Below, piece by piece: positions 1 through 64,000 of a stretch of DNA of 64,000 bases. Positions within the stretch are counted from its first letter, which is position 1, and the number at the start of each line of letters is the position of its first letter. Origin of the DNA: Daphnia carinata (Eukaryota; Arthropoda; Branchiopoda; Diplostraca; Daphniidae); the NCBI RefSeq assembly GCF_022539665.2, contig NC_081331.1, forward strand, positions 2,080,501 to 2,144,500, given 5' to 3'. The notes under the pieces were generated by a model. That model was not told where the DNA came from and did no database searches. It saw only the letters and a list, made by a program, of their open reading frames with translations. The position numbers and the translations under genes were made by a program.

Positions 1-702
1 CCTCCCCGACAACTCGAAACGCTCAACTCGGAGACGGATGATATCCGCTCTCCTCCATTTCCGGACGCAGTTAACATTTTTTTTCCTTCCTTCTTTTTTT
101 CCCCCTTGTTGCAGCTAACTTTAGAAAGGTGCATATATATATTTTTTTAAACACACACACATGGAGGTCATCTGCGTATCTTTGAGTTAGAGGGGCGTGT
201 CAAAAAAATTTTTCAACTACAAGACAAAGATGATGAAGAATTTGGTAGTTGGACAGTCCTTCTTAATCAGCGGATGGCAATGACTCATCATCAAAAACTC
301 CTTTAGGGCCGTGTTGGGTGTTGTTTTTCCTGGTGTGGGTAACCCAACACACCATATCCGGAGATCATCAAGTTCTGGTGTGTAAGTTGGACCCTTAATA
401 CGAAAGGGACCCTATCTTGCCTACTAGCGTAAATAAATCAATAGCCCACCGCTATATTATGCAGCACAGGATGGCGCATCCGCAATGCCGGATCGTCATA
501 CACTCACACAGCAATGACAGACAAGGGGAGGAGAGAAAGGAAGGACACCCCAAACTGTTGGGGATCCCATTCCGACAAGGGTCAAAATGGCGCGTCGCCT
601 TCTCAAGTTACCCGGCCACCAAAAACCAAGAGAGCAAAAGCGAAACATAAGACACACTGATACAAAACAGGACACAGTTTGTTGGTTTGGAGAAAGACTT
701 AC
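1..702. other. Non-coding flank and first intron of the 703-1299 gene
   Basis: I see no convincing exon here. On the minus strand this should be the first intron of the gene whose first exon is 703-1299, since that exon ends in a strong donor (GTAAGT, minus, 697-702). On the plus strand a long pyrimidine tract ends in TTGCAG at about 114, which looks like a 3' splice site, but the sequence after it is quickly closed by stop codons. Bases 1-78 are GC-rich and open in some frames on both strands, so part of an exon may reach in from the left edge. Confidence 0.3.
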
Positions 703-1299
703 GGCGTGTGTTTCTCCGATTGCCACATTAGTGGCGGATGAGAAAGTTGTAGAAGAAGAAGAAGAGGAGGAAGAAGAAGAAGGAGGAGGAGGAGGAGGAT
801 GAGCTGTGGGCAATCCGTTGGGCTGGACCGACGTAGCGGTCGTGGCTTCGAACAGACGCTGACGCTGGGCCAGCCGGTCCAGGCTAGACAATCGATAGCT
901 GGGGATGCGCGAATTCGAATCGACACTGTACGATGTGGTCAGCTTGTGCGGAAGGCCATTATCGCTACTATTGGAACTAGTGCCATTGGTTGTCGTCGTT
1001 GTTGTGGTTGCCGCCGCAGCAAATGTGGAATTGCTTGACGATAGAGCTGCTGATGACGATGATGATGTCACAGAACTAATTGAAGATCCAGCCGAGGCCA
1101 TGGCCGCCAGACGACTGGCTACGACGCCGCGGACGCCGGCTGCAGCTGCAGCAGCTGCCGCATTTGACTGAAGCGAACCGCCAGGACCGCGGTTCGGTTC
1201 CGGCGGGTTCGGCAACGGCCGGCGTAGTCTTTCTCGTCTCGAAGCCACTAAGGCAGCTGTGCCTTCACTGCTAATCATCGCTGCTTGCTCACTAGTCAT
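703..1299 (-). CDS. First coding exon of an unidentified Ser/Ala/Pro-rich protein
   Basis: An open frame starts at an ATG at 1299 and runs 199 codons to a consensus donor (GCC|GTAAGT, minus) at 703. The encoded N-terminus starts MTSEQAAMISSEGTAALVAS. It continues with an Arg/Pro stretch (RRERLRRPLPNPPEPN) and homopolymeric runs of Ala, Ser, Thr and Pro. It also has a non-repetitive segment, SYRLSSLDRLAQRQRLFE, that reads like a short helical motif. The run of about ten Ser and six Pro near the exon end comes from GAA/GGA-type trinucleotide repeats at 751-800. The rest of the gene would lie beyond the left edge. I do not recognise the family. The strong donor and the coding-like composition make it a likely real exon; its function is unknown. 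Confidence 0.5.
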
Positions 1300-2351
1300 T
1301 TTTCTCGTCGAAATGGTAACGATTCAGTTCGATAGATGGAGTCACTTTTCAAGACAATCCCCACCCAATGTTTTAAATATTCAGAAAAGAAAACTTAACG
1401 AAGAAAAACATCAATCCGCACGACACACATGCACGCAGAGAATAAACAAGTCGCTTGGACCAGCGCGGGCGGTCGGTTTGTGTGTGTGTGTGCCTGTGTG
1501 TGTGTATACGTCTCTCTGCGTGTGTTTATCCACTTATCAACGACGCGCGACCAACAGAGTTGACGGGGAGGTGCGTGACGGAAGCAACAGGCGACGGAAA
1601 TTCACGCGGCGCGACAACGACGTGCATTCCCAACAGCTTTTTGGTTTTGTTTGCTTTTCCTTTTTAAATGTCGGGAACAGTTGGGTATTTTTGTTTGAAC
1701 CGAATATTATCTTCACTTTAATGAACTGGCGTTCGCTTTAACGCGTAAAAACTAAGCCGGATCACGTTCTTTTTCAATTTCTATCCTGATGTCAAGAAAA
1801 AAAAAGAAACGAAAAAAAAAAGAGAGTCAGTATGACTGGTCTGAACTAGACAAACACTCGAACGTCAATGAAATTATTTTCCCCACTTTCATGTAAAAAA
1901 AAAGGGGTTTTTTTTTCTTATACAAACTAACGAACTTTTCTTCCGTTACGTTTTTTTGTATGTGTGTGTGTGTCAGCAATTCCGTTAACTTAATTTTCCC
2001 TTGGGAAATTATCTGGTCAAAGTAAAGAAAAACACCCCACAACAAGAAATAACACAACTAATGGAAAAAAATATAAATAAAGAAAAATAAATAAAATGTC
2101 GTGTGCCGGTCTGAAACGACGGAGGCCCCTGGCGTCCGTTAACGACCCTCTGCGTTTGCGTTTCTCGCCGTCGCGACCGAAGCGACACGACCGGACGCGC
2201 GCGGATGGAAGTAGGTGAAGGGGGAGGGGGGAGGAGGGGGCCGACTTACTCGCGACTCAATGTCGCCCCCCGTCTTTCTTTCTCTCTCTCTCGCTCTCTC
2301 TTGCTCTCTCACTGACGCGCGCGCTCCATCAGTTGCGATCCGTCGCTCAAG
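1300..2351. other. Divergent intergenic/promoter region
   Basis: Non-coding DNA between the minus-strand gene starting at 1299 and the plus-strand MADF-BESS gene starting at 2352. It contains a GT-rich stretch (about 1480-1505), poly-A/T runs (1798-1830, 1895-1920) and a CT microsatellite (about 2277-2310) just upstream of the MADF start. It is presumably the shared promoter region and 5' UTRs. I recognised no specific control element. Confidence 0.5.
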
Positions 2352-4280
2352 ATGGCGGCCAGTGGTGGTGCCAGCGGCGCGTCCGGCACCAATTTCCCGG
2401 ACGAACTCATCATCCGTCACGTTCGCGACCATTCTTGCCTCTACGATCCGCGCGAAACCGAATACAAAGACGCCGATCGCAAAGCGGCCGTCTGGCGAGA
2501 AATCGCCAACAACGTCGGCATGTCCGGTAAGAAACTCAACTTTTACATCCATTTTGTCCTCCCTATCCCCTCCTTTTTTTTTTGGCCCTATTCGGCCGGT
2601 TGCTAACCGGCCGCCCACGTCCACTGTAACTACGTAAAGTCTCCCGTCCGCTTGTCTGCGTCTGGTCTTGTCCTTACCGTTACGTAGAGAACACCCGCCA
2701 TTGCGTGTTTCGACGGGTGGGAGGAGTGAAGGGTTGCGCATGCGCTCTACTCTCACAAAACATTTCTGTTCTATAAAAAAAAAAAAAATAAATAAAACTG
2801 GCGTTACCGATAGACTCGATACACTTGGCTCAAATACTTGGTTAATGGGCACTCAAGTGGGAAACGCTGATGATCAGATAACTGTCGCAACGGTCAACAA
2901 GATTATGTATCGATTTAAGAGAAAAAATTTTTTTTTTTAGAGAAACAAAAAAAAATTGGCCCCATGCCTACGTTTGGTTTTCTTAGGAAAAAATCTAACG
3001 ACTCGTAAAATGTTCTTTCCCAATAATAATAAAAACGGGAGAGAACGAAGCACTACTCGCCCCCATCCACACCTGTCTTTGTCAAATTTTGTTTGTTTTT
3101 TATTCCGAAAGAAACCATTCAGAAAAGTTCTTTTTTGTTCCGTTTTGATAGCCATCGAGTGCGAGCACCGTTGGCGCTACTTGCGGGACCGGTACACGCG
3201 GGAGCGCAAGCGCAAGTCGCAGCAGACCAACGGCTGCAAATCAGGAGGCGGAGGCAACTGGCCGTTAGCCTCCCAAATGCATTTCATCCAGGATTTTATC
3301 AAACACCGCAGGTAAAAGCACGACTTTGTAATTTTACACGTTTTTCTTCAATTTTCTTTTGAAGCCATCCCCCCACGCCGTTCGGTACTTTTCTTTACCG
3401 TTCCTATGACTTTTTTTTGGTGAATTCTCATGGCCATTACGGTCGTCAGTTTACTACTGATAATGCTCACAAACATAAAATAAAAATAGATTTTGGTAGG
3501 AGATTAAAGTAGCGACTTTTTTCGTTAATAATCAATAGAATATTCATTTATGGATACTATTCTTTTCTTTTTTGACCCTCAAGCTTTAAATTCAAGGCCC
3601 GTGGGGGCGGCGGCGGCGGGCAGCAGGAAGCGACGGGCGATGGTACAAGCACGCGAGGTGCCCGCCAACAACACGTCAAGGTAACAAACATCAACGCAAA
3701 ACTTTTTCATGTTTGAACGAGCGGCTTATCATCGACCCATTTCTAATCTTGGGACGACAGTCTGAAGGTGATAATAACCATACATCGTCCGACGAAACGG
3801 ACGGACCGGTTTCGCCCGGCTTCGATCAACAAAGTGCCGCGGCGGCCGAGTGCTACCCTATGGTCATCATCGAAGAAACAGATGCGCACCATCACGTCGG
3901 TCCACCTCGTTCTGGCACACCTTCAGACTACCTTCGAGGAGGTGGACCGAATGATCATCATCACCACCATAGGTAGTAAAACCACCCAAAAAAATTAAAA
4001 AATCCAATTGAATGGAAAATAAGGAACTGCGAAGGAGAAAAAACCCTAATAAAAAGAAAGGAACCTGCATCCATATAAGGATCGTGATTTTTCTTATGTT
4101 TAAAGGTCGTCAACGTTCAATAATGGCGGGAGCAGCAGCCCTCGTCTGACGTACAACGAAGACGAGCTCTTCTGTCTCAGCGTCGCCCAGACTCTGCGTC
4201 GTCTGCCGCTGATGCGCCGATCCTTGGCCAAAGTTCAAATACTTCAACTGATCCACGATATGGAATTCGGTCATTCCTAA
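2352..4280 (+). CDS. MADF-BESS domain transcription factor-like protein
   Basis: Five exons join in phase: 2352-2526, 3152-3311, 3584-3680, 3761-3972 and 4106-4280 (272 aa). Exons 1-2 encode a MADF domain (about residues 14-110). Recognisable parts are DELIIRHVRDHSCLYDP, the WREIANNVG helix, CEHRWRYLRDRYTRER and MHFIQDFIKHRR. MADF is a Myb-like DNA-binding fold typical of the arthropod Adf-1 family. The middle is low-complexity, with Gly and His runs (including a five-His run at the end of exon 4). The last exon encodes a BESS motif (about residues 232-270: DELFCLSVAQTLRRLP then R..AK.QILQLIHDMEF), which mediates protein-protein contacts in this family. An AATAAA lies 19 bp after the stop. 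The MADF plus BESS arrangement supports a nuclear sequence-specific regulator. Its targets are unknown and no specific orthologue is assigned. Confidence 0.9.
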
Positions 4281-4298
4281 ACTGAAAAAAAAGAAGTA

Positions 4299-4304
4299 AA
4301 TAAA
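4299..4304 (+). terminator. Candidate poly(A) signal of MADF-BESS gene
   Basis: An AATAAA lies 19 bp downstream of the stop codon at 4280. It is unusually close, so a more distal signal may also be used. Confidence 0.35.
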
Positions 4305-4900
4305 GAGAGAAACCACTACGCTGCGCACTCGGGCACTTGAACATCAACAAGAAGATAAAAACTATTCCCTTTTCTTCATTTTTTCTCTTTACTTTATGAA
4401 TACATGTTTAACATCTCAAGTGGATAGTAGTATCTGGCAACCCTGCGGATCGTGATAAAAGGTGTGTGCATAGTCCCAAGAGAAAAAGAAACAAAAAATA
4501 CGCAGCCAAGAATAGCGATGATGACTTTTTCTCTCGCAACCCTGCCCTCCCCTCTCGTACCGTGATTCCTTCCAGACACATTCTTCACGGTCAACACACA
4601 CACACACACCTCAACGGAACCCCTTTCTATTCGGTGCAACAACAACAACACCTGTGCAGGAAATCCGGACAGTATCCAGCCAGCCGCAACAACAACAGAA
4701 GTAGTAAATTTAGAAGACAATAAAACACACGAAAAGAGGCCTTTTTCACAGTTCACCACTGAGAGCAGAAACTGAAAATTAGTTCACTATGACACCACCA
4801 GATGAAAACGCGCACCGATATGACGAAAGAATATTTCAGATTTTAAAATATTGCTAACAAAAGAATTGTTTTAGTTTAGTTTTTTTTTTTTGCCTGGGAC

Positions 4901-4929
4901 TTGAAGTCGGAACGGCCGTTCCGATTCAA
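4901..4929. repeat. Near-perfect 29-bp palindrome
   Basis: The core at 4907-4924, TCGGAACGGCCGTTCCGA, is a perfect 18-bp palindrome. TTGAA before it and TTCAA after it extend the symmetry to 4901-4929 with one bulged base (G at 4906). It could be a dimeric protein-binding site or could form a hairpin. No function is assigned. Confidence 0.7.
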
Positions 4930-7855
4930 CTGACCGGCGGGATCGAGAGCGCGCGCCATGTAACACGCCGCCAGTTTGTACCAGTAGCGCCTCTAGCGGT
5001 ACATAAGAAACCAACACAGATTCCCTTGTTTTACCACACTCGCTTTGAATCGGCAGTGGAAATTCACCAAAAACAAATTTAAAAATAAAGGGGGATTGTT
5101 AACTTACCACTAAATACGAGGAACCACGTGGGGGCGATGATGTCGGTCGATTTCACAACACAAATAAATAAATAAATAAATAAAAAAAGATGAGTTTTGG
5201 GGTCAGTTTTCAATCAGGGCGTGAACATTGGCAAGAGTCCGATGAAAAAATTCAAAAAACCGACACGCCAAAAGAGAGAAAAATGTCGGAATCCAGTTTC
5301 GACCCTCCCGCGCCATCTCGAATTTCCCCACCCTTAAAAACGCCCAGGTTCGGCTAGTTGTGTGGAAAAACACAAAAATGGATCTCTCAGACAAAAGTGA
5401 AGGCTTTCCAGAAGGCCACTGACAAGTTGCACATACTTGTAAGATTCTATCCTTTTGTCCAGTCATCCATTTTTCTCCTTTTTCGTACAACACATTGTAC
5501 CATTTAACAACAACAAACCAAGACTCGTTCGAAATTTTTATAACTAAAAAATGCAACTGGTGAGACAACAGCTTACCGCTCTTCTGCATCGTTGTCACAG
5601 TGACACACCACACTCGAGAAGGGAAAAAACGGTTTAGCTTCTTCTTGTTACTCTGCTACGACAGTCACTGCAGCTTTTCAAAAACGGGAGTGGAGCTCGG
5701 AAACCCGCGTCGAGATTAGGAATTTTCGTCACTGCTAACTGCCAAACACACCAGTTACTTTTAAAACACACACACACACACACATATACACATGCATACA
5801 CACGCTGCAGTGAATATAAGACTGCTCGAATACGAACGCCTGTAGGGAATGTGCGAGGATGTGAACAAGCGTCACTGGCGACGCGGACTCCACCTATCGG
5901 TGGAATTTTATATCTTTTGATTTAGGCCCGTTGCTTGATGAAAAAAGATATCGGAAATGTTCTGAAACAAACTTAACGATAATTACGCGATTTTATCTGG
6001 CCTTTGCCTTTTGACTTTATGGAGCTTTTCCTTTTATAGCACAAAATCCTACTGAAGAAGAGAACCTGAACTTTTAACGTTTATCCAACGTTCCATTTAA
6101 GGCTAAAAACAAGATATTTCCAAGGTAAGATTGTGATATGAGTTATGGCCGTAATCTATGCGGTCAACTGTTTTCCTCCAATGCTCGGTTCCAAAAACAG
6201 ATAAGGATTCCGGATAAAAATGACTGAAAAAACATCGTTCAACGTCCCAGTGAAACACCACGTTCACTGAAGAAATAGTCTTAGGTAAAAACTTGCACGA
6301 ACAAAATACTTGTGAAAAACAGCCAATGCTTCGTGTAAAAAAATTTAAAGTTAGGTAACGTGTACTAAGAACAATGAGGGATGGCTTAATGACCGATGAG
6401 GGCAGTTACATATCAATATGTCCTGTTTTCATATTCAAAAACGAGTTCTTGTCACGCACAACGATAGATTAAAGAGAACACCGTTTATGGATTTCACCAT
6501 AATGGCACTCTTTTTTCGTAAGGATGTCAAAAAGCTACATGGTTATCGTGGCAGGCAAATGAAAATTAAAGCCCAACGAGAAAAATTCATTGGCTTGCTA
6601 CAGAACAACAATGTTTCGAATTGACTTTGATCCATTAGATTACATCTCGTTGAACACTCTTTGAATACTTTTGTTTTAAGTTAGTGAACCATATTTAATT
6701 AGAAATTCGTTTTCCAAAATTAGCTTCGGTGAGTGAATCGTGTGTGAAAATATTGACGAAAATGTCGACGAGCCCAAAAGGATTTGTCATTTGACTTTCT
6801 GCAATCTGTATGATTCATTGCCATTGTTTTGATTAAACACTTGAAATACCGTGGTATCTATTGGGAGTACCATGAATAATTTTTCTGTGGCAGTCAGCTT
6901 CGGTTCAGTATCAGAATTGCACGAAATCGGGGATACGGATGTATGCGAGGCAACACACAATGTAGTTCTTTCGCACAACGAACGTGTAACTACACTTCTT
7001 GTGGCCATCCGTGGCATGTGTTGGACGAGGAACAGGATGATTCAGAGATGAGTAACAATACAGAGGAACCCTTACTGTCCGATAATTCCTCCATACTGCA
7101 ACAAAAGACACCACATATTGAAGGAGAAGAATTTTTGTACGCTAACGTGATGGTGACAGTTAAACTTGTTTTTCAGGTCGAACCTTTGCTAGCGAAAAAC
7201 CATTAGACATTTCAACACGGATGCTGCGCGGATCCTGCTGGATTTTGGAGGACATCTTGGCATCGCTAACAGATTCGGTATTACAGCACTTGAACAGATG
7301 TTCAAGTACCGCATGGCGAGTCTTGTTTGTCAGAGAATCCTGATTCCAATTTAGATTACACAATCCAAACGGTTTTACCATTGAGCTGCCATTGTGGCCG
7401 GATCCAAAGTGAAACTCAAACAAACCCCCGAGCACTTCCACCGCATCTGCACGGGTTCGTTCACAAACCTTGAATTTTGTTTTGACATTGCTGAATGACT
7501 TTTGAGAAAATTGGGCTGTTTTTCACATGGAAAAATAAAGATTCTTCAGCGATTTTGATTAACTAATTTCTTGCATAAAAATTGAAAATACAAAAATAAT
7601 GCCCATTGAATAGCTGTTTTTGATTTAGTTAATCAAAGTAGGAAACTATAAAATGATTGGCATCTTCACAACTTGACAAAGTTTAACGGACAAAAAAAGC
7701 ACCCCAAACTAAGGAACATACTAGAAATTTTCTTACTTGCGTTAAAAGGCACATACACTTCCTTTGTGCCAATCCTGGAATAGGACATTAAAAATCCTTT
7801 CTTTTTGTTCTTTTAAAGCTAGTTACCGAAAGTTGCTGTCTAAAATGCATAAGGT

Positions 7856-10800
7856 TTAAAGAAAAACGCACTTGTTTTCTTCCCGACGTCGTTCTCGATT
7901 CTCAGCTCGTGGAGGTGGTGGTGGTACAATGGGATTAAAGTTTAGGTTTGGAGCTCTCCTATAGGGTTCGGCTGGAAGGGGCCGTGGTGGTACAACACGG
8001 TAGTAATTCAGAACTGGAGCATGTCGAACAGGTTCAGCTGGCTGGAGTCTTTGTGGTGGTACAACAGCATGGTAGTTTGCTATTGGGACGCGTCTGACAG
8101 GTTCAGGTGGACGAATGGGACGGATCGGTTCCACTCGAGTTAACAAGTCTTCATGGGTGATTACAACCTTTAACTCTTTCAAATACACTGACACTGAGTC
8201 GATGACTGCTTGTCGTTCAGTCACATCTGAACAATGTGACATCAGATATGCAATGATTCCTTCCTTACGGCGTTTGCAGTTCACTACGTCAATTTTATCT
8301 GAGGGCGTGTGCAGTTGTCCGGGAACAATATTTTTTGGGCATTTGATGACATGAGCGTGATTTTTTTGGTCATTACCAGGACCGCAATCTTCGAAACAAA
8401 AGAAGCAAAAATGGGTCTTGCATTGCGGATTCCAGCACTGAATGGCTGAACAACCTTCGTAATCGAAAAATGCCTAAAGAAATTGTGAAGTTTTTGAAGG
8501 AAATGTTTTAGGTTAGGCATTCTGTGACTCACCGTATGACATCCTGGACACCGTAAAGTACAAATTTCATCCAAAATGTGCTTGCGATGTTTGGCCGTAT
8601 CGACAAATGGTGTGAAACCGACTAGATTCACTTCACTGGGACTGATAACAATTTCCAAATCTCTTAGATCTTTTTCGATAGAGTGAAGGACAGATGAACG
8701 CAGTCCACGGTCGTCAATAGTCTTCATGAGATACTGCACGATAGTTCTCTTCCGTGATTCTTTGTGTACCGTATTCTTTTTCGATGCATTTATGTGGTAG
8801 GTACCTTTAGAGGGATTCCTCTGGCAATCCCGGACGTGACTGTGGGCATCTCTGCCGCAGTCTTCCAAACAGAAGAAGCAGAAGGCCGCTTTACAGTGTG
8901 CTATGGAACACCAAAGGGCACAACAGCCATCAAAATCAATGAAAGCCTGCCGATGTAACGCAATAAAATTCACTGTTAGTTATTGGTGACATTACAACAT
9001 ATTATTGTTTTGTTTCACCGTTCTGCAACGTGGACATCGCAGCAGACACAATTCGTCTAAAATGTAAAGACGATGCCAACGAACATCTTTGTTTTCGCCC
9101 AATTGGCGTTCAGAACATGTAGCTCCCCTATGGCGTTCAACTGGCTTCTTTAAGGTGGTAGAACAGGTGCAACAATAGTAAAGATTGCACTGATCGCAAA
9201 ATACTGCATCGCCACCACTAACAACCTGCTCCTTTTCATTAGTTAACGCCTTCGTGATGGGTATGTACCTGAAATGAGATTAGAAGTAAAGTTTACACCT
9301 TTAGTTGCAACGCGCGAAATTACAAAAGGATATGTGTGTACTAACTGTTCGCATCCAGTTTTGAAACATGAACGATATTTCTCTTTAAACGTGGGATCTC
9401 GACGTAATGCGTTGACTGCTGCCTCGCCAATTTTTTCCTGGACACTAACTGGAGCGATTGTTTGAATGTCTTTCAAGCAAACTTTAGTGTTACATCCGTC
9501 AGCCGGACAAACAATTGGGTATGGAATTGTTTCGTGTGTAACCATATTTTGAATGCATTCAGAGCAGAATTTATGGGCACACATCTGAAAGATAAGCCAG
9601 TTAAATAAATGACAGAAAGATACATATATTGTAACCAAATCCATATTTCCCACCTGCAAGCATGTCGGGTTCACCAATTCCGTAAAGCACAGTCCGCATT
9701 CGCCGATATCGATTTCATTTCTTGGCTCAATTACATGATTTTTCAATACATTTTTCAGCATTTCGATACCCTCTTCCGTTCCAGTCGCGTACAGACGATT
9801 ATATGACAATCGAAGCTCGTCTTTTAATCCATTATTACGGTATGTAGTCAAATTCTTTGTTACGAGCTTCAAACTAGGTTTGCGAACAATCAGGGTAACA
9901 TCAATGCAAAGTAATTTTAGATTTCGCACAAGTGCGTCTAATTTTCCCTTGATTGTTTGCCTCTCTCTTTCGTTGCCGTAAATCCGAATCGCTTTGGTAG
10001 TAAAATTTGAATTGAGGTAACACGGCCGGACGTCAACGGCTGCAACTTGTTTGCGGCCGTAGTGCGTGAAGAGTAGCTCAATATCAGCGTTCTTGTAAAA
10101 CTCAAATTGAAGGAAATCATCTATTTTCTTGCGAACCTCATCAATATTTCCCGCACGCGGAACTTCAAGGTGCAGCCACACGTGAAATTCTGACTTGGTT
10201 TCTAATTTGCATGTAACATCTTTCGTTTTAAGAAGTTCCAGGTAATTTTCAATTTCTTGTTGTCGAAATTCCCATAATTTTTTTTCCATTCTGACACTTG
10301 TTTTGATTTGCGCTTTCATTCTGACGGGCTGATCATAATGAAGATTGGCGCATAACTGAGATACGTAAATCATCTCAATTTGGTCCATTGATTCGTATCT
10401 GGCGCGAATGGAGATTGTCTTCCGTTTGTCATCCTTACGAACAATAGTCGTTACAGCTTTTTCCGAAAACGGGAAAAGTTGGTTGGATTTGGCGTAGTTC
10501 AGCAGCAGAGTTGATTCTTGCGTTGAAATCGAGTTGCCTTCGGCCCCCCGAACGATTTTGGCGTACAAGGGCTTCTGACATCCGTATCTAGCTAGGTGAC
10601 GCTCGAGATCCACTTCATCAAAGTTAGCCGGAAGCCGGTTAGCGTAGAGACCGTATCGCATTGTAACGTTAAACGGGTTAGCTTGTTTGATAAACAATCC
10701 GCCGTCTACTTTTGGACAGTGATTTCGCAAAGCGTTATTTTGCGTGTCGCTAAATTTTGTGGGCCGAAAATTAAGGCCACTATTACGTATTGTGTGATTT

Positions 10801-13800
10801 GCATCTTCCAGGGAGCTGTAAAGAACAATGGCACTTTTCCGGGATGGAGCAATAGCAAAAGTGATATTCAGCCAAGCTTCAGATTCTTTATAAACTGATG
10901 GATAGTTGCTAAGTGCAGGAAAAAATTCCAGCTTTGCTTGAAGACCACCACCAGCGGACAACTCCTGTAACGATGGTGAAGCTAAAACATGGACGGAATT
11001 TAAGCAAATCAAATGACACTCACTTTCAACGCAGCGGACGCTTTTTGAGGATCGTCGAAAACAACTCGGGCAGTCTTAGTTTTTTCACCGGCATTGTTCG
11101 ACAAAAAGAAAAGGTTTCGGACTGAATCTTTAGTAAACTGGCTGCATTTTTGGCGGATGATCATGTCAACGTCTAACAAGCTCCAGGCATTAGGCACATT
11201 TTTAAAGTTGAGGCCGATGTAATTGCCACGAAACAGCAGCAGCCTGGCTTCTCCTCCACAGCCCCAAACGATACGGGTCTCTCCAATAACTGGATCTTCT
11301 CTTATCTCCAATTCCAATTCTCTCTTTCTTGATGCAACTTTACGTGTTAGCTCACTGTGACGAAAACACTATGATAAACAACTTTTTTCAAACGCATTTA
11401 TACCGGTAAAGAAGATACCTATAAACAAAATTGACAGCATTTGGTTTGCACCAAGCAACGAGAGCGTCTTTCTTGTAGTCACCGTGAACTAGGCAGTCGA
11501 GCTCTTGATTGAGTTCGTCCAAGTTACGGTTAGCAGGCCCGAGAATGAAATGCAGAATGCCACGAGAAACGGGAGTAACCCGAATTTCTTTTATGTTGAC
11601 CTGAGAGGCCATTTCTTCATAAAGTGCATACAGTGCTCCGTTTTCTTCTCTAATCCATTCCATGTCAATAGGTGTTAACTGAGTAGCGTACGTTTTGGAA
11701 GTTCGTAGAATACTTTGATAAGTTATCACCTTGAAAAAGGAGAAACATGTTAACGTCGATGGTTTTGTGATGAAAAAGCGACCGTCAGATTCTTACTTGA
11801 GGAAGTTCTTTTTCATCAAAGAAGACGGAACCAGGATGGATGTACGTCATCGTGTCTGCTCTTAGGCCCACATAGTTTCTATTGACTCGATAGGCTACGT
11901 TCAAAATGAAAGCTTGGGCGATAAGTTGCTGTAGTTCTTCATCTGTCGCCTTACGATCTTGATTGGCTTTTCTCCAAATTTGGCGAGCGTTCCGCAGTAA
12001 ATGCAACTGAATTTCTTCAGAAGTTGACGAAGCCATGTTCATTGCTTTATTATTGATAAAGTTTTCCATGCACCATGCTTTGGCAGCTGTTTGAAATAGA
12101 TTTTAAAGTGTTTCTGAGAACTTACTAGAAAATTTATTTTTGAAACTTACTTTTTAATGTCCGGTCAGCTTTTTTTTTATTTAGCCATTCCATAAAGGCC
12201 AAATGACTAGTGAGTATGTCACCCCGATTAGTGAAAAAGTGCTTCTTGGCTTCATCAGAAGCTTGACGATTTTCATCGTCACCGCCACGCCAAAATACCA
12301 TGCTCGTCACGGAAAACAATCCGGCCAGAAGGGTAGCCTCTTTACCTGCACGCGTGTGTGAACATTCAAATAATTAATAGGGACGCTACTTGGTGCTAAA
12401 TTTAAATACATGGTTATCATACCCAGGCCTTTAGAGCAAGCGTAGTAGATCATGTGAGCAATCCCAGGATCTATCTGAAGATCCCCAATAAGATGACCAA
12501 GTGGAGTTAAATTCTCCTGGTGATCTAATGCTCCTAACAGATTCAATTCTTCCTCGGCTGCTTCCAAAGCGGCTGTATCGGGTTTCTCTAGCCAATGGAA
12601 ATCCCGTGGATCGACGCGCATAGCCTAATAATTTGCCAAGTATTAGCTACGAAACATCTTACTATTTTTTTTTTTTCTAACGACGATACATGTACCTTTA
12701 GTAAGGTGACAGTGATGCTTAAAGGGCGTAGGAAGATCTCTGCTTTATCGTACTTTGCCATTGCATTATATACATCTTCGCTATACAACCGGTAACATGT
12801 GCCGGTCGCCGTTCGACCCGCCCTTCCTTTGCGCTGTTCCGCGGAAGCGGAGGAGATCATCATTTCCTGATGAAAAATAAGAAGTAAGCAAAGTTCAATG
12901 TCCCATTTGAATAAGTATAATTTTACTTTAAGGCTCGTAATGTTGCGAGCACTATCGAATATCAGGTTCTTAGTAAGGCCGGAGTCCACAATGAATTTCA
13001 CACCGTCGATCGTGATAGACGTTTCAGCAATATCGGTGGAAAATATAACTTTTTGGACGTCTGGCGTTTTATGGAAGACCTTTTGTTGCTCTTCGGGTGT
13101 CTGTTTCCCGTATAAGGAATACGCAACAATTTTTTTTGTCTTGGATGCATTAATTTTGATAGAAGAAGAAAACTTCTGAGTCGCCCATTCCACCTGTTGA
13201 ATTGTAGCACTCTTGTTATAGATAACCATTGCTTATTTAACAAACACCGGGATCACTTACTTCGTTTTGTCCTGTGAGGAAACAGAGAACATCCCCCGAT
13301 TGGTGCCCGTTACATATTTCAATTGCTTGTTTGACTACAGCATCAACGATCTTTGTGTTATCTCGATCAAACGGACGATAAATGACTTCAACGGGAAAAA
13401 GTCGACCTGGAATTTCTATGACAGGGCAGTCGTTCAAATACTTTGAAAACAAACTCGTGTCAATCGTGGCCGAAGTGACGATCACTTTTAAATGTGGCCA
13501 CAAGTGGATTTTCCTTTTGAGCACTCCAAGCAAAACATCTGTTGTAATTGTGCGGCTGTGAGCTTCGTCTACGATAACCGCACCGCAATTTCGGAACGGA
13601 TCTTCTTTTGTCACCCTGTAGAACATGGAAATTTTTAGCACAACTTTGTGATCTAAATAAAAACTTGTAATTATGAAACCTTACTCAGCTTGTGTGAGCT
13701 GATTAAGCAACACGGTTTCAGTCATGTACTGGATGCGATTGGACAAGTGAAGTTGGTTGTCCCCTCCTACATGATAGCCAACCCATTTCTTTGTTTCCAA

Positions 13801-15039
13801 TGTTTCTTCGCCTGCTGCAAACTCAAATGCCACTCGCTGTGTTAAAGTAAGAGCTGCAATTTTTCTTGGCTGTGTACAAATTATCTGTAAAATAAAGCAA
13901 AAACGGTAAACGTTCAATAGTTTACGTAAAAATTAAGAACCCGTTAACTCACAATTTGTTTTTGAAATTGAGGCATGTCGGCTAGATATTGCGTCAATTG
14001 CGTACTTTTGCCTGATCCCGTTTGTCCCATAACAACAACAAATTGATGATCACAGACAGATTTTTCGAAATCTTGTCGTTTAGATAACGCTGGAAGAGGT
14101 GAATTCAGTCGAAATAATTCGCGTTTCTTGCGGATGTCGGAGTCCATAAAGGAAGAGGCACGTTCGAAATATATTTGAGCAGTAATCTTTAACGTTTCTA
14201 ATTCTTCAATCTTGGATTCTATGATGGTGATATGTTGCGTGCTTTCTTTGCTTTTACTCGATTTGGATTTGCCCTTTTCCTGTAACATAGATGATAGATG
14301 AACACGTTCAGCTGCGAGGACGTGTTTTTCAATAACAATCAATTTTTTCCTCACTTACCTTCGATGTTTTTACTCTATCCGTAGCTAGTTTCAATTCTGC
14401 AATGCGGTCTTCGTAGATTTTAAATTGGACCTGAAATTTTAATTGCAGTAAATCTTTTTTGGTGAAAGCTGAATCGCTGTTGGAATTTTTTTAGCCGTGG
14501 AAGTCGTTTTTCGTTTACGCACGTCAGCATTTGCATTCTCTACCCAAAACAAAATTTTAAATCCAAATTATAAATATATAATAACAGATAATCATATACA
14601 TAGATATACACAGCATCAACAAGATAAAGCATTAGGTAGATAAAGATGCAATCATTCAAAGAACTGATAAAAAGCTTACTGTTTCTTTTGCTTTCCACTT
14701 TGGTAGACTGTTGATTGTTTTTTTTTGTAGTTTTGATAATTTCATTCTCATCAAAATTAGCATCTCCTAAGACGGAATTGCTGCATCGAGCACTTTCTGG
14801 GTTATCACAGCAGTCTGGCTCACTGAAAACACAACATTGCGATGTACGTTTGTAAAACGTGCAAGTAAATCATTTGCTTACCTATGATTTGACTTGAAAA
14901 TTTTTCCATGTTTCAAATAAACGTTCGTCACGACCACGTTTTCTTCCTCTTTAAAGCAGCGACACTGATCTTGCAATCTGCAAGGAATAAGCAATTCGCC
15001 AGCATCTTCTGATGACGAATCCTGATCAGCTGTCGCCAT
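7856..15039 (-). CDS. DEAH-box RNA helicase fused to RING-IBR (RBR) ubiquitin-ligase modules, DEAH12-like
   Basis: Nineteen exons join in phase (1,956 aa): 15039-14882, 14822-14680, 14539-14523, 14430-14359, 14279-13953, 13884-13685, 13615-13261, 13193-12927, 12866-12696, 12624-12423, 12345-12151, 12086-11797, 11729-11419, 11354-11024, 10964-9654, 9584-9346, 9268-9019, 8946-8533 and 8473-7856. Helicase motifs appear in order: Walker A GQTGSGKST (about residue 215), TQPRKIAA, DEAH (about 323), SAT, and QRKGRAGR (about 525), followed by a DEAH-type C-terminal region. The last 520 residues hold RING1 (CGLC...CAHKFCSEC), an IBR (CFKTGC...FCDQC...CCTC), and two RING2-like modules, each C-x2-C...GC...FCFFC. 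A Pro-rich tail follows. This order matches plant DEAH11/DEAH12-type proteins. The expected activities are ATP-dependent RNA unwinding and cysteine-relay ubiquitin transfer; the substrate is unknown. The 17-nt third exon is the weakest part of the model. Confidence 0.88.
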
Positions 15040-16004
15040 TTGTTTGCCCAACTAGTTCTACTTGCCACAAATGAAAACTCGACACGTGAGTTCAAACGAA
15101 AACAGCATTCGCTCTATTGTTTTAAAAAGTGCTTACAAGCAGCAAGTGTGTTACAGAGCAAAATCTGCCAACGTCTGTGCTATCCGAATGCTAATGGCAA
15201 CTGACCCAAAGCAAATTCGGTCCCAAGGCCACGAAGGTTTCAAATTCCCCCTGAAGCTCGAAATGCATTGCGTAAGGCGATAAAAGCACTAGGATAGGGA
15301 AGCCATTCCAAACACACGTGGATATGCTGAAATTTTTCTCTAGATGTAGGACCCTTCAATTGGTAAAGTCCTCCATGTGTCAAACAATGGTGTTTTCATG
15401 CTAATGAATATAAGATTGTGCTTTCATTTATTTGTGAATTTTTTTAACACTACGAAGTGTTTTGGTGAACGTGACAATCTAATCAATTGCTACTACCAAA
15501 TTAGTGTTCCAACAGTGGCTGGGATGAATCCGAAAAATTAAGCAGACGATGACGTGAATATTTTGTCGGTTGGCAGTGATACAACTTTTATACACATGCT
15601 TTCATCTGGTGGCTAGATCAGCTCTCGACATCTATCAAGTGTAGCTACTGTGTATAGTAATACGAACTCCTGCATCCTGCCGTTGATTACTTTACGTTAT
15701 TCGATGGTATTTCAACGTGGACGTTAATGTTGCATTTAACACTATCGCAGCGGCATCGGTAATGCATTGCGCTGAGCAGATTTCAGGATTTTTCTGGTTT
15801 AATATGATCGTCAATGTTTGTTTGTTTGGCAATCTCAATCACGTGATTGATACCTAAACGTGATTGCAATGACAAAAGAAAATGCAGTTTTCTACGAAGT
15901 TTTGTCATCCTTGTCGCTTTCAACAAAACTGGGACGACATAGAGTCCTACCAATAGTAAAGCGTTAGTTTCGCTTCTACCACACAGGAGATCTTTCGTTA
16001 AAAA
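15040..16004. other. Divergent intergenic/promoter region
   Basis: This lies between the helicase-RBR start (minus, 15039) and the GH16 start (plus, 16005). A small open frame on the plus strand (15062-15283) has no family resemblance and sits over the likely 5' region of the helicase gene, so I do not call it. I recognised no regulatory element with confidence. Confidence 0.5.
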
Positions 16005-17478
16005 ATGGTTCTACGGTTGGCTGCCCAATTCGTAGTCGTAATCGCCATGATCCCAACTTTCTTTGCCGAAAGAAGAATGTTGTTAAATGAGGAGTTTGAT
16101 TCCATGGAAAGATGGGAGCATGTTGTCACATCCTATCGAATGGGTGAAAATCAATTTCAATATTACACCCGTCGGCCAGAAAACAGGTGTAACATTTTGA
16201 CACATACTTTCGTTTTTGTGTTGTCTTTACGGTATAGACTTGTGTACTCAGTTTTATTAGAGACGGAAAACTCTTCATTAAACCCACTTTAACAACAGAC
16301 CGTTTCGGCGAAAAGTTTTTACATAACGGCAAGTTCAACCTTAAGAGAGAAGGCTGTAATCTGGCTGTGGGTGGAGGATGCGTACTGTGAGTATAAATAT
16401 ATATATATTTTTGTTCTTACTATGAATTGTTTCTTAAATTTAATACATTACTTGCACAGCAAAGCAAATCTTGATATAGCCAATCCTATCCAGTCAGCTG
16501 CTTTAGTTACAAAAGCAAAGTTTAGTTTTACCTATGGGACACTGGAAGTTCGAGCAAAAATGCCCCGTGGCGATTGGCTGTGGCCAGGTATGTTCCAATA
16601 AAGAATAAATTGTTAATCATAAGTTACTGTCGATTTGATCAAATCTATTTCTTCCGTTTGGATAATAATTTTAGAAATATCCCTAATGCCAGCGAATAAT
16701 GTCTACGGTGATTGGCCGTTATCAGGCTATATAGGTTTAGTATCAGTCAGAGGGAATGACAACTTCACTTGCCAAGGGCAATCGATGGGCAATGATGTGA
16801 TGGAATCCATCTTAGAATGGGGTCTTAGCGAAGACATCAATCATGCCAGATCAATGACGTGGATGAGGTAAGAATAAATTGTTTGCAAAATTTTCTAAAA
16901 ATTATTAATATTGTAATACTAATTGCAAAATAGCAAAGCTCAGGGAAACGTTAGCTTTTCTTCTGAATTTCGAACTTATCGGTTAGAGTGGAATCCAAAT
17001 GGACTCCATACATTTGTTGACGATCAGATCGTGGGTTCCATACAGCCACCAGAAACTGGTTTTTGGGGATTATCTGGATTTCATAACACAGATCATAATC
17101 CTTGGGCTAATGGCACTATAATGGCCCCATTTGACCAAGAGGTAATAATTGATTTGCAGCTGAATCTAAAAAAGAATTTTACGAAATTTTAGGTAAATGG
17201 TTTTACAGTTTTTCATTGCCATTAATGTGGCGGTGGGTGGGGACTTATTTCAAGATAACTGCGCCAGTTATCCGTACCCCAAACCATGGAACAAGTCGTC
17301 ACCTGTTACGCCCATGAGCTCATTTTGGAACAAGAAAGATGAATGGTACCTCAAAAGAATGCACTACTATTGAAATTCTGCTTTAATCTTACCTTCATTC
17401 AGGTATCCTACGTGGTCTCAGTCATCCGCAGACGATTCTGCTTTGCAAGTTGATTACGTTCGCGTTTATGCTCACTAG
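16005..17478 (+). CDS. Secreted GH16-fold beta-1,3-glucan-binding-type protein, catalytic residues lost
   Basis: Seven exons join in phase: 16005-16186, 16252-16386, 16460-16587, 16675-16867, 16934-17141, 17209-17345 and 17403-17478 (352 aa). Residues 1-20 are a hydrophobic signal peptide, so the product is secreted. Family signatures follow in order: LLNEEFDSMERWEHVVT, DRFGEKFLHNGKFNL, NPIQSAALVTKAKFSFTYG, RGDWLWP, NNVYGDWPLSG, YRLEWNPNGLHTFVDD, GFWGLSGFHNTDHNPW, INVAVGG and DYVRVYAH. These match arthropod GH16 glucanases and Gram-negative-binding/beta-glucan recognition proteins. Active enzymes carry GEIDIxE at about residue 168. Here the segment reads SGYIGLVSVRGN, so both acidic catalytic residues and the central Asp are gone, and the nearby WPAIW is WPEIS. 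I infer a non-enzymatic glucan-binding role in innate immunity or digestion. The N-terminal CBM39 domain of insect beta-GRPs is absent. Confidence 0.88.
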
Positions 17479-17549
17479 TAACAGATAAGCGAATTCAGCA
17501 TAGCCATCGAATTTCCATTATGACATTCACAAATTAGGTAACCTAAAGA

Positions 17550-17579
17550 TGCGCATGCGTTCTTATCAACGCATGCGCA
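17550..17579. repeat. Perfect 12-bp inverted repeat with NRF-1-like half sites
   Basis: The arms TGCGCATGCGTT (17550-17561) and AACGCATGCGCA (17568-17579) are perfectly complementary, separated by six bases. Each arm holds TGCGCATGCG, close to the NRF-1 consensus YGCGCATGCGCR. It lies 72 bp after the GH16 stop codon, so it could be a 3' UTR hairpin or a tandem binding site. Confidence 0.7.
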
Positions 17580-17632
17580 ATTCGTAAACTGATACAATGA
17601 GTCTAAAAAAATCGTTTAAATTAAACTCAGCA

Positions 17633-17638
17633 AATAAA
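17633..17638 (+). terminator. Candidate poly(A) signal of GH16 gene
   Basis: An AATAAA lies 155 bp after the GH16 stop codon, a normal distance for a short arthropod 3' UTR. Confidence 0.5.
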
Positions 17639-18155
17639 CAATCAGAACATTATCTATTGCTCCTTCTCCGGCAAAAGCAAACAATTAGTTAGTCAGTGAA
17701 AAGGCTTCCTACCTTTGCTGGTGTAACTTTACTTGTAGTCTGTTTCCATGTGCGTACGGTGGTCACGCCCCTAAGCGATGCGATTGCTGAACGTGGACGT
17801 TTATTATACATTGTTCCATGAGGCGTTGGGAAGCCTAACAAAACTAAAATTTTCTAATTTATTAGACAACTGAGTGCGTGTTGAAGTGTCAAACATTTTT
17901 CAATTCCGTAATGGCTTTTGACGAGTACACAAGTTTGACCATAGCCGAGGCATGTGGCACCGCTAAATTGAATATTCTAGTTCATTACCTTGATTGTATT
18001 CCTACATTAAAAATTTAAAAATAATTCGTAAATGTTTGCAACGGTTACATTTCATTTTGAAATAGTGTCAGGCCAAGCGATGGTTGTCACCTGTCAAGTG
18101 GAATAAAAACAAAACATGGGATGATCCATGCTTTTTGGAAGATTATGCCACAAAT
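17639..18155. other. Intergenic DNA between convergent genes
   Basis: AT-rich DNA between the GH16 gene (+) and the DEG/ENaC gene (-). It probably holds the channel's 3' UTR. I saw no coding signal or RNA gene. Confidence 0.5.
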
Positions 18156-20405
18156 TTAATTTACCGTAGAATCAGGTAAAACTTTGATTACTGGAGGTGG
18201 ACGCCGACCCTGTTTTCTGAGCAATTTTGGGTTGCTCATCGCCAAATTCGCAATGGTTTTCGGCATGCTCCGTTTTTGGCGAAAACACCAATCGCAACAC
18301 AGGAAATAGCACAGTTCAATTGCGCTAATGATGCTGAAGCCAAGGCAAAGACCCAATATACCACCAACGGAAGCTGTCAACAAATTTCACAACACAATAT
18401 TTTTTTTAACATTATTTATTTCTGCTAGAAAATGATTTTCTAGTGTTTACCTAAAAGTTCTTTGTTGCCGAATGGAGCGTCCATCGAAAAACTTTCACCA
18501 GCGTTGTATTTGAAGAACACGCGGAGGCCAATCAGCTTCACACTGCCATTGTAAGAAATTAATTAGTAAAAATACATAGAATTTCAAAATCAATTGTTAA
18601 CCTGTAATTAGCGTCCATATTTTTATTTTTGGATATCCGCTTGAAAGTCCTCGTTGCCGGAAATCCCGTAGGAGATAACGGAGCTGAAGAAATTTCCGTT
18701 GTGAACCATTGGTCTTTACAGTTTGCCGGGCACATGCAGTTTGCAGTAACTGGTGCCGTGAAAATAGCTTGAACTATCGACAAAAAATTATTTTCATAAA
18801 AATTTTCGCATATTTGCAACAGTCGGCAAACCATAGACACTGGTAACACAAGGATAGGCTTGTAGTTTGCAGGTGGGAGCTGGAATGCTTACTGAAAATA
18901 CAAGAAATCAGCTTATTCTATTGAGAGGTATCCATTCACTAAACTTTCTTCTATTATACCTTTTATAAAATAAGGTAAGCAGTGACATGCTTCTAGAATT
19001 TTTTCAGCGCGGCACTCGAAAAGGCAACTGGAGCGCGTGTAATTAACATTTTGGCTGTACCTGAGGGATCCTTCGCCGTCAACATAACACTGACGTCGTT
19101 CGAAAGATACTGCTTGGACAGCTGGCGTGTAGCTGACTGAAAAACTGTTGAGAGCTACAAAATTTTCGTAGCCTGATCCAACTATGAATCCGCGTTCAAT
19201 CACGTCCGAAAATTCATCTTTGTTGTGCAACAGAATCTTAGAACAAAACGGCGAGATATTTATTAAAGTTTACAATGAAAATGTTTTACGTAATCACAAA
19301 CTTTACCTTGAAACCATCAATACTGACAGGGCTGAGGGCATTGTCGTTCAAGTTAGGATCAAGTATGATTCGTAAAGCGGAATGAACACCATAATCGTAA
19401 ACAGTGCTACTCGACCTGTGATAAAAATTTGATATCTCTTAAATGCGACAGAACGTATTGTTTTTACACCTAAACTTAATAACAAACCTATTTTCAACAT
19501 CGTTGTCAAGAGCGGCGACAACCAAGGAGCAACAGTAACCATCATCAGTTGGCCTAAGAGACATAATACGCTCACAAGCAACAATGTTCGATTTCCTGGT
19601 TTGATAGTAACACGAATACAGAATTAAAATGAGGGCACGATATTTAAGTTTATGTTATGGTAAAGAAAATTGGCTTACCATTGACAATCCACAACCATAT
19701 CGTTGCAAGCAGGTCGCACTTGACGGACAACCTCAACTAAATCTGCAATTTTGATATTATGTTCGGTGAGCTCTTGAAGCAGTTGTTGGAAGCCATCATC
19801 TTCGTCTTCGCTTAACAGGTCATCAAATTTCGTCATGTAACGAATTGTTTTTACCAAGGAGGAATAATTCATCCAACTATACCTATACAAAACACAGAAT
19901 TAGTTTCATTGGCTGGCGGTGTCTAGGCATAAGCCCAAATGCAGTAACAACTTCGGTTCTTGAAGTACATAAGCTAATTTCTTTTCAGAGATTTTGTTAG
20001 TGCTGCACATCGTAATGACGGGAAAGTTCATTGGGTTGTGTGTGATCACTGTCGGATCGCGGGTAATTAAAATCGATGAATCGCTCCACTTAGTCCATTC
20101 CAGATAGCACATCCATACCGAAACGCAGCAACCGGCGATCACAAGTGACAGCCATAATATCCTGTATAACATAGAAGGGCATCAAATACTTGGATATGAA
20201 AATATTAACAAAACAAGAAAATTGTTTACCTTTCGAAAACGGGCCTGTCTCGCTCTCCTATGTACTTCAGTCCATGTATAGACGTATTACGCAAGAATTC
20301 GTCAGTAATTTCAGCCATTCCATTGTTCTGATTCCAACTCTCGTTACCGCCAGGCTTTTGTCCTAATGAACTTTGATTACGAGGAAAGTATCTTTCCCTT
20401 GTCAT
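18156..20405 (-). CDS. DEG/ENaC (pickpocket-like) sodium channel subunit
   Basis: Ten exons join in phase (536 aa): 20405-20230, 20161-19952, 19882-19679, 19595-19488, 19415-19307, 19236-18960, 18891-18841, 18767-18602, 18542-18451 and 18373-18156. Domain order is typical of amiloride-sensitive epithelial channels. It starts with a short cytosolic N-terminus (FLRNTSIHGLKYIGE) and TM1 (about 62-84, ILWLSLVIAGCCVSVWMCYL). A cysteine-rich extracellular loop follows, with TDDGYCCS, then CLFECRAEKILEACHCLPYF and CMCPANC. TM2 with the family pore motif comes next (about 465-492, ASVGGILGLCLGFSIISAIE), then a basic C-tail. Three such subunits form a sodium channel in the plasma membrane, used in sensory or epithelial tissue. 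The donor ending exon 2 (19952 versus 19949) is uncertain by one codon. A specific ppk orthologue cannot be named. Confidence 0.9.
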
Positions 20406-20997
20406 CGCGGGGCTACACCTGGATGATTACGCTTCCGAAATTCAACTAGATACGGAGTAGACGCGTGACAGACGGTTGCTACGAAAATGCTAGAAAAACA
20501 ATAAAAGCACTTTAATCATCATGCATTACGCGCTCTAGTCAAACAATTTACGCTTCTTGATGTCAGTTCAAGATATTTCGTTTTGTGATGACCGCCAGGT
20601 AGATATCCTTCAGCAAGGCTATACATACTCCTCTAGAAGCAAAATTGTTTGGACTTAATGAAATGCATGAAAAAATATTTTCGAATTTCGCTTTACTCAG
20701 AGTGGGCACTTCTCGGTTCCATTCTTTTTAAGTGCCCTTCACAAGAAAATCTATTGTAGTTACTGGCGGAATACGACTATCCGTTAGATTAAGCAGATAA
20801 ATGTTAAACATGAGTTCCACGACGAAACTACAAAACATTTAAAGCTGCTTAATAACTCTCAAGCCGATATATTCAAACAAGAAGCAGGAACTAAATGGTA
20901 TTGTGGATAGGAAAAACAATGGCGATTTCCTATGAGATTCCAAAGGCAGCGAGATACTTTGCAAAGGGGATGCGTAAATGCAACACTGTGCAGTTAT
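20406..20997. other. Intergenic DNA between DEG/ENaC and anoctamin genes
   Basis: This holds the upstream region of the channel gene and the likely 3' UTR of the anoctamin gene. I saw no additional gene. Confidence 0.5.
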
Positions 20998-23900
20998 TCA
21001 TTTGTGTGCTTTTTTTAGCTCTTTGTGCTGAGCGGCTTTCCTTGTTGCCGCGGTCACATGTACCCAACGAGGTACAGCTGGTATCAGCACGAACAAAATA
21101 CTTTGGATAGCCAGGAGGATGTGATCAAGAGAAACGCAGATCAGGGCACGAGTCCAGTTGTTGACAGGATTGGCCGGACTATCAGGCAATGCTCCACCAT
21201 CGACTGCTGGAATCTCTGGTAAAGACATTACGTATAGTAGGCCACAATTCGTTACGACAGCCATTGAACAAATCATGCGGAAGGCCGGCTCCCAAGCTCC
21301 GATATGAGCAACACGTGCTGGTGTAGGGCGTCGATGAATGTGAACAAGTTTAAAGGCATCCACGCGGAGTTCAGCTACGTTGTTGAGAAATGCCCAAAGT
21401 GACGCTGTCGGGTATGCAGCAACGAAGAGTACCACATAACCAAACTGAATATACAACTCCAAGTAATCCTCGATCGTCCCCTGTCATAATAATGTAAGTA
21501 CACTTCTCAATGATTTACTTGACAGGGAAAAAATTTCATAACTGATTTTACCTCATAGGGTTCGAGAAGAGACTCTTTCTGTGCCTGCTGGACAACCGAA
21601 TTACCAGGTTCCAGTATTTGCACGTTCAGTCGCTCCAGCGTCTTGCAGACTTCATGATCTTTTTCCGACGATTTTGAATTAGACGTGTTCTGAATGGAGA
21701 ACAGATTTAATGAAATTTTTGCTACGAACTGAAGTTAATTGAACTTACTTTACTCAACACATAACAAAGATTGAGGTATGGAATAAGTGTCTCTGTGAGT
21801 TGATTGATAACTTGAAAAACCAGCAACATTAGTACCACTTGCTGTTGATAAAGACAAAAAGAAATGTTGTTATTGCAATATTAGGTGAAAATAATGTTGT
21901 AACTGACCCATTGAAGCATAGGAATATCTTGTAAGTAAAACGCAATGTAGAAGAGAGACATGAAATTGTTGACAAATTCGAAAAGCAACAGCTTAGTGAC
22001 GCGATTGCTTTCGAATTGAGAATCCGTCCGGTGATTCTCTAGTAAGGGAAAACGCAGATTAATTCCTTTTGTTAAAAGAATTAATTGGAAATTTAAAAGG
22101 AAAATACCCCATTCTGTCAGTTTAGTGGCCAGTTTCCGATAGATCTGATTGGCGAACCAGACGAGGATCGCATAGATGACTGTGGGCGTCGAAACAATGC
22201 AAAGTGCTAGCCCACGCCAGAATAAATCATCACTAGGCCAGGTTGATGTCCACTCCATTAACATTGTTTCTTTCCAGATGGATTCGAGCATCACCCAAAA
22301 AGCTACCAATGTGCAGAGAAGTACAATAGGCAGGGAGACACAGTATAGCTTAATGAGAGTCTTCCAACGAGGATAGTACCTACGTAATTTATGTGTTTAT
22401 TAGATACTACCAAAATAGAAATATGTTTTATAATCAAATAGCATTTACGGTTGTAGCTGGCCAGTTATGGGATCTATTCTTAGCGGTCCGCGGTAGTTTG
22501 CTCGTGGTTCTCCCTGTCCGCCTCCATATTTACTCTTGGTGTTCCAGAGAAAGCAGAGTCCATTACTACGTCTCTTCCAAAACTGTAAATTAAGGATGAC
22601 GGATACCAAAATGCAGATATTAAACAAACAAACAAACAAACGAAAATAAAAAACTAGCTAACAGGATAGTACCTCCATCAAGAGAAACGCCCAGAGCATG
22701 TATAGCACGCAAAATAGGATTTGGATCTCAAACTCCGTATTTCGATAGTAACTATGAACAAGTCCGATGCATGTCGGTGCTAAGAGAGCCCACGTTAGCA
22801 TCTCCAAAAATGCAAAATAGAATCCAACGCCTTCTCCATAATATCGGCGAACGTCGTCTATGCAGCAAATGAAAGACGATTAGATCAAAAACTGACCATT
22901 AAAATATTTCTTTTGATAGCATACTTAGTGGCAACTGCTTCGCGATGCATTTTAGGCTATTGATTAGCCAGCCGTGACTTATCCGCTTTAAACTTTCTGG
23001 TTCATGAAGAGGATAGATGCTGTTGATCAGTTTCTTGTGAAGCAGCTTTTCCACTGTAAATGAATTAAAAGTTTATTTCAATGGATAAATTTTAATAGGA
23101 AATATCCCCACTGATTTAATTTCTTTCAAAAACAATTTTCTTCAAAGAAATTCAAAAAATAGTATCGTACGTTAGATAACATGTGTTAAATTTTATGACA
23201 TGATGCAGCCAAAAATGCATTTCTTTGCATCGATTCAGCCCTACGATTTCTTTCATAGCGACTAACTTTTGGCAGTTGTTTATTTTTTGTTTGGTTTTTT
23301 TGGAGGGAGGGAGAGGGAAAAGAAGCCGTGAAAGATAAGTTAGTAAGGGCAATTTCAAATTACGGAGATGTCAACTCTACTTGGAGAGGATGGGCAGAGA
23401 GCGCGGTAAAAATTCCAAGCAAGCGTATCCCCAGAACAAATCTTACCAATTGATTGACCCTGAAACAGCGTCATTTTCGTACTCCCGATCTGAAGAACCT
23501 GTTTAGTCTCAGACCTGACACTATCAATTTCATGACGAATCATCCACAGAATATCAGCTGGGGTGAAGAGGGATCTTGCATCAATTGCTGTTTCTTCCCC
23601 TCCATCATGATCATTATTTTCTTGCAATATTGTGATTTCATCACTTTCTAGTGACAGCTCATCTGGGGCGTTGCTACCAAGTAAACTGCCAAATGGAAGC
23701 TTACCATCAATGGTCCTAATTCGACACTTTTTGGCCACATTGATTAGCCTTTCAGGGCTGATGGAGACAAACACACACAAGTTCTATGTGAAAGATAGAA
23801 TACTGACAGTTTTAGCATTCATCTATCAATTTAACAAAAGAAAGTAAGTTTACTTTACCTGGTCTGAGGTCGGTGTTGAACTGCTCATCTGCAAACCATA

Positions 23901-24011
23901 TTCCGAAAAAGCGCCTAGAATCCAGTTCAAGAGCCATGATACATCTTCCGTTTTTGCGTTTTTTGTGGATAATTCAAGAACATAAACTGGCCAATCTTCC
24001 ACATTCATCAT
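20998..24011 (-). CDS. ANO10: Anoctamin-10-like (TMEM16K) membrane protein
   Basis: Ten exons join in phase (684 aa, versus about 660 for ANO10): 24011-23859, 23783-23447, 23053-22925, 22857-22673, 22582-22449, 22379-22108, 22038-21908, 21841-21749, 21689-21552 and 21480-20998. The N-terminal cytosolic part reads YVLELSTKNAKTEDVSWLL...QNLCVFVSIS, as in ANO10. The eight-plus helix TMEM16 core includes RRYYGEGVGFYFAFLEML, FWKRRSNG, ENHRTDSQFESNRVTKLLLF and FVNNFMSLFYIAFYL. It ends with the conserved block EDYLELYIQFGYVVLF, AYPTASLWAFLNN and ELRVDAFKL. Family members are Ca2+-dependent lipid scramblases or channels; ANO10 is intracellular (endoplasmic reticulum). The gene is divergent from CDC16, with about 495 bp between the two start codons. 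ANO8 is a less likely alternative, because the N-terminus and lengths fit ANO10. Confidence 0.9.
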
Positions 24012-24505
24012 GGTGAAAAGGTTTCTTGCTCAATCTTACTGTTTAACACACAAAAATGTTTATTGCTCAATGAAAACACATAGAGCTGGTCGTGAAGGTA
24101 TCCGAAACAGATAACATTTCCCCCCGTAACAGCAAGTCTACGGTGTAAAAGTAAATAGATATCTAGACGTCTGCGAACCGAAGACGACGTTGCCATTTGT
24201 GTGAAATTTTTGGCTTGCATTTTCGATTTTTTCGAATTGAAATAGAATTAAATAGTTATAGGAACCCAGGTTTCTATAACTATAATTATAGCATGATTAT
24301 AACAAGCTTTTTTCGGATTTAGAATTAGAAATTGAGATTGGAAAACAAGAAAATAAGGACAATTGAGTGAAAACTTTTCGGCAACATCGTCTTAATTCAA
24401 ACATCGTCAGTCGACAACTGACTGAATTGTTCCAATATTGCATGTTGTTAAATTTTTTTACTTCCTTTTGTTGTTAACAATTACCCAATTTGCTTGCTGT
24501 GAAGC
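24012..24505. promoter_or_regulatory. Bidirectional promoter region between ANO10-like and CDC16
   Basis: A 494-bp AT-rich gap separates two head-to-head start codons. It contains an inverted repeat with 9-bp arms TAGTTATAG (24253-24261) and CTATAACTA (24274-24282). A short upstream frame on the minus strand closes at 24008, overlapping the ANO10-like start codon, and may act as an upstream ORF. No TATA box is evident. Confidence 0.4.
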
Positions 24506-27083
24506 ATGAAGGTAGAAGAAATGCTCGAGAAATTTCGGTCTGAAACACTCAGTTCCATTGAAGCAGTACGTATTGCCACTTCCACTGGGCACACAGACTC
24601 GTTTTCATGAACTGCACTAATAAATGTGTTGGTTTTATTACATTTAATTTAGCTAAGATTTCCTACGGCTTTATATTGGGCAGAAAAAGCTGTCACGGCA
24701 TCCGATGGATCATTCCAAGACGTCTATATGTTGGGAAAATGCATGTTTTTTTGCAAACAGTATCATAGGGCTGCTAAGCTTATAACACAAGCCCATTTAG
24801 ATGAAGTACTCTATTTTGTTAATTACAGTTTTAATAACATAACTCAACTATTTGGCTTTACAGAAACATCTCAACTGCAAACATCTTGCTGCCCAATGTC
24901 TCTATGAAGCACAAATGTATGCTGAAGCTTTACAGCTGCTCAAAAATGATCACATGTGGAATGACACAGGACTACGAAATCAAAAGCCACAATTAGGGGA
25001 TTCTACTTCCCTGAGTCAACAACACAGTGTTGGGTTTGCCATGTAGTGGTAGTTGTTTGAAAATATTTCCTTATTGTACAACTTGTTAGGTGCATAGTTC
25101 TATGTATCTCCTGCGAGGAAAGGTCCATGAAGCTATGGATAACCGTATCCCAGCTATTGAAGACTACAAAATGGCCCTTAAACTTGATGTTTATTGTAGT
25201 GAAGCCTTTGAAATGTTAGTTCACCATGAAATGCTCACTCCTGAAGAAGGTTGAAAGAGAATTTGTTTCCTGCTAATTGGTTTGAATGATATGAAAATGA
25301 AGATTATTTTAAATTCAACAGAAAACGATTTGCTGGAACACCTCCCGTTTGACGAACAATGCACGAGCTACGAAGATGAAGCCAAGCTGTTGAGGGCTCT
25401 TTACACCGATCAAGTCAGAAAATACTGCAAGCCGGAGGAAAGGGCTCCATCAAGCGAATTGATGCCATTACGAAAAAATCTATCAATTCGTGTCAACCAC
25501 GCTCAGAGGATGCTTAATGGATGTGATTATCGAGGATGTTTCAACATGCTCCAAGAGTAATCCTAAACGATACGCTATGTTACTAAGTTTCTTCAACATT
25601 CTGTTTTGTAGGATCATGAAAGCGGATCCAAATCATCAAGCGTGTCTTCCTATTTATATCACGTGTTTAGTGGCTATGAAAAATTCGCAAAGTATGCATG
25701 ACCCATGGAATCCTCATCAGTTTTCTCATATTTCTTTTCTTTTAAAGTTTTGTTCACACTATCACATCGATTGGTCGATTCCGAACCGGACAATGCCACT
25801 TCCTGGTTTGCTGTGGGATGCTACTATTACGTCATTGGTCGGTTTGAAGAATCTCGAAAATATCTTCATAAAGCAACAACGTTGGACCGGAATCTCGGAG
25901 CTGCGTGGCTCATGCGTGGCCATGCATTCGCTGCAGAGAATGAACACGACCAAGCAATGGCTGCCTACTTCAAAGCGTCACAGTTGATGCGCGGGTTAGT
26001 TAACTTATCTACTTGTTAATTCAAACCAAATCTAATTGCGTTTACAGTTCGCACCTCCCAATGCTGTACGTTGGTCTGGAACATGGACTAATGAGCAACG
26101 TTCGACTGGCCAATAGTTTCTTTAATCAGGCCCATTCCTTGGCGCCTGATGATCCTTTCGTCTTGCACGAACTGGGCACTGTGGCTTATCAGAACGGTGA
26201 CTATCAGTTGGCGGAAAAGTGTTTCTTACAAGCGGTGGATATGGTTTCCTCCATGCGGCACACAACCTCATCCGGCGATTCGAATGATTTCCCAATGGAT
26301 GACACATGGGAACCTTTACTGAATAATCTAGGTCACGTCTGTCGCAAGTTGAAAAAATATGAACAGGCCATTGATTTCCATCAGAAAGCGTTACTGGTCA
26401 GTCCCATGCGTGCCAGCACATTCGCCGCCTTAGGTTACGTTTATGCATTAACGCTAAAGTATGATCAAGCGATCGAATACTTCCAAAAAGCCCTTGCTCT
26501 TAAACGAGACGATACGTTTTCAACGACGATGCTCAATTCCGTACTGGAAGCATATCTCAATGAAGCACCGGCTTTTCTAGGTAGTAGTTCGCGTACAATT
26601 TCATGACAATTATGGGTCTAAGGAAACAAATTTTTTCTATTTACAGGGGCTCCTAAAGAAATCCCTCCACCCGTTACCAACTTGGCAGAAACATCAGGCA
26701 ATCGTCATGTCTTGGCCACTCCAGGTATCAGCAAGCGACTCATGGCCTCGACATCTGCCATGGAAATGAGTAACATGTCGATGCCAGATATTAGTGAAGA
26801 AGATGTCATTCAAATGGATACCCCTGGTTATTACTTAGGTAACATATTCCAATCTTATTTTAAATACAATATACTAACGTTATGTCAAGCAGATGCTCGA
26901 GATGACGACTCGGTATTGAGTGGGATAGCTTCTTTGCGTACACCATCGGATGCGTTAGTCACTCCGGCTAACAGTGGTACTGTAGGGTTCGGTTTCCGTC
27001 CTGGTGAACTTGGTCGAGGACATATGCGACAGGCTGCTGAAACAATTGAAGAAGACACCCCAGATATTATCCAACGACGTTGA
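24506..27083 (+). CDS. CDC16: Anaphase-promoting complex subunit CDC16 (APC6)
   Basis: Ten exons join in phase: 24506-24565, 24653-24805, 24864-25028, 25090-25249, 25322-25556, 25612-25691, 25748-25994, 26048-26580, 26647-26838 and 26893-27083 (671 aa; human 620). It is built of tetratricopeptide repeats from near the N-terminus (ALYWAEKAV, YMLGKCMFFCKQYHRAAKL) to about residue 540. Family blocks include SWFAVGCYYYVIGRFEESR, ENEHDQAMAAYFKA, GSHLPMLYVGLEHGL, DPFVLHELGTVAYQNGDY and EPLLNNLGHVCRKLKKYEQA. CDC16 is a TPR scaffold of the nuclear APC/C E3 ligase, which drives cyclin B and securin degradation at mitosis. The Ser/Thr-rich acidic C-tail, with TP sites, is typical of a phosphoregulated APC subunit. 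The donor ending exon 3 (25028) is weak; other joints are clear. Confidence 0.93.
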
Positions 27084-27119
27084 AATTGTTCCCATGCCAG
27101 ACACTGAAAAAAATTTAAA

Positions 27120-27125
27120 AATAAA
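27120..27125 (+). terminator. Candidate poly(A) signal of CDC16
   Basis: An AATAAA lies 36 bp after the CDC16 stop codon. Confidence 0.5.
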
Positions 27126-27836
27126 AAACATTGTGGCTATTAAAAATGTTTGTCATTTCAACTGACTAAGAGGCAAGCCATGTACAAACGTTTCATGTAT
27201 TTCGTTTCTTTGTAGTCCGTGTAAATCCTGATTGAAGGAGTATAATAGCCAGACGGAGACGCAGTACCCATATTATAACCTAGGACATCCGCGTGGTCAC
27301 TTTAACACGGGAGAGAGGGCGGGAAGGAAAAAGGATGGCAAAAAAAAAAACACACGATGCGAACGGGTGAGAAAAAACGTGTTAAATTTTACACAGTTTA
27401 AGATACGGTGTTGTCTGTGTGTGACAAAGTTGATCGGCAAAAAAATTAAGAAAAAAAAAAAACAACACAATGGTCGATACACTTAAGATGGCCGTGATGT
27501 GGTGGACATCGTCACTTTCGGGAGGCTACATGATGGATTGCGGCGAAGAAAACAGTTGCACTAAGTATCCCAATGGAAGAATATTTGTCAATGGCGGAGA
27601 CGAAACGTCACAGGACACTCGTCATCGTCTAGAGCGCACAGAAGGGGGCCGAATGTTTTTCCCCGAAAAAAAGACGATGACAAATTTCCCTCTGACACAT
27701 TTTTTGTTTAAACTTGTTTTTAGGTTTTTGACGGCCGCAACATAGTAATTCACAGGATCTCCTCAGAGTCTCTTTCATTTTGTACTTGGCGTCCATTGAG
27801 TAGTAGCGGAGGGATCAAGGGAACAAGGGGAACCTT
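27126..27836. other. Convergent 3' region between CDC16 and CtBP
   Basis: This region between the two stop codons contains A-rich runs (27341-27350, 27451-27462) and should hold the CtBP 3' UTR. Short open frames here (for example 27470-27745, plus) have no family resemblance and are not called. Confidence 0.5.
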
Positions 27837-30045
<2,209 letters not shown>

Positions 30046-32015
30046 GTCGACAGGAGCAGCAGCAGCACCTACCCCGAAAGACGAGCCGGCCAGACGTAGC
30101 GAAATTTTCAAAATTCGTTAACTCTTTTCGAAGAAAATCCCGCCCCAGCGAATCTGTGTGTTGAAACAAACGATGGTCAACCAACCTGTTAAATCCAAAG
30201 TAAAACTTTCACTTTGAAACAATCTCCAATAATCGTTAAGATCTATTACACTTGAAATATAATGGCTGATACACCACGCGGAAGAAGACGCACACAACGT
30301 TTAGATGAGAGACACACACAGATAATCGAAGAATGGCTGTCGCGTGGAGTCTTTAGCCACACTGCACAGCACTGTGCGTATGCAAGGCATTGGTAGGGGG
30401 TTTGGCGTGTCTACTGGGTATGTGCCGGCGGGATATAGGAAGAAAAAAAAGGGAGGCGGGTTTGTGTTAGTGGGTGGGTTGCAAAAAGTGGCGCCAAGAC
30501 AGCACACAAGTGAAATGGCGTCTCTTTTTTTTTTTAGATGGCTCACCTGTCTACGGTATGATGGTGGTGAAAACTGATGAAAATCCTTTTTGAGTAAGGA
30601 GCAATTCAATCTTCTAGTTTACACAACACGAACGCGCGCGTCTTCTCTGACCGACACAACTAGACAGACCGCGCGCCACCTACTCTCTGGTCGGTCGGAT
30701 CAAATATTTCATCATAAGGAAGAAGGGGAGAAAAAATAGTGGAAGGCTGGGTTGGGGAGGCAGACGCTTCTTCGGTGGGGTGGGTGGGTGGCGAGAAGAG
30801 TCAAAGGAAAATAGTGACGGATAGTTTGGCTACACACACAACAGAGAGCGCACAAGAGAGTTTTTCAGCCGAGGAGGAGGAGGGGGGAGAAAGAGGGAGG
30901 CCAAAGGCAGGACACGTGTGATCACAAAGGAGTCCAGAAACCTCGAACCGTAGATTTCTATTTTGGTGGAGGGTTTTTATTCTCGCTTTTCTTTTTTATT
31001 AAGACAGCAATAAGCTGTGATACACTGCTTTGTAGAGCGTTTTTTCCTCTATCGTAAGAGTTTAAATAAAGTCTGCTAAAAGATTGGCATCCAAGGGTTT
31101 TGCTACAAAATGTTGAAATTTCGCGAGAAGGTAGTCAACCAATCTGCCTCGCTACTCGGCATCGAACCGGTCCTCTGCGTCTTTGTATAGTCCAGTCCCG
31201 TGTCCTTGGATATTCGCCAGAAAAAAAACTTCTTCTTCTTCTTCTTCTTGATAGTTTTATTCTTTCCCCTTCTCCGTCTGACAAGAGAAAAGAGACGATG
31301 ATGGCGGCGGCGGTGGCCGGTCACTTTTATTATTATCATTATTAGTTCTTTTCGCACGGAATGATGTTCCGTGATACGACCGCCCTAAAAAAAACGTTTT
31401 CAAAACCCTCTCCATCATTCTGGCGGGAGAATGGATTTACTCGTAATGGAATTCCAGACGATCGATATAGCATTGAGGAGAGAATAACGAAGTTTGCAGA
31501 TAGACAAGTACAGTAGAGCAAAGTTTGTGAAACTTTGGCTACCGCGCCCAGTGATACAGTTTGATGCGCACTACAAAGTGGCGTAAATTAACCGTAAGCT
31601 TTGATGACTGGTCTCGCAGTTATGATTTTATTTTAACACCAAAACACCCTCCGGCGCACAACGGACGCTTGCGTTGAGATCATAACCGGCTTCCAAAACT
31701 TTTTGGGAGAAAACGCTAGATTACGGGACGTGTCTACATTCGGATCTTTATTTTCGCTCGGACAACGAAATCAAGCGCCAACATTTCTACCCCATCCAAA
31801 AAACTCTGCTCTACGGTGCCGGCTGGTGTATGACGTCGGTCTAGAAAATAAAGCAAAATGGAAAAAATGTATCTGTCACCACTAGATGGCTCTACATATC
31901 GACTCTATTTACTTTTTCCTATCCTCTCTTCTTCTAGCCCCCAAAAGGAAGTTGCACATTTGTCTCTTGTCCATATATATGTTATGCGTTTGACGCTCCA
32001 CAATTTTACTCTGTC
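30046..32015. promoter_or_regulatory. 2-kb divergent region between CtBP and MAEA
   Basis: This holds the CtBP 5' UTR and promoters of both genes. Seen: a poly-T/A tract (30528-30536), a CpG-bearing segment (30600-30700), a CTT repeat (31230-31248), a GGC-rich spot (31304-31318) and a CTCF-like motif CCACTAGATGGC at 31879-31890. I saw no coding exon. Confidence 0.5.
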
Positions 32016-33594
32016 ATGGCTGATTTGAAGTCTTTAGAGCATCCCACCCTCAAGGTGACCATGAGTTATATTTTGAATTAAATTACTGTAATTTTTATTG
32101 ATTGGAAGGCGAGTTATGTTGATGGTTGTCTTTTGTTCTTACGAGTAGGTTCCATACGAAGTCCTGAATAAGAAATTTCGTGCTGGACAAAAAACCGTCG
32201 ACAGGGAAGTGTCCCATGTTCAAATGTCGATCTCTGAACTAGAAAAGAGCTTATTTCGAACACCTGTTCAAGTGGATCAAATATGCAGTCTTCTTGGAGC
32301 AACTGTTGAGAAACTACAAACAATGAAACGAAAGGTTCCAACTTGATCACAAATCATCCTTATCATATTATGGGTCACTCACAAGTGATGGATGATTCAG
32401 GTTGAAGAAGCCATCAGTGATGAGCTGGAAGCAGCTCAGAACTGTAAACGAAGGGTAGAACACCTTAAATTGGGGGCTGTTGGAATTATTCCAACGACTG
32501 ATTCTTCCATCACATATTCACTCTGGAAAAAAACACGGGTAGAGAGGTATCTGGTTGAACATCTTCTGAGAGCTGGACATTACAACACAGGTAACTAACT
32601 GGTTAAATTTAAAAGAGAAACTCATTAAAAGTTTGAATCTATAGCTCAGAAAATGGTGGAACAAAATCCTGAACTTGCAGAGCTTACTAATTTGGATATC
32701 TTTTTGGTTGCCCGAAATGTTGAATTGACACTGGCCCAGCAGCAGACCCAAGCTGCCTTAGCATGGATCCACGATCACAAGAGCAAACTAAGAAAAATAA
32801 AATCCACTTTGGAATTTCATCTGAGACAACAAGAATTCGTCGAACTCATCAGATCCGATCGTCGAATGGACGCCGTGCGCCATGCCCGAAAGTACTTGAC
32901 CAATATGGATGACGTTCCATTGGAGGAACTGCAACATGCGCTAGCCCTTCTTGCGTTTCCTTCGGACACTCGTAATTCGTTGGCCTATTTATCGATGAAT
33001 TATACCTTGTGCTAATTTTTACCATCTTACGCAGAGTTATCACCCTACAAAGAACTACTCGATACTTCCCGATGGATTGCTTTAACTGAAGAATTCCGTC
33101 AAGATTACTTCCGACTTTATCAGCTGGCTCCTTTGTCCGTCTTGGCAGTCGCGTTGCAAGCTGGACTATCCGCAATGAAAACTCCGTAATTCTTAAGAAA
33201 TCGCTGTAAAAAGATGTTTTGACTCCAAATATTAAATATTGCAGGCAGTGTTATCGTCCCGTGGACCAGAGAAACGCCGAATGTCCTGTTTGCCAAGAAC
33301 CTTTGAATAAGTTGGCTGAACGTTTACCTCACGCCCACTGCTCACAGTCACGATTGATCTGTCGTCTTTCTGGCTTGCCCCTCAACGAACATAATTTGCC
33401 TATGATGCTACCTAATGGTCGCGTTTACGGAGAACAGGTAACTTCATTAATATTATGGATTGATTTTCGGATATAAAGTTTTGTGGGATCAGGCCTTACG
33501 AAATATGGCAATGAGCAACAACGGGATGGTTACCTGTCCACGCACTAAAGAAGTCTTCGCCATCAAGGATGCAGAGAAAGTCTATGTCATGTAG
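32016..33594 (+). CDS. MAEA: MAEA, E3 ubiquitin-ligase subunit of the CTLH/GID complex
   Basis: Seven exons join in phase: 32016-32054, 32149-32334, 32401-32590, 32645-32971, 33035-33185, 33245-33437 and 33493-33594. The product is 395 aa (human MAEA 396). The N-terminal coiled region ([20 protein letters not shown]) leads into a LisH/CTLH segment ([18 protein letters not shown]) and the CRA domain ([36 protein letters not shown]). The C-terminus is the non-canonical RING of this family ([20 protein letters not shown], then CPRTKEVF), ending EKVYVM almost as in vertebrates. MAEA pairs with RMND5 as the catalytic core of the CTLH complex (yeast Gid9/Gid2), acting in the nucleus and cytoplasm. 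Its stop lies only 192 bp from the stop of the convergent TRC8 gene. Confidence 0.95.
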
Positions 33595-33786
33595 TTATTT
33601 TGATTCCCCTTTCTAATACAAAATTCTGAAGTATTCATAGGGAACGGACAGTTGTTATTGACCATTAAGTTCTTTGAAACACGTTTTCATTATTGACAAT
33701 TACAATACTACATTACAGAAAATTTAATCTGCCATTCGGCAAATTTTACAGTGCACATACCTTTTCATGATTAGTAAACGCAGAGT

Positions 33787-36670
33787 CTAATCCAGATGTA
33801 GGTGTTCTTGCATTTGGTCTGCCTCGTAACGTGGACCTATGACTTCGCCAACAGAAGGATCCCCGGAGGAAGAATGTAGTTGCGACCATAGAGTTTGGTG
33901 GCACATAGGGCAACGATCTTGCACGTACAACCTGCAGGACAAATAAAACATGGTTTCGACAGCTAAGATAACTTATAATAAATATACCATTTCCGTAGAC
34001 AGACAGCATGAAAGTAATGTCGGCACGGAGTTACTTTAACCATTACCTAATATGACAATGAAAGATATAGAAAGAATCAGAAAAATAAAAAATCATTAAC
34101 TTTACATTATTGGGGCCGTTGGGCTTCAGATCGTGAAAGCAAATCGCACAAACATCGTCCAATTGATCTAATTGATCGACGGTTTCAAGTGTAGCGATTT
34201 TATGAACAGCTGTTCTACGACGAGTGAAAATTTTCCACCCGACTCGTGCTTCGCACCACAAGTTGAAGTAAGCGTGCAGACCCACCAGAACGGCACGAAT
34301 TGCCCCACCACTTTCGAAAATCAATATGAAGGCAGAATTGCAAAGGAGGAACAAACCGACTAGAAACTCTACAACGCGACCAGCAAACCTGAAAGACAAA
34401 AAAAAAGGTAGTTTTAGGACAAGCCTTTGAACTAGCATGGTTGATTAATAACCGATGCCGGTAAGCTAATGGTAATGATATCTCTTTAGGACATGGGCCA
34501 TGTCCTTCTAAATGCCGAACAAAAAAACGGTTGAAAAAAGGCAGTAAAAACTAAGAAACGTGGCAACTTCTTTACTCGTAGGTTAGCACGATTGTCACGG
34601 AATTGGATTAAACCTTCATAAACAACCTTGACATGATTCCTACTGCTATTTCATGAATATAAAAAGGAATAAATCAAACGTGACACTGCGCAATCAAGAA
34701 ATTACGAACTCAATGATTTACTAGGCTACATAACCTATAACTGTAAAACCGTATTTGGTTGGAAGTTGAATGATTTCAATAGTTTAAGTTTCGATTTTCC
34801 CTTAGTAAGTAATTTATACCTGACACGGTAGACGTGATCATCTAGTTTATCCCAGAATTCGCTAAGCTTAGCGTCAGCCAGGAAAAGTCCATAGAGGGCA
34901 AGAGAGGCAAATACTTTGCATATAACTTCCAGGCTGAAACCGCTCACTGCCAATAGCCAAGTACTGATTGAATGAGTCAACCAGAGAAAGTATAGACCGC
35001 AAAATGCGACTACTGTAAGTCCAGCACTAACAGCCAACGCCCGCGCATGACGAGTCACATCGGGATTGGCACTGCAAAGTCAAATTAAAATGATGGAAGC
35101 CATATAATTTGTAAATAAAATAATAAAAACCTGGCAGCAAGGGACATCAAAACTGGATCGACTGCGTTATGTACAAAGTGCAAAAAGCAAGCCAAAAGAA
35201 GTACAATATTACGTCCTAAGCGGACGATACGAGCAGCTGGCTGCAAAGTGCTCAATCCATTTTGAAAGGCTAAGATTATAAATAGTACTGCAGAAACAGG
35301 TCCGACGTGGGAAACTTCGTCATGCGGAATCATTAAAAAGAGCTGACACATGACGTAGAACTGGAAGGCAAAAGATTACGTTTAACATATTATCCGTTAC
35401 ACAATAACGTATGTCTGATACCTTTCCGGCAAACCATGAGAAGATGGATGACATGCCCAAGATGGCAGGTAGGGTTTCACATCCTCGGATAAGCATGACT
35501 TTAAACAATGTTTTTAGGTTATCGCTTTCGGCCCAGACACCAGGCTCTGAGGAAACTACGTATATGTACAAATGAATTCCGACGCGGATCATCCAGAAAG
35601 TGCGGAAAATAAGTGGAACATTCAATCGGAGCCATTCTGCTTCGGCGAGCGCCATAAATCCTTCTGCCCGAATAAACGAAACCACATAAGAGATCCGATC
35701 CTTTATTTCTTTATAGACCTGAAGGAAGATGTCGATGGTTATTTTCACAGCCAAAAAAATTGTTAGAAACATAGTTTGTTTAGTGAAGTACCCTAAAATA
35801 TAGAAAGTATTTTGTACCATGGAAAAGTTGCTCCAAACCACACTTGCGATATGAAGTGAGAGGAGTAGAAAACACCAAAGAGGGAAAGGGTTTTTCTCCA
35901 GAGGAATCATCACAGTCAAACTAGGTACGAGAAAACTTAACGCCAGAAGTCCTTGCAATGCAGGAATTGACGGTCCGAAATTGACCACCAGATATCCAGA
36001 TGCCAACACTGACTGAGTGGCTATGTTACAAATGATAAAAAATAAGCCAGGAATCGCACGGAAAACGGCTTCCAGGTCGAGTCTCCATAGCGATCGAAAA
36101 GATAATGTAGTTGCTGTTGCTACACTAATGGAGGCTTGCTGGTTACAATGATAGCTGGCTGTTACAAGCAGCAACGAGAAAAGAAATTCATAGACTTTAA
36201 CAAGATGTTTTGTCCATAAAGTCAACGTAAACAATGCTGCACATGTTGCTGTAAAACAAACTAAATTAATAAACCTAAACAGAATAATATTTCTAAATAA
36301 GAAATAATTTACCAGAGAGCAAAAGAGCTAGTTGAAGGCTGAAGCCCAGAATTCCTTGACAAATAGAAATGTCGATGTTGAAGAATGTTGATGATGTGCC
36401 ATCAAATTCAATGACATTGATGAGGCTTTGACTCAGATTACCAAAGACTCCTGAATCATAGTTAGCTACTGAATGAAGTGGCCTTGATAATGTATGGTTT
36501 GAATCTCCCACAACATCATCAAAATCTGCCTCCTTGTGCAGAGGTAGAAGCGTGCAAGGATACAAACCAAGATCTGCTAAATTTGACTGGAATATTTCAT
36601 CAAGAATAAACAGGGACGGTACCCTGAGAAGAATATCTAAAAAGTTAAGAATGATTTGTTTGGTATCCAT
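33787..36670 (-). CDS. RNF139: TRC8/RNF139 multi-pass RING E3 ubiquitin ligase
   Basis: Seven exons join in phase (717 aa; human RNF139 664): 36670-36313, 36248-35422, 35360-35131, 35071-34820, 34388-34106, 34046-33988 and 33931-33787. About a dozen hydrophobic spans fill residues 1-600. Family blocks include LRVPSLFILDEIF, FRTFWMIRVGIHLYIYV, ILGMSSIFSWFAGK, ALLFIILAFQNGLS-type sequence, RIVRLGRNIVLLL and FVHNAVDPVLMSL. The cytosolic RING-H2 lies at about residue 630: CAICFHDL, then PCRHYFHAVCLRKWLYVQDRCPMC. TRC8 is an ER-membrane ligase with a sterol-sensing-like domain, linked to ER-associated degradation and sterol control. The first ~120 residues are longer and less conserved than in human TRC8, which accounts for the extra length. 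RNF145, a paralogue, is a less likely alternative. Confidence 0.9.
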
Positions 36671-37744
36671 CAGGAACTGTTCTATTCAGCAACGATTAGC
36701 TGTGGATGTTCTATTTCCACATGTTTACATACATGTCACACCATGTCTCACTGATATGCCCACTAAAAATCAAGAAAGAGACTGGTCCAACAGTGCTGCA
36801 ACTTGACTGGTATCTTGACTAAAGATGATTGTTGTGATAAGATTATTGTACTTAAGAAAGGATCTGTTGCCTTAAGTTTGGATGCAAAATATTTTTGTTA
36901 TTTGCACAGCCGCTTAAACACTGGAGCTCAAAACACCAAAGTAGCTAAAAGCCTCCAAAAACACTGAAAAACTTTCTGTTTCCATCAAGGCCAGTAATGC
37001 AACAACGGATGACATAGTAACGCTAAGAACGACTTCGTTGCAGCGTCTGAAGGCCAGTGTTCAAAGCCAAATACTTGAATTTTCACTCAACGGCCTCGAT
37101 TACTGTTCCTTTTTTTTTTTTTAGTTCTACTCCCACCTGATAGTCAGCCGCATGGTTAACCAATTGTAAACTAACTTTCTCGAGGCATATAAAACACACT
37201 TCGGTAAGCTTTCCGAGTTACGCTTATGCACATCTTATCTCTTTTAAGCGATTTTCTTTTTGCAATTTCAGCATGACAGAAGAGATTCTTGTTGATATTC
37301 GTCTCTGGGCTGTCTACCCTACCGTCCTCTTTAGGCAGAAACATGAATGAAGTAAGAAAATTATGAATGTTTTGGTTCTTTGCCAAAACGTTCACTCTTT
37401 CCGGTAGTTGCTGGATTAAAATAAATAAAGAACAAGTTGAGGCGGATATGTTCGCAATACCTCCCATTCCGGTCTAACAGTAGTTGTATTTGGAAGTAGT
37501 CATCACTAACTGGCGTTGACAGAAACCAGAATCAAACAACTCCCATTGCACAATAAAATGAAGGAAAAAAATCATAGCGGGAAAGGATTTTCTTGAAACA
37601 GTATATTTTGGGTTGTTGTTGTTGTTGTTATTCTGCTGATGATCTTGCAGTGCATGTGAATTTCTTATTTAATGATAGAGATAGACAGAAGAAAGAAAGA
37701 AAGAAACAACGACTTTTTGAGGGTGGAGGGATAAAGAAAAGATT
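36671..37744. other. Intergenic DNA upstream of TRC8 and downstream of Mlc2
   Basis: This holds the TRC8 promoter/5' UTR, on the left, and the Mlc2 3' region. A 98-codon minus frame (37171-37467) lies in what is probably Mlc2 3' UTR and resembles nothing known, so it is not called. A GTT repeat (37614-37629) and an AAGA repeat (37690-37705) are present. Confidence 0.5.
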
Positions 37745-38822
37745 TTAAGCAGCCTCGCCTTCAGTTTCCTCAGCTGGAGAGGAGGTCAGCATCTGGATGA
37801 GTGCGTTGCAGTCGATGCGGTTGTTGTTGTCAATGGTCATTTCAGCAAAGGCGTCATCGACCTCTTTGCTGCTGAATTTCTCGCCCCAGGTCATCAAGGC
37901 GTGTCGCAAGTTCTCACCATCGATGTGGCCAGTACCATCATCGAAAGATTTGAAGGCAGCGATGACAACTTCATCGTCATCAGCACCGCCAGATTGTCTA
38001 TCGGCGAACATGGTCAACAGCATAGTAAAGTTGATGGGTCCGGGAGCATCGTTCAGCATCTCATCGAGTTCCTTTTCGGAGGCGATGCGGCCCAGCTCGT
38101 CGTAGGTGGCACGTAGGTCGTTCTTGCCCAAGATACCGTCCTTGTCACGGTCCATCAACTGGAAGCCTTCCTTGAATTCGGCCACCTGCTTCTGGCTGAA
38201 CATCGAGAAGACATTACTGCCAGAGCGCTTGGCCTCCTTCTTGGAGCCACCGGTTGATCCGGACTTGGTCGAGCTCTGTCAAAATAAAAATGTAGTAGTG
38301 AATGAATGATTATTTGAATAGTTGATGAATAGAATCTTACTGCTGCAGGAGCAGCAGCGGGTGCGGGGGCGGGAGCAGCCTCAGCTGGAGCGGGTTCCTC
38401 TTCCTTCTTCTTCTTCTTCTTCTTCTTCTCTACATCACCCTGTCGAATGAAAGTTAGTTTAGAAAGGGATTTGAAAATGTTTCAGGGAGACGCAATTAAT
38501 AATTGCGGAAGCTAATGTAAAGAACCCAGTCCAAGCTACGAGCTATTTCAGTTGCACACTAGTAAACTGTGCCCGGCGTGAGGCACCCTCGATTCTATTT
38601 TCGGAACCGGAACTGTGTATAGAGCTGTTGACTGTATACGAGGTGCCGATCACGAAGGGTACTTGAGGAACACAATTTTAAAAGAGGGACGATTGATGCA
38701 AAATAGAAATTTCACAGATGATTTTTACACTTTTTCCGGTTACATTCGAACAATTTTGGAAACTTAAAGATCACCACACAGGTGCTAAGAGTTTCGATCG
38801 TAGGTAGAATGGGCCTCACCAT
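37745..38822 (-). CDS. Mlc2: Muscle myosin regulatory light chain (Mlc2 type)
   Basis: Three coding exons: 38822-38820 (the ATG only), 38439-38341 and 38275-37745 (210 aa; fly Mlc2 222). Exon 2 encodes MGDVE followed by eight Lys and a Pro/Ala-rich arm, as in arthropod flight/striated-muscle Mlc2. Exon 3 carries the kinase-site region KRSGSNVFSMFSQKQVAEFK, then EF-hand 1 with an intact divalent-ion loop (DRDKDGILGKND). Degenerate EF-hands follow, ending EETEGEAA. This light chain binds the IQ motif of the myosin heavy-chain neck in thick filaments; phosphorylation at the Ser region tunes stretch activation. The intron directly after the start codon and a TATA-box promoter 90-100 bp upstream mark a tissue-regulated muscle gene. 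Confidence 0.95.
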
Positions 38823-38914
38823 GATGACGAGTTTAGTTCAGAGGATAGAAGGTCGAGTGTGTTCCAGTAGCTCCTTGTGAGAGAGACTGGGCAATGAACA
38901 GTTCGGCGGACGCC

Positions 38915-38923
38915 CTTTTTATA
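38915..38923 (-). promoter_or_regulatory. TATA box of Mlc2
   Basis: On the minus strand the sequence reads GGGGTATAAAAAGGGCG, a strong TATA box about 95 bp upstream of the start codon. The expected start of transcription is near 38890, leaving a 5' UTR of roughly 70 nt. Confidence 0.75.
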
Positions 38924-40804
38924 CCCCGTCTAACTATAGGTTACATCGTCGACGCCCCGGTTAGTTCTTACATGCCAATCCCGCTATACACGTACGGGAG
39001 CCCACAATCCATAGCGCGCGCGGAAGCAAAAGACGAGTAAACTTAGAAACACCAGTCTCAGCTCGCGTCCATAGCAGCCAATAGCCAATCCGAAACGCTA
39101 CCCAGCTCCATATATAGCTGCCAACGCACATTGATGACATGGATCCTACGTCAATTTTTCTAATTATTCCCTTTTTTTTATTATTTTAACCACTACTTAA
39201 CATTTGAAACATTATTGAAGCGTATTAAAAGGAAAATAGAAACAGGGTGTGTGTGTGTGTCCGGAACCGACAATATGTCTTACGAGTATTTTTGATGAAT
39301 CATAGACTAGATTGAAAAAAGAGAATCTTAAAATAGAAACAACTTTAAGAACTAGGAAAATCATTTGGAACAATCTGAAGATTTTCTTAATACTGTGAGA
39401 TTATTATAACATTATGATTCAAGCAAATGGTACCATTTAGTGCGAAAAATTATTGAAGAACAATGAATTCTCGGGATTTCCAAACACTTGTTTTTCAACA
39501 GAAAACTTATCAATGTCTAAGGTCATGGTTTCACTTAAGTTTCGTATTGCAAGTTCAAGAAACCCCATCAACCCTCTTCATAGAGGCAATACTTGGCGAA
39601 AATTCGCAGGGTGCACGTAGGTCTTCCCAACGGAATTCATTTAAGTTTTATTATCAACCGTTTAAAAGAAACGTTATATAATTAAATATTTTACAACCTT
39701 TACTTTGTGGTTGCAGTTCGAGGTTTCCTGAAAAAACATTACGAAAAATTCCCAGTTTTTAATTAAATCAATAAACCGTCCCCTTTATAATATACGTAAT
39801 ACTTTTACCCTGACGTCGGGAGCTCGCATTTAAAAATAGTTTTCGTTGTTCGGAATCGCTCGGAAAAGGAAATCAGGTCACGTAGAGCTAGAAAAGAGCA
39901 AGCTACCGTCTAGTTTGGCATCGGTTAGCCGTTTTCTCTTCGTCTAATCATTGCAGGGGTGGAATTCTCGTGTTTTTGTTTTCTCTGTTTTGTTCAAACG
40001 ACGTTTCCACAACGTTGACGGTTTATAAGCTTTATTACTTCCGAAAACAGACAAAAATGAATCCATATGCCCTAAAGCGATACACCCTAAAAGGAAGTGT
40101 ATAAAACCCACAGATTTGAGACAAAAATGGCTGGGTGAGGAATTCGTTCCTCAGTTCAATCTGGAAACTGGTAATCGGAGAAGCTCAAGCTTCGTATAAA
40201 CAGCGTCACACTATGAAAGTTTGTAAGACCACACGTTTTAGTCTTATTCTTGAATATGCGGTTACTAACCTTATATTTGATTATTTGTGCATTCCACAGT
40301 CATCAATTCCATTGCGAAAATTCACCAAGTAATGTCGTCTGCATTACCATCTTCGGAGGTGGTGTTTGCGGTCATGATAGCCTCACTAGTGACATTACCG
40401 TCAGCACAGGTCATCGTGATGGTGTGTTTGTTATACGGTTGCTTGCAGTGCATTTCCATTATTGTGGTTCTCGGTGTTTCGCTGTATACAATTCCAATAA
40501 GGCTATGTACTTCTACCTACCGTGACGGCCATTCTAGCAGGCGATATCCACCCATTTTTCTGCCCCTTCGAGCTCGGCATGTTGACCAATTCATGGAGCG
40601 CGACGGCGCCAAACATCGCAATTTTCATTGACATTGACTTGTCAGTATAAAGACTCGCCCTGTGATCTCAACCAGTTTTATCCATCGCTTCCAACTCAAT
40701 ACATCGCACACATGAAGTTTAAGGTTGAAATGAAAATGTATTTCTTTTGCCACCAACCAATACATTGTTAGTATTCAGAACGAATGAATTAAACTTTTTT
40801 TCCA
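38924..40804. other. Intergenic DNA between Mlc2 and SRP68, with a possible small unassigned transcript
   Basis: AT-rich DNA with two CpG-richer parts. At 40100-40640 there are gene-like signals on the plus strand: TATAAAA at about 40099, an ATG at 40214, a donor GTAAGA right after ATGAAAGTTT and an acceptor TTCCACAG at about 40308. Joining them gives MKVF followed by an open frame, but the product has no recognisable family and the frames after the acceptor are ambiguous. I cannot support a gene call. Confidence 0.35.
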
Positions 40805-42960
40805 TCATTGATCTCTAGGATTTACTTTCTTGCCACCCCAACCCCACAACCCTTTGACGAATCCAGTGATTCCGGCTCCCGTACTCTTCTTGTTCTCCAT
40901 ACTCTCCGCCAACGAAGGGAAGCTTATGTGGTTGAGAGCCAGGTCGAAGAAAAGCGGTTTGCAAGGCACAGGCACCATAGTTGGCGGCAGCTTGATAACA
41001 TTCGGCGTGTTTGTTGTTAAGCTGGCATCTTCCACAAATTCGTCCAATCGCAGAGACAAACTCTACATGTACAATATCAGTTTGTAGACAGCCAGACACC
41101 ATATTTGTAATTCAGGTGCAGCAGCATACCTTTTTGGAACGCACGCTAAGACCACTCATGGCAGCATTGATATCTTCGACACCCAGGATATTCTGGGCGT
41201 GGGCTGCGCATTTGCCCGAGTTTACCAGACTGCGCAGGTGAGCCAAGTCCTGGCCAACGGGAGCGTACTTGGTAAACTCAGAGTCGCCGAGCTTCTTTCC
41301 TTCCGCCTGGTTAATGTAAGTTTCAGCTCGCTGGTACAAGGCCAGCGCTTCAGCCCATTGGCGGTTACCCTGGCATGTCAGCGCCATGTAATAGCAACGG
41401 AAGGCTTTGAAAAACTTTTGTGAGTAATTCCAGGTCGTTTTGGAATTTCTTATCATTCTCCATTCCTTGCAATTGCTGCAATTCGCCAGACAATTGGACC
41501 ATTGCTTCGTAAAGCTTTACTCCTTCTTGCGGTTTGGCTACTTTTTTAGATTCGCCGCTCTAGATATAAGTGGGTTAAAAATGATTCAAGACAAACCTCC
41601 AAACGAAATACCTGGTAGGCGGCGAAATTCTTCTGAAACACATTTACCATCACCAAGTTTCGATCAATTGTCAGCGTTGCTCGCAGAAATGTTAAATAAC
41701 TCAGCAGATATTGTTGGGATCCCAACTGAGATGGTTGAACATCTACCTTGTTTTTAGCGACCGCTGCCAAATCTTCCTTTAGAGATTGAATAGCTTCTTT
41801 ACAGTCCAGCAAAATAGTCTCGTATGCGGACAGTTTGGCATCAAAGTCGTTGGCCTTCCCAATGCTGGAATCTAGACCTTGATAAGCCAAGAGAAAAACA
41901 CGAATTTTCTCCAATCGAACAGGAACCGTACGGCCGCGCCAGGTCACTTCCAGCAAACTTGCTGCCTGCTTTTCACGTGTTTGGGCGATCAAAGCATCCA
42001 ATTCAGATTTACCGCCTTTGCTACGCATGTTCAAGAGATCCTGTTGAGCGCTTGAGTCGCCAATGTTGTAAGCGCAATAACGCAAGTTAGGGTTCAGCTC
42101 TTCGACGCGTTGTTTATACAAAATTTGTTCGTCTTCATTGAGAGCGGATGCCAGTTTCTCATAGATGGTTTGAGATAACACAAGTTTTTCACTGGCCTGT
42201 TTCCATTCTTGTAGCTCAAAAAACAGAGTTCCTTGCATCCATGCCGAGTATGCTTGAGCTTCAAGTTTGGTCCTTGCATCACACAGAGGACTTTGGCAGA
42301 TGTACTCGAGATGAATAGTGTGGGTGACAGCCTTACGCAGCCTAGCAACTAGGTGAAACTTCTTCCTAGGTTCAGTGTTTGACTCTTGTTTAAGCTGCAT
42401 TGCATATCCCCAAGCTCTTTCAGCTTGAATCAATGGAAGATATAAGAACTTTTCATCTTTCAAGTTATCCAACGTCACCTCCTGAAAAATAATTGACTTT
42501 AGAACTTCTTCAGATATTGATAAAAATTATTCTTAGTGTGGATACCCTTTTCTTGAAACCTTTGCGATCTCCTTGAGGGAAATGAAGGACTTTTCTCAAC
42601 CTAAAGTGTGTGTATAAGAAATAAACATTAATGATATATTTTGTCTGTTGATGATAATATAAAACTTTTACCTATGCAAACGACTGGAGCAATATGTTCT
42701 ATATCTTTGATAGTCACCATGTCGAAGGCCATGTTGTTGCTGTGCCTCTTTGATTAACTTCAACAAAGGTACAGTATAAATACTTTCAGGACCTTTGCTT
42801 GAATCTGTGTCAAGAAGAATGGTATTGCAGTATGATCTACTCACAACTGCTGAACATAATATATATAAAATATCAACAAGGAATAACTACCATTTTTTGT
42901 ACCCGACTGTTGTTGGGTAGTAGTGATGGTTTCAGAATCATTCGCTTTTGTTTCTGTCAT
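40805..42960 (-). CDS. SRP68: Signal recognition particle subunit SRP68, with one frame break
   Basis: Six exons (about 600 aa; human 627): 42960-42891, 42792-42672, 42600-42546, 42481-41612, 41559-41130 and 41062-40805. Family blocks include KEAQQQHGLRHGDYQRYR, AERAWGYAMQLKQE, HLEYICQSPLCDARTKLEAQ, ELNPNLRYCAYNIGD and VTWRGRTVPV. Near the C-terminus it has VPCKPLFFDLALNHISFPSL. SRP68 with SRP72 binds the S domain of SRP RNA and supports co-translational targeting to the ER. In exon 5 the frame changes inside a run of five A's (plus strand, 41410-41414). Before it the protein reads NDLELLTKVF and after it KAFRCYYMALTCQ, which is one continuous block in other SRP68 proteins. The exon is 430 nt but both flanking junctions need a multiple of three, so exactly one base is in excess. 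It is an assembly error or a broken allele. Confidence 0.9.
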
Positions 42961-43691
42961 ACTGACATATATTTTCCCGAAGATTTTCTTAAGATTGTTT
43001 AGTAATGAGAAAGTCTGACATGTGCCATCCCCACTGCCAACACAACGTAATCGATTTTTATGTCGATTAGTGAAGTTGGCGATAACGCTCAAAATCGATT
43101 TCGAACAAGGTTGTCGATATTACGATGCCGGAAGTTATGCTATTTGTCTTTTCTCGAATACTGGCTGAGTAAACTTAAGTTTGTTTGCACCAATTTAAAA
43201 TAAATGCATAACTTACTAATAAGTAAAAACATTCTAAGTTTTTATACGGATAGTTCTCATTATTGGAAAACGGGCAGTGTGGCAAATCAGACTATAAAAT
43301 GCTGTTGATCCACGTTGAAAACTTGCATCCTATAAATGAAGGAGCTAGTAACGAAACGAAGCAAATGTTTTATGCAACATGGGCTATTTCCCAATCGCAG
43401 GCGCAGTATGAAGCAACTGGCAGAATTACTATGCTCAGTCAAAGCTCTGTTTTTCTCTAAGCATATCAAACATGTTGGAAAAAAAAGCAAAAAAGAAAGG
43501 TCCCACGTGTATACTTTTAAAGCTGCTGTAGCCTGCAGAGGAATGAAACATCGATTTAGATAATTTCCGCTCTGATCTTTTCTCTTCCCCTTATCTTCTA
43601 TTACCGAGATGTTGTATAAAGCCTGTTTTACTATGAGAAAGATGAACGTAATAGTTTATTAATTTCTTTACGATACAACGCTCATAGCTGT

Positions 43692-43710
43692 CCAATGAGA
43701 TAGTGCCACG
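43692..43710 (+). promoter_or_regulatory. ER stress response element (distal ERSE)
   Basis: CCAAT, nine bases, then CCACG: an exact match to the ERSE consensus CCAAT-N9-CCACG, bound by NF-Y plus ATF6/XBP1. It lies 647 bp upstream of the BiP start codon. Confidence 0.75.
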
Positions 43711-43952
43711 TCACAAAGCACGCAAAAAAAATTTGGTATAGCAATCGTAAGTGCAATTCAATGCTTCGGGAATCATCTATAATAAAGCAGAATTAGGTAA
43801 AGTTGTTATTGCATCAGTTAACAGTAAAAACAAGGAGCATTCATGGGCAGCTGTCGTGGCAGTGTTAGATTTGAGAGAAAAAATTGTCTTCTCTTTTCTT
43901 CTGGAATCGTACCGCAATTGGCTAGATGGCCTGCTTGTCATAATGTCGTGGA

Positions 43953-43971
43953 CCAATCACAGTTTACCACG
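43953..43971 (+). promoter_or_regulatory. ER stress response element (proximal ERSE)
   Basis: CCAATCACAGTTTACCACG is an exact CCAAT-N9-CCACG. It lies about 46 bp upstream of a TATA-like sequence and 386 bp upstream of the BiP start codon, the arrangement expected for an unfolded-protein-response gene. Confidence 0.8.
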
Positions 43972-44356
43972 AAAGCGAAGCCCCCTAGCGGCCACGAGCA
44001 AGTTTTCTCCCTTAGAACATATATTCCGACCGAGGAAGTATTCACGTCATTACTACGTCAACTTCAAGACCGGCAAAACGAATAATACACACTGTTCTTG
44101 CGAATTTCGATAGTCTTTCTCATCTATAATCGTCTTATTATTTGAGTAAGTTTTGTTCCCATTCGTTTTTCTGTTAATATCAACTAGTTCGGTTTGTTTT
44201 TGCATTGTATTCAAAGAGATTTTATACGTGCACATGCCTTGCCGGTTCACGTTCTGTCACGAGGGTTCATTCACCTGGACATGTTTGATGCTAATGTAGT
44301 TTTTTTTCGTCCAAAACAGGGTTAATTCTTCAATACTGCAGTTTCAAAAACAGAAA

Positions 44357-46643
<2,287 letters not shown>

Positions 46644-47480
46644 ACTAATTCACAAAATTAAATAATTGCTACAAAACACTCTACTGAAAGCTCGAATCGT
46701 TTTTCCAATGCGTGCGAAGTTACGACGCGTCCTGCTTCGCAATTCTCGAGTCTGTTTATAGGATAAAACAATTAACTTATCCCTTTTTTTATTTTGTTAT
46801 TTTCATTTTGCGTGAATGAGATGAAACAAATTTCCGTCTGTTCTTGTGAGGTTTATTTGGAGGGGTAATACATGAGTGAATGTTCTTTACAATTGGATTT
46901 TTGGATGGAAAAAAATGTCATTGCCGCGACGGTGGTTGTTGAACGTTGAAACAATTTTTAATCTGTTATCTCAGCCTAAAATACGGGGATTAAGAGGCAG
47001 ATATCAGTATGAACAGTGTTTATCACTTTCCTTTCTCTTTAATATCTGTTCATTTTCCAAGAAATATTTTTCCTTCTGACTATACTAGATTTTTTGTTTC
47101 TCATGTCTTCACTTTATGAGGTATAAGAACTTAAGGAACAAACGAAGAAATTCAAGAAACAAAGATAAACGTTATAAAGCTACCGCAGTTGACCGAATAC
47201 TTGTGTAGTCGTATTTCATATGTCCGGGATCACGATTGAAGAACCATTTACTCACGTATACGACGCGAGTAGTGTTGTACGTTTGGTTCAGATTAAAGGG
47301 ACCCTCAGCATGCTTTTTACGAAATGAATATTTTATTGTAAATGAAAAACAAATGCAGTTGGTTTGCAAATTCTTGTATTGAACGCTTGTAGCATGCTCT
47401 GCTTTCCTAGTAAAAGCTCGCGAGATAGATCTGAAGAAGCGTGAAAATTTCGGTGTGCAGGAAAACCTGGAGCGTTACCT
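46644..47480. other. Convergent 3' region between BiP and al-tubulin
   Basis: AT-rich 3' UTR sequence of both genes. I saw no coding signal. A minus-strand AATAAA at 47332-47337, 144 bp after the tubulin stop, is the likely tubulin poly(A) signal. Confidence 0.5.
47332..47337 (-). terminator. Candidate poly(A) signal of alpha-tubulin
   Basis: TTTATT on the plus strand is AATAAA on the minus strand, about 145 bp past the tubulin stop codon. Confidence 0.5.
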
Positions 47481-49510
<2,030 letters not shown>

Positions 49511-50409
49511 TTTGATTGTTAAGTTGAAAAAATGGGGTAAATCAGGAATTAAGAAGGTCTTCGGACGCAGAATGGCCTAACAAGGATGCCGTTCCGTGGT
49601 GAAGTGGTGAAATGTACTCAAACAGTAACCAATAAGTAAATTCTGATATTCGGCTGGACGACTATGATTGGTCGAACTACAAAAGTAACACTGTCACTGA
49701 TTGGCTGTTTTTCATCAGTAGTTGTCCTTTTTCCTTTTGAGGAAAAACGTAGCGCGAACCTTTGTTTCAACACCGTGGGTGGAAGAACCTTCACCAGCGT
49801 TAAAATTTTGTAGCGGAAGTGCTTGGCTATGACTGACGGCGATATACGCTGGACGACAAGTGATTTTCATGAAAAAGCTTGAAAAAGCCAAAATAATTTT
49901 CAGGATTTTGAAAATTTTGCCCTAAAACTGATTCTGTTCATTATGATTCAAAGCCAGTAAAATTCAATTAATCAATTCAAATAGATTCAGAGTTGGGCGA
50001 AAAGCACGGACTTTGGGGGATCAATACTTCGATTTGCCAAGCACAGTTTTTGGAACCATGACAAATTGTTCTGAATAAAGTAATTAATTTAATGGCAATG
50101 CAGCTAACTAATTGTTCTGTTCTTTGCCTCTTCTGTCTTGCACATAAACACTATATGCTGTGATATATGCTATGTTTTTTTCCTAATTATGATTAAATAC
50201 GGAGTTTTAAATTATAATTGTCGAAATGGAAATACAATTTCCGAGAAATAAAAACAAAAATCGAAGGCCTGGCAACAGTGCACTAGTTCCCCTGGGTGCG
50301 CTAAGGTATCAGCGTCCTTTTCAATAGAAGGCTGAAAAGGATAAAAGGCCCGGCTAAACGTGCTGATAATTCAATTTGAAATTTCTATTTGAATAGAGAA
50401 GTTCACGAA
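49511..50409. promoter_or_regulatory. Divergent promoter region between alpha-tubulin and METTL6/snoRNA host
   Basis: Three CCAAT boxes (49629-49633 plus; 49667-49671 and 49700-49704 minus) lie close to the tubulin start. GGATAAAAGG at about 50338 is a TATA-like element for the METTL6/snoRNA transcript, 70 bp before its first ATG. No coding exon was seen. Confidence 0.5.
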
Positions 50410-51598
50410 ATGGCACAAGCTGGTAAGTTAATATCTCATTTAAATATCTCTAGCTTGTGTTTTAAACATTTTTGATATTGTGTGCACGATGATGGATTAG
50501 ATTTTTATGGATATGTTTAACTTAGATGTGCAGTTCTGCAAAATGAGGAATGTTTCACGTGTGCATCCGTCATGGAGAACATTGCCTCAAGTTCCCAGCG
50601 TGTTTTGTCAGAAGATGAAGAAAATAAGCTGAAGAAACAGGACCAGACTTTAGTTTCTGAATTTAAGAGTATGAAATTGGAAGCTGAAGCCAAGAGAAAT
50701 TGGGATCTGTTCTACAAGCGGAATGATACAAGATTTTTCCGAGACAGACATTGGACGACTCGGGAGTTCGAACAATTGCTTGGAACTGGTGGCGAGGGAA
50801 AGAAAATTTTATTGGAAGTAGGTTGTGGAGTTGGGAATTTCCTATTTCCATTATTGGAGGAAAATGAAGACCTTTTCGTCTACGGATGCGATTTTTCACC
50901 GCGAGCTGTGGATTTTGTCAGGCGTGACTCGAGGTTCAACGCAGAACGGATGAATGTCTTCGTTAGTGATATAACCAAAGACAGGTAATGCATTTGTTTT
51001 TTCTATTTTGGTCTCCTTTAGCTATTATGATGATAAAATCCTATCTTAATGACTATGCAGAAAATTGGCATTTAGTCTTTCGCCCCTATCTGATAAATTA
51101 TGGATAATGATTTTCTTTGTTAGTTTGCCTCCATACTAAATATCTTCTGCTTTCTAGTTTAAGGGATTTTGTTCCTGAGATGGTTGATGTAGTCAGCCTC
51201 ATCTTTGTCTTATCAGCCATACATCCAGACAAATTCCTCCAGGCACTTTGCTCAGTTGCTTCAGTCCTTCATCCTGGTGGTGCCCTAATATTTCGAGACT
51301 ATGGCCTTTATGATATGGCTCAGCTTCGATTTGGGAGAGGGAATAAAATAAGTGATAACTTCTACGTCAGGCAGGATGGTACCAGGTAATTTATCTCTTG
51401 ATTCATGTCTTACATAGACTATATGTATTTACTTTTTTCAGATCATACTTTTTCTCTGTGGAGTATTTAAAGCAGTTGGTGACTGAGGCTGGATTTGAGG
51501 TTTTCACATGTCATTATGTAAATAGGAGAACCATCAACAAGAAGGAAGGGGTTGATGAGCCCAGGGTCTTCGTTCAGGGGAAGTTCATTAAAAAATGA
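50410..51598 (+). CDS. METTL6: METTL6-type tRNA(Ser) 3-methylcytidine methyltransferase
   Basis: Four coding exons join in phase: 50410-50422, 50534-50984, 51158-51385 and 51442-51598 (282 aa; human METTL6 284). The core also starts at an internal ATG, 50572 (265 aa). The first 13-nt exon adds an in-frame N-terminus MAQAVLQNEECFTCASV, so its use is likely but not certain. Family blocks are LKKQDQTLVSEFKSMKLE, AKRNWDLFYKRND, FFRDRHWTTREFEQL and the SAM-binding LLEVGCGVGNFLFPLLEE. Further blocks are YGCDFSPRAVDFVR, VSLIFVLSAIHPDKF, FRDYGLYDMAQLRFG, FYVRQDGTRSYFF and NKKEGVDEPRVFVQGKF. The enzyme methylates C32 of tRNA-Ser with seryl-tRNA synthetase. The 50985-51157 intron carries a SNORD80-like element, and spliced snoRNA-bearing exons follow the stop codon by one base, so the gene looks merged with a snoRNA host. 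Confidence 0.9.
51020..51100 (+). ncRNA. SNORD80-like: Box C/D snoRNA, SNORD80-like (28S rRNA guide), in METTL6 intron
   Basis: C box ATGATGA (51027-51033) and D box CTGA (51090-51093) lie 56 nt apart. The D box is preceded by TTTAGTCTTTCGCCCCTAT (51071-51089). This is antisense to the very conserved 28S segment AUAGGGGCGAAAGACUAA and close to the SNORD80 guide I remember from vertebrates. The fifth base upstream of the D box pairs with a G, consistent with SNORD80 (28S Gm). The D box is 64 nt from the 3' splice site at 51157, a normal place for an intronic C/D snoRNA. Confidence 0.85.
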
Positions 51599-51630
51599 GG
51601 TGGGTGGGTATTTTTGCTACAACTATTTCT

Positions 51631-51702
51631 TTTTCTGATGATCCAAAATAATTTTCCCTGACATTCTGTGGAGGAAGCATGTATTAGCTCTAACTGAACA
51701 AT
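51631..51702 (+). ncRNA. SNORD44-like: Box C/D snoRNA, SNORD44-like (18S rRNA guide)
   Basis: C box TGATGA (51636-51641), D' box CTGA (51658-51661) and D box CTGA (51694-51697). The guide GCATGTATTAGCTCTA (51677-51692) is antisense to the universal 18S segment UAGAGCUAAUACAUGC. The base five upstream of the D box pairs with the A equivalent to human 18S A166, the known target of SNORD44 (U44). The sequence ATTAGCTCTAACTGA matches vertebrate U44 as I remember it. The D box lies 64 nt from the 3' splice site. Confidence 0.88.
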
Positions 51703-51836
51703 ACTGTTCAGTTTATACAACAGTGTTTCTTGCATTCTCTAAATTCTTGTTGTTTTTGTAGGTCTCACCGCGGCAGTGTTTCATTCGATTTTTTGAATTT
51801 TGAGGTAAACATACGCCTGAATTTTTATGAATTAAA

Positions 51837-51909
51837 AGCAAAATGATTATAATCTGCATAGGTCATCTGAATATTAGGAAGATATTTGCGTTCTGATTTC
51901 ATTCTTGCT
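51837..51909 (+). ncRNA. Candidate box C/D snoRNA, target not assigned
   Basis: C box-like ATGATTA (51843-51849, one mismatch), an internal CTGA (51867-51870, possible D') and D box CTGA (51893-51896). Flanking AGCAA (51837-51841) and TTGCT (51905-51909) can pair as a terminal stem. The D box is 67 nt from the 3' splice site, matching its sister elements. The guide before the D box, GATATTTGCGTT, was not matched to rRNA from memory. Confidence 0.55.
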
Positions 51910-52039
51910 AGGGCTTGACTTATAAAGCTGCTTCACTATCTCTAACGATGTCTTTCTTGTTAGGTTCGGCGACTTTGGAGTGGGGGTTCATCTTCTAAGA
52001 GTAAATATTTGCCTGTCTTTCTTGCGTTACGCAGTGTTG

Positions 52040-52108
52040 TTGAATGATGATTATTATAATCATCTGAAAACAAAGGAAGAATATAAATAATTTGCCGATC
52101 TGAGGCAC
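52040..52108 (+). ncRNA. Candidate box C/D snoRNA, target not assigned
   Basis: Perfect C box ATGATGA (52044-52050), D'-like CTGA (52064-52067) and D box CTGA (52100-52103), 68 nt from the 3' splice site. The guide before the D box, AATAATTTGCCGAT, has no target I can name. The segment GATGATTATTATAATCATC is also a near-perfect palindrome that could compete with the C/D fold. Confidence 0.55.
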
Positions 52109-52245
52109 AGAAAAACTTCCATTGTTTTGGTATATTTTGGATGTTGATGTAACCTCATCGTCTTATTGCAGGCGGTGTCGCAGGGGAGTTTCGTATTGTT
52201 ATAATGCAAGGTAAAACGCTTTTCACTCAGATCTTTTTTAAACTG

Positions 52246-52322
52246 TAAATGATGGAATCCATATTTGCTACTCTTGACTGTTTGAATGACGACAGACTAG
52301 ACCACCAATCACCTTCTGATGT
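52246..52322 (+). ncRNA. SNORD76-like: Box C/D snoRNA, SNORD76-like (28S rRNA guide)
   Basis: C box-like ATGATGG (52249-52255), D'-like TTGA (52274-52277), C' ATGACGA (52286-52292) and D box CTGA (52316-52319), 66 nt from the 3' splice site. ATATTTGCTACTCTTGA before and over D', and ACCACCAA before D, closely resemble vertebrate SNORD76. They are antisense to neighbouring parts of the 28S segment UUGGUGGUAGUAGCAAAUAU. Confidence 0.8.
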
Positions 52323-52431
52323 TGCAGTGTTTTAGTTTTTATTGTCGTTGTATTCTTTGACTGACTGTTGACTTATCTTCTACAGGTTTGGCGGAATTGT
52401 ATACTGAATGCTGAAAAACTTTACTTTGGTC

Positions 52432-52437
52432 AATAAA
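52432..52437 (+). terminator. Poly(A) signal of the snoRNA host/METTL6 unit
   Basis: An AATAAA in the last exon, which begins at 52386 after a clear TCTACAG acceptor. Confidence 0.6.
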
Positions 52438-52440
52438 AGT

Positions 52441-53180
52441 GTTAAAATGACGATTGATTTGTGTATTTTCATTTTCCGAAAATCTTATTATCAAGCACGT
52501 CTTGTTACACACGCAAAAGACGAAAAACCACAGATGCATTTGAAGAAAGATTAAAGGTTGCAATGAACGCCCACCACGATGTCTTCAATCGAGCGAAGGG
52601 GAATCGACATACTGGAATCTTAAGGCTACAATTTTCCATACTCGTTTTTTTACTAGTAGAAATTTGACACGAATTGTAAACTTCGAATGAAAAATAGTAT
52701 AGAGCCATAGGAAGCAAAATACAATAGCCAAGGTGGAAAACTTAATTTTATGCAGTAACGAATATGTGAATCGGTTAGGTCAGACAATTGTGAGGAGAGC
52801 GACGTCCGAGTGGTTCTCGCGAAAAAAGGAGAAAAAAGAAGTGTCTATATAACTCTGCCACAGTCCGCCAATGCCGTCGTAACGATTCGCATTAATATAA
52901 TGCAGAGAAATATTGACCGTAACACATATGAAGAGACAGAACTCGGTAAGGATTGTTGTATACTTTTCCAAGACGTAGTTACTCGGACGCGGGGGGAGGG
53001 GGTGAGAGAGGGAAAAACAACATACAATTGACGTTCGGTGACAGAAGAGTGTACGAATTGTCAAAATGATCCAACACGGATCAAGTCTGTGAAATTTGGG
53101 AGAAGAAGAAACAAGCAAAACGCAGCACTTCGTTGAAAAACAACCACTTAAATGTCTTTGTTTGTGAACTGCACAAAACG
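52441..53180. other. Convergent 3' region between snoRNA host and Roquin
   Basis: This should contain the Roquin 3' UTR. It carries no family-like reading frame. A short G-rich tract (52988-53010) is present. Confidence 0.5.
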
Positions 53181-55922
53181 TCATTCTTGTTCCTCCAATT
53201 CATGCTGCAGACGAAGTTCGAGCTCCCTCATACCGTTTGCTATTCCCGTATCCTCATCGTCACCGGTGGTAATTGCCAAAGGGTCACTGAAACCGTTAAA
53301 GAATTTAACATCCCAGTCGAGTGTTGCTTTGCCGTGGACTGGCGTCGTCACGTTGCGACGTTTCCTTTGCGTCAATCTCAACTGGCGTTCCTTCTCGCGG
53401 ATGTTCTCTTCGATCAAGTGAAGCTCCCGTGATAATCGTTGGCGGCCTTCTGTCATGCATCCGATCGAAGCTTCGCGTGTCGCCATCTTGAGTTCGTCAA
53501 TCTGTTGCTTGATTAATTCCAGTTCGTATTTCATCCGCTCAGATTCCGCAAGGAAATCGGGCACGGGTTCCACCGCGGGTGGCACCGAGTCGCCTTTAGA
53601 CTCCTGGCCATCACCGTCTTCTTCGTCTTGTCCCTCATTCCAATCATCCAAGTCACGACCGGTGGAAATCAGTGGGGTTCGCTTCATGGGTGTTGACGTG
53701 AGCGAATGGCCAAAGGAGGACGCCGCCTGGATCGGGTTGGACGGTCGTGGGATGATCCTTGAAAGACGCGATATTGGGCCGTATTTGCTACAAATGGGTG
53801 CGCCAAATGGGATGAAATCATCATCAAACAATCCTTCTGCCCTATTATAACCAGTGGCGCCTTGAGCCGAGGCTGCTGCTGCTGCTGCTGCAGGTCGTCC
53901 ATTCCAAATGGAACTATTCTGACTGTTGGTAGTGCCAATCTTTTCCAGTTGGTCTAAAATTTCTTGCTTACGACTCTGCAAGACGACCAAACTTTGGCTG
54001 GCCAGCGATGGAATCAAGCGAGCTGTTTCGATGGGTCGACTGGGATAGTCGGCCATAGGGGCCTGCATTCCGTATTCAGGTTGCGGCGGAAGAGAAGGCG
54101 CTCCGTAGAGATGCGGTCCAGCGCCATAAGTCGGAGGGGGCGGAGTTGGATAGGCACTGGCTCCGTACTGTCCGCGTGAACGGTAAGGAGCGTGAGTGGC
54201 AGTGTAAGGCGGGCCGCTGTAATTGGGACGTCGGCTCAACATGGCTGTGCCGTCCGCTGGAGCTGGGTTATAATAAAAACTGGTTGGGTCCGTCTCGGTA
54301 ATCATGGCGATTCCGGCTGCGTCGACGCCAACTACCAGATTCTCCTGAGAACCGAGACTTCCTTCGCCTGTTCCATTCCTGAGTTTGCCAGAATTCTTCC
54401 GGTGTCGTGACCTGTACCTGTCCAGCTCCTCCTCCGAGTGGGCAAATGTACAGTTGGCTCCGCGAGGGCAGCCGCCGCGAAGTAAATCGCGACACAAGCT
54501 CGTCTTGTACTTGATGCCATGTGATCCGTGGGCAGCTTGCTCCGATTGTCGACCATTGGATCTACTTCCTCCTCCGTGTGACGAAACAAAATCAATGAGA
54601 CCTCGGACGGCCATTCGAGCCGCTTCTAAGGCTCCATCGCATTCTGACCAGCTAGGGAGAGCGGCATCCGGACTGGGGTCGAGGGCAGCAAGTAGTTCCA
54701 GACTAGGTCGCAAATTGGACAGATTGTGCGGATCGCCCGTTCGTTGCAGAGCGATGACAAGCTCTTGCACCGATTGACCGAACGATTGTGGTGTTTGTAG
54801 TTTGTCGATGATACTCTGCATGTGCGATTTGTGGGCCGAATCGCCGTACAACAACGACGACCACTGGTCGGGGGCGATCCTCAGACCGGCCTCGGTAGCT
54901 ATTTGCACAATCTGGGCGTCGTGTTCGCGTCGTAGGGCGTCATAAGTCCTAAATTCATCTTTCAGTTGCATCAATGAAGAATCGCCTTCTCTTTTGGATA
55001 CTGAAAATAAATAAAAGAATTCTTTAAACATTGAACCAAGGTTTCATTTGAAGGTTTACCTTTGAAACATGAGGCACGATAGAGAAGCTGGACGACGTGG
55101 CCAATGCTCGTCTTGGAAGCTTGTGGAAAATGGGGTTCCAGTCGCTGAACAACAAACATGACGAGAACTTTACGTGATAAGGCCGATCCGTCTTCCAAGG
55201 CGAGCAGAACAAGTCGCAGCACCTCCTCTTGCATAGCCGGACCGAGAAACTGACAACCGCGAGCCCGGACAGCTGCCCAAAGGTTGGCAGAGAGTTGTTG
55301 CGGATTCTGGTGTTGAAGTATGAGCTCGGTGACAGTTCGTTCACCTAAAGAGCGAGCTGCCCGGACGGCCCTGGCCCGTCCTTCCGATTCGGCGAGTTGG
55401 CAAGTGACCAAAGTCACCAATTTGCGTTGCATGGGACGCGAGAGGAGAGGCACGCCTCCGCTAATTTTCAGGAAGAGAGCAAGCTCCTCGACGCAGCGTC
55501 GACTGGAACGGTACAACTGCCATTGTTCCTTGTCCAGGGAAGATAACAAAGTCGTCGTTGACTGTAATTCTTCTTCCATAGGCTGATCTTCTTCGTGATT
55601 ATCTTCATGGTGATCGCTGTTGTGGTGGACACTAGAAGGCGAGATCAGTTGTAACAGGGCTGTATTGACGGGCAAGTCTTCAGCTTCGATACTGACACTG
55701 CTTTGGTCAAATGGACATTGTCGACGATGCAGCTTTGCAAGGCATGTCTAGAACAGTGTTCAGGTTAAATATATAATTGCATAAACACATAACTAACAAA
55801 AATACCTTGCAGAGAGTGTGCCCGCATGCGAGGCTGATGGGTTGACGCTGGATGCGGTCAAATTCGTGTCGGCAGATGGGACAAGAAAGGAATTCAGTCC
55901 ACTGAGGAGCTTGAATGGGCAT
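53181..55922 (-). CDS. roq: Roquin (RC3H) mRNA-decay RING E3 protein
   Basis: Three exons join in phase (874 aa): 55922-55806, 55747-55060 and 55000-53181. The N-terminal RING is split by intron 1 ([36 protein letters not shown]). The HEPN and ROQ domains follow (about 90-400), with [37 protein letters not shown] and [15 protein letters not shown]. One CCCH zinc finger lies near residue 460 ([19 protein letters not shown]). A Pro/Tyr-rich linker and a charged C-terminal coiled coil ([15 protein letters not shown], then [19 protein letters not shown]) complete it. Roquin binds constitutive decay element stem-loops in mRNA 3' UTRs, recruits the CCR4-NOT deadenylase and acts in P-bodies and stress granules. 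Its RING is kept, so ligase activity is possible. Confidence 0.95.
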
Positions 55923-63303
<7,381 letters not shown>

Positions 63304-64000
63304 TGTGTTTGAACAGCGCAAAGTAAATGAAATCATTGCGTGAGCATTAGGAAAAACAAACTGGTCATATCCACGTACACAAAAAAAAAATGGGGAACGG
63401 TTGTTTTAAAAAAAAGAAAAGAAAGCCATCGAATTCTTTTTAAACTTCCCGATGTTGAATGCCTTGTTAGTTCCAAACAAAAAAAGAAAGGTGATTTTGA
63501 GGATTTTTTTGTTTTCTAATTAATTTCTTATCGCTCTCGTCGTTTGTCGTTTCGTGACGCTGTATTAATTAATCCTAATTGGAGGAAAAAAAAAATATGA
63601 ATAATAATTCAATTGGCGGATGGCAATGTCCGAAAAAAAGAAACTAATTATTTCTCCTAAGTGTTCCGTCTCGCCTCTCGTTATCGCCGATATTTTTGCA
63701 AAAAAGGGAAATCAAATATTTGTTTTTCTTCATTTTATTTTTGCGCAATCCGTTACGTGTCATTTATTTGCCGGCCAACGCCCTTTTTCAATGTCGTCGA
63801 TCACGGGCGCCTCATTGCTTCGATATGTTTTGAAAAATAACAGCGCAAAAGAAAACTAAAATCGGCCACGGTCGTCCATAAGTCGCCATTTGGAATCATT
63901 TCTCTTATCTTTCCGGTCGTTTCGCTCCGCATGCGTGCACAACAATCCGAAGGACAGGCAACAACAAAGTCCCTATATCTCCCCACTTGTTTTTCCAATT
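63304..64000. other. 3' flank of the EEIG gene
   Basis: AT-rich sequence with A-runs (63379-63388, 63586-63594). It probably holds the 3' UTR of the EEIG gene. No further gene is supported before the right edge. Confidence 0.5.

Follow-up and report, generated by a model that had tools for sequence, protein, structure and literature searches.

In Drosophila, the mfl/Nop60b gene encodes a pseudouridine synthase, and four DmSnR60 copies and two copies of another small RNA are located in the introns of its 3' UTR (PMC1821038). The snoRNA part of this gene was formerly named dUhg 6, and both its transcripts and its alternative poly(A) sites have been demonstrated experimentally (PMC1821038). The chicken gas5-like host carries U76 in intron 3, U77/80 in introns 4 and 5 and U44 in intron 7, and it is characterized as a gene that encodes no protein and that has a TATA box and a 5'TOP (PMC2653536). 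In protein-coding hosts generally, the snoRNAs are freed by splicing of the coding pre-mRNA, as a review states (PMC11028025). Here, we describe a locus of Daphnia carinata, within a window of 64,000 nucleotides (the whole stretch of DNA that was analysed, whose numbering is used throughout), at which METTL6 and several C/D guide snoRNAs are probably products of a single RNA polymerase II gene.

The METTL6 gene and the ends of its transcript

The METTL6 reading frame encodes 265 amino acids and is 100% identical to the METTL6-like protein deposited for D. carinata (P0001). Residues 9-264 can be aligned with a solved METTL6 chain (E 2.3e-98), and sequence comparison gives a full-length METTL6 relationship, in agreement with the identity proposed in the initial annotation. 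The exons and the two coding introns are as follows.

50317..50422, plus strand: predicted exon 1, with a putative start site and the donor GCTG/GTAAGT
50526..50984, plus strand: exon with the METTL6 start codon (ATG 50572-50574), 5' edge predicted
50985..51157, plus strand: coding intron of 173 nt, GT-AG, with element 1
51158..51385, plus strand: METTL6 exon, by protein match
51386..51441, plus strand: coding intron of 56 nt, without a snoRNA
51442..51599, plus strand: last METTL6 coding exon, TGA stop at 51596-51598, donor from 51600
51762-51804, 51964-52000 and 52172-52210, plus strand: predicted 3' UTR exons of 43, 37 and 39 nt
52386..52450, plus strand: terminal exon, AATAAA at 52432, putative 3' end

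At the 5' side, a TCT/TOP-like start TCCTTTTC is positioned at 50315 and a TATA-like sequence GATAAAAG at 50340. The TCT/TOP-like start is weak evidence, because the TCT motif is too common (141 occurrences in 128 kb, both strands). Exon 1 also has an upstream ATG; if this exon is spliced to 50526, the upstream frame would overlap the start of METTL6 in a different register. At the 3' side, the AATAAA at 52432 is the sole one on the plus strand from the METTL6 stop codon to 52700. Since none occurs between the stop codon and the last snoRNA intron, a 3' end shared by METTL6 and the snoRNAs is likely. Variant poly(A) hexamers are present between the stop and the end (ATTAAA 51831, TATAAA 51921, AGTAAA 52000, AATATA 52080 and TATAAA 52082), so an earlier METTL6 3' end is possible.

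These ends bear on an unlikely reading in which two genes are interleaved: METTL6 mRNA would have an early 3' end, and the post-stop exons would belong to another transcript, a non-coding host RNA of the GAS5-like kind. This host RNA could have the METTL6 promoter in common or start inside the gene. The variant hexamers upstream of 52432 agree with such an arrangement, as opposed to the lack of any AATAAA from the stop codon to that position. Similarly, the TOP-like start at 50315 would suit a snoRNA host, and the out-of-frame upstream ATG suits a transcript that is not for METTL6 translation; against this reading, no match to the TATA-like or TOP-like patterns used here was found within 51380-51605. 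Apparent stand-alone hosts with TATA boxes do exist in the same genome, on the contigs C2 and C6 described below. However, element 1 sits in a METTL6 coding intron, and the donor of the first post-stop snoRNA intron is only 1 base past the METTL6 stop, which makes the preceding exon the METTL6 terminal coding exon.

Five intronic C/D snoRNA-like elements and their rRNA guides

Five METTL6 introns (one coding and four post-stop) of 159-175 nt, all on one strand and with GT-AG ends, contain one C/D snoRNA-like element each. The introns and D boxes correspond to those in the initial annotation, which had placed element 1 in a METTL6 coding intron and the others behind the stop codon.

51027..51093, plus strand: element 1, snR60/SNORD80-type C/D, C box ATGATGA from 51027, D box CTGA 51090-51093
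51600..51761, plus strand: post-stop intron of 162 nt with element 2
51635..51697, plus strand: element 2, SNORD44-type C/D, C box CTGATGA from 51635, D box CTGA 51694-51697
51805..51963, plus strand: post-stop intron of 159 nt with element 3
51843..51896, plus strand: element 3, snR60 D' guide (SNORD77 site), C box ATGATTA from 51843, D box CTGA 51893-51896
52001..52171, plus strand: post-stop intron of 171 nt with element 4
52044..52103, plus strand: element 4, C/D-like, C box ATGATGA from 52044, D box CTGA 52100-52103
52211..52385, plus strand: post-stop intron of 175 nt with element 5
52249..52319, plus strand: element 5, SNORD24/SNORD76-type, C box ATGATGG from 52249, D box CTGA 52316-52319

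From the end of the D box to the end of the intron, the distances for elements 1-5 are 64, 64, 67, 68 and 66 nt, which is the spacing of 64-68 nt from the 3' splice site that had been claimed for all five. A C/D test asked for a C box with no more than one mismatch and, at snoRNA spacing from it, an exact CTGA whose end lies 60-70 nt from the end of the intron. With motif and ranges picked after the finding was seen, this test was passed by 5/5 snoRNA introns, by 17, 5, 20, 25 and 45 of 2000 dinucleotide shuffles of introns 1-5, respectively, and by 44 of the 7039 AG-ending 165-mers of the window, true introns included.

Complementarity to rRNA of at least 10 nt was found beside the D or D' box in four of the five elements (18, 16, 11 and 11 nt for elements 1, 2, 3 and 5). 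The two strands of the window have 469 further CTGA sites; before these, the longest rRNA guide run is 14 nt and runs of at least 11 nt occur at 14 sites, so that the 18- and 16-nt pairings of elements 1 and 2 are unmatched. This background covered CTGA sites, and the guide of element 5 adjoins a TTGA D' box. By the same comparison, the D-box guides of elements 3, 4 and 5 (9, 8 and 7 nt) are at background level. The guide-finding scan also gave two further [ACT]TGA sites (51638 and 52368) with rRNA runs of 11 and 10 nt, presumably by chance.

No Rfam match reached the gathering cut-off anywhere in the window, and the identity of the elements therefore rests on a lower-threshold Rfam scan together with rRNA pairing. 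No other Rfam match in the window has an E-value as good as those of elements 5 and 1, both below gathering. Minimum-energy folds of the elements gave no clear terminal stems; terminal pairs do appear when elements 1 and 5 are aligned to their Rfam models, with mismatches in element 1.

That such motifs arose by chance in AT-rich introns is scarcely credible. For single introns, as many as 45 of 2000 shuffles do pass, and runs of 11 nt or more do turn up elsewhere, but the five introns pass together, which strongly opposes chance, as do the two pairings unique in the window, the rank of elements 5 and 1 among the Rfam matches and the recurrence of element copies at other genomic loci with their order kept. 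The initial observation of five intronic C/D snoRNA-like elements holds.

The guide of element 1 (51072-51089) pairs over 18 nt, with no G-U, with 1130-1147 of the species' own 28S rRNA, and 2'-O-methylation of 28S G1134 is predicted. Its score for snosnR60_Z15 (RF00309) is 34.3 bits against a cut-off of 41. The guide of element 2 (51677-51692) pairs over 16 nt with the own 18S rRNA at 158-173, with 18S A161 as the predicted 2'-O-methylation target. The only Rfam name for element 2 was SNORD28 (21.2 bits), which was dropped, as the guide fits the 18S SNORD44 site. Together with element 5 below, these pairings (18, 16 and 11 nt) bear out the SNORD80, SNORD44 and SNORD76 guides that were assigned initially. 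The human SNORD sequences and site numbers served for comparison.

A fourth GAS5-type guide, that of element 3 for the SNORD77 site, is added here. It occupies 51856-51866 before a D' CTGA at 51867 and pairs over 11 nt (1 G-U) with 28S 1039-1049, a run that by itself is not unusual (14/469 background sites reach 11); the predicted target site is 28S C1043. The Rfam score for snosnR60_Z15 is 25.8 bits (E 0.41). At the SNORD77 site, both rDNA copies read have C1043, where chicken has A, and the -5 base of the guide is G in element 3 and in its C2 copy; the Rfam consensus has U at this guide base, so guide and rRNA show a paired change in D. carinata. The two snR60 target sites are separated by 91 nt in Daphnia and by the same distance in chicken (PMC2653536). 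The two snR60 guides are here divided between separate snoRNAs, and the base changes in guide and rRNA match, which makes for a clean, if small, example of guide-target co-change.

In element 4, the guide plus D box occurs once in the genome (allowing at most one mismatch), and neither 18S and 5.8S nor 28S 1-2189 offers an adequate target match. From the 3' half of 28S, two stretches were sought in the assembly and one in viral contigs, without a match. A stretch of arthropod 28S may pair with the guide. A possible Rfam name for this element is snR61 (22.4 bits).

The guide of element 5 (52262-52272), before a D'-like TTGA at 52274, pairs over 11 nt with 28S 1739-1749, and the predicted target is 28S A1742, the SNORD76 site. 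Rfam matched the element to SNORD24 (RF00069; 38.1 bits against a cut-off of 41, E 4.5e-4). The SNORD24 name was rejected and a SNORD76 type preferred, because the D-side ACCACCAA falls 7 nt short of the D box and the position of the D' guide fits A1742.

Copies on other contigs and the one-gene reading

Elements 1, 2, 3 and 5 (4/5) are copied at two loci on other contigs, C2 and C6 (L003, L011), which are probably non-coding, stand-alone snoRNA hosts, judged by their sequence: they contain no METTL6 and have a TATA box at the putative start. The C6 locus has SNORD80-type and then SNORD44-type copies and the C2 locus SNORD77-type and then SNORD76-type copies (the latter 87% over 47 nt to element 5), which repeats the snoRNA order in METTL6 and means that METTL6 holds both halves of the GAS5-type block. 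Their D boxes are 63-75 nt before the likely 3' splice site, which was chosen by eye among YAGs. The C2 locus also has two sites with 18S guides.

With four elements copied elsewhere, the METTL6 copies may not be the main source of these snoRNAs. It could even be supposed that the post-stop elements 2-5 are relics, that the working copies are those on C2 and C6 and that the METTL6 3' UTR is mostly unspliced (851 nt). This is improbable, although elements 1, 2, 3 and 5 do have copies at other loci, element 4 lacks a target in the rRNA searched (18S, 5.8S and 28S 1-2189) and the Rfam scores are below threshold. Where compared, the METTL6 copies look equal or better: the SNORD44-type guide has 16 nt and an exact CTGA in element 2 against 13 nt and ATGA in the C6 copy, and the SNORD80-type guide has 18 nt without G-U in element 1 against 19 nt with one G-U in the C6 copy. 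Moreover, splice sites and D-box position are intact in 5/5 introns.

On the basis of the reading frame, the elements and their spacing, the rRNA pairing and the gene order, the reading with one transcription unit for METTL6 and the snoRNAs is the most probable one. If expressed in this way, a single pre-mRNA would start near 50317-50372 and be polyadenylated near 52450. Splicing of the coding exons would free element 1 from its intron and splicing of the four post-stop introns would free elements 2-5, with each snoRNP forming on an intron in which 64-68 nt separate the D box and the 3' splice site. The snoRNAs would then guide 2'-O-methylation of 28S G1134, 18S A161, 28S C1043 and 28S A1742 (SNORD80, 44, 77 and 76 sites). 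The remaining mRNA would encode METTL6 and have a spliced 3' UTR of 184 nt, with exon junctions about 0, 43, 80 and 119 nt past the end of the last coding exon. Junction-dependent NMD, where operating, would cut METTL6 output relative to snoRNA output. The intron with element 1 is a coding one, and METTL6 production requires its splicing.

Going further, it is conceivable, and put forward here only tentatively, that a GAS5-type block was joined to METTL6 in Daphnia and that post-stop splicing and NMD trade the tRNA m3C methyltransferase against the guides. This proposal includes that the block (SNORD80, 44, 77 and 76) is old in animals and that two partial copies persist as non-coding hosts.

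Comparison with known snoRNA hosts

Should the one-gene reading be correct, it would point to a GAS5 snoRNA set that predates vertebrates and stays together while its host changes, and it would bear on the purpose of GAS5-type hosts. It would also provide a natural case of a tRNA modifier and rRNA-modification guides on one transcript, in an animal amenable to culture and editing.

The resemblance to GAS5, on which the initial annotation was built, holds for the guides but not for the host. In vertebrates, guides of this set belong to GAS5, a non-coding gene of its own. The METTL6 introns have guides for the SNORD80, 44, 77 and 76 sites, with one snoRNA per intron and short exons, which covers only 4/10 GAS5 snoRNAs. 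Compared with the chicken host (PMC2653536), the snoRNA order differs, and the Daphnia host combines four GAS5-type guides and element 4 with an intact protein. METTL6 is intact in the host exons, so this is not a non-coding host. It is the C2 and C6 loci that resemble stand-alone hosts, with the same snoRNA types in the same order as METTL6 but half of the set each. Unlike protein-coding hosts in general (PMC11028025), METTL6 has 4/5 of its elements in post-stop introns.

The coupling of an RNA modifier with modification guides, initially thought to be undescribed, has a precedent in Drosophila mfl/Nop60b (PMC1821038). Both are arthropod genes for RNA-modifying enzymes with tandem C/D snoRNAs in 3' UTR introns, one per intron and some 70 nt upstream of the 3' splice site, and DmSnR60 is of the same snoRNA family as METTL6 element 1. 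As a sequence, METTL6 has the mfl type of layout, with C/D elements in post-stop introns at roughly 70 nt to the 3' splice site. In contrast, the mfl host is an H/ACA pseudouridine synthase, itself a snoRNP protein, and has one C/D snoRNA in four copies and a small RNA of unknown function in two, whereas the Daphnia host is a tRNA methyltransferase with a varied GAS5-type set. The mfl gene shows that an arrangement of the METTL6 kind works in an arthropod, and since snR60 copies occupy 3' UTR introns there as well, METTL6 is a variant and not a new kind. Among the literature matches listed, no title presents METTL6 as hosting snoRNAs or places a GAS5-type set in an arthropod, and the new aspects seem to be the tRNA methyltransferase as partner and the GAS5-type set.

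METTL6 and its snoRNA introns

The locus comprises the METTL6 reading frame and five introns of 159–175 nt with GT-AG ends, each bearing one C/D snoRNA-like element.

50572–51598, plus strand: METTL6 frame, three coding exons, 265 aa
50985–51157, plus strand: coding intron with element 1
51600–51761, plus strand: intron behind the stop codon, element 2
51805–51963, plus strand: intron behind the stop codon, element 3
52001–52171, plus strand: intron behind the stop codon, element 4
52211–52385, plus strand: intron behind the stop codon, element 5

The 265-aa product is a 100% match to a deposited D. carinata tRNA N(3)-methylcytidine methyltransferase METTL6-like protein, carries methyltransferase domains (Pfam) and is matched over residues 9–264 by a solved METTL6 chain (E 2.3e-98). 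Because its relatives in three other Daphnia species (78–92% identity) end at the same place, the stop codon at 51596–51598 is most likely the genuine protein end. If exon 1 is spliced to 50526, an ATG that it contains (MAQA..., window 50410–50650) starts a 39-codon frame that runs across the METTL6 start in another frame and might act as a brake on METTL6 translation. Upstream lies a divergent tubulin gene, alpha-type by eye (47878–49161, minus strand), and a convergent gene for a CCCH and RING-like protein resembling Roquin (RC3H) by eye occupies 53181–55925 on the minus strand.

The METTL6 coding intron that lacks a snoRNA is 56 nt long. An intron passed the test if its C box had no more than one mismatch, if an exact CTGA ended 60–70 nt ahead of the intron end and if snoRNA spacing was kept; all five introns passed. 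The 64–68 nt that the initial annotation gave from D box to 3' splice site was measured as 64, 64, 67, 68 and 66 nt (elements 1–5). Dinucleotide-keeping shuffles passed in 17, 5, 20, 25 and 45 of 2000 cases for the introns in order, and AG-ending 165-mers of the window in 44 of 7039, true introns counted in; since motif and ranges were picked after the finding was seen, these rates do not amount to a strict probability.

Guides and the animal's own rRNA

The rRNA was taken from the rDNA unit on contig C53, which gives 5.8S, the whole of 18S, and nt 1–2189 of 28S, to the contig end. This contig holds the only rDNA found, namely the unit truncated inside 28S by the contig end and another 28S copy that runs into N; two stretches from the 3' half of 28S, sought in the assembly, gave no match. 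The assignment of single SNORDs to human GAS5 and the human site numbers are taken as background.

Methylation sites were called by the fifth-base-before-box rule. Element 1 pairs over 18 nt, with no G-U, to 28S 1130–1147 directly before its D box (predicted site G1134), and element 2 over 16 nt, with no G-U, to 18S 158–173 one base before its D box (predicted site A161). The guide of element 3 lies before a D' box and pairs over 11 nt, one G-U included, with 28S 1039–1049 (predicted site C1043). In element 5, where TTGA was treated as the D' box, 11 nt one base before it pair with 28S 1739–1749 (predicted site A1742). The proposed SNORD80, SNORD44 and SNORD76 guides are supported by pairing of 18, 16 and 11 nt in elements 1, 2 and 5. 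At the window's 469 remaining CTGA sites, counted on both strands, the longest rRNA run is 14 nt, and runs of at least 11 nt occur at 14 of them; pairing by itself is therefore enough to carry elements 1 and 2, but not elements 3 and 5. The longest background run, at CTGA 53672 on the minus strand, the strand of the Roquin-like gene, is probably due to chance. Two further sites in the METTL6 region have rRNA runs (51638, 11; 52368, 10). For element 4, no adequate target was found in 18S, 5.8S and 28S nt 1–2189; when up to one mismatch is allowed, the genome has a single occurrence of its guide plus D box.

Related loci and a divided snR60

Two host-like loci lie on other contigs of the same genome.

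C2 (L003, G000:C2:5444000-5453900), about 6515–5010, minus strand: TATA box, TOP-like CTCTTCTTC, AATAAA near the end
C6 (L011, G000:C6), about 1087–2370: TATA box

The C2 locus has a SNORD77-type and then a SNORD76-type element, arranged like elements 3 and 5, and its element 5 copy shares 87% identity over 47 nt with the METTL6 one. Its D boxes stop 66 and 75 nt short of a likely 3' splice site, picked by eye among the listed YAGs, and two further CTGA sites carry 12- and 13-nt guides for 18S (from 572 and 329). At C6, a SNORD80-type element (19-nt guide, one G-U) precedes a SNORD44-type element (13-nt guide), arranged like elements 1 and 2, with 74 and 63 nt from there to likely 3' splice sites; the ATGA D box of the latter is perhaps weakened. 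The sole ATG frame of at least 40 aa on the unspliced C6 sense strand is 81 aa and crosses the SNORD80-type element. We infer that both loci are putative non-coding hosts. Significant similarity between METTL6 and C2/C6 resides in the snoRNA elements; the METTL6 cluster combines both halves of the predicted set.

In chicken, a single snR60-family snoRNA guides 28S A1469 and G1560, 91 nt apart, and yeast snR60 is named for both sites in the same table (PMC2653536, excerpt). Daphnia C1043 and G1134 have the same 91-nt spacing, and Rfam alignments and a guide scan placed the D guide only in element 1 and the D' guide only in element 3; by prediction, these elements are a split snR60. Separation of guiding functions is described, with mammalian U77 derived from U80 (PMC2653536, excerpt). 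The first snR60 site is C in both Daphnia rDNA copies read, and the element 3 guide shows G at the corresponding position, against U in the Rfam consensus guide; the C2 copy has the same G. Such a matched change in rRNA and guide speaks for element 3, or its copy, being in use.

A probable single transcription unit and known systems

Element 1 sits in an intron whose removal METTL6 mRNA requires. Past the stop codon, the first plus-strand AATAAA is at 52432, beyond the last snoRNA intron; one other, at 51342, falls within the coding sequence. The main rival to one unit is an interleaved non-coding RNA. Variant poly(A) hexamers are present between the stop codon and 52432, and the TATA-like and TOP-like patterns used found no match in 51380–51605. 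Most likely METTL6 and the snoRNA introns form a single unit. The predicted 3' UTR of this unit, to 52450, would be 184 nt spliced, with junctions at 0, 43, 80 and 119 nt, and 851 nt unspliced.

Judged by its sequence, the snoRNA cluster in METTL6 is real; its working is a prediction. The initial annotation was mostly right, with support for METTL6, the intronic elements and the guides; its view that such coupling is undescribed is not supported in that form, since mfl already shows an arrangement of this sort. What seems new is METTL6 as the partner gene, a GAS5-type set in an arthropod and the split over three loci; literature on METTL6 with snoRNA or SNORD yielded no title naming it as a snoRNA host.

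Among known hosts, the chicken gas5-like RNA carries U76, U77/80 and U44 in introns 3–7, with a TATA box and 5'TOP (PMC2653536, excerpt), and dual TCT/YR starts and, for snoRNA hosts, differential NMD are on record (PMC6954239, excerpt). A close known arrangement is Drosophila mfl/Nop60b, a pseudouridine synthase gene with four DmSnR60 copies in introns of its variable 3' UTR, about 70 nt before 3' splice sites, as well as a two-copy small RNA whose function is unknown; its snoRNA part was formerly catalogued as the non-coding host dUhg 6 (PMC1821038, excerpt).
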